This document shows positions 1 through 48,017 of a stretch of 48,017 nucleotides of DNA, piece by piece. The stretch comes from Thermoplasmatota archaeon (GTDB lineage Archaea; Thermoplasmatota; E2; DHVEG-1). The notes below the pieces were generated by a model, which made no database searches, had not been told where the DNA came from, and was given only the letters and a program-made list of their open reading frames with translations. The DNA lies in assembly GCA_030616985.1 (NCBI GenBank), contig JAUWWG010000002.1, positions 1-48,017 of the forward strand, written 5' to 3'. The position numbers were made by a program, and so were the translations under genes. Positions within the stretch are counted from its first letter, which is position 1; the number at the start of each line of letters is the position of its first letter.

Positions 1-264
1 ATATGTATAATAGTTGACAATGAAGCATTGATAACTGGTGATACATTATTTATCGGAGATTGCGGAAGAACTGACTTACCAGGAGGTGACTTAGTTCAGA
101 TGTATAGAACGCTTAATGAAAAGATTATGTCTCTTCCGGACCATTTGATTGTATATCCCGGGCATGATTATGGCGATAAACCATTTGATACTCTTGGAAA
201 TCAAAAACGGACAAATAAAACATTACTTACCAAGAATCTCAACGAATTTTCAAAAATTCCTTAA
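1..264 (+). CDS. MBL-fold hydrolase (persulfide dioxygenase / hydroxyacylglutathione hydrolase-like), C-terminal part, truncated by window start
   Basis: Frame open from base 1; GDTLFIGDCGRTDLPGGD and YPGHDYG motifs typical of glyoxalase II-like MBL proteins. Confidence 0.85.
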   Translation: MCIIVDNEALITGDTLFIGDCGRTDLPGGDLVQMYRTLNEKIMSLPDHLIVYPGHDYGDKPFDTLGNQKRTNKTLLTKNLNEFSKIP

Positions 265-1732
265 CTATTTTCAACACCTTTTTATCCTCATCTACATAGA
301 TAGTATTACCTTCATTGTTTTCATAATTGGTATAAAATTGTTTAGGATTCAATGTATTTTCTTTTTTAAAAATTTTATTTTCAATACCAACTGAGAGTTT
401 ACCAATACCAGGATAATCTAATGGATAACGATTAATTTTAAAAACCAGATTATTCCAACCAATCAATTTAAGTGGAAACAGATTGAAATATATCCACACA
501 ATCTTTTTATCGTAAGTAACTTCGAAAAAAACACCACTTGCTGAACAAATCAATGTATTGCCATTAGGGAGGCGCTGAGCACCAGATTGACCAGAGGCAT
601 AAAAATCAGATGGGTTAGGAGCAGTATATATCCATATGGGCTCATCAGGTCCAAATGCTGAACCAGGTTCAAGGTAATAATTACCATTATTGTCAACAGG
701 TGGAACAATCTCTATTACTGATGAATAATCCTCTCCAGGTTGTCTAAAACCATTATGAAAAACCGTAATATGTCCTTCTCCAGGGCATCCAGGCTCAATC
801 CATCTAGCATCATGCTGACCATAAAATTTTTTATCCTCAACATCTCCTGATCGATAGTACTGAGGATTACCCCAGCGGTATAGAAGATCGCCACCTCTTC
901 CACTCTTACCACCAGTATGACCAGAAGCTTCCTCAGTTGTTGTACTATGGTCTATTACCCATATTTCTGCTTGGGCGCCTGCGCTTAAAAGAATTTGGTC
1001 AAATTCTTCATGATAATCAATAGAGTTGATATGATTCCAATCTCTACCTGAATCCTTTGCCATAAAATTAATATCAATTAACTCAGGATGATCTGATACT
1101 ATTCCATAATTATCTTTTGAGGGATCATAATCTTGTATTAGATGATCCCAGACATGCCACTCCCAAACAATATTACCACTCTCTGGTCCATTAGGCTCTA
1201 CTTCAATTATATGATCAGGCCAAATAATTTCATCTGAAATAAATTCAGGATTACAGCCTGCAGCTATAGCATCATCACGAGTTTTAAGCTCCCAAGCAAT
1301 CATCAAAATATTTCCATTTGGTAAAGGTTCAATATCATGATGAATACATTGAGTACTGTTTGCATATACAAAATTCCAGATGCGAGTACCATTCCAATCA
1401 AACATTTCAACACGGCCAGTATCTCCTGCACCAATGATAAGGTCTGGTTTAATTGCATAATCAGATCGTAGAAGATTACCGTTTTCAAGTAGATACGTTG
1501 ACATCGCAGGTGCATATTGACTACGCCATTTATGGACAATTCTTCCACTGTTATTAATCAAATATGTAATTGTTGAATACCAGGGTGTGAACAGTGTATA
1601 TCCTTCATATGGTTCTCCTACTGATAGATATAGGGATTTCTCTTTGTTTGTTTTATAACTAGATCCAATTGGTATAAAACTTGTAAATAAGAAAAGAAGT
1701 ATAACCGCAAATACAAGGATTTTTTTGAACAG
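239..1732 (-). CDS. Secreted arylsulfotransferase (ASST)-like protein
   Basis: ORF 239..1561 extends upstream in frame to a CTG at 1732-1730 behind GGGAGGT, giving signal peptide (M/L)FKKILVFAVILLFLFTSFIPIGSS; HHDIEPLPNGNILMIAWE and LPNGNTLICSASGVFFEV are ASST-like. Confidence 0.75.
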   Translation of the reverse strand: MFKKILVFAVILLFLFTSFIPIGSSYKTNKEKSLYLSVGEPYEGYTLFTPWYSTITYLINNSGRIVHKWRSQYAPAMSTYLLENGNLLRSDYAIKPDLIIGAGDTGRVEMFDWNGTRIWNFVYANSTQCIHHDIEPLPNGNILMIAWELKTRDDAIAAGCNPEFISDEIIWPDHIIEVEPNGPESGNIVWEWHVWDHLIQDYDPSKDNYGIVSDHPELIDINFMAKDSGRDWNHINSIDYHEEFDQILLSAGAQAEIWVIDHSTTTEEASGHTGGKSGRGGDLLYRWGNPQYYRSGDVEDKKFYGQHDARWIEPGCPGEGHITVFHNGFRQPGEDYSSVIEIVPPVDNNGNYYLEPGSAFGPDEPIWIYTAPNPSDFYASGQSGAQRLPNGNTLICSASGVFFEVTYDKKIVWIYFNLFPLKLIGWNNLVFKINRYPLDYPGIGKLSVGIENKIFKKENTLNPKQFYTNYENNEGNTIYVDEDKKVLKIVKEFLKIR

Positions 1733-1926
1733 ATTTGTACCTCCCTATTAAATATTATCAAAGTTTTACATTTTAAATTTTACTATAAAGGTAATATTAA
1801 AGTGATTTATATTTTAAATATTAGATGAAATTGAACAATTGTTACCCGTTTTTAAAAATAATTATTGCGCAAAACACCTATTTAATGTGCAAATGCAATT
1901 ACGAATGATTGAAAATCGAATTAATG

Positions 1927-1960
1927 TGCAAAGCCGTCGAGGGGGGCTTTGCATTTTTAT
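1927..1960. terminator. Perfect 9-bp hairpin (TGCAAAGCC / GGCTTTGCA) followed by T-run
   Basis: TGCAAAGCC-GTCGAGGGG-GGCTTTGCA-TTTTTA. Confidence 0.5.
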
Positions 1961-1976
1961 TCACTAAAACTGGGTA

Positions 1977-2010
1977 ATAAAAGTGCAGAAACGGGAATTA
2001 AAGTGCAGAG
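1977..2010. repeat. Direct repeat copy A: TAAAAGTGCAGAAACGGGAATTAAAGTGCAGA
   Basis: Similar to 4792-4825; further (A/T)AATGTGCAAA copies near 1884 and 1921. Confidence 0.6.
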
Positions 2011-2124
2011 GGGATGGGTTTAAATATAATAAAAAATAGAATGATCCCTGTTTTTTTCTGTATGGAAACATTAAAATTATAATATGAGATATTAAATTTG
2101 AAAAAGAAGTAAAAGAGGGTATAT

Positions 2125-4710
2125 ATGAAGAAATTTATTACTTTAGTGATTGTTTGGGCTGTAATATTTAGTGGATTATTAGCTAGTTCTTCTTCAATAG
2201 TAAATATAGATGATATTGATGATTATGATGAACAGATAATAGTTATTTCTCATTCATTTCCTAAAGAAGATGAAATCAAATTGATAAACACAAATGATGG
2301 CACAAGACTAGTAATTGATGGTTTTAATTATTTGACAGAAATTGGAAAGCCAATGCATCCTGTCAAAAATATGTTAATTGCATTACCACCAGGGGCTATT
2401 TATGATAATGTTGAGATTATAAAAAATAACCCTATGGAATTAAATGGAATTTACGATATAATGCCATATCCAATTATCGTTCCTCTGGATACTGATAGGA
2501 TTTTGTTAGAAACTATACAAGATGAATGGAATGAAAATTATAAAAACACATATTATTCCTCGAATTTTTATCCTGAAGAAATTGTAAATATAAAAAATAC
2601 AGGTACATTACGAAAATATTCTTATGTGTCTCTATCTGTTTGCCCTTTTAGATATTTGCCAGAATCAGGTAAATTATTTTATTTTGAATCTTGCAAGATT
2701 ATAATTCATTTTTCTTATCCTGAAAATAACGAGGTTTTTAGAGGAATTAATGAAGTAAAAAATGATGATCTTTTTGATGATAAGGCAGCAAGTTTATTTA
2801 TTAATTTTGAACAAATCAAAGACTTATACGAACCTGATGATAAAGATATTATTTCCAGTTTTAACACATTTGATTATGTAATTATAACAACTGATGATTT
2901 TGTTGATTTGGTCGCTAATTCCGATTTTTTTAACTGGAAGACCGAACTTGGTTTTAATGTAAGAATTATATCTATTTCCGATCCTCTTATTACTAGTCAA
3001 TCTGGAAAGGATTTAACTGAGCAAATCCGTAATTTTCTAAGGGAATATTATATCATATGGAGCATTAAGTATGTACTTCTTGTTGGAGATTATACAAATA
3101 TTCCTATGCGTTATTGTTCTCCTAATCCACATTCGTTAGTAGGTACTGTACCCACTGATATATACTATGCTGATCTTTCTTTACCTGATGAGGATTCATG
3201 GGATTCCGATGGTGATGGTTATTATGGGGTTTATGGATATGATAATCCTGATTTTCTAGCTGAAGTTTATGTTGGTAGAATACCGACAAGTGATGTTTCA
3301 AGGATTTCTTATACACTTGATAAAATAGTATCATTTGAACAGGATACAGGAGATTGGAAGAATAATGCTCTTATGGGAGGTGCAATGTTGTTTTATGCAA
3401 ATGAAGATCATGATGAAGAAATTGATTTTGATATTGATGGTGCACGTCTCGTTGATTTTATAGAAAAGGATATGATGGATGGTTGGACGACTAGTCATTA
3501 TTGTGAACATGAAGGGCTTTCTCCATCTGTTTACCCTTTTGATCCTCTTACTGAGCAAGCATTTACAGCAGATTGGCGGAATGGAAAGTACGCGGTTATT
3601 AACTGGGCAGCTCATGGTGCACCAGCGAGTATTGGTCGTGTGATCTGGGAGTGGGATGATGGAGATGGTGTTCCTGAACATGAAAATGGAGAGCTTACAT
3701 GGGGTAGTTTTCTAAGCACGTATTCTAATCTGGAAGCGGATTATCCATCTATTGTTTTTGCAGTTTCATGTAATGTCGGGCATCCTGAACCAACTAATGA
3801 TGGGAATCTTGGAATTGACATGCTTACAAAAGAATCATTTGGAGCAGCAGTAGCAGTATGCAGCGCTACACGCGGTGCTGCGGTTTCAGCTGATTGGGTA
3901 TCATCTCATTCTGGAGCAGAAGCACTCTGTTATGAGTTTAATAATTTCTTAATTAATAGTTCATATGGTCCTCAGCCTATTGGTGATGCTCTATATGATT
4001 CTAAGTTTTATGTACATGATAATTTTGGTTGGGATCATCAATATGAATTCATGAATATGTACGATTATAACCTTTATGGGGATCCATCAATGATTAGATG
4101 GGGAACAGATGATGGTTCACCACTTGTCCCTATGATTAATGGACCAATAAATGGTAAAACAGGTATTGATTATGATTATACATTCAGGTCTATAGATCCA
4201 ACAGAGGATAAATTATTTTATTATATTGATTGGGGAGATGGCAATATCGAAGAATGGATTGGGGCATATTCATCTGGTGAAGAAGTTGTTGTATCGCATA
4301 AATGGTCTCAGGATGGAACTTGGATAATAAAAGTAAAAGCAAAAGATACAGATGATTTAGAAAGCGACTGGGCCACTCTTGAAGTATCAATGCCAAAAAA
4401 CAAAGGAAAAAAAGTAGGTAGAGGCACATTTCAAGCAAGCCTTGGATTGAGAAGAAATGAAAGACCAATGCTTGATCTCCAAGGTGCTTATCATAACAGA
4501 GGAAGGATTATTATTGTACAAGGATGTGAAGATAATAGGTTCTCAGGAATATTCAGAGGAAATGTTTTCATGATTCGAACACAACTTAGAGGAAGAACAC
4601 AGACAATATTTGGACAATGCAGATTTGATGAAAATCATAGCTCATTTTCAGGGGCATGGAATAGTCGAATCCTTCAAAGTAGAGGATGGATAACAGGAGC
4701 ATTCAATTAA
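2125..4710 (+). CDS. Secreted C25 (gingipain-like) cysteine peptidase with PKD-like domain and novel C-terminal domain
   Basis: Signal peptide; catalytic-type AAHGAP and FAVSCNVG motifs; EVYVGRIPTSD; DWGDGNIEEW PKD-like segment; SD agaggg. Confidence 0.85.
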   Translation: MKKFITLVIVWAVIFSGLLASSSSIVNIDDIDDYDEQIIVISHSFPKEDEIKLINTNDGTRLVIDGFNYLTEIGKPMHPVKNMLIALPPGAIYDNVEIIKNNPMELNGIYDIMPYPIIVPLDTDRILLETIQDEWNENYKNTYYSSNFYPEEIVNIKNTGTLRKYSYVSLSVCPFRYLPESGKLFYFESCKIIIHFSYPENNEVFRGINEVKNDDLFDDKAASLFINFEQIKDLYEPDDKDIISSFNTFDYVIITTDDFVDLVANSDFFNWKTELGFNVRIISISDPLITSQSGKDLTEQIRNFLREYYIIWSIKYVLLVGDYTNIPMRYCSPNPHSLVGTVPTDIYYADLSLPDEDSWDSDGDGYYGVYGYDNPDFLAEVYVGRIPTSDVSRISYTLDKIVSFEQDTGDWKNNALMGGAMLFYANEDHDEEIDFDIDGARLVDFIEKDMMDGWTTSHYCEHEGLSPSVYPFDPLTEQAFTADWRNGKYAVINWAAHGAPASIGRVIWEWDDGDGVPEHENGELTWGSFLSTYSNLEADYPSIVFAVSCNVGHPEPTNDGNLGIDMLTKESFGAAVAVCSATRGAAVSADWVSSHSGAEALCYEFNNFLINSSYGPQPIGDALYDSKFYVHDNFGWDHQYEFMNMYDYNLYGDPSMIRWGTDDGSPLVPMINGPINGKTGIDYDYTFRSIDPTEDKLFYYIDWGDGNIEEWIGAYSSGEEVVVSHKWSQDGTWIIKVKAKDTDDLESDWATLEVSMPKNKGKKVGRGTFQASLGLRRNERPMLDLQGAYHNRGRIIIVQGCEDNRFSGIFRGNVFMIRTQLRGRTQTIFGQCRFDENHSSFSGAWNSRILQSRGWITGAFN

Positions 4711-4791
4711 AAAACTAAAACTCTCATTTTTTTTCAAACTGGTTAATATTAGCACGTGTTTGATGTTTGCCTTTTCTCGATAGCAAAATGG

Positions 4792-4825
4792 AATAAAAGT
4801 GCAAAAACATGAATAAAAATGCAGA
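4792..4825. repeat. Direct repeat copy B: TAAAAGTGCAAAAACATGAATAAAAATGCAGA
   Basis: Aligned by eye to 1977-2010; the two copies flank the C25 gene. Confidence 0.55.
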
Positions 4826-5046
4826 AGCGGAATCTGTATCCGTATAGAAGAGCATCGTCATTCGACCTCGCCATCAAAACCAAAATTAATAAAACCGAGG
4901 CGATAGATAAAGTCAACGTAAAAAATTGATTGCAACACGAGATAATGTGTTATGGGAAAGAAAAAGAGAGTTTTTCTCTCATGACAGAATTATCATAGAA
5001 GAAAAAAGAGGCGGCTTTAAAAGCCAAATATTAGAAAACGTCAGAA

Positions 5047-5772
5047 TCAAAGTTGACGCAATAAATCTAGTAGTTCCCACCGTATTTCTCGTATTTCTTC
5101 CCGTTTATTCCTAATTTGCTCCTGTTGTTCCTCTGTTAAATCGGGAAGTTCAATGTCATGGTCTAGCAATATAGTTCTTATTTCCTCTCTTATTTCACCC
5201 TTCTGCTCTTCCGTAAGTTCAGGTATATCGAATCCATATCTCTCTAGCACGTTCTTAACCTCATCTCGAATTTCCTCACGACTTGCACCATCTCGGAACA
5301 TTTCACGGGCTGTATTTTTGATTTCACCCTTCTGCTCTTCAGTTAATTCAACAAAGACAAACCCATATCCTTCGAGAAGAGATATAATCTCCGCCTTAAT
5401 TTGCTCTTTCTCCGTCTCTGATAAATCTGGTAGATCTACGCCAAATTCAATGAGTAAAATTTTGATTTCATCTCGAATTTCCTCACGACTTGCTCCTTGC
5501 ATCCTAAAATATTGCACTGTAATTGCGATCTGTCTTTTCTCCCCTCTTGATAGGTCAGGAAGATCTACGCCAAAGTCCTCTACCATTTGTTTCAATTCTT
5601 CACGTGCGTGTTTCAGCTCTCTTAATTTCCTTAAAAACTGTAGTCTCACTCCCAATCCTGGATACCCTGTGTCTTCAATGATTTGTGCGGCAACGACAGT
5701 TGTACCTAGGGTTGCTACTAACATTGAAACAATCAGAATCCCCGTCCATTTTTTGGTATTCAATTTCTTCAT
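5047..5772 (-). CDS. Secreted/anchored charged alpha-helical repeat protein
   Basis: Signal peptide MKKLNTKKWTGILIVSMLVATLGTTVVAAQ; repeats of (G)xDLPDLxxEQKxxI; SD present. Confidence 0.8.
   Translation of the reverse strand: MKKLNTKKWTGILIVSMLVATLGTTVVAAQIIEDTGYPGLGVRLQFLRKLRELKHAREELKQMVEDFGVDLPDLSRGEKRQIAITVQYFRMQGASREEIRDEIKILLIEFGVDLPDLSETEKEQIKAEIISLLEGYGFVFVELTEEQKGEIKNTAREMFRDGASREEIRDEVKNVLERYGFDIPELTEEQKGEIREEIRTILLDHDIELPDLTEEQQEQIRNKREEIREIRWELLDLLRQL
5055..5600 (-). repeat. 207-bp / 69-aa super-repeat (43 aa + 26 aa), two copies plus a partial
   Basis: catctcgaatttcctcacgacttgc occurs at 5262 and 5469, exactly 207 bp apart; protein segments align 43/26/43/26. Confidence 0.75.
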
Positions 5773-5820
5773 TTTTTATACCTCCTTTTTGAAAAATACA
5801 TTGTCGTGATTGATTTATAT

Positions 5821-5996
5821 CATTTCTTCCCAATTTATTCCCAATTCTATCCCAAAACTCACATTACTTTGGCGTTAAAACCAATATTATCACTGCGATA
5901 GGTGTTACCTTAGGTTATTGTGCTGATTTACTATATGGGCAATGGTCAAACTTACGTTTTATCGTTGAGAAACATGATTTGAATCAATATCTATAA
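5821..5996 (+). pseudogene. Possible C-terminal gene remnant (…YFGVKTNIITAIGVTLGYCADLLYGQWSNLRFIVEKHDLNQYL*)
   Basis: Coding-looking in-frame stretch with no start codon; intergenic. Confidence 0.25.
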
Positions 5997-6021
5997 TCTC
6001 TATAATGTCTGTAAAAATTAT

Positions 6022-6780
6022 TTATTCTATCTCTTTATTGATAAGATTAAGAAATCTTGTATTGGAAATATAATGGTCTATGAGGAGTTTTCCATTATAT
6101 ACTAAATTGAATGTAGTGTATATTGAGGAGGCGTTTTGTGCCTGCTCTGCATTTTTTAATTCGGTCACTTTTAGTTCCAAACCCTTTTTCTTTGTGGTTT
6201 CGCTTAGTTCTTTAATGGATCTGGCAACCCACGGGCATTGATTTGAATAGATGATATTCAGTCCTTCGTATTTGCTAAGTTGCTTTTCCCAATCATTGAA
6301 TTTTGGCAAAGGTCCTTCCTTTAAGATTTTAACCATCAATTCAAATGAGGGTTTGGCACTAGTTATAGACTTAAATTCATTTTTTAAAAAAAGATCTTTA
6401 CCTGCCATGAACGGACCTTCACTTGTAATCACAGCAACACCATATTTCCCTTCCTTCTTTGCATCCTTAATGCATTCTTTGACTAGGAGTGAACCATATC
6501 CCTTTTCCTTGTGTTTGTTCGGAGAAATCCATATGCAGTGTATAAACATATATCCCTTTGCATCAACAGCTCTCCATGCATGCTCTCCCGGCACGTATTC
6601 AATAAAACCAATACATTTTGTTTCCAAATATAATAGCTTAATTTTCAGGCCTTCGGAAAAACGCTTTTTTAGCCACTCAAGCTTTATTTGATAGCCTTCA
6701 TTTTTTGGATTTAGAAAGCATTTAGGTGGATATTGAGAAATATTGTTTTCGTCAACGTCTATGATTACAACGTCTGGCAT
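6022..6780 (-). CDS. GNAT N-acetyltransferase fused to YoaP-like C-terminal domain
   Basis: GNAT core (HCIWISPNKHKEKGYGSLLVKECIKDAKKEGKYGVAVITS) and IIYSNQCPWVARSIKEL…LVYNGKLLIDHYISNTRFLNLI tail. Confidence 0.8.
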   Translation of the reverse strand: MPDVVIIDVDENNISQYPPKCFLNPKNEGYQIKLEWLKKRFSEGLKIKLLYLETKCIGFIEYVPGEHAWRAVDAKGYMFIHCIWISPNKHKEKGYGSLLVKECIKDAKKEGKYGVAVITSEGPFMAGKDLFLKNEFKSITSAKPSFELMVKILKEGPLPKFNDWEKQLSKYEGLNIIYSNQCPWVARSIKELSETTKKKGLELKVTELKNAEQAQNASSIYTTFNLVYNGKLLIDHYISNTRFLNLINKEIE

Positions 6781-6895
6781 AAAAAATAGTTATGGTAAGA
6801 TCTATTAAAATCTTTTAGATTTTTGGTTCTATGGTTATTGCAGTTCAACGATTGACGTTGCTGTCAACCTCTGAATACGACAGTCAATGTTTATC

Positions 6896-8125
6896 TCATG
6901 CCTGCATCTTCAGATCTTCTTCTATTTGATATGGTTCTCCTGCAGGATGCCAATCTAAATTTATTGGTAACGGGCTATACACATGTTCAAATGGTATTCC
7001 GGAGATGATTTTCGGTAGGAATCCTAAAAATCTAAATCGAAATCCAATCCAATCATTCCAATAGTTTTCCTTCCATCTGTTACTGAAGGATTGAATCAAA
7101 AATGCATTTTCATTACGATTTTCGATGAAATTATTGTGACAGATATAGTTATGATTTGAAAAATACTCACATATTACACCACAGTATTGATTATCTAAAA
7201 AATGGTTATGAGATATCTGGTTATTGGTCGAATAATAATCTAAAAGGAGTCCATGAAAATTATGAAACATAATGTTGTTTCTAATAATATTGTTATCTGA
7301 TGCCAACAAAGTAAATGCTCCATTGCTCTCTGCAAACCTTGAATCTTCGACAACGCAATGAGAACAAAACACCATGAGCACCATAAAATCAGCATTATTT
7401 ATTGATACGTTTCTCACGGTCATATTTGTACAATTGACGGCAATTAATTGCCCAACTTTTGATGGTACTTCAAAATCACTTTTATCTACATAATATAACA
7501 GAGGATTCCCATTGACGATATTATTGTCTATTGTGTGTACAAAATGTTTCTTCGATAGAGTCGGGCGTGTATGATAGCCAGTATCATATGGATACAAGGT
7601 AATGCCATCATTCTCAAAGGTATTATTCACAATTGTAAGGTTTGATGCCTGTTTACCAAAAATACCCAACCTATTATTTGATATTATATTGTCTCGAATA
7701 ATATTATGTGAATCTAATATCCTTACACCAGCTTTCCACCACAATCCTGCTTTCATGTCATAGCTACTATTCGTTATCGTAAATCCTGCCACGATCACTC
7801 TGGAAGTGGTTATTGTGACAGTGTCATTCTTTCTAAGGCCATTGATAATAGTACTGTGTTTATTTTCACCTTGAAGAACAATTGATTTATCGATAATTAC
7901 GGTTTCATTATAGGTACCATTGTATACAAATACTGTATCCCCGTTGCTTGTGTTATCGATTGCATCATTTATGCAGGAGTAGTTCCCAGGTCCCGTACCG
8001 CCAACATATAAAATTTGACCAGGGGGCGAATTATGTTGTTTCATTGCATTAGGTATAGTAGATGAAGTAACGCTCATTCCTATGAATAAAAATATAATTT
8101 CAAGTATCAGGGTTTTTTTCAGCAA
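6896..8125 (-). CDS. Secreted right-handed parallel beta-helix (NosD-like) protein, TTG start
   Basis: Signal peptide, YVGGTGPGNYSCINDAIDNTSNGDTVFVYNGTYNETVIIDKSI, NNxIxxNxF beta-helix rungs. Confidence 0.85.
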   Translation of the reverse strand: MLKKTLILEIIFLFIGMSVTSSTIPNAMKQHNSPPGQILYVGGTGPGNYSCINDAIDNTSNGDTVFVYNGTYNETVIIDKSIVLQGENKHSTIINGLRKNDTVTITTSRVIVAGFTITNSSYDMKAGLWWKAGVRILDSHNIIRDNIISNNRLGIFGKQASNLTIVNNTFENDGITLYPYDTGYHTRPTLSKKHFVHTIDNNIVNGNPLLYYVDKSDFEVPSKVGQLIAVNCTNMTVRNVSINNADFMVLMVFCSHCVVEDSRFAESNGAFTLLASDNNIIRNNIMFHNFHGLLLDYYSTNNQISHNHFLDNQYCGVICEYFSNHNYICHNNFIENRNENAFLIQSFSNRWKENYWNDWIGFRFRFLGFLPKIISGIPFEHVYSPLPINLDWHPAGEPYQIEEDLKMQA

Positions 8126-8292
8126 ATGATCTTTCTCCTATTATAAATTCTATATATGGTTTGTTATATAAATATTTAGAGCAGATTCTACCAGTTCAAA
8201 ACCTTAATCTATGATTTTAAGGCCAAATTAGAACTTAAGGACAAAGCCAATTTGAGAGACTGTTAAAATTATAGTTCGGGGGAGGAAAGGAG

Positions 8293-8382
8293 ATGGCTTT
8301 TAAAGGGGAAAAAAGGAGGCAAAATAAACCTAAATTCTTTTCGACCATCTCCAATATACTATATGTAATTAATAATATTTAA
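8293..8382 (+). CDS. Candidate 29-aa small protein MAFKGEKRRQNKPKFFSTISNILYVINNI
   Basis: ATG preceded by GGGGGAGGAAAGGAG; otherwise unsupported. Confidence 0.3.
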   Translation: MAFKGEKRRQNKPKFFSTISNILYVINNI

Positions 8383-8640
8383 ATATTGACGTAATTTATA
8401 ACGTCTATTGACGATATTTATGGAAGAAATAACTTGAAAATTCATATAATTTCAATTATTACGTTAAAATAAATCAAAACTTTGGGCGGATAAATCTATT
8501 AATTTTTTTATATTTCCCCCAATCTGAATTCATCTGTTTCAATTGATTCGTGGAATATTTTTATAAGAACTGTAAAGAAACTCGGTAACAGTTGTACAAC
8601 AAGTCCTTAATAAGCAAACTTACAAAATAAGGAGTGAGGA

Positions 8641-8736
8641 ATGATGAAAATGATGATCGCAGGACGAAAAATAATATGGAATGGACGTTTTTACGAAATG
8701 CCTGAAGAAGAGAAAAAACTATTTGGAGATTATTAA
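8641..8736 (+). CDS. Candidate 31-aa small protein MMKMMIAGRKIIWNGRFYEMPEEEKKLFGDY
   Basis: Strong SD aaggagtgagga; upstream TATA-like tttttataag; in-frame stop immediately upstream. Confidence 0.5.
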   Translation: MMKMMIAGRKIIWNGRFYEMPEEEKKLFGDY

Positions 8737-8922
8737 AACTCACTCATCTTTAGTTCATCAACTTTTTTTAATTCTTGTTTAGTAAAATAAAACAATCATT
8801 TAAAAATATCAAGAAAATTATTTGTCACACAGAAATTAGCATGGCTTTTCCATACCAACATAGCAAAATTAAAGAAATGGGGGTACAATACTCAGATAAA
8901 AAGAAAATCGGGGGATATTCAG

Positions 8923-9555
8923 CTGGACAAAAAACCTTCTTTCAAAACCTTTCATTATAATGAACTCATTATAGAACTCCATCATGAAGTCTATGAAGCT
9001 TCGGAAGACACATTTCAACTCCTTGAATCAATCGAGGTAAATGAAGGCGACACGGTTCTTGAGATAGGTACTGGATGTGGGCTTATAGCACTAGAATGTG
9101 TACGCCAGGGGGCAAAGGTTGTCTGTACGGATATAAATCCATATGCAATTGAACTTGTTAAGAGGAATTATTTAAGAAACCAGCCTATGTTGAAAGGAAC
9201 TGTTGAAGTCAGATGCGGAGATATTTTCTCCGTGCTTAAATCTGATGAACGGTTTGACATTGCGATATTCAATCCACCGTATCTTCCAACCCATCCAGAA
9301 GAGCGTATTGGTGGTACTGGATGGTTCGATATTGCAACAGATGGTGGCGTTGACGGCCTATCCTTGACCAAAAGATTTATTGAAGAAGTGGGCAAATACC
9401 TATCCAAACAAGGTCGTGCATATTTTGTATTTAGTTCACTTTCCGATAGAAAAAAACTTGATGCATATATAGCTAATATTGGGTTAAAATCTAAAGTGGT
9501 ATTGAGTCGCTTATTTAACGACGAACAGATTGACATCTATTGTATGTACTTTTAG
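8923..9555 (+). CDS. HemK2/Mtq2-type protein-(glutamine-N5) methyltransferase, apparent CTG start
   Basis: (M)DKKPSFKTFHYNELIIELHHEVYEASEDTFQLLESI…VLEIGTGCGLIAL…IFNPPYLPTHPEE (NPPY motif); no ATG/GTG/TTG between stop at 8788 and this CTG. Confidence 0.8.
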   Translation: MDKKPSFKTFHYNELIIELHHEVYEASEDTFQLLESIEVNEGDTVLEIGTGCGLIALECVRQGAKVVCTDINPYAIELVKRNYLRNQPMLKGTVEVRCGDIFSVLKSDERFDIAIFNPPYLPTHPEERIGGTGWFDIATDGGVDGLSLTKRFIEEVGKYLSKQGRAYFVFSSLSDRKKLDAYIANIGLKSKVVLSRLFNDEQIDIYCMYF

Positions 9556-9611
9556 ATGCAGATTGCCGATGGCCGCCTCTTTATGAAATTTTACAACTTG
9601 GAAAACATTAT

Positions 9612-9641
9612 ATATCGAAATACGATATCGAATTTCGATAT
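9612..9641. promoter_or_regulatory. 30-bp near-perfect palindrome overlapping promoter/start of padR (candidate PadR operator)
   Basis: ATATCGAAAT-A-CGATATCG-A-ATTTCGATAT; ends 1 bp before ATG at 9643; overlaps TATA-like attatatat. Confidence 0.7.
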
Positions 9642-9642
9642 T

Positions 9643-9945
9643 ATGATTAAAAATCTCTACAACGGGTTCATAAGAATACACATACTCTATCATGCCATTG
9701 ATGAAAAAATCTGTGGCATTGATATAATCAAAGAACTACAAAGACATGGATACACCGTAAGCCCGGGAACCATATATCCAATTCTTCACAAAATGAATCA
9801 AGATAATTTCCTAGTTGCCCATAACGAAACGGTAAGTGGCAAAAGACGTATTTATTATCGGGCAACATCCCAAGGAGAAAAGATACTAGAACAAGCGCGA
9901 GAAAAAATCAAAGAACTTTATGATGAGGTCATATCAAATGGATAA
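9643..9945 (+). CDS. PadR-family transcriptional regulator
   Basis: MIKNLYNGFIRIHILYHAIDEKICGIDIIKELQRHGYTVSPGTIYPILHKMNQDNFL; ORF-track start at 9556 is upstream of the operator and unlikely. Confidence 0.85.
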   Translation: MIKNLYNGFIRIHILYHAIDEKICGIDIIKELQRHGYTVSPGTIYPILHKMNQDNFLVAHNETVSGKRRIYYRATSQGEKILEQAREKIKELYDEVISNG

Positions 9946-11122
9946 AAAATCCTTTTTGAAAGGATTTACTCGAAATCTAATCATCGTTGGTTTTGTCAGT
10001 TTATTTACTGACCTGAGCAGCCAGATGGTATTCCCTTTGATTCCACTCTATTTGACCACTGTCCTTGGCGCTGGTGCATGGGTTGTCGGCTTGGTTGAAG
10101 GGGCAGCTGAGACTACCGCATCTCTCCTAAAGGTGTTCTCCGGATATTGGTCTGATAAAATCAAACGTCGTAAACCGTTTGTTCTTGCAGGCTATGGGTT
10201 ATCATCAATCACAAAACCATTGTTCGCATTCACGTACACCTGGCCATTGGTATTAATAGTGAGAGTCTTTGAAAGGATTGGTAAGGGAATTCGAAGTGCG
10301 CCTCGTGATGCCATTATTGCAGAATCTACTGGCGCTTCAGTAAGGGGGAAAGCCTATGGGTTTCACAGGGCAATGGATGGCATAGGATCAATCTCAGGTG
10401 CAGTTCTTGCTTTGATACTTCTGCCGATACTGGGGTTTAGAGACATATTCTTAGTAGCATTTATTCCTGGAATCTTAGCTGTTTTTATTGTACTATTGAT
10501 CAAGGAGAAGAACAGACCTAAAGAAATCAAAAAGGAAAAAAAGATTTCTTTTAGGGTTAGCTTGAAAGAGTTACCTCTTAATTTAAAACTATTTATCTTG
10601 GTTTCAACCGTTTTTGCATTTGGACATTTCGGCTATGCATTTCTATTGTTGAAAGCAAAAAATATTGGACTGGCCGACGGTACAGCAATTTTCCTTTATG
10701 TCATATTCTACATTGTGTATACTCTATGTACCATTCCCGCTGGAATCCTTTCTGATAAAATCGGCAGAAAACCAGTTCTCATGATGGGATATGTATTGTT
10801 TGCTGCTATTGCTATTGGTCTCTTGTTTACTTCTCAGATTTATGCTATATTGGTCGTTTTCGCGATATATGGTGTATTCTATGCCATGATTGATGGTGTG
10901 CAACGTGCGTTTGTCGCAGATCTGGCACCACCTGATTTAAAGGCGACAGCTCTAGGAACATTCCATACATCCATAGGCCTCATTGCACTTCCCGGTGGAT
11001 TTGTAGCCGGGATGCTTTGGGATGTGATATCCCCTGAAGCAACGTTTCTATTTGCATTGGCTCTCACGCTGGGATCCATTTTCTTGTTTGTATTCGTTAA
11101 AAACACGAAACAGTATGATTAG
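9938..11122 (+). CDS. MFS transporter (drug-efflux-like), overlaps padR stop
   Basis: 12-TM-type sequence, GYWSDKIKRRKPFVLAGY and GILSDKIGRKPVLMMGY loop motifs. Confidence 0.85.
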   Translation: MDKKSFLKGFTRNLIIVGFVSLFTDLSSQMVFPLIPLYLTTVLGAGAWVVGLVEGAAETTASLLKVFSGYWSDKIKRRKPFVLAGYGLSSITKPLFAFTYTWPLVLIVRVFERIGKGIRSAPRDAIIAESTGASVRGKAYGFHRAMDGIGSISGAVLALILLPILGFRDIFLVAFIPGILAVFIVLLIKEKNRPKEIKKEKKISFRVSLKELPLNLKLFILVSTVFAFGHFGYAFLLLKAKNIGLADGTAIFLYVIFYIVYTLCTIPAGILSDKIGRKPVLMMGYVLFAAIAIGLLFTSQIYAILVVFAIYGVFYAMIDGVQRAFVADLAPPDLKATALGTFHTSIGLIALPGGFVAGMLWDVISPEATFLFALALTLGSIFLFVFVKNTKQYD

Positions 11123-11149
11123 CATCAAATCAAAAGATTTCATGTATTA

Positions 11150-11593
11150 TCAATGTCTATCGAGGGCCTCATTGGCTAACTGATCAGCTATCACATTGTA
11201 TTCTCTTCTAATATGTGTGAAAACAACTTTTTGAAAAGAATTTTGCAGTTTTTGAACCTGATTGAAAAGTTCCTTTAGATTTTTGTTTTTTACTTGATAC
11301 TTACCAGTCAATTGTCTAACCACCAACTCACTATCACTATAAACAAAAACATTTTGATTTGTAAACCTCTTTGCAAGATCCAAACTTTTCAAAACAGCAA
11401 GATATTCGGCTACATTATTTGTTGCTTTGCCAATGTATTCACTATGTTGTTTTAATACTGTTTTTTTGTCTTCTCCTTTTATTTGGATGCCTATTGCAGC
11501 TCTACCTGGATTGCCTTGCGATGCACCGTCGCAGTTGATGTAGATGTTTTTCATGTTCATGGTGTCAAACCAGTTGTCGAATTGTATTTTCAT
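11150..11593 (-). CDS. rnhA: Ribonuclease HI
   Basis: YINCDGASQGNPGRAAIGI, NNVAEYLAVLKSL, YSDSELVVRQL, DQLANEAL; true start probably internal (about 11554). Confidence 0.85.
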   Translation of the reverse strand: MKIQFDNWFDTMNMKNIYINCDGASQGNPGRAAIGIQIKGEDKKTVLKQHSEYIGKATNNVAEYLAVLKSLDLAKRFTNQNVFVYSDSELVVRQLTGKYQVKNKNLKELFNQVQKLQNSFQKVVFTHIRREYNVIADQLANEALDRH

Positions 11594-11719
11594 TATTTCT
11601 ATTTTGGTATTTTTCTATGTTTGGGTAAGTAGATGGATAATTTGATGCCTGTTTTTGTTTGGTAAGCTCCGAACGTTTTCCTATAGGATATAAGTAAAAA
11701 ACAATATAATCTCTACTGG

Positions 11720-11971
11720 ATGTATAATGCTATGGAAACCGGAAAACTTTGGCAAACCCTTGTATTATTGATTGTGTTTTTGATATTGCTAATGACATCA
11801 GCAATAGCTATGTCAACAGAGGTAGATGAAGCAAAGGATGAACCACTTTCTGGCGCTGATATTCTACAGAGTGTCACAAATGGCGAAAGAGGATTTGAAG
11901 AACCACTGATAGCACTGGTGCCTGAAGATGACTATTCTTCTAATGTATTATTGATCACTAATGTGGGTTAG
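11720..11971 (+). CDS. Short exported/membrane protein, possibly truncated
   Basis: N-terminal hydrophobic segment then acidic tail; abrupt end. Confidence 0.4.
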   Translation: MYNAMETGKLWQTLVLLIVFLILLMTSAIAMSTEVDEAKDEPLSGADILQSVTNGERGFEEPLIALVPEDDYSSNVLLITNVG

Positions 11972-12065
11972 ATTACCGAGATGATACTAAACAGTCCTCT
12001 TTCCTCCCTTTTTTCTTAATTGTGGCAAGAATTAGAAATAAATTGTGAAAAGAACAAAATAAGCT

Positions 12066-13106
12066 CTATTGAATGATTCCAGCTTCTCTCATCTTATTGT
12101 AATTCTCTGGATGTTTTTCAAAATACTCGTGGATTGGCGCAAGAATCTTATTTATGTAACTTGCCGTGCCATTCTTCAAGTCAAGGGGGTGGAGACCAGC
12201 AACAAAAGCTTTTTCTAATTCTTCATATGTCGTGAACTCTAGATTTCCACCAAACTTTTCAGGCCTCTCAATCAAAAACGATTTATCCTTCAGCTCGGGA
12301 AAGATAACGTATTTACACATCTCAAGAACTGGGTTCCCTTCAATCTGCTTCTCGGGGCAAAATGCCTTACTAATCTTTTTCTTCACACTGGCAGGATCAT
12401 CATGAATCGAGATCATAGAATCAGGTTTACTCTTACTCATCTTTGCCTCAATTGGATCCATACGTCCACCTGCTTGAAGTCCTGTTAGAAGTGGTGTGTG
12501 AATGGCAACAGGGGGTTTTCTCCCAAGCTTTTTGGAGACATCTCGGGCAAGCATATGGGCATGGCGTTGATCTGTTCCACCATACGCGACATCCAAATCA
12601 AGATAAAAGATATCAGAAACCTGCATTGCTGGATAAAAGAGTTTTGATAAATCTTTCTCGCCTTCCTCCGCATCTCTACCCATGATATCCATGGCACGCT
12701 TCACACGTGCAACAGACATGGCTTTAGAGGTTCTCAATACAAGCTCCCAATACTTGGAATCTCCTACATACTCACTGGCATAAACAAATTTCACTTGCTC
12801 TTTATTCACACCCATTGCAGCAAAGCAATCTTCCATATATTTTCCACAGAGCTTGATTTTCTCAATATCTCCGCCTAGTTTGTCATTGATATATGCGTGC
12901 CAATCTGCAAGAAGCACTATAAAATCAAAACCGCAATCAAGAAAATCTTTGATCTTGTTAGTACAGATCTTCCACCCAAGGTGAACTGATCCAGATGGTT
13001 CAAAACCAATGTATGCTTTAGGCCTAGGTTTTTCAAGAACAGTTCTTAATTCTTCGATTGTGACGATCTCTTCTACGTTGCTTGTCAGCGACTCTAATCT
13101 ACTCAT
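12066..13106 (-). CDS. tyrS: Tyrosyl-tRNA synthetase
   Basis: YIGFEPSGSVHLGW, GGTDQRHAHMLARD, KMSKSKP. Confidence 0.95.
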   Translation of the reverse strand: MSRLESLTSNVEEIVTIEELRTVLEKPRPKAYIGFEPSGSVHLGWKICTNKIKDFLDCGFDFIVLLADWHAYINDKLGGDIEKIKLCGKYMEDCFAAMGVNKEQVKFVYASEYVGDSKYWELVLRTSKAMSVARVKRAMDIMGRDAEEGEKDLSKLFYPAMQVSDIFYLDLDVAYGGTDQRHAHMLARDVSKKLGRKPPVAIHTPLLTGLQAGGRMDPIEAKMSKSKPDSMISIHDDPASVKKKISKAFCPEKQIEGNPVLEMCKYVIFPELKDKSFLIERPEKFGGNLEFTTYEELEKAFVAGLHPLDLKNGTASYINKILAPIHEYFEKHPENYNKMREAGIIQ

Positions 13107-13179
13107 ACGAGAAAACAGAATGCGGCATCCTATTTATGGTTATTTCTATAAAAGTTGTAAAAAGCAATAGTGGCAAATA

Positions 13180-14526
13180 TCATCTTTCAAGTTTTTTTAC
13201 GACTCTTTCAACAATTTTCCCAGAGGCACCAAGGTAGTTATTGGGGTTTAACGCATCATCCACCTCTTTAGATGTCAAAAGTTTCAACTTTTCATTTTCT
13301 TCTAAAAACACTTCTTTTAATGTTTTATTTTCTTCAACTGCTCTGAGTGCTGTTTTCCTCATCAACTCGTGCGCATCTCCGCGACCCATGCCCTTCCCAA
13401 TAAGTGTCGTCATCAATGATTCAGCCATTGGAAGTCCTTTTGAGATCTCCATGTTCTTAAGCATCCGATCAGGGAACACCTTAAGATTTTTGAATACTAT
13501 ATTTGTCTGATATACAATCCAGTCTGTTAGTATTAGTGAATGTGGCAGGATGAAACGCTCACTAGCAGAATTACATAAATCACGTTCATGCCATTGAATG
13601 GAGTTTTCAAAAGCAGGCGTCATAAATCCACGAACGACTCGTGCTAATCCAGATATCTGCTCAGAGGTTATTGGATTTCTTTTATGTGGCATTGTGGAAG
13701 AGCCAATTTGTTTCTTTGCTTCAAATGCTTCGGCTACCTCACCTATCTCATCCCTCTGGAGATTACGAATCTCTGTTCCAAATTTTTCCAAGCTAGTTGC
13801 AATGTTGCATAGAACAAAAATCAGTTCATTGTATCGATCTCTTGCAACAATTTGTGTAGAAACATCTTCCACTCCAAGTTTCAAATCCTGAAGCATGATT
13901 TCCTGAAGTTTCAAGGCATGTTCCCCAAGTGCAGCACCAGTTCCAACGGCTCCAGATAATTTCCCAACAAGCAGTCTATTTTTGCATTCAAACATACGTT
14001 CAAGATGTCTATCGATTTCCATTGCATAGCCAGCCATCTTCAGTCCAAAGGTTATTGGTATGGTGTGTTGACCGTGCGTTCTTCCAAGCATGACAGTATT
14101 TTTATGTTTCTTGGCAAGATCTACCAAAGTTTTACGCAGTTCCTTCAAACCTTTTTTAATGTAATCTGTTGCATCATCAAACTGTAATGCATTTGCAGTA
14201 TCAACAATATCATAGCTTGTAGCTCCAAGATGGATATATTTTCCAGCATCTCCACTACACACTTCACTGAGTGCCCTGGTTACTGCCATAATGTCATGTT
14301 TTGTTTCAGATTCTATTTCCTTAACGCGATCAACATTAACATAGTCTACAGATGCCTTCCTTGATATTTCATCAGCAGCATCCTGAGGAATATTTCCAAT
14401 CTTTGCATGGGCACGTGCAAGAGCTGCCTCAACATCAAGCAAAAACTGAAGACGACGTTTCTCACCAAAAATCTCTTTTACTCCTTCTCTACCGTAACGG
14501 TAATCAAGTGGACATACAGGATCCAT
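13180..14526 (-). CDS. purB: Adenylosuccinate lyase
   Basis: GSSTMPHKRNPITSE signature, HLGATSYDIVDTANAL, GRTHGQHTIP. Confidence 0.95.
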   Translation of the reverse strand: MDPVCPLDYRYGREGVKEIFGEKRRLQFLLDVEAALARAHAKIGNIPQDAADEISRKASVDYVNVDRVKEIESETKHDIMAVTRALSEVCSGDAGKYIHLGATSYDIVDTANALQFDDATDYIKKGLKELRKTLVDLAKKHKNTVMLGRTHGQHTIPITFGLKMAGYAMEIDRHLERMFECKNRLLVGKLSGAVGTGAALGEHALKLQEIMLQDLKLGVEDVSTQIVARDRYNELIFVLCNIATSLEKFGTEIRNLQRDEIGEVAEAFEAKKQIGSSTMPHKRNPITSEQISGLARVVRGFMTPAFENSIQWHERDLCNSASERFILPHSLILTDWIVYQTNIVFKNLKVFPDRMLKNMEISKGLPMAESLMTTLIGKGMGRGDAHELMRKTALRAVEENKTLKEVFLEENEKLKLLTSKEVDDALNPNNYLGASGKIVERVVKKLER

Positions 14527-14709
14527 AATAACTCCAAATCAGGGAATCAATTTGTACTTAATAATCTTTATAATGATTTGTTAGAATAATCTACTCTAGT
14601 AGTATTTGATGAAATTTCCTTATCTACTACCAAATAGGGTAAAAGATCTAAGAATGGGGTCATTCTGTTTTGGTAGGGTTCCTTGGGGGGGTAGTCGACT
14701 TCGATTTCG

Positions 14710-14841
14710 TTAGATGCTCTCAAGATCTTCATCTGTAAAAAACTTAATCTCTTCCCCATCAGGCAATATGGCAATTTTTATTTTTTCTCCAGTTTTTGGA
14801 TCTATATCATCTTTAAATCTTGTTCCTTTTGGAAAGTCCAT
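14710..14841 (-). CDS. Small 43-aa protein MDFPKGTRFKDDIDPKTGEKIKIAILPDGEEIKFFTDEDLESI
   Basis: SD gagggataaa before ATG; protein-like composition; between folP and purB, same strand. Confidence 0.6.
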   Translation of the reverse strand: MDFPKGTRFKDDIDPKTGEKIKIAILPDGEEIKFFTDEDLESI

Positions 14842-14926
14842 TTTATCCCTCGAGTTAAAGTTCCATATTATTTTCTCTCTTATAAAATTAGTAGTTTTGG
14901 ATGATCAATACATCACCCATTTTGAT

Positions 14927-15784
14927 TTATCTAGTGATGCAGTCAACTAGGTCAACACATCTGCGGGTTTCTTTTACATCGTGAACACGAACAATATTGG
15001 CACCATTAATAACAGCGAGACAGGCTGCTGCAAGACTTCCTTCTAATCTATCTGAAACCGGCAGAGGGTTATCACCTCCACAAATATTTCCAATAAATTT
15101 TTTTCTGGAAGCGCCAATCATAACGGGAAAACCAAGATTTTTAAACTCAGAAAGACGACGTAAAATCTCACAGTTATCCTCAACACCTCTTCCTGTTCGC
15201 TTTCCAAAACCGATACCCGGATCAATAATGATATTTTCCTTTTTTATATCACAAAAAAGGGCAAACTCCGCTCTCTCTTTCAAAAAATCATGTATCTCTT
15301 TTACAACATCGTCGTATGTTGGATTAATCTGCATATTCCTTGGATTACCCTTCATATGCATAAGACAGATAGGAACTTTATATTCAGCGACAACACTTGC
15401 TAGATTTCTATCTGTTTTAAGAGCACTGATATCATTGACCATCCCCACACCCAGATCCAATGCCCTTCTTGCTACATCAGATTTATAGGTATCAATAGAA
15501 ACGGGAATGTTGATTTCTTCTATGAGCTGTTCTATCACAGGTATCGTACGATTCATCTCTTCATCCAAAGAAATTGTTTTTGCACTGGGTCGTGTAGACT
15601 CTCCACCAATATCAATGATGTCTGCACCCTCTTTTTCCATTAATAATGCATGTTTCACAGCATCATCTGTAGAGAAATGCTTCCCGCCATCTGAAAACGA
15701 ATCGGGTGTAACATTCAAAATACCCATAATCAAGGTTCGTTTATCTAGATCAAATGTTTTCTTACCAATCTTCAACATGCTCAT
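14927..15784 (-). CDS. folP: Dihydropteroate synthase
   Basis: ILNVTPDSFSDGGK, DIGGESTRPSA, DPGIGFGKR. Confidence 0.95.
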   Translation of the reverse strand: MSMLKIGKKTFDLDKRTLIMGILNVTPDSFSDGGKHFSTDDAVKHALLMEKEGADIIDIGGESTRPSAKTISLDEEMNRTIPVIEQLIEEINIPVSIDTYKSDVARRALDLGVGMVNDISALKTDRNLASVVAEYKVPICLMHMKGNPRNMQINPTYDDVVKEIHDFLKERAEFALFCDIKKENIIIDPGIGFGKRTGRGVEDNCEILRRLSEFKNLGFPVMIGASRKKFIGNICGGDNPLPVSDRLEGSLAAACLAVINGANIVRVHDVKETRRCVDLVDCITR

Positions 15785-16170
15785 TTGACATCCTTTAATA
15801 GCATTGCCAGTTCCTTTGCAATATTTTTCAATCTCGGATAATGCCTATCTAGTTTCTCGACAAGATCGTATAATTGTTTTAGATTTCCCATTATTAATAG
15901 GTCGCCTGTTTTATCATGTAATTCAAACGTATTTCTTGGTACAGCTACCTCTCCACCAACCGATAGCATATCCTGCTTAATGATAATCGCGTCTTGAAGT
16001 ATTACATTTTCAAGTTTAATATTTTTAGAAACAGCTTTTGGCGCCATAATGGCGATACTTTGAGGATCACTACCTATTTTTTGTATTTCCTTTTCCGCAT
16101 CTTGTAACGTTTTAATTTCTACGAATGTTGGGTTGTAATCTGCCATAAGAATGAATAACGTCGCTTCCAT
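15781..16170 (-). CDS. Stand-alone protein resembling the N-terminal extension of some DHPS proteins
   Basis: IGSDPQSIAIMAPKAVSKNIKLENVILQDAIIIKQDMLSVGGEVAVPR; 4-bp overlap with folP. Confidence 0.65.
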   Translation of the reverse strand: MEATLFILMADYNPTFVEIKTLQDAEKEIQKIGSDPQSIAIMAPKAVSKNIKLENVILQDAIIIKQDMLSVGGEVAVPRNTFELHDKTGDLLIMGNLKQLYDLVEKLDRHYPRLKNIAKELAMLLKDVK

Positions 16171-16179
16171 ATAAATAAA

Positions 16180-17466
16180 TTATTTAGTTGAAAGGTGGTC
16201 TCTAGCCTCTCCAACTGTAAAAAGAGAGCCTGTTATACATATGAGATCATCCTTTTTTGCAATTGATTTTGAGTATTCTAATGCATCCAGGATGTGCTCT
16301 TTTACGACAACTTCATTTTTATAACCCAATTTTTCTATCATTTTCTTAAGTTCGTTAGGATCACAAGCCCGTGCATTATTAGATTTTGTTGTAACAAAAA
16401 AAGCCGTAAGTGGAATAATCAGCAACAGCATTGATCTTACATCTTTATCGGATAGAATCCCTAGAACAACGATTAATCTATCATATTCAAAATCATTTTT
16501 TAATGTGTCTACCAGCGTTTGCATGCCTGCCTTATTATGTGCCCCATCCAGCAAAACAAGCGGCTCATAACTTACTATTTCCATTCTCCCGGGATTAACA
16601 GTTTTTCCAATACCTTCGATGATGCTTGTGTCTGTGATGTAAGTACCGTTCATTTGAAGTTTTTCTATTGCAGCTAAAGCTAAAGCGATATTTTCACCCT
16701 GGTGTCTTCCCATCATAGATGTTCTGACAGAGTAATCTTTCAAAAAACCCTTGATTAAAAATTCCTGATTATCTATGCAACTGTTTAGTCTTTTCCAATT
16801 TTTTTTGTCTATCGTGCTTATAGGTGCATTTTTTTCTTTCGCTATCTCTTCAATAATTTTAAGAGCAGAATCCTTTGAAGCAGTTATTACTGGCACATTG
16901 TTTTTTATGATTCCCGCCTTCTCAAATGCTATATCCTCAATATTTTTTCCAAGAATATTTTGGTGTTCTAGAGAAACATTGGTTATAATCGAAATCGCGG
17001 GATCAACGATATTTGTAGCATCATAGCGTCCTCCAAGGCCTACTTCTACAACTGCAAAATCAACATTTTTATCACTAAAATATTGAAAAGCAAGTGCAGT
17101 AAAAATCTCAAAAAAAGTAGGTACATTCTCCTTTTCTAACATGTCGTCGACAATGGGTTTGATTTTGTTTACAAGTAAGATCAACTCATCGTCTGTTATT
17201 CTATTGTTGCCTACCACTATACGCTCTGAAATATGCTGTAAATGTGGGGAGGTATAAACGCCAACATTATATCCACTGCTGGAAAGCACGGATTCCAGGA
17301 ACTTACAAACGGATCCTTTTCCATTTGTGCCGCCTACATGAATCAATTTATATTTTTTCTGGGGATCTCCAAGTTCTTTAGCAATATGATTTATTCTTTC
17401 TAATCCAAGTTTAATGCCAAATTTCTGAAAACCATAAAGCCAATCTAATGTCTCTTCAAAGTCCAT
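16180..17466 (-). CDS. folC: Folylpolyglutamate synthase / dihydrofolate synthase
   Basis: HVGGTNGKGSVCKFLESVL, EVGLGGRYDATN, DGAHN. Confidence 0.93.
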   Translation of the reverse strand: MDFEETLDWLYGFQKFGIKLGLERINHIAKELGDPQKKYKLIHVGGTNGKGSVCKFLESVLSSSGYNVGVYTSPHLQHISERIVVGNNRITDDELILLVNKIKPIVDDMLEKENVPTFFEIFTALAFQYFSDKNVDFAVVEVGLGGRYDATNIVDPAISIITNVSLEHQNILGKNIEDIAFEKAGIIKNNVPVITASKDSALKIIEEIAKEKNAPISTIDKKNWKRLNSCIDNQEFLIKGFLKDYSVRTSMMGRHQGENIALALAAIEKLQMNGTYITDTSIIEGIGKTVNPGRMEIVSYEPLVLLDGAHNKAGMQTLVDTLKNDFEYDRLIVVLGILSDKDVRSMLLLIIPLTAFFVTTKSNNARACDPNELKKMIEKLGYKNEVVVKEHILDALEYSKSIAKKDDLICITGSLFTVGEARDHLSTK

Positions 17467-17477
17467 ATTTACAACAG

Positions 17478-18164
17478 TTAATAACCCTCAGGATAAAGAA
17501 CGTCGGGTATCGTCTTGTATTTCTCTTTCCATGAATCTCCTTTGAGGATTTTTACTTTCCTATCATCAATTTTAAGTCTTCCCTCTGCAAAAAGTTGGAT
17601 GGTTCTTGGTAGTATTTGGTGTTCAACTTCAAGGATACGTGCTGCAAGCTTATCTCGGTCATCGCTGGGAAGGACTTTTACAGCTGCCTGAAGGATAATT
17701 GGGCCATGATCTGTGTCTTCGTCCATAAAATGAGTTGTACAACCAGATATTTTGACACCATATTCAAAAGCATCTTTTTGGCCGTTTGCTCCTTTGAATG
17801 AAGGAAGTAATGCAGGGTGAATATTGATGAGTTTTCCATACCATTTCTTGACAAAGGAGGGAGAAAGTATTTTCATATAACCTGCACCGACAACAAGATC
17901 TACATTGTTTTCCTTTAGTATGTTGTCTATTTCTTTTTCATGTTCGGTTCTTTTTTTTCCTTTGGGATCAACAAAAAATGCTTTTATGCCGTGTTTTTCC
18001 GCTCTTTTTAGTGCATAGGCATCTTTTTTGTCACTTATTACGACGGTAACATTCGCATCGATCATATTTGTTTCAGATGCATCGATTATGCTTTGCAGAT
18101 CCGTCCCCGATCCTGATGCTAATACTCCAATTCTTAGCTTTTCTCCCATATATTCACATTCCAT
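17478..18164 (-). CDS. purN: Phosphoribosylglycinamide formyltransferase (PurN type)
   Basis: RIGVLASGSGTDLQSI, INIHPALLPSFKG, GCTTHFMDEDTDHGPIILQ; start may be at 18149. Confidence 0.92.
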   Translation of the reverse strand: MECEYMGEKLRIGVLASGSGTDLQSIIDASETNMIDANVTVVISDKKDAYALKRAEKHGIKAFFVDPKGKKRTEHEKEIDNILKENNVDLVVGAGYMKILSPSFVKKWYGKLINIHPALLPSFKGANGQKDAFEYGVKISGCTTHFMDEDTDHGPIILQAAVKVLPSDDRDKLAARILEVEHQILPRTIQLFAEGRLKIDDRKVKILKGDSWKEKYKTIPDVLYPEGY

Positions 18165-18285
18165 TGTCAGTTCTTGACTGGTAGTTGTATAGCCCCCATT
18201 TTTTATTGATTTCCATATACTTTGAACTGTTTTTTACCTTTTCCCTAATCGCCATACAAAATTTATATAACTGGAGATTTATAGT

Positions 18286-19467
18286 ATGATGTCTAAAATT
18301 ACGGGTCAAAAAATGAATAACAAGAAGCTATCTTACTTGAAAGTAATTTCTCTCAATTGTATTTTACTTGTATCACTATTTGTTGGTTGTATTGAACAGG
18401 AACAAAAGTCAGGAGACATGAAAGAAACAACACCCGAAGTTCAGTTAGATCAACCATCTATACTACCAGATTGGGTGGATGGGGAGTATCATGATCACTA
18501 TGGCACTATGCAAACATTAAACGATTTCAATGATAAATTTCCTGATTTGGTAGACGTTTTCTCTATTGGTAAGAGTGTACTTGGGAAGGATATTTGGTGT
18601 ATTAGAATAACAAATGAAAAGAATAATCGTGACAAATACTCCTGTCTAATTGATGGCTGTATCCATGGTAACGAATGGGAGGCTGGAGAAGCCTGTCTTT
18701 ATCTTGCTGATTTCCTACTTATAAACTTTGATAACAACGAGACAGTCGAGAACATCCTAAACACATCTGAAATTTACATTGTTCCATTATTTAACCCAGA
18801 TGCTAGACAGTCAGATGAGAGATGGAATCATAACGGTATAGATTTAAATCGTAATTTTGATGTTCACTTTGGCAGATTAAGAAGTAACAATTTCCCGCTT
18901 GGAAAATTATTTGGTATAATTAAAATTCCTGTGATACGACATCCTTTAAGAAATACAGTTTCCACTAATTGTGGTAGATATGCTTTCTCGGAGCCAGAGA
19001 CTAGGGCATCAAGAGATTTAATGAAGTCATTAGATAGATACTCTTTTTATGTTAACTGTCACACAGCAGTACATGTGTTTGCTGCTCAAGGTGATATTAC
19101 ATATAAACCAGAATTTACTGTTACAAATCATGAGAGAGAAATCACAAATATAGCTATAGATTGGGTAAATGACAATACAGAATATCCTGGTATTCATGGA
19201 GAGGATTTTAAGCATACTGGCATTGGTTGTGCCTCTGATTGGGTATATTCAGAATTTGGAATTGCATCATTCATTTTCGAATTGCTCAACTTAGATTACG
19301 AACCTTGGTATGGTCATGGAAGACATTACAGCCTTGTTCATTGGATGAAAACTACACTTCCTGTTTTCATGTATCTCCTTGTGAATATTGAAAATCTTCA
19401 TGATTGGAAAACACCAGATATTCAGCCACCTTTACCAGAGGATGTACCGCCACCGTCTCTTAAATAA
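18286..19467 (+). CDS. M14 zinc carboxypeptidase, predicted lipoprotein
   Basis: Lipobox-like LLVSLFVGC; HGNEWEAGEA (HxxE), IDLNRNFD, NCHTAVHVF, FIFELLNLD. Confidence 0.88.
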   Translation: MMSKITGQKMNNKKLSYLKVISLNCILLVSLFVGCIEQEQKSGDMKETTPEVQLDQPSILPDWVDGEYHDHYGTMQTLNDFNDKFPDLVDVFSIGKSVLGKDIWCIRITNEKNNRDKYSCLIDGCIHGNEWEAGEACLYLADFLLINFDNNETVENILNTSEIYIVPLFNPDARQSDERWNHNGIDLNRNFDVHFGRLRSNNFPLGKLFGIIKIPVIRHPLRNTVSTNCGRYAFSEPETRASRDLMKSLDRYSFYVNCHTAVHVFAAQGDITYKPEFTVTNHEREITNIAIDWVNDNTEYPGIHGEDFKHTGIGCASDWVYSEFGIASFIFELLNLDYEPWYGHGRHYSLVHWMKTTLPVFMYLLVNIENLHDWKTPDIQPPLPEDVPPPSLK

Positions 19468-19480
19468 TGCTTTCAAACAT

Positions 19481-20602
19481 TTATTTTTGATGTTTAAACA
19501 TCGTTTCAATTTCATCTCTTGAAGCATTGGTTTTAAAACCAGTAGGACTAAAATGTGTTCTAGAAGCATCATATCCCTTTTCTTTTAGTTTTTCAAATAT
19601 ATATTCCATTTTGGGTGGAGATATTTTTAATAGAGAAGCAAGATCATCGGTAGTATAAAAGAAAGCAGAGGCATCGGCTTCCTCCTCCAATAAATCCAAA
19701 AATCCCCATAGAATATTTTTTGTATTGAGTTGTTTTCCAGAAAGAAGTGTTCTTACCTCTTCTATTATATTTTTATTCTGAATTTTTCCGAGCCACAACG
19801 GTCCAATCTCAGTTGTTTGTTTACTGGAAAAAAATAGTTCTTTTGAGTTAATCCTTTTCAGATTATCAACCGATTCATTAGCATAACTTATGCCATTTTT
19901 TACTTGAATGTAGGCTCTGAAATAGTGATCAGTAGAATAGCAAACCAGTGGTTCAATGCCCTTATCGTATTTTGCTGCTTCTCTGCAGATAAAACCAAGA
20001 AGTATTCTCAGTCCAATTTCATGCATAATGGGAGAATGAAATGATTGAACACCGTATCTTCTTAAACAGACCTTTGGGTAAACGCCACATAGTGTTGCAG
20101 TATCGGTAGCAGTACATGCTATAATCCCATTGTTGTAGATGCCTCTTATGGCTGAGTCGATAAAATAAACAGGAGAACCAAATGGGTCAACATCTATATA
20201 GTGAAATCTTTCTTCAGAAAGTAAAGTATTCAGATTTCTATTTGATGCAACTACATTCTTTAGTCCACACCGTTCCAAGTTCTTTTTGATCAAAGCATAT
20301 GCATCTTCGGACCAGTCATTAATAGTAACATCAAAATCTCCCTCAAGTTCATTTGCCAGTCTAATCCCACGTATTCCAGATGCTGCAAGGCCATCCAAGA
20401 TATGCATGGTTTTCTCATTATTATTTACAAGCCATTGATTTACCAGGATGGACAAATCTCTATTTAGCTCCATGGTGGGATTATAAAATGGTACTTTATT
20501 TTTTGAACCAGGTCCTTTTTTGGTGAGCTTATCTTTAAAAACAAGAACTCCGGTTTTCCCTTCAGTTATACATTCAACGTTTTGGATATCACTCATAATC
20601 AA
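19481..20602 (-). CDS. trm1: tRNA (guanine26-N2)-dimethyltransferase
   Basis: EGKTGVLVF, FYNPTMELNRDLS, DVDPFGSPVYFIDSA, CTATDTATLCG. Confidence 0.93.
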   Translation of the reverse strand: MIMSDIQNVECITEGKTGVLVFKDKLTKKGPGSKNKVPFYNPTMELNRDLSILVNQWLVNNNEKTMHILDGLAASGIRGIRLANELEGDFDVTINDWSEDAYALIKKNLERCGLKNVVASNRNLNTLLSEERFHYIDVDPFGSPVYFIDSAIRGIYNNGIIACTATDTATLCGVYPKVCLRRYGVQSFHSPIMHEIGLRILLGFICREAAKYDKGIEPLVCYSTDHYFRAYIQVKNGISYANESVDNLKRINSKELFFSSKQTTEIGPLWLGKIQNKNIIEEVRTLLSGKQLNTKNILWGFLDLLEEEADASAFFYTTDDLASLLKISPPKMEYIFEKLKEKGYDASRTHFSPTGFKTNASRDEIETMFKHQK

Positions 20603-21159
20603 AACAGGGGTGGTAGTTTCTCTTTCATTATCTTTTCAAGCTTATAAGGGAGTAGATTTTTATTAACTGGGGTGACCTCCAGGATTCTTATATCGTCACG
20701 TCTTCTAACATCCTGCAAGAGGGGAGTTCTTGATTTTTTATGCAGAGTAATCATTATGGGTTTATCAGAATCCAACGCTTCGATAACCACTTCACAAAAA
20801 CGCTCCGAGAGCATTTCCATTTTTCCGATTTCATCGATTATAATGACATCAACATCATCGTCGGCAATTGCTTTTTCTATGGCGGGCACACCAATTTTTT
20901 CCAGGATACTTAAATCTACACCATAGTCTCCAACTTTATCTTTAGAGTCAAAATCAACATGGGCAAAAACCTCTTTTTCACCAGTCTGCCAGTCCCTAAT
21001 GTAAAAACCAACGCGTTTTTCCTTTTCTAGTAGTGGCTCTGTTACCATTCCTTCTACCTTATATCCACTATCCTGAAGGAACTCCATGACTTTTACTAGC
21101 GTTTGCGTTTTTCCGACCTTGGGCATACCCGTGATGCCGATCTTTGGTATGTCTTCCAT
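20599..21159 (-). CDS. THEP1-type nucleoside-triphosphatase
   Basis: GITGMPKVGKTQTLVK Walker A; IIIDEIGKMEMLSERF. Confidence 0.9.
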   Translation of the reverse strand: MEDIPKIGITGMPKVGKTQTLVKVMEFLQDSGYKVEGMVTEPLLEKEKRVGFYIRDWQTGEKEVFAHVDFDSKDKVGDYGVDLSILEKIGVPAIEKAIADDDVDVIIIDEIGKMEMLSERFCEVVIEALDSDKPIMITLHKKSRTPLLQDVRRRDDIRILEVTPVNKNLLPYKLEKIMKEKLPPLF

Positions 21160-21252
21160 ATAGGTAATATGTAATGCGTTTTTTGTTTAGAAATGTTGTT
21201 ATTGTTTTTTCTTTAAAATTACAGCATGAAATGCGACCACATTTTTTATGCA

Positions 21253-21927
21253 TTATTTACTTTTCAACAGATAAAGTGGTCCAAGTATAATGTATGTTAC
21301 AAGCGTCGTAATGAGGAGCAGAGGGGCAATTCCATAATAATTTTTTCCAAAAATCAAAGTCAAAATAATTAATATGGCTGCTATGGCATCAATTTTAAGC
21401 CCTGGTTTCGGAAAATGTACATTTGAGATCATTGCAAGTGAGATGATAATGCTGACTGGCAAGATGTATAAGAATTCAATCTCAAAAAATGCCAGTATAA
21501 TTATTATTATGGCACTTATCGAAGCAGGGAGGCCAACAAAGAATTTTTTATCTTTCAGTATGTGAAAAGAGGCCAGCCGTATGATACTTAACGACAAAAA
21601 CACGATGAGGGTAATGAGGAGATAACTGTGGTAGTAAATACACCATGAAACTGCGTCATGATATATGGTGTAAACAAAAAACGAAGGAGCAACACCAAGT
21701 GAAATCATGTCGGCCATTGCCTCCATGTAATCCCCAAGTTCACTATGTCCAGTTTTTCTGGCTACCATTCCATCTAAACCATCTGCCAATAATGCTATAA
21801 GAATAAATGAAAAAGAAAACCACATCTCACCTAAAGACGCCATAATTATAGCTAGAAAACCAAAACCTGCATTAGTTAAACTGACGACGTCAGCAAGTGA
21901 TAACAGTTTAATCATTGATTTCTGCAA
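21253..21927 (-). CDS. pssA: CDP-alcohol phosphatidyltransferase, archaetidyl/phosphatidylserine synthase
   Basis: LADGLDGMVARKTGHSELGDYMEAMADMISLGVAPSF (DGxxAR…G…LDxxxD-like). Confidence 0.88.
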   Translation of the reverse strand: MQKSMIKLLSLADVVSLTNAGFGFLAIIMASLGEMWFSFSFILIALLADGLDGMVARKTGHSELGDYMEAMADMISLGVAPSFFVYTIYHDAVSWCIYYHSYLLITLIVFLSLSIIRLASFHILKDKKFFVGLPASISAIIIIILAFFEIEFLYILPVSIIISLAMISNVHFPKPGLKIDAIAAILIILTLIFGKNYYGIAPLLLITTLVTYIILGPLYLLKSK

Positions 21928-22555
21928 TTGTATTCACTCCTGCCTTGATCATGTCCCCTATTTTGACATGCACGGTCTTTATTTTCTTAGAAGGTATATA
22001 GATATCTACGCGGGAACCAAGTCGTATTATTCCAATTTTTTCTCCCTTTTTTAGTTTATCCCCCTTCTTGACATATGGTACGATACGGCGTGCCAGAGTT
22101 CCTGCAATTTGTATAACCTTTACTATTCCAATCTCTGTATCGATTGTTAATATTACTCGTTCATTTCTTTCTGATTCTTTTTTGAATGCCGGAAGATGAG
22201 CGCCAGGTAGATGAACAATATTTTTTATGGTTCCATCCAGTGGCATACGGTTGACATGGACATTATATACGTTCATGAATGTAGATATCTTTGTACATTC
22301 TCCAATTTCACTATCTTTAATGCTACTGATTTCTCTTATTTTACCATCTGCAGAGGCAACGATTTCCTTTCCAATATTCCTTTCAGGATCTCTGAAGAAA
22401 AGAAGGAAAAAACCTGTTAATAAAAGTAAGAAAACTGAGATAAACAAAAAAGTACTACTGATATTTGCTGTTAGACTAACGGATAAAATCAAAAAAAAGC
22501 AACCCAGAATAAAAGTAGTTAAAATCCATGATATAGAACCCCGTGCGATCTTCAT
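21908..22555 (-). CDS. asd: Archaetidyl/phosphatidylserine decarboxylase
   Basis: MNVYNVHVNRMPLDG, FFRDPER, IRLGSRVDIYIP (GSxxD); start at 22555 chosen over 22606. Confidence 0.88.
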   Translation of the reverse strand: MKIARGSISWILTTFILGCFFLILSVSLTANISSTFLFISVFLLLLTGFFLLFFRDPERNIGKEIVASADGKIREISSIKDSEIGECTKISTFMNVYNVHVNRMPLDGTIKNIVHLPGAHLPAFKKESERNERVILTIDTEIGIVKVIQIAGTLARRIVPYVKKGDKLKKGEKIGIIRLGSRVDIYIPSKKIKTVHVKIGDMIKAGVNTIAEIND

Positions 22556-22556
22556 G

Positions 22557-23489
22557 TTACTTTTTTCTCCAAACAGTTTTTTTAATAAAGTTTTCCAAAG
22601 GTCCATTTCTCTTGGGAAGATCCGTTAAATCTATTATCTCGTCAAAAACCTCTGGTACAATCTTAATAACAATGAATAATAGTATTACTAATGCAAGTAG
22701 GCTTCCACCTTTTCCTATTACATTGTGTGCCATAAAAAAAAGGCCCGGATCATCTTTTACTAGATGGACAATAAGAGCATTTCTTATGAGATTTAAAAAA
22801 TATATTGGAACTACTGTAATGAGTAGGCCATACATCTTCCTCTTTAAGGTAACCTTTGATAAGGGGAGTATCATACCAACGAAAATAACCATGGATTGCA
22901 CAGCAGTGCAGGCAAATATTATGTTGACGATACGTGAGCTTTCATAATAGATGCCTATTCCTTGTACACTTACATTACCTATGAATATATTTAGAAGCCC
23001 GCCACTCTGAACTGCGACTGCTTCAATAAGCCACGGTGCTAGAGGGGTAAGCTCTATAACAAAATAAATAAATCCAGCGATAGCTGATGCACCAGCTATC
23101 CAATTCAAACATCCGATGCTTTCTTTCCGTCTCATTGATAGCCATTCGTGGTAAGCAAGATAAAAGAGAACATAAACTCCGGCAATACAGAGAAATGCGT
23201 TGACAAAATCCTCTCCCTCTCCAAAATACAGAGTGTTTGGTTGTGTTGACCAATAAAATGCAAAAACTCCCCATCCTGCTATTTTTAGTTTGTTTGTTGT
23301 TCCTTCTTTTTTTAGAAAAGAACCCAGCCCAAGAAGAATTAAACCAGCAAAGAGAGGTATGGGCAATAATGCTTTCATTTCTTCATTTATCGGGAATGGA
23401 AAAAATGACAGTCCTATTATTATGAATACCGTTGGAATGATGATAAAAAGTGAAGTAATAGTACCTTCTGGGTATTTCTCTCTCTCCAT
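22557..23489 (-). CDS. artA: Archaeosortase A
   Basis: Polytopic; IIFACTAVQSMVIFVG (Cys), FLNLIRNALIV (Arg), MAHNVIGKGGSLLAL. Confidence 0.9.
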   Translation of the reverse strand: MEREKYPEGTITSLFIIIPTVFIIIGLSFFPFPINEEMKALLPIPLFAGLILLGLGSFLKKEGTTNKLKIAGWGVFAFYWSTQPNTLYFGEGEDFVNAFLCIAGVYVLFYLAYHEWLSMRRKESIGCLNWIAGASAIAGFIYFVIELTPLAPWLIEAVAVQSGGLLNIFIGNVSVQGIGIYYESSRIVNIIFACTAVQSMVIFVGMILPLSKVTLKRKMYGLLITVVPIYFLNLIRNALIVHLVKDDPGLFFMAHNVIGKGGSLLALVILLFIVIKIVPEVFDEIIDLTDLPKRNGPLENFIKKTVWRKK

Positions 23490-23574
23490 ATTTTGACCTG
23501 CTTCTATTGAATAATGAACTACTTTAAGATTGTTATGATACTGGGCATAAAACGCTGAAGTAGTTGAGATCTCC

Positions 23575-24630
23575 CTATACTATTCCTAGCATTTCAAATA
23601 CTGGTTGCAAGCCAAAATTTGCCATTATTGTCTGATCCCACATTATACATATCAGTCCAACAAGACTGAGCAGGGTTAGCGGTACCCAGTAGGTGTAGAC
23701 AATCTGATCTATTTTAAGACGCGCGACTGCAACTCGTATTAACGTGACAGAGAACAAGATCACAAGAAATACTTTCGCTAGATAGAATGCAATGTCGACG
23801 GCAAATGCAGGATAACTTTCTAAACCAAATAGTGGTGAAAGGTTGTATGGGAAGAACAGGGCAACTATCAGCGATGCCATTACTACCGTTTTTACACCAT
23901 CGGTTAAATAGAACATGGCAAGATTTCTCCCGGAGTATTCGGTGAGCAGCCCACCTGCTATTTCCGTTTCTGCCTCTGGCGAGTCAAATGGTATCTTGGA
24001 AAGTTCAGCAGGAGTGATGATTACAAGTACAAGGAGCAGTATTATAAAACCGATAAATCCCAGAGGGCCTGCTATATTCCATACGGGTGTTGCTGCAATG
24101 GATGATAATGCAAATACATTGGTGACACCTTGCATACTTAACCTCCACGCAATGGTTATTATTATGATTGCTAGTGGGAATTCATAGGCAATCATTGTTG
24201 CCATTTCTCTTTGAGCGCCAATCGTTGCGTAAGGTGAACCAGAGGAGAAACCACCTATTACCATCGCTAGAGACGGAATGATTAGTAGATACAGAATTAA
24301 AATAAGATCGCCCTTTCCAGGGAACAAGGGTTGAAATCCACCTAGTGGTAAATAGAGTAGTATTGATATCGTTGCAACAAGCCCTACTAGTGGAGCTAGG
24401 TTAAAAATCCAAGGAATGGCATTTTCAGGAACGATGTTTTCTTTTGTAAATAGTTTTACAACATCTCTGAAAGGTTGTCGTATTGGTGGTCCTATTCGCC
24501 CCTGCATATGAGCAGATAATTTCCGGTCAATACCTTTGTATACTAATCCAAAGAAGATGCCAAATAAGGCAAGTGCAATTGTACCAATTATTACCATCAT
24601 TGCTGTCTGAGATATCTGTAGAAAATCCAT
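23575..24630 (-). CDS. NuoH/MbhM-like membrane subunit
   Basis: RIGPPIRQPFRDVVKLFTKENIVPENA, FDSPEAETEIAGGLLTEYSG. Confidence 0.92.
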   Translation of the reverse strand: MDFLQISQTAMMVIIGTIALALFGIFFGLVYKGIDRKLSAHMQGRIGPPIRQPFRDVVKLFTKENIVPENAIPWIFNLAPLVGLVATISILLYLPLGGFQPLFPGKGDLILILYLLIIPSLAMVIGGFSSGSPYATIGAQREMATMIAYEFPLAIIIITIAWRLSMQGVTNVFALSSIAATPVWNIAGPLGFIGFIILLLVLVIITPAELSKIPFDSPEAETEIAGGLLTEYSGRNLAMFYLTDGVKTVVMASLIVALFFPYNLSPLFGLESYPAFAVDIAFYLAKVFLVILFSVTLIRVAVARLKIDQIVYTYWVPLTLLSLVGLICIMWDQTIMANFGLQPVFEMLGIV

Positions 24631-25008
24631 TTATATCGCCCCCACCAGGTTTTCGCCCACAATCAAAACTACGAAAAGAATTGCCATTACTATGACAAAC
24701 CATAAGGCATAGTCGCTAACGTTTCCCGTATGCATTTTTTTTAGCGAGTCAAAAACCCATTTCAGTGATTCTGTGAAACCCCAGTAGATGTTACTGCTTT
24801 TTATGTGCATTTGTTCCTTTTCATATTCTGGATTTCCAGATAGAAATGCTTGGGTTTGCCCAGTGTTTTTCTTGTATTCTTTGTTACCGAAACCTCTGAG
24901 TATGACTGCTATGAGAAATGCAACTAATATTGCAACAACCCATATAATCGGATTCCAAAAACCACTTCCTGTTTGGAATGTTTCTAATAATGATTCTAGT
25001 GTAAACAT
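24631..25008 (-). CDS. MbhI-like linker subunit
   Basis: Position between MbhH-like and NuoH-like genes; two TM segments around an amphipathic region. Confidence 0.65.
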   Translation of the reverse strand: MFTLESLLETFQTGSGFWNPIIWVVAILVAFLIAVILRGFGNKEYKKNTGQTQAFLSGNPEYEKEQMHIKSSNIYWGFTESLKWVFDSLKKMHTGNVSDYALWFVIVMAILFVVLIVGENLVGAI

Positions 25009-25010
25009 AA

Positions 25011-26588
25011 TTAGACACCCCCTGCAAATGAGGGAATTACTTCTCTTATATAATCACCATAGTTAACAAGTGCATTGGCCGCAGGCTCTACAATATTATT
25101 TATTATAAGTTCAGGGAAAAGACCAAAGATTATTATGATGGTTGCAATGGTTCCCATAGCAATTAGCATACTTTTTGGCACTTCCTTTACATTTTCAAAC
25201 TTTGGTAACGCTGGCCCTAAGAATGCAGCGTGAAATACTTTCACAAATACTGCTAAGAGCATTATGCTTGACAGAATAGCGATTATTGATAGTATTGGAT
25301 TAAGTTGGTATGTTGATTCATAAATGAGTAGTTTGGATGCAAATCCATTCATGGGGGGCATGCCCGATATGGCAAGAAGTCCTATTATGAAAAATACAGT
25401 AGTATATTTCATATTCCTTGCCAATCCACCCAGCTTATTTAGGGAGGTTTCTTTAGTCGCATAATATATTGCTCCTGCAACGAGGAACAACAGCCCAACA
25501 TCCAATGCATCGTTCATTATGTGGAAAATACCTCCCTTCATTGCAGCTAGTCCAGTAGCTGTCATTTCAGGGTTTAGCATGACAACAAGCCCAGTACCTA
25601 TACCAAGGAGTATGTAACCTATTTCTGCTACTGCGCCAAAGGCTATAAGTCGTTTGAAATCAGTTTGTATTATTGCCATGGCAACTCCAAGTAACATTGT
25701 GATGATTCCCAGTATTACCAAGATCCAGCCAACAGATATAGGAGTTAGATTTATGGCTCCACCATATATTGTGAAGCACACCCTAAAAACACCATATAGG
25801 CTTGCCTGGGTTGCACCTACAAGTATGAGGGTTACTGATGAAGGTGCTTTTCCATAAGCATCTGGGAGCCACATATGCATGGGTACTACACCTGCTTTCA
25901 TAGCAAGTGCAGCAATCAATAAAACAAGTGCGATTTTATCCAGGAATGTATATTGTATTGCACTTGCAATCATTGCCATGTTAAGAGCATTATATTGCCC
26001 GTAGAACAGTGCTATTGAAAATAGAATAAATAGTGCGCCTATGGTACTTATCACGATATATTTGAATCCTGCTTCAACTGATTTTGCCTTGTTAGTCCAA
26101 AATGCTACTAGTGCAGCTGAAGAAATGGATGTTATCTCGAGGAATACAAAGAAATTAAACAAGTCTCCAGTAAGTTCCATACCAAGCATTCCTGCAGTCA
26201 TCAAAAGAATCAGGGTGTAATACTTATCAAGTCCAGTGTTTTCCTTCATAAAAGACCATGAATAGATTACTGCAACCAGTGACAGTATTACGCTTATTAT
26301 GGCCATGAAAGCACTCATTGCGTCTACTTCAAATAGAATTCTCACAACAGGGAGTGCCAGATCTTGCGAACCAAAAATGTAGGTATGAATGTTTCCGGTA
26401 AAAACATCGGATGCGAGCAGAAATACAAGTGAAGCAGTTAAACCAAGAGTTAGTATAACAAAAACATTTCTTACTTTATCATTAAGTCGGCTAATCAAAG
26501 GTGTGATAAACGCGCCAAGTAAAGGAACGGCAACGATTAATGCTGGAGAATGCTGTAAAAGTAGGGCAATGAGATCGGCTACATTCAT
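25011..26588 (-). CDS. MnhD/MbhH-type antiporter-like subunit
   Basis: ELTGDLFNFFVFLEITSISSAALVAF, KAGVVPMHMWLPDAYGKAPSSVT. Confidence 0.93.
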   Translation of the reverse strand: MNVADLIALLLQHSPALIVAVPLLGAFITPLISRLNDKVRNVFVILTLGLTASLVFLLASDVFTGNIHTYIFGSQDLALPVVRILFEVDAMSAFMAIISVILSLVAVIYSWSFMKENTGLDKYYTLILLMTAGMLGMELTGDLFNFFVFLEITSISSAALVAFWTNKAKSVEAGFKYIVISTIGALFILFSIALFYGQYNALNMAMIASAIQYTFLDKIALVLLIAALAMKAGVVPMHMWLPDAYGKAPSSVTLILVGATQASLYGVFRVCFTIYGGAINLTPISVGWILVILGIITMLLGVAMAIIQTDFKRLIAFGAVAEIGYILLGIGTGLVVMLNPEMTATGLAAMKGGIFHIMNDALDVGLLFLVAGAIYYATKETSLNKLGGLARNMKYTTVFFIIGLLAISGMPPMNGFASKLLIYESTYQLNPILSIIAILSSIMLLAVFVKVFHAAFLGPALPKFENVKEVPKSMLIAMGTIATIIIIFGLFPELIINNIVEPAANALVNYGDYIREVIPSFAGGV

Positions 26589-26929
26589 TCTTCCGGTCCC
26601 CCTATTTTTCTGACATCCAATGTTCCATAATGCCTATAGATGTGAATTACCAGAGACAACATCAGTGCTAGGACGGCGACACCTATGACAATGCTGGTAA
26701 GAGTCAGTGCTTGAGGGACGGGCAGTGCCATAATTCCCCCGGGTGAACTTGTATAGATTGGAGCAATGCTTCCTTCTCTATAACCTAATGTGATTAGAAA
26801 CAGGTTAACTCCGCTTTCAATAAGGGTGATACCAATGACCATTTTAATCAGATTTCTCTTAAAAATAACTGCATATAACCCTATCAGAATCAAGGCAGCA
26901 ACTGCGATAAAAGGAATATTAAAAATCAT
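26585..26929 (-). CDS. MnhC/MbhG (NuoK-like) subunit
   Basis: LIKMVIGITLIESGVNLFLI; DPVPQALTLTSIVIG-type motif (ALPVPQALTLTSIVIGVA). Confidence 0.92.
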   Translation of the reverse strand: MIFNIPFIAVAALILIGLYAVIFKRNLIKMVIGITLIESGVNLFLITLGYREGSIAPIYTSSPGGIMALPVPQALTLTSIVIGVAVLALMLSLVIHIYRHYGTLDVRKIGGPEE

Positions 26930-27402
26930 TTCTTTCCCTCCTTTGTTCTACTTGCATAAGCCATGACCAAAACGATGCCAAACAAACCTACGATTACCTT
27001 AAGTCCTACGGCAAAATTCATCAGTGGAATTACGCCTCCTGTGTTGATATTTGCAAGGCCTGATCCAACTGCTGGAACCACTCCAAATAGGGAATTTGTA
27101 CCAACTAAGAAATTATTAAAAAATACTGTCCCAAAGCCGAGTCCCAGTAGTGCAAGAAGGATAAAACAGACAGCTCCAAGGCTTTCGAGAATTGATAGGT
27201 TTTTTTCTCTTACTCTATTCATTGTCCATATAGACCCATAAGAAACTAGTATCATTGCACAGCCAGATGCAACTATGGCTCCTCCCTGGAAACCACCACC
27301 TGGTGTAAGATGTCCATGGGCAATGATATATAAACCATATATCGTAATGAATGGGAAAGCAATGCCGGAAATGGTTTTGACTATCTTAGACATGCCACTC
27401 AT
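26926..27402 (-). CDS. MnhB/MbhF subunit
   Basis: GLYIIAHGHLTPGGGFQGGAIVASG. Confidence 0.93.
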   Translation of the reverse strand: MSGMSKIVKTISGIAFPFITIYGLYIIAHGHLTPGGGFQGGAIVASGCAMILVSYGSIWTMNRVREKNLSILESLGAVCFILLALLGLGFGTVFFNNFLVGTNSLFGVVPAVGSGLANINTGGVIPLMNFAVGLKVIVGLFGIVLVMAYASRTKEGKK

Positions 27403-27674
27403 TTGTTTAGCCTCCTAAAAATCATGATAATGGCCGCAACAGCAGTAAATAGAATCGTAGTCTCGCCAAGTGTATCCAAACCTCTATAATCAAACACTAC
27501 TGATGTAACTGCATTGTTGGCTCCTGTTTCTGTCTGGGCGTTAGTAATTATGTTATCGTCCATGCCTGTTTCATCTGGGGCACCAAACGGATGTATCATG
27601 AGAGCACCAAAAATAAAGAATATTGCAACAATTGAAAAGGACAATACGGCTGTTATGTCTCTTCTTGACATCAT
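27399..27674 (-). CDS. MbhE-like subunit
   Basis: VTSVVFDYRGLDTLGETTILFTAVAAI. Confidence 0.9.
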   Translation of the reverse strand: MMSRRDITAVLSFSIVAIFFIFGALMIHPFGAPDETGMDDNIITNAQTETGANNAVTSVVFDYRGLDTLGETTILFTAVAAIIMIFRRLNK

Positions 27675-27922
27675 GCGTCTTCCTCCATACGTTTTGTAGC
27701 TTTTATTGCAATGACAAGGATGGCAGTAGTAAGACAGGCACCCACACCTGCTTCTGCTATTGCAACGTCAGGTGCCTGAAGAATATAAAACTCAAGGGAT
27801 AGCAAAAGACTCATGGCAGCAACAGCAATAGCCGCGGCGATCAAATCCTTCATTAAAACAGCGAATGCAGCAGCTACTACGATTAGGATGGGCAGTATAA
27901 TATGAATTCCCTCTAGTATCAT
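27671..27922 (-). CDS. MbhD-like (DUF4040) subunit
   Basis: MSLLLSLEFYILQAPDVAIAEAGVGACLTTAILV. Confidence 0.9.
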   Translation of the reverse strand: MILEGIHIILPILIVVAAAFAVLMKDLIAAAIAVAAMSLLLSLEFYILQAPDVAIAEAGVGACLTTAILVIAIKATKRMEEDA

Positions 27923-28305
27923 TCTTTTACCTCCGTTTTCTTCTTAACAGCTTTTTTAGTTGACTTTTTTCTCAAACTATCTACGACAGCACCAACTGGT
28001 TCGACACCACTTTTATGTGCAGCTCTTGCAATAGCATGGGCGCCAGTTGGATTAGTAAGCAGTATAGCTACTAATGCTCCCACTGTGTGTATTGCTAAAA
28101 CGGAACCATCTGTACTACCTTGATACCACATTTTCAACCCCAGGATTATTACTGATCCACAGATGAAAATTGAACCAAACGTCGTACATTTTGTCCCGGC
28201 GTGAAGTCTTGTGTATACATCAGGGAAACGCAATAATCCAACTCCGGCAAGGACATTGAAAAAAATTCCAATTCCCAGTAAAATGTAAATTAAAATCTCT
28301 AACAT
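27919..28305 (-). CDS. MnhG/MbhC subunit
   Basis: VGLLRFPDVYTRLHAGTKCTTFG, LTNPTGAHAIARAAH. Confidence 0.93.
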   Translation of the reverse strand: MLEILIYILLGIGIFFNVLAGVGLLRFPDVYTRLHAGTKCTTFGSIFICGSVIILGLKMWYQGSTDGSVLAIHTVGALVAILLTNPTGAHAIARAAHKSGVEPVGAVVDSLRKKSTKKAVKKKTEVKE

Positions 28306-28568
28306 CAGAAGTCCCCTCCTTCTAGGTACTTAGCTATAAACAATGTGGTAATAAAAGAGAGTAGAGCGTAGACTATGGCAACATCAATATAGATAACTTC
28401 ATTGAATGCTGCACCAAAAATGACCATGCCACTAATTACAATAGTGTTGATCGTGTCCAAGCCAACAATTCGATCTGGTGCGGTTGGTCCACGGATCACT
28501 CTAATCATGGCCATTATAACACAAAACAGTAGTGCTAGTAATACAACCAAGTATTCAAAGTCCATCAT
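28305..28568 (-). CDS. MnhF/MbhB subunit
   Basis: VIRGPTAPDRIVGLDTINTIVIS, DVAIVYALLSFITTLFIAKYLE; start chosen at 28568. Confidence 0.9.
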   Translation of the reverse strand: MMDFEYLVVLLALLFCVIMAMIRVIRGPTAPDRIVGLDTINTIVISGMVIFGAAFNEVIYIDVAIVYALLSFITTLFIAKYLEGGDF

Positions 28569-29083
28569 TCGGCAATCCTCCTGATCCATTTATCAAAATT
28601 TCCACAGATATATTTGCAGTCAACAGATTCCCCTTTCAATGCTTCTTCATTGACATTTATCCAGTGGATGTAGAGATCATTTTTGTCTTCATCAATATCC
28701 ACGCTTAATGTTCCAGGAGTAAGTGTTATGGAATTTGCAAGCATTGTTATTCCAAGATCTGTTTTAAGGTCTGGGGATATTTTTACAATGCCTGGATTTA
28801 TTTTACCTGTTATTACACGGTATGCGACGTCAATATTTGCCTTTGCCATACCCATAAAAAACGGTCCAATGGCATACGCAATAAATGTTAACCATCTAAC
28901 AGGATTTAGCATTCTAAAATCTTCCTTCACAAAAATCCTTCCCGTGACGAATCCAACGATTAACGAAAGAATAAATCCAAATAGAAGTTCTTCCCTGCTC
29001 CAAAGTCCTATTGTTCCACTGCCCGTAGTAAGAAGTAGATAGGTAATGAAACATATGATAGTTGTAACAATAAATGCTATCAT
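28565..29083 (-). CDS. MnhE/MbhA subunit
   Basis: NIDVAYRVITGKINPGIVKI, LANSITLTPGTLSVDIDEDKNDLYIHWI. Confidence 0.92.
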   Translation of the reverse strand: MIAFIVTTIICFITYLLLTTGSGTIGLWSREELLFGFILSLIVGFVTGRIFVKEDFRMLNPVRWLTFIAYAIGPFFMGMAKANIDVAYRVITGKINPGIVKISPDLKTDLGITMLANSITLTPGTLSVDIDEDKNDLYIHWINVNEEALKGESVDCKYICGNFDKWIRRIAE

Positions 29084-29252
29084 TGTATTTTTCCTCCAAA
29101 TATTTTTAATTTATATTTGACGGTAATTCTGTTGCTTTTTAAAAGCTTATGGTTTCTGTTGAGGCTATATTAAGATTATATGCAAGAATGGTTCATGTGC
29201 ACCTCAAATGTAATAAGAGCAAATTGGTATATGGGTAAAAGGCGAGTTATTG

Positions 29253-29915
29253 ATGAATGTTAAACTCATAGGATTTACTCCTAATCCCGAGAAAATACCT
29301 GCTATGGCTGCAAAACTTACACACAGCAAAACAAAACCTGAAGATTTGGATAAAACCTCTGATAAAGAATTAAAATCTGTACTTGATTATGTCATGAATC
29401 TGGGGCATACAAGTGTGATTGAGCATGCGAGTTTTAATTTTGCAATAAGCGATGTAAGCCGATCACTTACACATCAACTAGTGCGGCATCGTATTGCTAG
29501 TTATGCTCAGCAGAGTCAGCGGTATGTAAATTTCAATGAACCTAATTATGTAACACCTCCAAAAATTGCAAAAAACAAGGAAATGAAAAAAGCTTATGAT
29601 GCGACTATGAAAAACATCTGGGGAGAATACAACAGACTATTAGAACTGGGCATACCTGCAGAAGACTCACGTTATGTGCTTCCTAATGCTGCTTGTACAA
29701 ACGTCATTGTCACAATGAACGCTCGATCATTACTGAATTTTTTTGAACTACGATGCTGCCAACACGCGCAATGGGAAATCAGACAACTGGCAAATAAAAT
29801 GCTGCGGGAAGTAAAAAAGGTAGCTCCGGCCATTTTTAAAAATGCAGGACCTGCATGTAAGAGCAAAGGTATTTGCCCTGAAAACAAAAAGGATTGTCCG
29901 CTTTATCCTAAGTGA
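29253..29915 (+). CDS. thyX: FAD-dependent thymidylate synthase
   Basis: RHRIASYAQQSQRYV (RHRx7S motif), HTSVIEHASFNFAISDVSR. Confidence 0.95.
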   Translation: MNVKLIGFTPNPEKIPAMAAKLTHSKTKPEDLDKTSDKELKSVLDYVMNLGHTSVIEHASFNFAISDVSRSLTHQLVRHRIASYAQQSQRYVNFNEPNYVTPPKIAKNKEMKKAYDATMKNIWGEYNRLLELGIPAEDSRYVLPNAACTNVIVTMNARSLLNFFELRCCQHAQWEIRQLANKMLREVKKVAPAIFKNAGPACKSKGICPENKKDCPLYPK

Positions 29916-29922
29916 GAATTGT

Positions 29923-30579
29923 ATGAATAGGCCATATGTAATTGTAAATTGTGCAATGTCTGCAGACGGTAAGATTGCACTTCCAACTAGAAAACAGCTA
30001 AGGATATCTAGTGATGAAGACATAGAACGTATGTACAACTTGCGTAATGAATGTGATGCGGTTCTTGTTGGAATTGGTGCCGTGCTTTCCGATGATCCAA
30101 AGCTTACGGTTAAAGAGAAATATGTTAGAAATCCAAAACAGCCTTTGAGGGTAGTTCTGGATAATAAATGCAGAACTCCAGAAGATGCTTTGGTTTTAAA
30201 TGATGTGGCAAAAACACTGATAGTCACCGTCCAAGGAAACGAAAAGCAGTTTGAAGGAGATCATATAGAAGTAGTTGGGATCAAAGCTGATGATGGAATG
30301 CATGTAGAGTTAGAGAGTATGTTGGATCTCCTTTATCAGAGAGGGATAAAGAAACTTTTAGTTGAGGGTGGCGGAACCATTATATGGAGTTTTTTAAGAA
30401 ATAGATTGGTAGACGATTTATACATCTACATTGGACCATGTATCATCGGAGGTAAAAATACACCTACGGTGGCAGATGGATCGGGCATAAAAAACGAAGA
30501 CGATTTATTATCTCTAAGAATAGTTGATGTGAATAGATTGGGGAATGGTCTTTTAGTTCATTACAAACTGATGCAATGA
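29923..30579 (+). CDS. 2,5-diamino-6-(ribosylamino)-4(3H)-pyrimidinone 5'-phosphate reductase (RibD C-terminal family)
   Basis: VNCAMSADGKIALPTRKQLRISSDEDIERMY…DAVLVGIGAVLSDDPKLTV…LLVEGGGTIIWSFL. Confidence 0.9.
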   Translation: MNRPYVIVNCAMSADGKIALPTRKQLRISSDEDIERMYNLRNECDAVLVGIGAVLSDDPKLTVKEKYVRNPKQPLRVVLDNKCRTPEDALVLNDVAKTLIVTVQGNEKQFEGDHIEVVGIKADDGMHVELESMLDLLYQRGIKKLLVEGGGTIIWSFLRNRLVDDLYIYIGPCIIGGKNTPTVADGSGIKNEDDLLSLRIVDVNRLGNGLLVHYKLMQ

Positions 30580-31043
30580 AAATATTATGCGATCAAATGC
30601 TTGGCACACTTGCAAAGTGGCTTCGTATTCTAGGATTTGATACTTTTTATGAAAATGCAGAGATGTCAGATGAAGATTTACTAAACATTGCTAAAGGTGA
30701 AAACCGCACCATATTTACACGAGATAAAGAATTAATTATAAGGGGAAAAAAGAAAAATCTAAATGTTATATCAATAGAAACTACAGACCTCGACCTACAA
30801 TTAAATCAAGCTTTAAAGCATGTAAACATTGATGAAAAATCGATTTTGTCAAGATGTACTCTTTGTAATACAGTACTTGATACAGTTGAGAAGAACAAAG
30901 TCCAAGGAAAAGTCCCAAGTAAAGTATTTGAAAACAATGAGAAATTTTGGTTTTGCTCGAAATGTAATAAATTCTATTGGATGGGAAGTCATTATAATGA
31001 GATGATCAACAAGATAGACAAGATTAAAAAATTACAACAATAG
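30576..31043 (+). CDS. Mut7-C (DUF82) PIN-like RNase domain protein
   Basis: CDQMLGTLAKWLRILGFDTFY, IFTRDKEL, SRCTLCN…FWFCSKCNKFYWMGSHY. Confidence 0.9.
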   Translation: MKILCDQMLGTLAKWLRILGFDTFYENAEMSDEDLLNIAKGENRTIFTRDKELIIRGKKKNLNVISIETTDLDLQLNQALKHVNIDEKSILSRCTLCNTVLDTVEKNKVQGKVPSKVFENNEKFWFCSKCNKFYWMGSHYNEMINKIDKIKKLQQ

Positions 31044-31048
31044 GAGCA

Positions 31049-31345
31049 TTAAAACATTCTCACCACTTGGGCGTGTGGTATTCCCTTTATCCTCATGACA
31101 CAGTCCGGATCCACAAGCCCCATCTTTATGGCACACTGTACTGTTTTTTCACCGACAAGGTTTGCGATGGTAGCGTTTTCCAAATATTTTTTTAGAACCT
31201 CTGCGGTTATTCGTTCCCCGCCATAGAATTCTCTGGTAACATCTATCTGAAATTTCACGTCAACGAATTTTTTACCGATGAGCTTTTCATCACACGCACC
31301 GACTAGGATGTCGTTTCCCTGTTTGTAGATTTTTATGCTTATCAT
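31049..31345 (-). CDS. DUF424 family protein
   Basis: IYKQGNDILVGACDEKLIGKKF…FYGGERIT…ANLVGEKTVQCAIKMGLVD. Confidence 0.85.
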   Translation of the reverse strand: MISIKIYKQGNDILVGACDEKLIGKKFVDVKFQIDVTREFYGGERITAEVLKKYLENATIANLVGEKTVQCAIKMGLVDPDCVMRIKGIPHAQVVRMF

Positions 31346-31435
31346 GTCGTGTTTCCTTGTCTTTCTATATCTAATTACTTTTCACTCTTTTATATTTCTT
31401 TCGAAAAATGCTGATAAAATTCCTTGTATTCATGA

Positions 31436-31475
31436 GGGTGTAAAATCCTCTTAACAGTGTTTTGATTTTTCACCC
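31436..31475. repeat. Imperfect 12-bp inverted repeat (hairpin) next to IS insertion
   Basis: GGGTGTAAAATC … GATTTTTCACCC, one mismatch. Confidence 0.6.
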
Positions 31476-31486
31476 CTAAAACGCCA

Positions 31487-31495
31487 ATTTCATAG
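31487..31495. repeat. Target site duplication, left copy ATTTCATAG
   Basis: Identical 9-mer immediately outside each TIR. Confidence 0.88.
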
Positions 31496-31569
31496 GATTG
31501 CGTTTCGTTATGGTGGAAAACTATATATGGGGGGATGGATATAAATAACAAGGCAAAATTTAATTATCT

Positions 31570-32349
31570 ATGGTGGACTTTACGCAATACATGTGGAAAT
31601 CTGTTAAAAAAATTATACCAAAAACACGGGGTGGGTGGTTAACACTGCTTTCATTTATAGCTCTCATTAAAGATGATATACAATCAATATTATTACAATC
31701 AAAAATATTTTTGCCTGATTTTGATATTGTTACTGGAATTTTTGTTATTGGAGTAATTATTGGAATCATAATTTTGGTGAAAGACTTATTTGGTAATAGT
31801 ATTGATTTTTATAGTTCTCGTGAAGAATTACCATTGTTGAAAAAAACACTATCACAAGCAAAACAAGAAATAATTTTTATTGGCGTAACTTTAGAAAAAT
31901 TAATCGGACAAGAGGCATCTACTATTAAAGACACCATTCAACGAGGAGTTCATATGAAATTTTTAATTTTAAATAGTGAATCGGTACAACTTATAAAACA
32001 GGATAAGAACATGATTTCTAGCACTAAGCATGCGATAACTAGTCAACTTGTAAGAATCTGCAAAATAAAAAGTGAACTTACAGCATCTAACATAAATAAA
32101 TGTGAAATAAGAACATATGATTCCCCCCTATTTTATTCTATAACACTTTCAGACCCAAATTCAGATAATGCTACAATGTTAGTTGAATTTCAACTATATG
32201 ATTCAGATACGGAATTAAGACCAAGTATTCTTATCTCTAAAAGAAAACAAAAAAAACTCTTTAATGAATATTTGAAAAGTTACAATTACATTTTAGACCA
32301 ATCTATTGAGTACCAATGCCAAAATAGTAAAAAATTATTAAAGGAATGA
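31570..32349 (+). CDS. IS passenger: two-TM membrane protein with cytosolic PLD-like (HKD-lacking) domain
   Basis: Two hydrophobic segments then LLKKTLSQAKQEIIFIGVTLEKLIG…IKDTIQRGVHMKFLILNSES…CEIRTYDSPLFYSITLSD…RPSILISKRKQKKLFNEYL; inside IS, 4 nt before transposase. Confidence 0.75.
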   Translation: MVDFTQYMWKSVKKIIPKTRGGWLTLLSFIALIKDDIQSILLQSKIFLPDFDIVTGIFVIGVIIGIIILVKDLFGNSIDFYSSREELPLLKKTLSQAKQEIIFIGVTLEKLIGQEASTIKDTIQRGVHMKFLILNSESVQLIKQDKNMISSTKHAITSQLVRICKIKSELTASNINKCEIRTYDSPLFYSITLSDPNSDNATMLVEFQLYDSDTELRPSILISKRKQKKLFNEYLKSYNYILDQSIEYQCQNSKKLLKE

Positions 32350-32353
32350 AACA

Positions 32354-33241
32354 ATGGCAGAACATAAAGAGATAACAGTAATTGAGAGGGTTGTCGAATG
32401 TCGGTTTTGCGGTTCTACAGACTTAAGCAAATACGGTAAACACAAAGATAAACAATACTATATTTGCAAGGTATGTGGTCGGAAGTCGTCAGAAACAGAT
32501 ACTTTCCCTAAAATGAGGCAGTCTAAAGACCTTATTGTAAGAGCATTGACATATTATTACAATGGTATGTCATGCAGAAATATCTGCCATACTTTCAATG
32601 ATATGAGGGGTTTAGATGTATCGCCATCCACCATCTGGAATTGGATAATCAAATACTCTGAGATGGTAAATAATTATGTCATGTTTTTCGAACCGCATCT
32701 GTCTAATGTTTGGATAGGGGATGAGACTGTTGTGGATATTTGGGGTGAGCAGTATTGGTTTTGGGATATTATCGATACAGAAACACGTTTTCTTATAGCG
32801 TCTCACCTATCTAAGACTAGAACTATGAACGATGCAATAGATTTGTTTTCTACAGCGAAGGCAAAGAGCAAAATAAGACCTAGATTAATCATAACAGATA
32901 AATTAGGTATATATCACGGGGCGTTTAACAAAGTATTCTACACACGATATAAGGAAGACCGTGTTGAACATTTGACATCAAGAGGATTTAGGTCACCCGT
33001 CAATACGAATCTTATCGAGCGTTTTCACGGCACGTTGAAGCAACGGTATAAGATTATGCGGGATTTGAAAGAACCGTATAGCGCTAGTGTCTTGTTGGAT
33101 GGTTTTGTAACGCATTATAACTTCTTTTTAGAGCATAGTTATCTTAATTATGTTACACCCGCAGATATTACTGGCATCGGCGAAGGCATTAGGAATTGGG
33201 GGGATTTGATAGAATTGGCGTTAGGGAGGTTTCAACCATAA
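32354..33241 (+). CDS. IS6/IS240-like DDE transposase with N-terminal zinc finger
   Basis: CRFCGS…CKVCGRK zinc ribbon; GDETVVDIWGEQYWFWDIIDTETRF, IITDKLGIY, TNLIERFHGTLKQRYK (DDE); stop codon inside right TIR. Confidence 0.92.
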   Translation: MAEHKEITVIERVVECRFCGSTDLSKYGKHKDKQYYICKVCGRKSSETDTFPKMRQSKDLIVRALTYYYNGMSCRNICHTFNDMRGLDVSPSTIWNWIIKYSEMVNNYVMFFEPHLSNVWIGDETVVDIWGEQYWFWDIIDTETRFLIASHLSKTRTMNDAIDLFSTAKAKSKIRPRLIITDKLGIYHGAFNKVFYTRYKEDRVEHLTSRGFRSPVNTNLIERFHGTLKQRYKIMRDLKEPYSASVLLDGFVTHYNFFLEHSYLNYVTPADITGIGEGIRNWGDLIELALGRFQP

Positions 33242-33253
33242 CGAAACAAAACC

Positions 33254-33262
33254 ATTTCATAG
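33254..33262. repeat. Target site duplication, right copy ATTTCATAG
   Basis: Identical 9-mer immediately outside each TIR. Confidence 0.88.
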
Positions 33263-33399
33263 AAAGGTTTATATATTCCCTTGCTGGGGAAATTTCGTTG
33301 AAACTAAATTATCTACTAAACCATAATTCTAAAAACCCATTGCGATATACGCTTATTCTGAGATAAAATACTGTACGTATTTTTTGTGGGATAGGGGAA

Positions 33400-35070
33400 A
33401 TGAAATCCATAATTAAATCGTTCTCGGAGCATGGCACATTTGTCCAACCGGATACATTGAACTATATTTTGTCCAAGGACGACCCAAAAAAATTCACCTC
33501 TTTTATAACTAAAAAGCTAAAAGAGTATCCTCTTGTCCTAACAATTGAACAAGTAAAAAATATCGAACAAGAAACAAAGATTGAGGATATTCCAAAACCT
33601 TGTGAAGATTCACTTGAAAAAAAGGAATTACAAAAGAAAATCCTTTCAACAATGTATGGTGGAGTGTTACAACCAGAAACGTCTTTTGAAGAAAACGAAC
33701 TCGAATATGATGATCCTGATAAAGATGATCAGATATCCATACCAGATGAAAAAATAGAAGAAGCGGCAATACCACAATTAATAGAAATAAAAAAAGTAAA
33801 AGGATGGAAACCAGCATCTTTGGACTATGAGTCCGAGATTGAGATAATTAAGGATATAACTGGTAAAAGTACCTGCGAAGGAACTACAAGTGATTTTACA
33901 AAATTGTTTTTAAACAGATATGGTGTTTTAAGAAAAATACTGCGAAGCCAGAGACGAGAAATGGCAAACGTCATTCCCATAAATAGGATTAAAAGAAGCG
34001 GTATTAAAGATATACAAATTGTCGGGATAATTAAGGATGTAAGAACCACTAAAAATGGACACAAACTAATAGAGATTGAGGATGAAACTGGTGCTGCAGC
34101 AGCTATTGCCTTGAAAGATAATCGTGAAGCCACTCAGATGGCAAGTGAAATTATTTTAGATGAGATATTGGGGATGAAATGTCAACTCAGCAAAGATGGC
34201 GATTTACTAGTAGTTCAAAGTATAGTTTTTCCAGATATTAGTATTCAGAATGAGAGACATAGATCCGAGGTACCAGTTTGTGCTGCATTTCTTTCTGATA
34301 TTCATATTGGTAGCAAACAATTTATGGAAACAGAATGGCAAGCGTTTCTGCGATGGATAAATGGTGAGATGGGTAATTCCAGACAAAAAGATGTTGCCGG
34401 TAAAATAAAATATTTGGTTATACCTGGAGATGCTGTGGATGGAATAGGTATTTATCCCAATCAAGACAAAGAGCTCTCGATAGTTGATGTATACAGACAG
34501 TATGAAACACTAGCCGAACAACTACAATTAATCCCTGATCATATATCTATTGTCCTGCAGCCTGGCAACCATGATGCTGTTAGACCTGCGGAGCCGCAAC
34601 CTGCATTTGAGAAAGAGATAAGAGATCTATTTTCCGGTAATGATATTACTTTTGTTGGCAACCCTTGTTATTTTTCCCTCCATGGTGTGGAAGTGTTAGC
34701 ATATCACGGACAAAGCTTGCTTGATTTCGCTACAAATATACAGTGTCTAAGATATAATGAGCCATTAGAAATAATGAAGGTTATGTTGAAAAAACATCAT
34801 CTTGCTCCAGCTTATGGTGGATACACGCCACTTACTCCGGAGCATTTGGATTACATGGTTATAGACAAGATTCCTGATATATTTGTCACAGGTCATGTTC
34901 ACTTGGCCACAATTGGGGCATACAGGGGGGTTACTTTGATAAATGCCTCAAGTTGGCAGTCACAGACATCCTATCAGAAGATGTTGAACTTCATTCCGGA
35001 TCCTGCAAAACTTCCGATTGCAGATCTTAAAACTGGAAATGTGACCATGATGGATTTTAGCGGGATGTAG
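33400..35070 (+). CDS. DNA polymerase II (PolD) small subunit DP1
   Basis: OB fold plus calcineurin-like exonuclease: SDIHIGSKQF, IPGDAVDGIGIYPNQ, QPGNHDA, YHGQSL, TGHVHLATIG. Confidence 0.95.
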   Translation: MKSIIKSFSEHGTFVQPDTLNYILSKDDPKKFTSFITKKLKEYPLVLTIEQVKNIEQETKIEDIPKPCEDSLEKKELQKKILSTMYGGVLQPETSFEENELEYDDPDKDDQISIPDEKIEEAAIPQLIEIKKVKGWKPASLDYESEIEIIKDITGKSTCEGTTSDFTKLFLNRYGVLRKILRSQRREMANVIPINRIKRSGIKDIQIVGIIKDVRTTKNGHKLIEIEDETGAAAAIALKDNREATQMASEIILDEILGMKCQLSKDGDLLVVQSIVFPDISIQNERHRSEVPVCAAFLSDIHIGSKQFMETEWQAFLRWINGEMGNSRQKDVAGKIKYLVIPGDAVDGIGIYPNQDKELSIVDVYRQYETLAEQLQLIPDHISIVLQPGNHDAVRPAEPQPAFEKEIRDLFSGNDITFVGNPCYFSLHGVEVLAYHGQSLLDFATNIQCLRYNEPLEIMKVMLKKHHLAPAYGGYTPLTPEHLDYMVIDKIPDIFVTGHVHLATIGAYRGVTLINASSWQSQTSYQKMLNFIPDPAKLPIADLKTGNVTMMDFSGM

Positions 35071-35086
35071 TTCTAATTTTTATGTT

Positions 35087-35111
35087 GGTTTGTGTTTCTC
35101 AAACACAAACC
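35087..35111. terminator. Perfect 11-bp stem, 3-nt loop hairpin between DP1 and DP2
   Basis: GGTTTGTGTTT-CTC-AAACACAAACC, followed by TTTAAA and T6. Confidence 0.7.
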
Positions 35112-35163
35112 TTTAAACCTCTTTTTTCATATGTACATTGTTAAGTTTTAGAGATGGAAAATT

Positions 35164-38100
35164 ATGGGTGGGGACTTATCTGGAGATATTGCAGTTAGCT
35201 CAGATATGCGTTCGTATTTTAGTAGACTTCAGGATGATATTGAATCATGCTATTCCATTGCAGGTGAAGCACGAAAAAAGGGTCTTGATCCAGAACTTGA
35301 AGTTGAAATACCTCGGGCATTGGACATTGCTGTGCGGGTAGAACAGCTTGTAGGTCCAAAAGGCATAGCACCAAAAATTCGTGAGACTACCAAAAAAATA
35401 GGTAACAGAGAACTTGTGTCTTTGGAAATCGCTAGACAAATTGTTAATGGAAAAACCTACAAATTCAATAAAATCGAAGATGCTTTAGATCAAGCCATAC
35501 GAACGGGACTCGCTATACTTACTGAAGGTGTTTTAGTGGCCCCTCTCGAAGGAATAGCAGAGGTAAAACTGGGGAAAAATAAGGACGGTACGGATTATGT
35601 GGCTCTTTATTTCTCTGGACCCATCAGAAGTGCAGGTGGAACAGGACAAGCAATGAGCGTTTTAATTGCTGATGTTGTTAGAAGGGAACTAGATATAGGA
35701 AAATATGTGCCAACATCTGGGGAGATAGAGCGTTACAAAGAGGAGATTCCTTTGTATAAGAGGGTACAACATTTGCAGTATACTCCCTCGGTCGATGAGA
35801 TAGACAAGATAACAAAAGGTTGCCCAATTTGTATAACTGGTGAGGGAACAGAAAAAGAGGAAGTAACAGGATATCGGGATTTACCAAGAGTTGAGACAAA
35901 CCGTCTTAGAGGTGGGGCATGCCTTGTAATTGCCGAAGGTCTCTGTCTTAAGGCGCCTAAACTCTTAAAACATGTTAAAAAACTAAAACTCAAAGGATGG
36001 GATTTTCTCGATATTTTTGTCAATAAAAATAATGGTGGAGACGATAAGAAAACTGATGGAATTCCAGAGATTGCTCCTTCTCTCAAATATATAGGTGAGG
36101 TTATTGCGGGTAGGCCTGTTTTTTCTCATCCATCTAGAAAAGGCGGCTTTCGACTACGGTATGGCAGGGCTCGTACGGGTGGTTTGGCATCTACTGCAGT
36201 TAACCCCGCTTCAATGAAGATACTTGATGGTTTTATTGCTGTTGGTACACAAATTAAAACGGAGCGACCTGGGAAGGGAACAATAGGTACTCCGTGCAGC
36301 CAGATTGATGGCCCCATTGTACTGTTGCAAAACGGTGATTTAGTTCAGGTTAATGATGTAAAGGATGTTGAAAAATACGATGTTAAAAAAATAATTGATC
36401 TCGGTGAAATTCTTATTCCTTTTGGAGAATTCATTGAGAATAATGCATTGCTTCCTGATTCTCCATACATTTACGAATGGTGGATTCAGGATTTACAGAA
36501 GTCATTGAACTGTCTGCCAAAGGAATATGATATCCACTGTATTATGGAAAATGATGAAAAAACTCAAAAGAAAATCAATGAAGATTTTGGAAGGGAAGTC
36601 AATCTAAAAAAACCATTATTTTTGAATGCTTTTGAAATTTCAACTAGGTATAATGTTCCACTACATCCTTATTATAATCTATTCTGGCATGATATAACAC
36701 CTGATGATGTAGTCAAACTCTCAAAGCTTGTGAAGGCGCATGGTGAAATAGTTGACGATTCATTACTGGTTCTTCCCAGGTATGATGAAATAAAAAATAT
36801 TCTCATAGAACTTGGCGCAATTCACAAACAAAGTCAAGAAAAACTTATCTTGGGTGGGCATTCCCATTCTATTATCAGATGTCTTGGTTTGGATATCGAG
36901 GATGGTCGCATTGTTGAAACAGAGAGAGTTAAGTTACTTGAAAACGTAAAGGAAGGGCAAGATATTATTTCACTGGTTTCAGGACTTGCTGGCATAGAGG
37001 TTAGGAAAAAAGCGCCGTTTCGAATTGGAACACGTATGGGGCGGCCTGAGAAGGCAGATGCTAGAAAAATGAAGCCTCCACCACATGTTTTATTTCCACT
37101 GGGAAACTATGGTGGCAATCAACGTTTGTTTAGGACAGCAGCAGAAAAGAGCACAATAGAATTTGAAGCAGGGCGAAGAAAATGCTCCAAGTGTGGCAAA
37201 ACCACTTATAGGGTATTTTGCACATGTGGAGGGCATACGGATCCCATTGAAGGAAGAATAGAGATTCAAAAAGTCAGTATATCCAAAGAACTAGACATCG
37301 CAAAAAGTAACCTAAAAGAACGTAATCTTCCAGAAACGATCAAAGGTGTAATAGGCACAATATCAAAACATAAAACACCCGAGCCTTTGGAGAAGGGAAT
37401 ACTGCGAGCAAAACACAATGTATCTGTATTCAAAGATGGAACAATACGTTTTGATATGACTGATGCCCCTCTTACACATTTCAAATCAAAAGAAATCAGA
37501 GTTTCGATACAAAAATTAAAAAAATTAGGTTACACAAAGGATTATCTCGGAAGTTCTCTAGAACGTGATGATCAAACCTGTGAGTTGAAAGTACAGGATG
37601 TTATTATTTCGAAATCTTGTGCAGAGTATTTTGTCAATGTATCAAAATTTATAGATGATCTTCTAGTTAAGTTCTATAAATTGAATCGTTTTTTCAAAAT
37701 TAGAAGACTGGAAGATTTAACAGGGCATCTTGTTGTCGGGTTGGCACCTCATACTTCTGCAGGAGCTTTAGCTAGAATAATAGGTTTTACTGATGCTCAG
37801 GTCTGTTTTGCTCATCCTTTCTATCATGCAGCAAAACGTCGCAACGCCGATGGCGACGAAGATGGTTTAATGCTTCTCATGGATGCACTTTTGAATTTCT
37901 CCCATGCATATATTCCTGATAAACGTGGTGGAAGGATGGATTTACCCCTACTTCTTACAACTCGTATCGATCCGTCAGAGGTTGATAAGGAAGCTCACAA
38001 CGTTGATGTCATGGCAAGATATCCTCTTGATTTTTATGAAGCTACATTGCAACATGAGAATCCCAAAGAATTGGAACCTATAATGGATTTGGTGTCTTCA

Positions 38101-38598
38101 AGACTAGGTACTGAGTTACAATATGAACAGTTCGGTTTCACACATGACACAGATGATATATCTGCAGGTCCAAAGATGTCATCCTATAAAACATTGAAAA
38201 CTATGATGGATAAGATGAATGCGCAGCTAAATCTTGCTGCAAAGATACGGGCAGTGGATGAAGCTGATGTTGCGTACAAGGTTATAGAAAGACACTTTCT
38301 ACCGGATATATTGGGTAATCTTAGAGCATTTAGTAAGCAGTCAGTTCGTTGCCCCATATGCAATATTACATATCGAAGGGTCCCTCTCACAGGTACATGT
38401 ACAAAGTGTGGTGGGAAACTTATTCTTACAGTTCATGAAAAATCTGTTAAGAAGTACTTGGAAATCTCAAAAGAAGTCGCGGAAAAATACAATATCTCGT
38501 CTTATTCACGCCAACGTATAAAACTGGTAGAAAAATCTATAAACTCTTTATTTGTGAGCGATAAGGTAAAAAAGCCGAAATTAACCGATTTTCTTTGA
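35164..38598 (+). CDS. DNA polymerase II (PolD) large subunit DP2, no intein
   Basis: SGPIRSAGGTGQAMSVLIAD, NADGDEDGLMLLMDALLNFS, C-terminal zinc motifs CPICNITYRR…CTKCGGK. Confidence 0.96.
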   Translation: MGGDLSGDIAVSSDMRSYFSRLQDDIESCYSIAGEARKKGLDPELEVEIPRALDIAVRVEQLVGPKGIAPKIRETTKKIGNRELVSLEIARQIVNGKTYKFNKIEDALDQAIRTGLAILTEGVLVAPLEGIAEVKLGKNKDGTDYVALYFSGPIRSAGGTGQAMSVLIADVVRRELDIGKYVPTSGEIERYKEEIPLYKRVQHLQYTPSVDEIDKITKGCPICITGEGTEKEEVTGYRDLPRVETNRLRGGACLVIAEGLCLKAPKLLKHVKKLKLKGWDFLDIFVNKNNGGDDKKTDGIPEIAPSLKYIGEVIAGRPVFSHPSRKGGFRLRYGRARTGGLASTAVNPASMKILDGFIAVGTQIKTERPGKGTIGTPCSQIDGPIVLLQNGDLVQVNDVKDVEKYDVKKIIDLGEILIPFGEFIENNALLPDSPYIYEWWIQDLQKSLNCLPKEYDIHCIMENDEKTQKKINEDFGREVNLKKPLFLNAFEISTRYNVPLHPYYNLFWHDITPDDVVKLSKLVKAHGEIVDDSLLVLPRYDEIKNILIELGAIHKQSQEKLILGGHSHSIIRCLGLDIEDGRIVETERVKLLENVKEGQDIISLVSGLAGIEVRKKAPFRIGTRMGRPEKADARKMKPPPHVLFPLGNYGGNQRLFRTAAEKSTIEFEAGRRKCSKCGKTTYRVFCTCGGHTDPIEGRIEIQKVSISKELDIAKSNLKERNLPETIKGVIGTISKHKTPEPLEKGILRAKHNVSVFKDGTIRFDMTDAPLTHFKSKEIRVSIQKLKKLGYTKDYLGSSLERDDQTCELKVQDVIISKSCAEYFVNVSKFIDDLLVKFYKLNRFFKIRRLEDLTGHLVVGLAPHTSAGALARIIGFTDAQVCFAHPFYHAAKRRNADGDEDGLMLLMDALLNFSHAYIPDKRGGRMDLPLLLTTRIDPSEVDKEAHNVDVMARYPLDFYEATLQHENPKELEPIMDLVSSRLGTELQYEQFGFTHDTDDISAGPKMSSYKTLKTMMDKMNAQLNLAAKIRAVDEADVAYKVIERHFLPDILGNLRAFSKQSVRCPICNITYRRVPLTGTCTKCGGKLILTVHEKSVKKYLEISKEVAEKYNISSYSRQRIKLVEKSINSLFVSDKVKKPKLTDFL

Positions 38599-38670
38599 TT
38601 ATTTGGAAGCATAACTTTCATATATCTATTCTGCAATGCATTGTTTGTTAATTAAGAGGAGTTGTTTGAT

Positions 38671-38928
38671 ATGGTAGATAATGCATTTCATCAAATGAGT
38701 AAGAAAACTTGGTACAAATGGTCGTTTTATATTAATATAATTCTATTTTTCATCATAGCGTTATTCATTTATCTACTTGTGATAGATTGTCTCCTGTTTA
38801 CACCTGGCTCGAATCCATATTCATGGCTTTATATCGCTCGTGATTTGGCATTTCTCTCAATAGCATTGGCATTAGTGTTTTTCCAGTTCTTCAGAAATAT
38901 GTTGAAAATTATGCGGAGATCATTGTGA
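38671..38928 (+). CDS. Small two-TM membrane protein
   Basis: SD aagaggag; hydrophobic segments. Confidence 0.6.
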   Translation: MVDNAFHQMSKKTWYKWSFYINIILFFIIALFIYLLVIDCLLFTPGSNPYSWLYIARDLAFLSIALALVFFQFFRNMLKIMRRSL

Positions 38929-38943
38929 GATAAGTAATGGCGA

Positions 38944-39263
38944 TAGGTGTAGAATAGACTGGGGAGGTAGGCGTTCCCTGTAACCAGAAACCGCCGATAT
39001 GCTGGGGTCGAAACCAAGAGGCGATGTAACGAGCATTTATTGATCCATTTGTTGACGATGAGACCTTGTCCTTCGGGATTAGAGGTGATGACCATATATG
39101 GTCGGAGGATCATATGTACATCTTAGTTGCGGGAACCGGGTGAGGCACGGAAGTGAGCAGCCTTACCGCAAACTGCTGGTGCTCAAAGGGTTAACGGGGT
39201 TGAGAATGCAGATGGGCAGTCAATAGATGAAACGTGCACCCACTCGCGGGGTTTCTACACCCG
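38944..39263 (+). ncRNA. Archaeal SRP RNA (7S)
   Basis: Alu domain CCCTGTAACCAGAAACCGCCGA; helix 8 CCGGGTGAGGCACGGAAGTGAGCAGCC; helix 1 ggtgtagaa (38946-38954) pairs with ttctacacc (39253-39261). Confidence 0.93.
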
Positions 39264-39320
39264 CTAAAATTATTAAACCCAACCTGTATTTCACGTTCTA
39301 AAATCATCGGGGGAATTCAT

Positions 39321-41429
39321 ATGGTACGATTGCTTAAGGATGAGAGCTTAGCAGCTTCATGGCAAAGATTCTTTGAAGAAAATTACAAACCTGGAATTGA
39401 GACTGTTGCCATTGAATATCCTGAGAAACGTAGTTTATATGTTGATTATTGGGACATAGATAGGGCAGATCCAAAGCTCACTGAAATGCTTATCAATCAA
39501 CCTTACAAAGCAGTATTTAATGCTGAGGAAGCTTTAAAAAATGTTGATGTTGCTGCTGAAAATAAATTAAAACTCCATTTTAGAGTTGTAAATATTCCTG
39601 ATACAAACAAGATAATTATTAGAAAAATTCGTGCAAATCATCTTGGGACATTCGTTGCTGTAGAGGGTCTAGTAAAGAAAAGAACCGAAGTGAGACCTAA
39701 ACTTCAGGTTGGCGCATTTCAATGTCATAAATGTGGCGCAGTTATCAGGATAGAGCAGGAAGAGGATATTTTAAAAGAGCCTTCCGAATGTTATGAAGAT
39801 CAAGGTGGATGTGGAAGGGTTTCTTCGTTTAAACTTTTAACTAATTTGTCCGAGTTTATAGATTCTCAAAAGATAGAAATCCAGGAAAATCCTGAGGGGC
39901 TTCGTGGTGGTGCTCAGCCAGAGAGAATAAGTGTGTATCTTGAAGATGATCTTGTAGGGGAGATATCTCCCGGGGATAGAATCGTTGCAAATGGCATGCT
40001 TCGTTCTATGCAAAGGAGAAGAGGGCAGTTTCGATTGACTTCTTTTGATAAGGCTATGGATGCAGTTAGCATTGAAAGTCAGGAAATGGCGTTTGAAGAG
40101 GTAGAGGTTAGCGAGGAAGATGAGAAAGAGATATTGAAGATGAGCAAAGACCCTGATATTTATACTAAAATGAGGGAAAGCATTGCACCTACGATTTATG
40201 GTATGGATGTAGAAAAGGAGGCTTTAATCTTGCAGTTGTTTGGTGGTCTTGCTAAAGAGATGCCTGATGGCACTCGCATAAGGGGTGATATTCACACGCT
40301 ATTTGTTGGAGACCCTGGTACTGCAAAGTCTCAGATGCTTGCCTATATGTCCAAACTAGCTCCAAGGAGTATCTACGCTTCTGGTAAAGCGTCAACGGCT
40401 GCAGGTCTTACGGCAGCTGCAGTCAGAGATGACTTTGGTGAAGGCCAGTGGACATTGGAGGCAGGGGCATTAGTTCTGGCTGACATGGGTGTTGCATGTA
40501 TTGATGAAATAGATAAGATGGATGAGAAAGATAGGAGTTCACTTCACCAGGCAATGGAACAGCAGGAGATTTCAATTGCTAAGGCAGGTATAAATGCAAC
40601 GTTAAAAACAAGATGCGCTGTGCTTGCGGCAGCAAACCCAAAACTAGGAAGATTTGATGAATTCCTTCCAATGCATGAGCAGATTAACATGCCACCTGCT
40701 CTTATTTCTCGTTTTGATCTAATCTTTTCAATTCTTGACAAACCCAACAGGGCAAGGGATACAGATCTTGCGACACATATTTTACGTACTCACAAGGCGG
40801 GGGAGATAAGCGAGAATATCATAAAATCTAAAATGTCAAAACGTACTAAAAAAGAAAGAGATAAGTTAATGGAAATTGTTATGCCAACATTCGATCCTGA
40901 ATTTCTAAGAAAGTATATAGCATATGCAAAAAGAAACATCTATCCTGTAATGACTGATGAGGCATTGGAACTAATCAAGAGCTATTATGTAGATTTTAGA
41001 AACTCATCTGAGGATACCGTTACGTTTACTCCAAGACAGCTTGAGGCTTTTGTAAGACTTGCAGAGGCAAGCGCCAAACTGAGACTCAGCCAGGAGGTAA
41101 CTGTAGAGGACGCAAAAAGATCTATTGGCATTATTGAACAGTATCTTACAAGAGTTGGGATGGATCGGGAAACCGATAAATTTGATATTGATATCATTAC
41201 TACCGGCATAAGTCATACTCAACAGAGTAGAATGCGTTCAATCATAGATATTATACAAAAATTGTGTGACGCATCAGAAGATGGAAACGCAGATAGAAAT
41301 GACATTATAAGAGAGGCAGAGATAGATGGCGTTGAATCTGGCAAGGTGGAAGATGCGGTGGATAGGCTCAGACGTAACGGGCAGATATATGAGCCATCAC
41401 ATGGAAAATACAGATTAAGCAATATGTAA
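39321..41429 (+). CDS. mcm: MCM replicative helicase
   Basis: GDPGTAKSQML Walker A, CIDEIDKMDEKDRSSLHQAMEQQEISIAKAGI, SRFDLIF; SD gggggaattcat before ATG 39321. Confidence 0.96.
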   Translation: MVRLLKDESLAASWQRFFEENYKPGIETVAIEYPEKRSLYVDYWDIDRADPKLTEMLINQPYKAVFNAEEALKNVDVAAENKLKLHFRVVNIPDTNKIIIRKIRANHLGTFVAVEGLVKKRTEVRPKLQVGAFQCHKCGAVIRIEQEEDILKEPSECYEDQGGCGRVSSFKLLTNLSEFIDSQKIEIQENPEGLRGGAQPERISVYLEDDLVGEISPGDRIVANGMLRSMQRRRGQFRLTSFDKAMDAVSIESQEMAFEEVEVSEEDEKEILKMSKDPDIYTKMRESIAPTIYGMDVEKEALILQLFGGLAKEMPDGTRIRGDIHTLFVGDPGTAKSQMLAYMSKLAPRSIYASGKASTAAGLTAAAVRDDFGEGQWTLEAGALVLADMGVACIDEIDKMDEKDRSSLHQAMEQQEISIAKAGINATLKTRCAVLAAANPKLGRFDEFLPMHEQINMPPALISRFDLIFSILDKPNRARDTDLATHILRTHKAGEISENIIKSKMSKRTKKERDKLMEIVMPTFDPEFLRKYIAYAKRNIYPVMTDEALELIKSYYVDFRNSSEDTVTFTPRQLEAFVRLAEASAKLRLSQEVTVEDAKRSIGIIEQYLTRVGMDRETDKFDIDIITTGISHTQQSRMRSIIDIIQKLCDASEDGNADRNDIIREAEIDGVESGKVEDAVDRLRRNGQIYEPSHGKYRLSNM

Positions 41430-41470
41430 AATCAGATGTAATTAGTTAAAAAATGTACTTTTATTTATTT

Positions 41471-41839
41471 TTACAACTTTGGAGAAGATAGTTTCCCAAT
41501 AGCTTTTTTTATATTTTCTCTGCTTTTTTCTCCTATCTCGTCAACTATACAATCTGCAAAGCTATTCTTTATGTCATTCCAGTTAAGGGTTGTCACACCA
41601 AAATATAATTTTTTGTTAACATTTGAAGCTTTGTGAATATGCGGGGACCATTTGCTGGGAGTAGTGTCGCAGTTATCCATATGGAGAACATAGTTTTTCT
41701 TAAGCGTTTTTCTCTCTATAAGATAGATCTCAAATTTTCTGTTAAAATATTTGTAATTAGCATCCTTGTCAAAGTATCGGTACTCGAGCTCGTAGTTTTT
41801 GTTTATGTTTATGCTCCCGCGCTCCATTTTCCCCTCCAA
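41471..41839 (-). CDS. Hypothetical protein, weak resemblance to DUF6516/TumE-like toxins
   Basis: YELEYRYFDK…LHMDNCDTTPSKWSPHIHKAS; isolated ORF. Confidence 0.45.
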   Translation of the reverse strand: MEGKMERGSININKNYELEYRYFDKDANYKYFNRKFEIYLIERKTLKKNYVLHMDNCDTTPSKWSPHIHKASNVNKKLYFGVTTLNWNDIKNSFADCIVDEIGEKSRENIKKAIGKLSSPKL

Positions 41840-42058
41840 GCATCGTGTAACACGGATTGCTATTTAATGATTTTTAATTTTTTACAAGACATAATTAGTT
41901 TTTGTGAATTTTGCCTTTTAAGAAGTGTGTTTTCACATAGTCAACTCAGAACAAAATTTGCAGTAAACATTGCGATCCGGTAACTAGACGATGCTTTTTG
42001 TTTTACTATTCTCTCTTACAAACAAAGGAAAAAAATTGAAAATAAAGAAGAGAGATTA

Positions 42059-44257
42059 TTAATCCAGATAATATTCAGCTGGATATGGCTCTGGTTTTAA
42101 GCCTTTTCTTTCTCTTACTTGTTTTATCACTTCATCCTGAAGATGCTTTGGCATAGGTTCGAACCCCACGTTTTCTGTATTCCAAAGTACCCTTCCACCT
42201 GTGGCGGATCGTATCGCAGAAGCAAATCCAAACATCTCTGCAACTGGTGCCTTTGAATCAATGTTTACGCTGTCCCCCTCTGTTTTCATGTCCTTTACTT
42301 CTGCTCTTCTCTGGTTTAATTCTCTTGATGCGTCGCCCATGAGTTCTTGCGGTGTACTTATGAATACCTTCTGCATAGGCTCAAGTATTACAGGGTCAGA
42401 GATTGTTATGGAGCCGTATATTGCATTTCTTGCAGCAGGTATAACTTGTGCTGGTCCTCTGTGTATTGCATCCTCGTGAAGTTTAGCATCTACGAGTCTT
42501 ACTAGTACTCCTTGACATGGTTCAGATGCAGTTGGTCCACTTTTCATAACTTCATCGAACGCTTCTTTGATGAGCTCTCTGGTCTCAAATAGGTACTGTA
42601 TACCTTTAGTGGTATCGGCCATCATGTTTAACCCACGTATGGCAAAAACTCCTTTTGCAAGTTCTTTTGTCATTCCTAGTTCCTGTAGAATTTTCGCTAC
42701 TTCATTTTTGTGTTTTTTAACATTTTCAGGTATCACATTATCGTGCAGGGCCTTGACAATATTGTCTGGAAGTGGTTCAACCTCTATGTAAAAACGGTTA
42801 TGTTTATTTGGTGATTTTCCTTCGAATTTATGCGGGCTTGTTTTTCCAACCGTTTCTCTGTACACCACTATAGGTTCTGAGGTGACAATATCAAGTTTAT
42901 AATCATTTCTTATCCTATATTCAGTAATTTCAAGATGCAGTTCTCCCATTCCCGACATCAGGTTTTCACCAGTTTCCTGGTTGATTTGGACTTGTATACT
43001 TGGGTCAGCTTTGGAAATTGATCTAAGAACTTCAATAAGTTTTGGAAGATCTTTCATGTTTTTCGCTTCAACTGCAACAGTTACCACAGGATCTGAAACA
43101 TGAACAATCCGCTCAAAAGGTTCTGCTTCAGGGTCATCTGTGACAGTACTACCTGCAATTGCATCTCTTATTCCAGTGGCAGCAACAATATTCCCTGCAC
43201 TTACAAAATCAACAGGGATTCTGTCTATTGCAACCATGACATTTACTTGTTGTACTCGGTTTTTATTGGGCATTCCTGCCACATAGAGTTCTTGCCCTCG
43301 CTCTATTTTTCCACTATACATACGCCCCACTGCTATTTCTCCTGCATGTGGGTCTAAAATAATCTTTGTAACCATGAGTGCAAGTGGTCCATTTTCTTTA
43401 CATTCAATCATGCTTTTACCAAGTGTACTCTCTTGGTCGCCTCTCCAGATGTGAGGTATTCTATATTTCTGCGCCTCTTGTGGGGATGGGAGATGGTCAA
43501 TAACCATATCGAGTATGACTTCATGGATTGGACTTTTCTTTGCAAGTGTTTTTTGGTCATCTTTATGACAATATTCATATATATCTTTAAAGGAAAGTCC
43601 AGTTTTCTTCATATATGAAGCAGAAATAGCCCAATTATAATATGCAGAACCAAATGCGACTGTTCCGTCCTCTACTTTTACATCCCATTTGTCTTTCAGA
43701 TCTTCTGGAACGATGTTATTAAGAAGCTGATTGTACTTTTGAATTATTTTGACGAAACGCTGCTGCATTTCTTCTGGTGTTACCTTCAACTCATTGATTA
43801 GCCTATCTACTTTGTTGATAAATAAAACGGGTTTCACCTTTTCGCGTATTGCCTGCCTAATGACAGTTTCTGTCTGCGGCATAGCTCCCTCTACAGCACA
43901 TACTAGAACTATTGCTCCATCAACGGCACGCATTGCACGTGTTACGTCACCACCAAAATCTACGTGACCTGGAGTATCTAAAAGATTGATAAGATAATCT
44001 TTCCCTTCAAAACTGTGCACCATGGATGCAGAAGCTGTGTTAATGGTGATGCCTCTGTCTTGTTCCTGTCCTTCATAATCTAGCACAAGCTGTTTACCGG
44101 CAAGATCTTCACTCATCATACCGCAACCAGCAAGCAAATTGTCAGAAAATGTGGTTTTCCCATGGTCTATATGCGCAGCTATACCAATGTTACGAATGCG
44201 ACTTAGTTTATTCATCAGATCTTTTGCTTTTGCTATATTGTCTTCCTTACGTCCCAT
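42059..44257 (-). CDS. fusA: Elongation factor aEF-2
   Basis: AHIDHGKTTFSDNLLAGCGM, DTPGHVDFGGDV, NKVDR, HEDAIHRGPAQVIPAAR (diphthamide region). Confidence 0.97.
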   Translation of the reverse strand: MGRKEDNIAKAKDLMNKLSRIRNIGIAAHIDHGKTTFSDNLLAGCGMMSEDLAGKQLVLDYEGQEQDRGITINTASASMVHSFEGKDYLINLLDTPGHVDFGGDVTRAMRAVDGAIVLVCAVEGAMPQTETVIRQAIREKVKPVLFINKVDRLINELKVTPEEMQQRFVKIIQKYNQLLNNIVPEDLKDKWDVKVEDGTVAFGSAYYNWAISASYMKKTGLSFKDIYEYCHKDDQKTLAKKSPIHEVILDMVIDHLPSPQEAQKYRIPHIWRGDQESTLGKSMIECKENGPLALMVTKIILDPHAGEIAVGRMYSGKIERGQELYVAGMPNKNRVQQVNVMVAIDRIPVDFVSAGNIVAATGIRDAIAGSTVTDDPEAEPFERIVHVSDPVVTVAVEAKNMKDLPKLIEVLRSISKADPSIQVQINQETGENLMSGMGELHLEITEYRIRNDYKLDIVTSEPIVVYRETVGKTSPHKFEGKSPNKHNRFYIEVEPLPDNIVKALHDNVIPENVKKHKNEVAKILQELGMTKELAKGVFAIRGLNMMADTTKGIQYLFETRELIKEAFDEVMKSGPTASEPCQGVLVRLVDAKLHEDAIHRGPAQVIPAARNAIYGSITISDPVILEPMQKVFISTPQELMGDASRELNQRRAEVKDMKTEGDSVNIDSKAPVAEMFGFASAIRSATGGRVLWNTENVGFEPMPKHLQDEVIKQVRERKGLKPEPYPAEYYLD

Positions 44258-44296
44258 ACTAAATACTCCTTATAACATATTATAAATCTAAATTGT

Positions 44297-44890
44297 TTAT
44301 CTGGCTGACTTGGCAACTCTTTCTACGTCATTTTTCTTGCCTATTGCAAAAGAAGCTACATCATTTTTGCTTGCCTTGATTATCTCATCAGCAAGGCACG
44401 ACTCGATACTTCGTTTATTTTTATGGGAAGCAGAAACTGATCCCTTACAGATGTTTCGAAGAGCAAGATCCAGACGTCTCTGCGGAGCTGTATCAACTGC
44501 TTTAGGGACTGATATGCCACCAAAACGCAGTCGAGTAGTTTCCTCTTTAGGTGCAGCATTTTGAAGAGAGTCAACGAATACTTGTATTGGATTGGATTTA
44601 GTTCTCTTCTCGATAATTTCAAAAGCAGCCTTTACAACTTTATATGCCTTAATTTTCTTTCCAGTATAAACCTCAGTTCTCATTATATTGTTGATCAAAC
44701 GCTCGACTATGGGAACCTTGGCTTTGGCAAACATTTTATTTGAAAAAACCCCGCCAAGGTATAGATTCTCAGTTTCTAAATTTATGTATTTTTCTAATCC
44801 TCTGTCTTCTACCTTGACTTTACTCATATCATATTTCGCCAGAACTGGGAAAAAATGAGCATCTACTTTTCCTTTACTTTTTTCAGTCAT
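44297..44890 (-). CDS. rpsG: 30S ribosomal protein uS7
   Basis: PIVERLINNIMR, NAAPKEETTRLRFGGISVPKAVDTAPQRRLDLAL. Confidence 0.95.
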   Translation of the reverse strand: MTEKSKGKVDAHFFPVLAKYDMSKVKVEDRGLEKYINLETENLYLGGVFSNKMFAKAKVPIVERLINNIMRTEVYTGKKIKAYKVVKAAFEIIEKRTKSNPIQVFVDSLQNAAPKEETTRLRFGGISVPKAVDTAPQRRLDLALRNICKGSVSASHKNKRSIESCLADEIIKASKNDVASFAIGKKNDVERVAKSAR

Positions 44891-44892
44891 AT

Positions 44893-45324
44893 CTATCGTC
44901 TCATTGCTTTTTCAATCTTTCCTTTAATCATTTGATCAAGGGCTACGTCGTTGACTTTTATTACTTTAAATCGAACACCAGGGATATCACCGTAACTTCT
45001 TCCCATTCTACCGCCAATTCCTTCAATCATTACTTCGTCATGTTCATCGATAAAACTAATGGCATTATTGCCCGGAGCAAATGCAGTAATCTGACGACCA
45101 TTTTTTATAAGTTGTACTTTTACACATTTTCTAATAGCAGAATTCGGTTGTTTCGCTTCTATGCCTACTTTTTCAATGACAATTCCTCTTGCTTGAGCTG
45201 TTCCTCCAAGCGGATCTGCCTTTTCTTTTAGGCGTAATACTCTCTTTTTGAAATACCGATCATGCCATTGCTGTTTTCTACGGTCTTTTTTGAGTTTTCT
45301 TGCTGCATTCAGTCCTTTGCCCAT
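44893..45324 (-). CDS. rpsL: 30S ribosomal protein uS12
   Basis: [40 protein letters not shown]. Confidence 0.96.
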
Positions 45325-45500
45325 GTTTCACCTACTAGATAAGAGTAAGCCAGTATGTAGCTTTTGATATTTAAATCTTTTAGATGGGGACTCCTAAAAG
45401 TTGAAACTAGTAAATTAGTTTTTTTCGTAGGTCCATTTGCGGCATAAAACAACAGCCACATTTTTATATCAAAAAGGTATTTCATATAACGGGCTCTGAG

Positions 45501-46358
45501 ATGCACAAAGATCAAATTATCGTTAATGATGACGCAAGTTCTTCTGGAATAATACACCGAGGTGTATTGAGTTACTACCTGGGTTCTGTGTTTTTTATGG
45601 TAGGTATTGCACTCCTAGCAATAGGGGTGGCATTTATCATGATTTTCAAAATTCACTATAACTCTTTGCCAGAAGAAATTCTTCTTACTGCTGTTTTCAT
45701 GGGTGTTGGTTTTACATCGATTTTGACGGGCATCAATTTGATGATGAGGCAGACGAAATACGGGTACGGTATTGTGGGAGGGAGTGCTCTTATGTCGTTA
45801 TCTGCTCTCTCTCTTTTTGTATATGCTTATCCAGATAAGTGGTATTACCCATTCATAAGCTATGTATTCTCGCTCTTCGTTGCTGGATTTTTAGTACTAA
45901 TGGGAAATGCATTTGCAAATGTGACTCTCAAGATGATTGGAAACAGATTCGAATCTGTGGTGGGCAAAGAAGAAAAAGCGGAAGTGAAAATCTATACTGA
46001 CGAAGAGATAGAGCGAGATATAGAGGAAGCAACAAGGAAAAGTGTAGACGCTGCTGTCAATAAACTAGATTTTACAATGTCCGATGGAAAGGATTTGACA
46101 TTAGGGGCATCTTGCACCAAAGTGCGAGGTAATATCGTAAGAGTCAAAGATGATATAGATGAAGCGAGAATCTTGAGAATAACGAGGAATCCAGCCGAAA
46201 CGGATAAATGGGGCTCAATAGGTATTGATAAGGTTTCAATGCAGTTGAGTAGCGCACTGGAGAATCAACCATCAATTGAGAAAGATCGATTGGTAGAAAT
46301 CACGAAGGATTTCGAAAGAAAAATTAAAGGTATTGTTGATCTAGTGAAATCAAAGTGA
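45501..46358 (+). CDS. Multi-TM membrane protein of unknown function with cytosolic C-terminal domain
   Basis: Several hydrophobic segments, then about 130-aa soluble domain. Confidence 0.75.
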   Translation: MHKDQIIVNDDASSSGIIHRGVLSYYLGSVFFMVGIALLAIGVAFIMIFKIHYNSLPEEILLTAVFMGVGFTSILTGINLMMRQTKYGYGIVGGSALMSLSALSLFVYAYPDKWYYPFISYVFSLFVAGFLVLMGNAFANVTLKMIGNRFESVVGKEEKAEVKIYTDEEIERDIEEATRKSVDAAVNKLDFTMSDGKDLTLGASCTKVRGNIVRVKDDIDEARILRITRNPAETDKWGSIGIDKVSMQLSSALENQPSIEKDRLVEITKDFERKIKGIVDLVKSK

Positions 46359-46512
46359 TAATCTATCAAATGATTTGATTAAAGTAAATATTTTGTTCTT
46401 GCGCATCTGTGACTGAGGGTCAATGGTGTTGTACCTACTTTTAGTGGGGAGTAAAGTGGGCCATATAACTAGACTATGGGTTGGGGCGAACATTCGAAAC
46501 CTTTTTAAGGAA

Positions 46513-46526
46513 AATGTAGCTACATT
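46513..46526. promoter_or_regulatory. Perfect 14-bp palindrome AATGTAGCTACATT between TATA-like element and actin-like gene
   Basis: CTTTTTAAGG just upstream; ATG of actin-like gene at 46558. Confidence 0.5.
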
Positions 46527-46557
46527 CCATTATATTAACAAGGATGGTGATGTGGAA

Positions 46558-47616
46558 ATGGCAAAAGGCCTTGATATTGGAACTATGAATATAATTTGTG
46601 CAGAAAAAGAAGGCGAAGATGTAGTTTTTATGCAGCAGCGGAACGCATTTATGGAGCTCGAATCAAGCGATCTCACGAAGACAATGCTAGACACCTCGAA
46701 AGTTCTTTATGTGGAGGAAGACGACGGAATTTCTCTATTGGGAGAGGATGCATTTAGGTTTGCAACTATCTTCGAGAAAGAAGCGAAAAGACCGATGAAA
46801 CGTGGTATAATATGTTCTGACGAGAAAAATGCAATACCTATGATGAAGCTAATTGTAGAGAGAGTCTTGGGCACGCCGAAAAGTCAGGCAGAAGTATTAT
46901 ACATCTCATCTCCAGCAGATCCAATAGATTTAGATATAAATGTATTGTATCATAGGAAAACCATGGAAGCGCTAGCAAAGAAAATGAAATACGACACACA
47001 TGTGATTGATGAGGGCTTGGCTGTGATTTACTCTGAACTTGCAGATTATAACTTTACTGGCTTAGGAATAAGTGTAGGTGCGGGACTCACAAATGTAACG
47101 CTTGCATATTTAGCTACGCCTCTTATGTCTTTCAGCATAGGTAAAGGCGGAGATTGGATCGACGAGCAAGTTTCAAAAACAACAGGATTACCAAAAGAGC
47201 ATGTATGTGCAACAAAAGAGGCAGAATCTAAGTTGGGTACAGATGTTGAGTTTGGTAGCGTAAAAGGTGCTCTTACTGTATACTATGATGCATTGATTAC
47301 ATATATTATTAAGAATCTAGATAGGAAACTTTCCGAGATAGCACCGCCAAAAGTATCATTTCCAGTTGCGATTGCAGGTGGAAGTTCAATCCCCAAAGGA
47401 TTTTTCGATCTGTTTGAGAAGAAATTAAAAGAAACAAAGCTTAGAATTGACATACCGACCATGATACGTGCCAAGGATCCATTGTATTCAGTTGCAAGAG
47501 GATGTTTAATAGCAGCAAGAACACAGGAAGCAGCAGCAGGAAAAAGAACGACGACGGCAACAGCGACAACAACGCAGAAGAAAGCACATGGTAAGACAAC
47601 AGGAAAGAAGAAATAA
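46558..47616 (+). CDS. Actin/MreB/Hsp70-fold ATPase with Lys/Thr-rich C-terminal tail
   Basis: MAKGLDIGTMNIICAE (phosphate 1), LGISVGAGLTNVTLAY (phosphate 2), FPVAIAGGSSIPKGFFDLFEK (adenosine motif); start internal to ORF-track call. Confidence 0.8.
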   Translation: MAKGLDIGTMNIICAEKEGEDVVFMQQRNAFMELESSDLTKTMLDTSKVLYVEEDDGISLLGEDAFRFATIFEKEAKRPMKRGIICSDEKNAIPMMKLIVERVLGTPKSQAEVLYISSPADPIDLDINVLYHRKTMEALAKKMKYDTHVIDEGLAVIYSELADYNFTGLGISVGAGLTNVTLAYLATPLMSFSIGKGGDWIDEQVSKTTGLPKEHVCATKEAESKLGTDVEFGSVKGALTVYYDALITYIIKNLDRKLSEIAPPKVSFPVAIAGGSSIPKGFFDLFEKKLKETKLRIDIPTMIRAKDPLYSVARGCLIAARTQEAAAGKRTTTATATTTQKKAHGKTTGKKK

Positions 47617-47635
47617 ATAGATTACAGTTAGTAAA

Positions 47636-47685
47636 TGGCGGGTTTGTTTGTTAGATGACAAACAACGTCGCCAGTTATTTTTTTA
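47636..47685 (+). terminator. Hairpin and T-run downstream of actin-like gene
   Basis: TGGCG…GTTTGT-TAGATG-ACAAAC…CGCCA followed by TTATTTTTTTAT. Confidence 0.7.
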
Positions 47686-47931
47686 TCCTACATGATTGTT
47701 GTAGCTGTTGCTGGCAGTTATTTGTTCAGAGAATGGGATTAGGGATATAATTACAAGAGACCAATTACACATTTTTTCCATTCAAACTGGTTAATAAGTT
47801 ACTTGCAGGCGATATTGTCATATGTTCCGCTCTTTATATCTTAGCTTTTGTTGGTTTTTTGTGTTACAATAATGGTTATTCCCTCCAAAATTTTTCAGGA
47901 AAAAAAGAGTAGTTTTTTGAGGAATGAGAAG

Positions 47932-48011
47932 AAAAATCTGGGAAAACTTCTCATCGCGGTTGAGATGGGATGATGATGCACTCCTTTCTAAAAACACCAG
48001 CCCAGATTTTT
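47932..48011. other. Candidate structured RNA: 11-bp perfect closing stem with nested hairpin
   Basis: AAAAATCTGGG (47932-47942) pairs with CCCAGATTTTT (48001-48011); inner TCTCA…TGAGA; no ORF in the region. Confidence 0.4.
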
Positions 48012-48017
48012 TAATCA

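Follow-up and report, generated by a model that had tools for sequence, protein, structure and literature searches.

Membrane-arm genes in the window

We analyzed a 48,017-nucleotide stretch of DNA (the window) from a Thermoplasmatota archaeon (contig JAUWWG010000002.1 of assembly GCA_030616985.1). On the minus strand, from position 29083 to position 23575, lie ten open reading frames that are short-spaced, abutting, or overlapping; family searches identified them as mbhA to mbhI followed by mbhM, in that order. The series starts with mbhA (28565 to 29083; MnhE-like, 172 aa; Pfam MNHE, 4.9e-37; NCBIfam NF006245 over the cutoff), mbhB (28305 to 28589; MrpF-like, 94 aa; MrpF_PhaF, 9.7e-20; NF009242 over the cutoff), and mbhC (27919 to 28305; MnhG/PhaG-like, 128 aa; PhaG_MnhG_YufB, 3.6e-24; NF009312 over the cutoff). 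These are followed by mbhD (27671 to 27922; 83 aa; Pfam MbhD, 5e-17), mbhE (27399 to 27674; 91 aa; Pfam MbhE, 6.6e-9), mbhF (26926 to 27402; MnhB-like, 158 aa; Pfam MnhB, 2.6e-25; NF006248 over the cutoff), and mbhG (26585 to 26929; NuoK/MnhC-like, 114 aa; Oxidored_q2, 5.2e-27), for which the best NCBIfam match, NF006250, was below the cutoff. The mbhH gene (25011 to 26588) encodes a 525-aa antiporter-like (NuoL/M/N-like) proton-pump subunit with 6CFW_H as its best PDB match (368 bits), and mbhI (24631 to 25008; 125 aa) scored 119.5 bits with NF053600 (MbhI; cutoff, 95) and had 6CFW_I as its only PDB match. The last gene, mbhM (23575 to 24630), encodes a 351-aa NuoH-like membrane anchor of the soluble arm (Pfam NADHdh, 6e-69; best PDB match, 6CFW_M, 211 bits).

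No J, K, L, or N gene lies within or beside this series, and mbhI runs directly into mbhM (24631/24630). Downstream of mbhM, also on the minus strand, are archaeosortase-like, asd-like, and pssA-like genes (21253 to 23489; names by inspection), a trio that adjoins mbhM in most members of the family to which this genome belongs. The conserved neighbors on the other side are thyX, RibD-like, and Mut7-C-like genes on the plus strand (29250 to 31043). A preliminary description of the window had equated the ten genes with MbhA to MbhI plus MbhM, and the Pfam and NCBIfam matches, together with the best PDB matches for H, I, and M, bear this out; we also confirmed its account of an I-like gene abutting a NuoH-like gene, with artA-, asd-, and pssA-like genes beyond. 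Its claim that J, K, L, and N are missing holds for the locus in the window but not for the genome, which carries them on another contig, C75.

Peripheral arm on a second contig

The genome of the window (G000) is a draft of 2.05 Mb in 142 contigs, 89.5% complete, with 2.06% estimated contamination. Searches of this genome found exactly one Proton_antipo_M gene (mbhH) and one NADHdh gene (mbhM), both in the window, and exactly one gene for a 49-kDa/[NiFe] large subunit, on C75. There, genes for J (144 aa), K (179 aa), L (411 aa), and N (133 aa) lie in this order on the minus strand at ~19.9 to 22.5 kb. They are flanked by hypE upstream and by hypF and then hypD downstream, with a gene for a HycI-type protease nearby (maturation genes were named by inspection and conserved synteny). 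The preliminary description had advised a search of the genome for orphan J, K, L, and N genes, and it is inside this hyp cluster that they were found.

For each of J, K, L, and N on C75, the best PDB match was a chain of 6CFW, the Mbh of P. furiosus. Among solved relatives, L scored 384.8 bits with 6CFW_L, followed by formate hydrogenlyase (FHL; 237 bits) and Mbs (151 bits). L has both CxxC pairs (C71, C74, C375, and C378), i.e., the four [NiFe] cysteines, and its E24 is the equivalent of the proton-transfer residue E21 in MbhL; the four cysteines and the E21 equivalent were kept in all 35 family sequences tested. L also has a C-terminal extension of ~30 residues, of the kind cleaved off by maturation proteases. 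In J, the proximal-cluster motif is GSCNGC, with two residues between C23 and C26 (CxxC) rather than CC as in complex I, and N carries two 4Fe-4S motifs. Since JKLN with full motifs are on C75 and A to I and M are in the window, we conclude that a complete Mbh-type [NiFe] hydrogenase is encoded in the genome. The idea of a membrane arm without hydrogenase, which had headed the preliminary description, fails at the genome level and was dropped upon discovery of JKLN on C75. The first of the two alternatives offered there, a peripheral arm encoded elsewhere, proved right, given the full hydrogenase motifs on C75 and a split that is conserved among relatives.

The likeness to P. furiosus Mbh (group 4d [NiFe]; PDB 6CFW) covers all 14 subunit types, A to N, encoded in the genome; H, I, M, J, K, L, and N, which match 6CFW chains best; and the four [NiFe] cysteines, E21L (the trailing letter of a residue label gives the Mbh subunit, here E21 of MbhL), the CxxC in J, and the two 4Fe-4S motifs in N. 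As in other group 4d enzymes, there is a single antiporter-like subunit, H, and MbhI is encoded by its own gene. L is closest to Mbh among solved relatives, and the group 4d placement rests on such matches. Gene order alone sets these genes apart from the group, with two loci instead of the usual operon ABCDEFGHIJKLMN, an arrangement that is not strictly defining. Compared with the P. furiosus enzyme, the core residues E21L, R64J, E221M, E141H, K225H, and K409H are kept, whereas K24L, D379L, E216M, and E375H, salt-bridge partners for which simulations proposed a role in coupling, are not kept here and vary in other Mbh too; H350 and K354 of MbhH are replaced by D and V/I, respectively.

Other relatives fit less well. 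The sulfane sulfur reductase Mbs (PDB 6U8Y) is of the same superfamily and has similar arms, but two of the [NiFe] cysteines are missing from it, as is E21L (PMC7684303), and L is far closer to Mbh (385 bits versus 151). Mbs and Mbx are marked by that loss of two cysteines and by two antiporter-like subunits; here there are four cysteines and one H-type gene. Nor do the genes have the features of complex I/NDH, namely, no [NiFe] cysteines and a CC at the proximal cluster (for two cysteines in J two residues apart as the distinguishing feature, see PMC7684303). A to H resemble subunits of the Mrp Na+/H+ antiporter, but Mrp has no I, M, or J to N; the operon in the window includes I and M, and JKLN are encoded elsewhere in the genome. 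A stand-alone Mrp would be accompanied by neither a redox arm in the genome nor a NuoH-like M; this genome has M in the operon and JKLN on C75.

Conservation and origin of the split

Contig MUGC01000097.1 of the named Thermoprofundales (MBG-D) genome M9B1D recurs in identical form in one member of the family (G024); the accessible text of PMC6461988 and PMC11287216 lists M9B1D as a Thermoprofundales member. Through G024, in the same family, the genome of the window belongs to Thermoprofundales (MBG-D, DHVEG-1). Among family members with fetched loci, 23 had JKLN without adjoining M or A to I, and 23 had I followed directly by M. Both halves were present and apart in 19 genomes of the family. 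Three of these are single-contig assemblies, in which the halves are ~695 kb (G002), ~147 kb (G006), and ~829 kb (G026) apart. The membrane arm almost always has thyX on one side and the archaeosortase-asd-pssA-like genes on the other, and JKLN are usually between hypE and hypF.

Outside the family, the sister family (G038 and G041) and six other members of the class have the canonical operon. We compiled 69 named loci outside the family, 66 of them with enough downstream sequence, and all 66 have L followed by M, with the order ABCDEFGHIJKLMN where the locus is complete. Two Kiritimatiellae loci (L182 and L184) gave matches to L and M and none to A to K. JKLN adjacent to the other genes in related genomes, which the preliminary description had taken as a sign of rearrangement that would refute its reading, was thus encountered in the canonical operons of the sister family, one of them (G041) at the thyX site, and in two genomes nested in the family (G023 and G035), where a single JKLN-ABCDEFGHIM cluster occupies a site other than thyX.

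The canonical operon of G041 is beside thyX, RibD-like, and Mut7-C-like genes, the same three as in the window. Because of this shared site, we conclude that the operon originally lay at the thyX locus of the window and that J, K, L, and N departed from there while M stayed. M had been flanked by L and N in the ancestral order. The soluble arm of the related Mbs structure consists of J, K, L, and N and is held to the membrane by M (PMC7684303); the cut therefore tracks protein topology (soluble JKLN versus membrane-bound A to I plus M) and not gene order.

The family and the sister family were each recovered in the tree of either half. Tree distances of one half correlated with those of the other at 0.94 overall and, moderately, at 0.72 within the family; given this moderate agreement, JKLN or K-L may have been transferred from one lineage to another. 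Rejoining of the two halves is the simplest reading of the clusters in G023 and G035. We also considered the fused JKLN-A-I-M order as the ancestral state of the family; this is not favored, since the fused genomes are nested in both trees and the split arm is at the ancestral thyX site.

Promoter element, alternatives, and predicted function

In alignments of the regions upstream of mbhA and mbhJ, both genes show a TATA-like box with ATTACC after it. In the window, this element, TTTTAAAAAGCAACAGAATTACC, is upstream of mbhA at 29122 to 29144 (minus strand); the same element is in the mbhJ promoter at 22547 to 22570 of C75. We scored it as TTTTAAA-N9-12-ATTACC, with up to two mismatches, in the 150 bases upstream of a gene. 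It was found before mbhA in 23 of 23 loci and before mbhJ in 20 of 23, compared to ~4% for shuffled sequences, with a pattern derived from these same alignments. Allowing up to two mismatches, there were no matches upstream of hypE, hypF, hypD, hycI, the archaeosortase gene, L, H, or M. The element also preceded thyX in 6 of 23 loci; thyX shares its intergenic region with mbhA. The genome-wide count of exact matches is a better test of the element than these upstream counts. In eight genomes there were 34 exact matches, 12 of them in mbhA or mbhJ promoters; in one genome (G017), the only two are the mbhA and mbhJ promoters. The other 22 are on a par with the 23 found for a reversed control pattern, which does not support the element as a common component of promoters in these genomes. 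With one mismatch, it also precedes mbhA in two canonical operons, those of G038 (sister family) and G056 (same class), and it is therefore probably older than the split. Because the same promoter element is on both halves, these are probably transcribed together, and the sequences suggest common regulation.

We weighed this evidence against three other explanations. A contaminant contig or an assembly artifact hiding a canonical operon would be conceivable in a 142-contig draft with 2.06% estimated contamination. However, the two-locus order recurs in 19 genomes, three of which are single-contig assemblies; the GC content of the window contig (0.369) is like that of C75 (0.366); I runs straight into M in the window, with conserved neighbors at both ends; and a sister species (G001) holds both loci. 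Its membrane-arm region is 94.6% identical to that of G000 at the DNA level, and the hypF-N and J-hypE stretches are mostly 0.85 to 0.99 identical per 100 bases, around 95%. The conserved split and the single-contig genomes led us to rule out misassembly or contamination, which is exceedingly improbable and not a credible explanation for C75. The second alternative of the preliminary description, an independent ion pump of the Mrp/complex I-like kind that receives its electrons from an unknown partner, would account for a window devoid of JKLN, and the A-G-type subunits of Mrp antiporters do work without a redox arm. Because the draft is 89.5% complete, a further partner could be missing. Nevertheless, the genome has exactly one matching Mbh-type peripheral arm, and the subunits that link up with the hydrogenase module, I and M, are retained. 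A candidate for a true arm without JKLN was G014 (95% complete; no L or J), but its contig C72 starts just before hypF (position 127), with JKLN expected upstream; we attribute their apparent absence to this contig break. An independent module is thus not supported, and we consider it very unlikely.

It is also possible, if unlikely, that A to I plus M are a common base, a single membrane module to which additional or exchanged JKLN sets attach. G027 and G017 each have two L genes and one H gene, and the J promoter element also precedes the second copy in G027. In addition, ~1.6 kb of K-L is only ~75% identical between G000 and G001, compared to ~95% on both sides. However, estimated contamination is 6% for G017 and 2% for G027, so the extra L copies may be foreign, and the genome of the window has one of each arm. 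It is a doubtful proposition that separated modules let these archaea swap or duplicate peripheral arms, through block replacement of K-L or second JKLN sets, while the membrane arm stays conserved and a dedicated promoter common to both halves keeps them in step; if true, this would show, still in progress, the kind of modular mixing from which complex I is thought to have arisen.

We favor, with a probability of roughly 90%, a complete group 4d Mbh with its membrane arm in the window and its soluble arm on C75, encoded by an operon that was split in the ancestor of Thermoprofundales/MBG-D and whose halves are probably cotranscribed. In that ancestor, J, K, L, and N would have moved to another locus from a canonical ABCDEFGHIJKLMN operon next to thyX, with M staying. 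By homology to P. furiosus Mbh (PMC11228991), the products would assemble into one complex. Amino acid fermentation would yield reduced ferredoxin, which would feed N through its two 4Fe-4S clusters; electrons would pass from N to the proximal cluster of J and on to the [NiFe] site of L, where protons would be reduced and H2 released. A redox or conformational change would then drive ion pumping via M, I, and H, and A to G would mediate Na+/H+ exchange. Hence, the activity predicted by analogy is ferredoxin-dependent H2 evolution coupled to ion pumping. Thermoprofundales have ferredoxin-linked 2-oxoacid oxidoreductases for protein breakdown (PMC6461988), and the accessible text of PMC11287216 reports that they carry group 4d hydrogenases; both fit the proposed working. 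Those hydrogenases are of the same lineage and class and very likely the same enzyme; the locations of the arms and the split are not described in that text.

As an enzyme, this hydrogenase belongs to a familiar type. The novelty lies in its gene arrangement: the mbh operon is divided where soluble and membrane subunits meet, stably and in one lineage, and the two parts have a rare promoter element in common. In the open literature that could be searched, we found no published account of such a division. For genome annotators, this means that in MBG-D archaea, the Mbh membrane arm and the hydrogenase are usually not found side by side. The false lead of an ion pump without a redox partner is removed, and in its place is a clear-cut example from evolution: a respiratory complex of 14 genes, cut exactly between its soluble and membrane subunits and kept that way across a widespread sediment lineage, with the two halves still linked by one rare promoter element.

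Transmembrane helix 11 of MbhH

The window's mbhH gene (positions 25011 to 26588) encodes an altered pattern at MbhH residues 356 to 364. In all sequences from the family with the split mbh operon and from its sister family, D and V/I take the place of the otherwise conserved HxxxH/K pattern in transmembrane helix 11 of this antiporter-like subunit; the helix reads NDALDVG where others read NHALxKA/G. In contrast, Pyrococcus furiosus MbhH has H350 and K354 at these two positions. Comparable helix 11 changes were also found in MbhH of the Acetothermia, Bipolaricaulota, Caldisericota, and Thermotoga-type Mbh.

Apparent additional and interrupted hydrogenase genes

Searches of family genomes identified a second mbhL, but a single mbhH, in each of G027 (G027:C2:1754-2974) and G017 (G017:C20:2294-3514; locus L129). 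These second copies are 75% identical to the mbhL of the window's genome, and L129 has the hypE-JKLN arrangement. The second set could represent a duplicate peripheral arm or, alternatively, contamination. Some family members without a full Mbh L carry a different group 4 [NiFe] cluster (loci L119, L120, and L121, in G003, G018, and G029), with an L that is ~46% identical and retains both CxxC pairs; in L120 and L121, the cluster includes two antiporter-like genes and an adjoining HycI-like protease gene. Outside the family, two loci from rumen Kiritimatiellae (L182 and L184) have mbhL followed by mbhM, with no J, K, or A-I detected in the 8 to 10 kb upstream of mbhL, and are possibly another rearranged Mbh.

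In the single-contig assembly of G034, mbhH (L099; G034:C1:1393450-1393965) breaks off after ~135 residues, where the sequence becomes masked or unknown. Neither the rest of mbhH nor mbhI and mbhM were found, which may reflect an assembly gap or a broken gene. The searches also reported in-frame stops in mbhH of G017 (TAA; L054) and mbhL of G052 (TGA; G052:C2:19487-20701), which may be sequencing errors or mark broken genes.

Divergence of mbhK and mbhL between sister species

In a pairwise DNA comparison of the window's genome with its sister species, G001, identity is only ~75% over ~1.6 kb that takes in the greater part of mbhL and mbhK (L004:7300-9100 in G000:C75 versus L010, G001:C99:1300-3000), with flanks ~95% identical on both sides. 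It looks as if recombination replaced the K-L block, but strain-mixed assembly might instead have produced this low-identity stretch.

Follow-up and report, generated by a model that had tools for sequence, protein, structure and literature searches.

The window, a 48,017-nucleotide stretch of DNA, is one of the 142 contigs (contig 64) that make up an archaeal genome of 89% completeness. By its genes for the DNA polymerase D subunits, MCM, and EF-2, which are core genes, and by its nearest relatives, MAGs of Candidatus Thermoplasmatota, it belongs to the Thermoplasmatota. Part of it (21253–23489) holds an archaeosortase A gene (TIGR04125, 114.6 bits) that overlaps the genes for archaetidylserine decarboxylase and synthase, a set that belongs to archaeal protein sorting and that here sits in a Thermoplasmatota genome. 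The intergenic region that separates a DUF424 gene from the gene for the small subunit of DNA polymerase D holds an inserted element of 1758 bp (31496–33253), with the following features.

31487–31495, no strand: target site duplication, left copy ATTTCATAG, from the sequence and the empty site in sister genera
31496–31514, + strand: left terminal inverted repeat GATTGCGTTTCGTTATGGT, matching the right repeat at 16/19 positions
31538–31546, + strand: putative TATA-like stretch ATATAAATA, with the passenger start some 28 nt further on, as would fit a leaderless archaeal promoter
31570–32349, + strand: passenger gene for a 259-aa protein with two predicted transmembrane (TM) segments and a DUF5919-like soluble domain (ORF, TM prediction, and sequence/profile comparison)
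32340–32345, + strand: putative Shine-Dalgarno-like AAAGGA in the passenger gene's 3' end, with the transposase ATG following 8 nt later
32354–33241, + strand: gene for a 295-aa transposase with a zinc ribbon and an IS6-type DDE core (ORF and profile match)
33235–33253, – strand: right terminal inverted repeat, which reads GGTTTTGTTTCGTTATGGT as the reverse complement
33254–33262, no strand: target site duplication, right copy ATTTCATAG, a perfect 9-bp match to the left copy

Joining the two flanks through one ATTTCATAG gives a sequence that aligns without a gap across the junction with the same region of four sister genera (L107–L110; genomes G007, G010, G002, and G005), where the uninterrupted site reads like TTTTATAGAAAGTTTTATATATT and is therefore single copy. 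This comparison leaves out the same-genus genome G001, in which the contig breaks at the site and the DUF424 gene was not found. The element is inserted immediately upstream of a TATA-like stretch that is conserved at the host site. The original prediction of an intact insertion sequence with 19-bp terminal repeats and two tightly packed genes is thus borne out, the two ORFs being 4 nt apart and the transposase stop codon lying inside the right repeat, and the perfect 9-bp duplication survives alignment to the empty sites. A search of the element's own genome with the left end gave no passenger-less or MITE-like copies. The element is complete, and from its structure alone we infer that it has recently been mobile.

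The transposase scores 142.5 bits against the NCBIfam IS6 model NF033587 (cutoff 125), which makes it an IS6 equivalog, and its likely triad is D123-D182-E222. It has in addition a zinc ribbon of the IS1/IS1595 type, with CxxC at 16 and 38, and with this CxxC pair and the IS6-type core in view it is the zinc-finger DDE transposase that was expected. Its signature, E222-RFHGTLKQR, combines an H at +3, as in bacterial IS6, with an R at +9, as in archaeal members. In common with the IS6/IS26 family, the element also has ends that begin with GG or GA and resemble GGTTCTGTT, and it duplicates its target directly. Members of the family have a single transposase gene and are about 0.7–0.9 kb long (PMC7986276), whereas this element has two genes in 1758 bp. 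It duplicates 9 bp rather than the usual 8 bp, a soft criterion because two archaeal IS6 members of ISfinder are likewise listed with a 9-bp duplication (PMC6807381). Curated archaeal IS6 elements measure 671–853 bp and encode transposases of 206–237 aa, which in clades a–d have an E--F---K-R signature and no zinc finger (PMC6807381); at 295 aa and with its CxxC pair, the transposase described here lies outside these clades. The family review records a single passenger-bearing member, ISDsp3 (PMC7986276). The element agrees with the tIS of the same review, a term for IS with passenger genes, in having one transposase, one pair of ends, and a non-transposition gene within its TIR/TSD boundaries, but differs in its archaeal IS6-type lineage, its apparently dedicated first-gene slot, and the wide turnover of cargo among its relatives. 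Casposons and Tn7-like cargo transposons are also unit transposons that carry varied genes, those for defense included, but the element has neither Cas1 nor Tn7 accessory proteins and contains only a single small DDE transposase.

The passenger gene has a G+C content of 27.9%, and its frame of 259 codons is not a product of chance since no stop-free run in 2000 shuffles (28% G+C) exceeded 147 codons. Two N-terminal TM segments had been proposed, of which the second (residues 52–70) is predicted strongly and the first (about 24–42) only moderately. The soluble domain (about residues 93–245) resembles DUF5919, although the protein has no family match in Pfam or NCBIfam and no hit to PF19319 (DUF5919) at the gathering score. 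Its best match among the genomes of relatives is a nucleotide-cyclase-domain protein that itself has a weak DUF5919 hit (passenger residues 99–244, score 135, shuffle maximum 80), and a PF19319 search of 101 relatives had one hit only, in L122, whose gene is that of L039. Judged in this indirect way, through relatives that match DUF5919, the two-TM passenger would have a DUF5919-like domain, though a distant one. The PLD-like character originally ascribed to the domain holds in part, in that the resemblance to DUF5919 stands while the link to PLD is weak, the sole PADLOC match being to DrmC (E = 0.0033). The HxK(x)4D (HKD) motif is absent, with HMKFLILN, in which N replaces D, as the nearest sequence, in agreement with the catalytic degeneracy that was also proposed, and the passenger falls outside the catalytic phospholipase D superfamily. 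A single-sequence AlphaFold model is uninterpretable (pLDDT 37) and searches of PDB sequences gave nothing usable. The passenger is known from a single copy only, with no match by tblastn in plasmids and phages and none in viral contigs, where the transposase profile also had no match. Two other weak matches by score, L114 (a KaiC/RecA-like ATPase) and L115 (an NAD(P)HX-type enzyme), looked coincidental when their ORFs were read.

The domain of the nucleotide-cyclase protein led to WP_104902263.1 of Nostoc, a 279-aa protein annotated as DUF5919 that also has two N-terminal TM segments and, on sequence comparison, is the nearest architectural match to the passenger (24% identity; BLASTP E = 3e-6 as a single comparison; hhalign 90.6% over 152 columns). 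Unlike the passenger gene, the Nostoc gene is not inside an IS. It lies on the plasmid NZ_CP026684.1 beside a type III-like CBASS operon, 317 bp beyond the genes for a SAVED effector, CBASS cyclase, bacHORMA_1, and AAA ATPase. The idea that it encodes the effector of this operon was dropped when a wider view showed that the operon has its own SAVED protein, and the gene is a neighbor within a defense region that is not clearly part of the CBASS operon. The element itself contains no CD-NTase or other partner gene (cyclase or immunity), which sets the passenger apart from CBASS effectors, and the passenger matches no known defense family at threshold. What had been predicted as a defense or addiction gene is therefore left with no family, no partner, and one suggestive neighborhood in Nostoc, and we consider such a role plausible.

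Four other transposases from Thermoplasmata are 51–77% identical to that of the window and form a clade with it (support 100/97). In all five cases the element's own repeats enclose one or more genes in front of the transposase, 1–38 nt from it or overlapping it, that include predicted TM segments, and a perfect 9-bp duplication surrounds four of the five (the window element and three clade-mates). The four relatives are arranged as follows.

L034, 1835 bp, duplication TGTATTTAA: a 92-aa wHTH-like gene and a 117–126 aa two-TM gene before the transposase
L035, 1849 bp, duplication CCGTTAATC: a 276-aa protein with two N-terminal TM segments before the transposase
L036, 3832 bp, duplication CTATGATCG: wHTH and two-TM genes before the transposase
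L045, no duplication seen: before the transposase, a short reading frame with a TM segment and another of 217 aa; the ends match at 16/18 over the first 18 bases and 17/19 over 19

The TM peptide and soluble domain of L045 are in two overlapping frames before the transposase (L045:4287–5008), which could be fused by a frameshift, whether genuine or introduced in sequencing. Behind its transposase L036 has a DUF5678/aspartic-protease-like pair and a 183-aa gene; this pair (L036:7163–7797), a small DUF5678 protein with a retropepsin-like aspartic protease after it (PF13650, narrowly below the cutoff), looks like toxin-antitoxin-style cargo. The wHTH and two-TM pair is the same in L034 and L036 (z = 11 and 23), which suggests an older origin of this pair within the clade, with replacements in the window element and L035. 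The transposases of the nearest relatives are 77% and 73% identical to that of the window, and their first-slot proteins are unrelated. Passenger genes have a G+C content of 24–29% versus 35–38% for the transposases in four of the five elements (L045 being left out). We conclude that the first-gene position is probably a cargo slot, in which one membrane protein gives way to another while the transposase and the ends stay. The passenger-carrying IS group that had been anticipated is supported, and it is larger than was guessed. The original prediction named copies without the 259-aa gene as evidence against it, and taken literally this applies, as the gene is absent from every other copy; because their different genes sit at the same position inside proper TIRs and TSDs, however, they point to swapped passengers and not to a mis-called boundary.

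Transposases with 33–43% identity are common in the phylum, and many have an N-terminal SWIM-like zinc domain. Bounded elements, defined by repeats of at least 13/18 that begin with GG or GAT together with a perfect 8–9 bp duplication, are present at 15 of the 41 transposase loci, including four of the five in the close clade. None of 272 decoy pairs of mismatched left and right ends passes the same criterion, and the boundaries therefore represent more than chance. The other 26 loci are without a bounded element, some of them being contig ends or truncated genes. Beyond the close clade the bounded elements are 2.6–5.2 kb in length with duplications of 8 or 9 bp. With one transposase per pair of ends in each, a pseudo-compound transposon, in which two IS copies surround the cargo, is out. 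The relatives are all on MAG contigs, where any single locus could be a chimeric join, but the independent 8–9 bp duplications that surround matched ends argue against this.

The cargo of these cousins is found on either side of the transposase and on either strand, and its functions rest on profile names. It includes a restriction-modification fusion of HSDR_N, N6-methylase, and specificity domains that also resembles MAD2 of the methylation-associated defense system (L082), a thymidylate kinase as well as proteins of the NosD-like and PQQ-propeller types (L088 and L089), a weak match to HINT in L078, and in L041 a gene that by eye is AbrB-like. Two further elements with a duplication and weaker ends, outside the strict count, carry the phage-defense candidate PDC-M24B/DUF1828 (the third copy in L094) and an HNH protein (L086). 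L088 and L089 are on one contig, and their transposases are identical at 272/290 positions (94%) while their cargo is entirely different. These two elements (L089:2501–6731 and L088:4767–8445; G040:C239) are in opposite orientation with nearly identical ends and the same 8-bp duplication, CTTTTTCG, possibly from a target preference or an older rearrangement. Subterminal repeats in the ends of L041, L079, and L093, such as AGTGTGGCAAA, which occurs twice in L041, are possible additional transposase-binding sites. The genome of the window has a second, SWIM-bearing transposase of the family (L096:2955–3809, contig C36; ORFs seen in L002). A nuclease-like gene with a VECKS motif (165 aa) follows it after 12 nt, and no clear element ends were found there.

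There are two alternatives to the reading of the first gene as cargo with a function of its own. It could encode an accessory or regulatory factor of transposition, a membrane-tethered protein that limits or localizes the transposase from within the same operon. That the first gene of the clade always lies directly before the transposase, tightly coupled to it, is consistent with such a factor, as is the same wHTH and two-TM pair in L034 and L036, which are distant within the clade, in the manner of a co-evolving module. However, the slot proteins are already unrelated at 77% and 73% transposase identity, the low G+C content and the unrelated soluble domains fit cargo, and the cousins place theirs on both sides and strands. 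Because the position of the slot is strict, an accessory role in transposition retains some probability, although we regard it as unlikely. In neutral hitch-hiking, a random low-G+C gene would have been trapped with no role for the element or the host, as might be expected from the ordinary metabolic and surface genes of some cousins (thymidylate kinase, NosD-like, and PQQ-propeller) and from a passenger known from one copy. We consider this distinctly improbable, as the passenger gene is first in the transposase operon with its long frame intact, all four clade-mates keep genes with TM segments in the slot (split over two frames in L045), and a domain like its own lies near a defense operon in Nostoc.

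The explanation that we favor, with reasonable confidence, is a single-transposase element with a conflict-type membrane passenger that aids its persistence. We propose that the IS6-type zinc-ribbon DDE transposase recognizes the 19-bp ends and inserted the element with the 9-bp duplication that the sequence shows. The element would supply a single promoter at its left end (ATATAAATA), and passenger and transposase would be on one bicistronic message, to which the 4-nt gap and the Shine-Dalgarno-like site in the passenger tail point. The passenger would be a membrane-anchored protein with a degenerate DUF5919-like sensor/effector domain, most likely a conflict-type membrane effector or sensor, and its benefit to the host, or the cost of its loss, may help the element persist.

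The family was not found in the literature searched or in two reviews. A 2019 survey of archaeal integrated elements notes that composite DNA transposons with diverse passengers, which bacteria are known to have, were as yet undetected in archaea (PMC6563490). We think it rather likely that the Thermoplasmatota host an undescribed IS6-related superfamily of single-transposase cargo transposons (1.7–5.2 kb, ends GGTNCTGT..., 8–9 bp duplications) in which entire cargo cassettes, defense genes among them, are exchanged while the transposase and ends are kept. The clade of the window would then be one compact branch, whose transposase operon has a slot dedicated to membrane effectors. If this is true, archaeal cargo transposons would explain the spread of small defense and membrane genes among uncultured archaea, and the rule of the same transposase and ends with different cargo would allow new conflict genes to be found by position.
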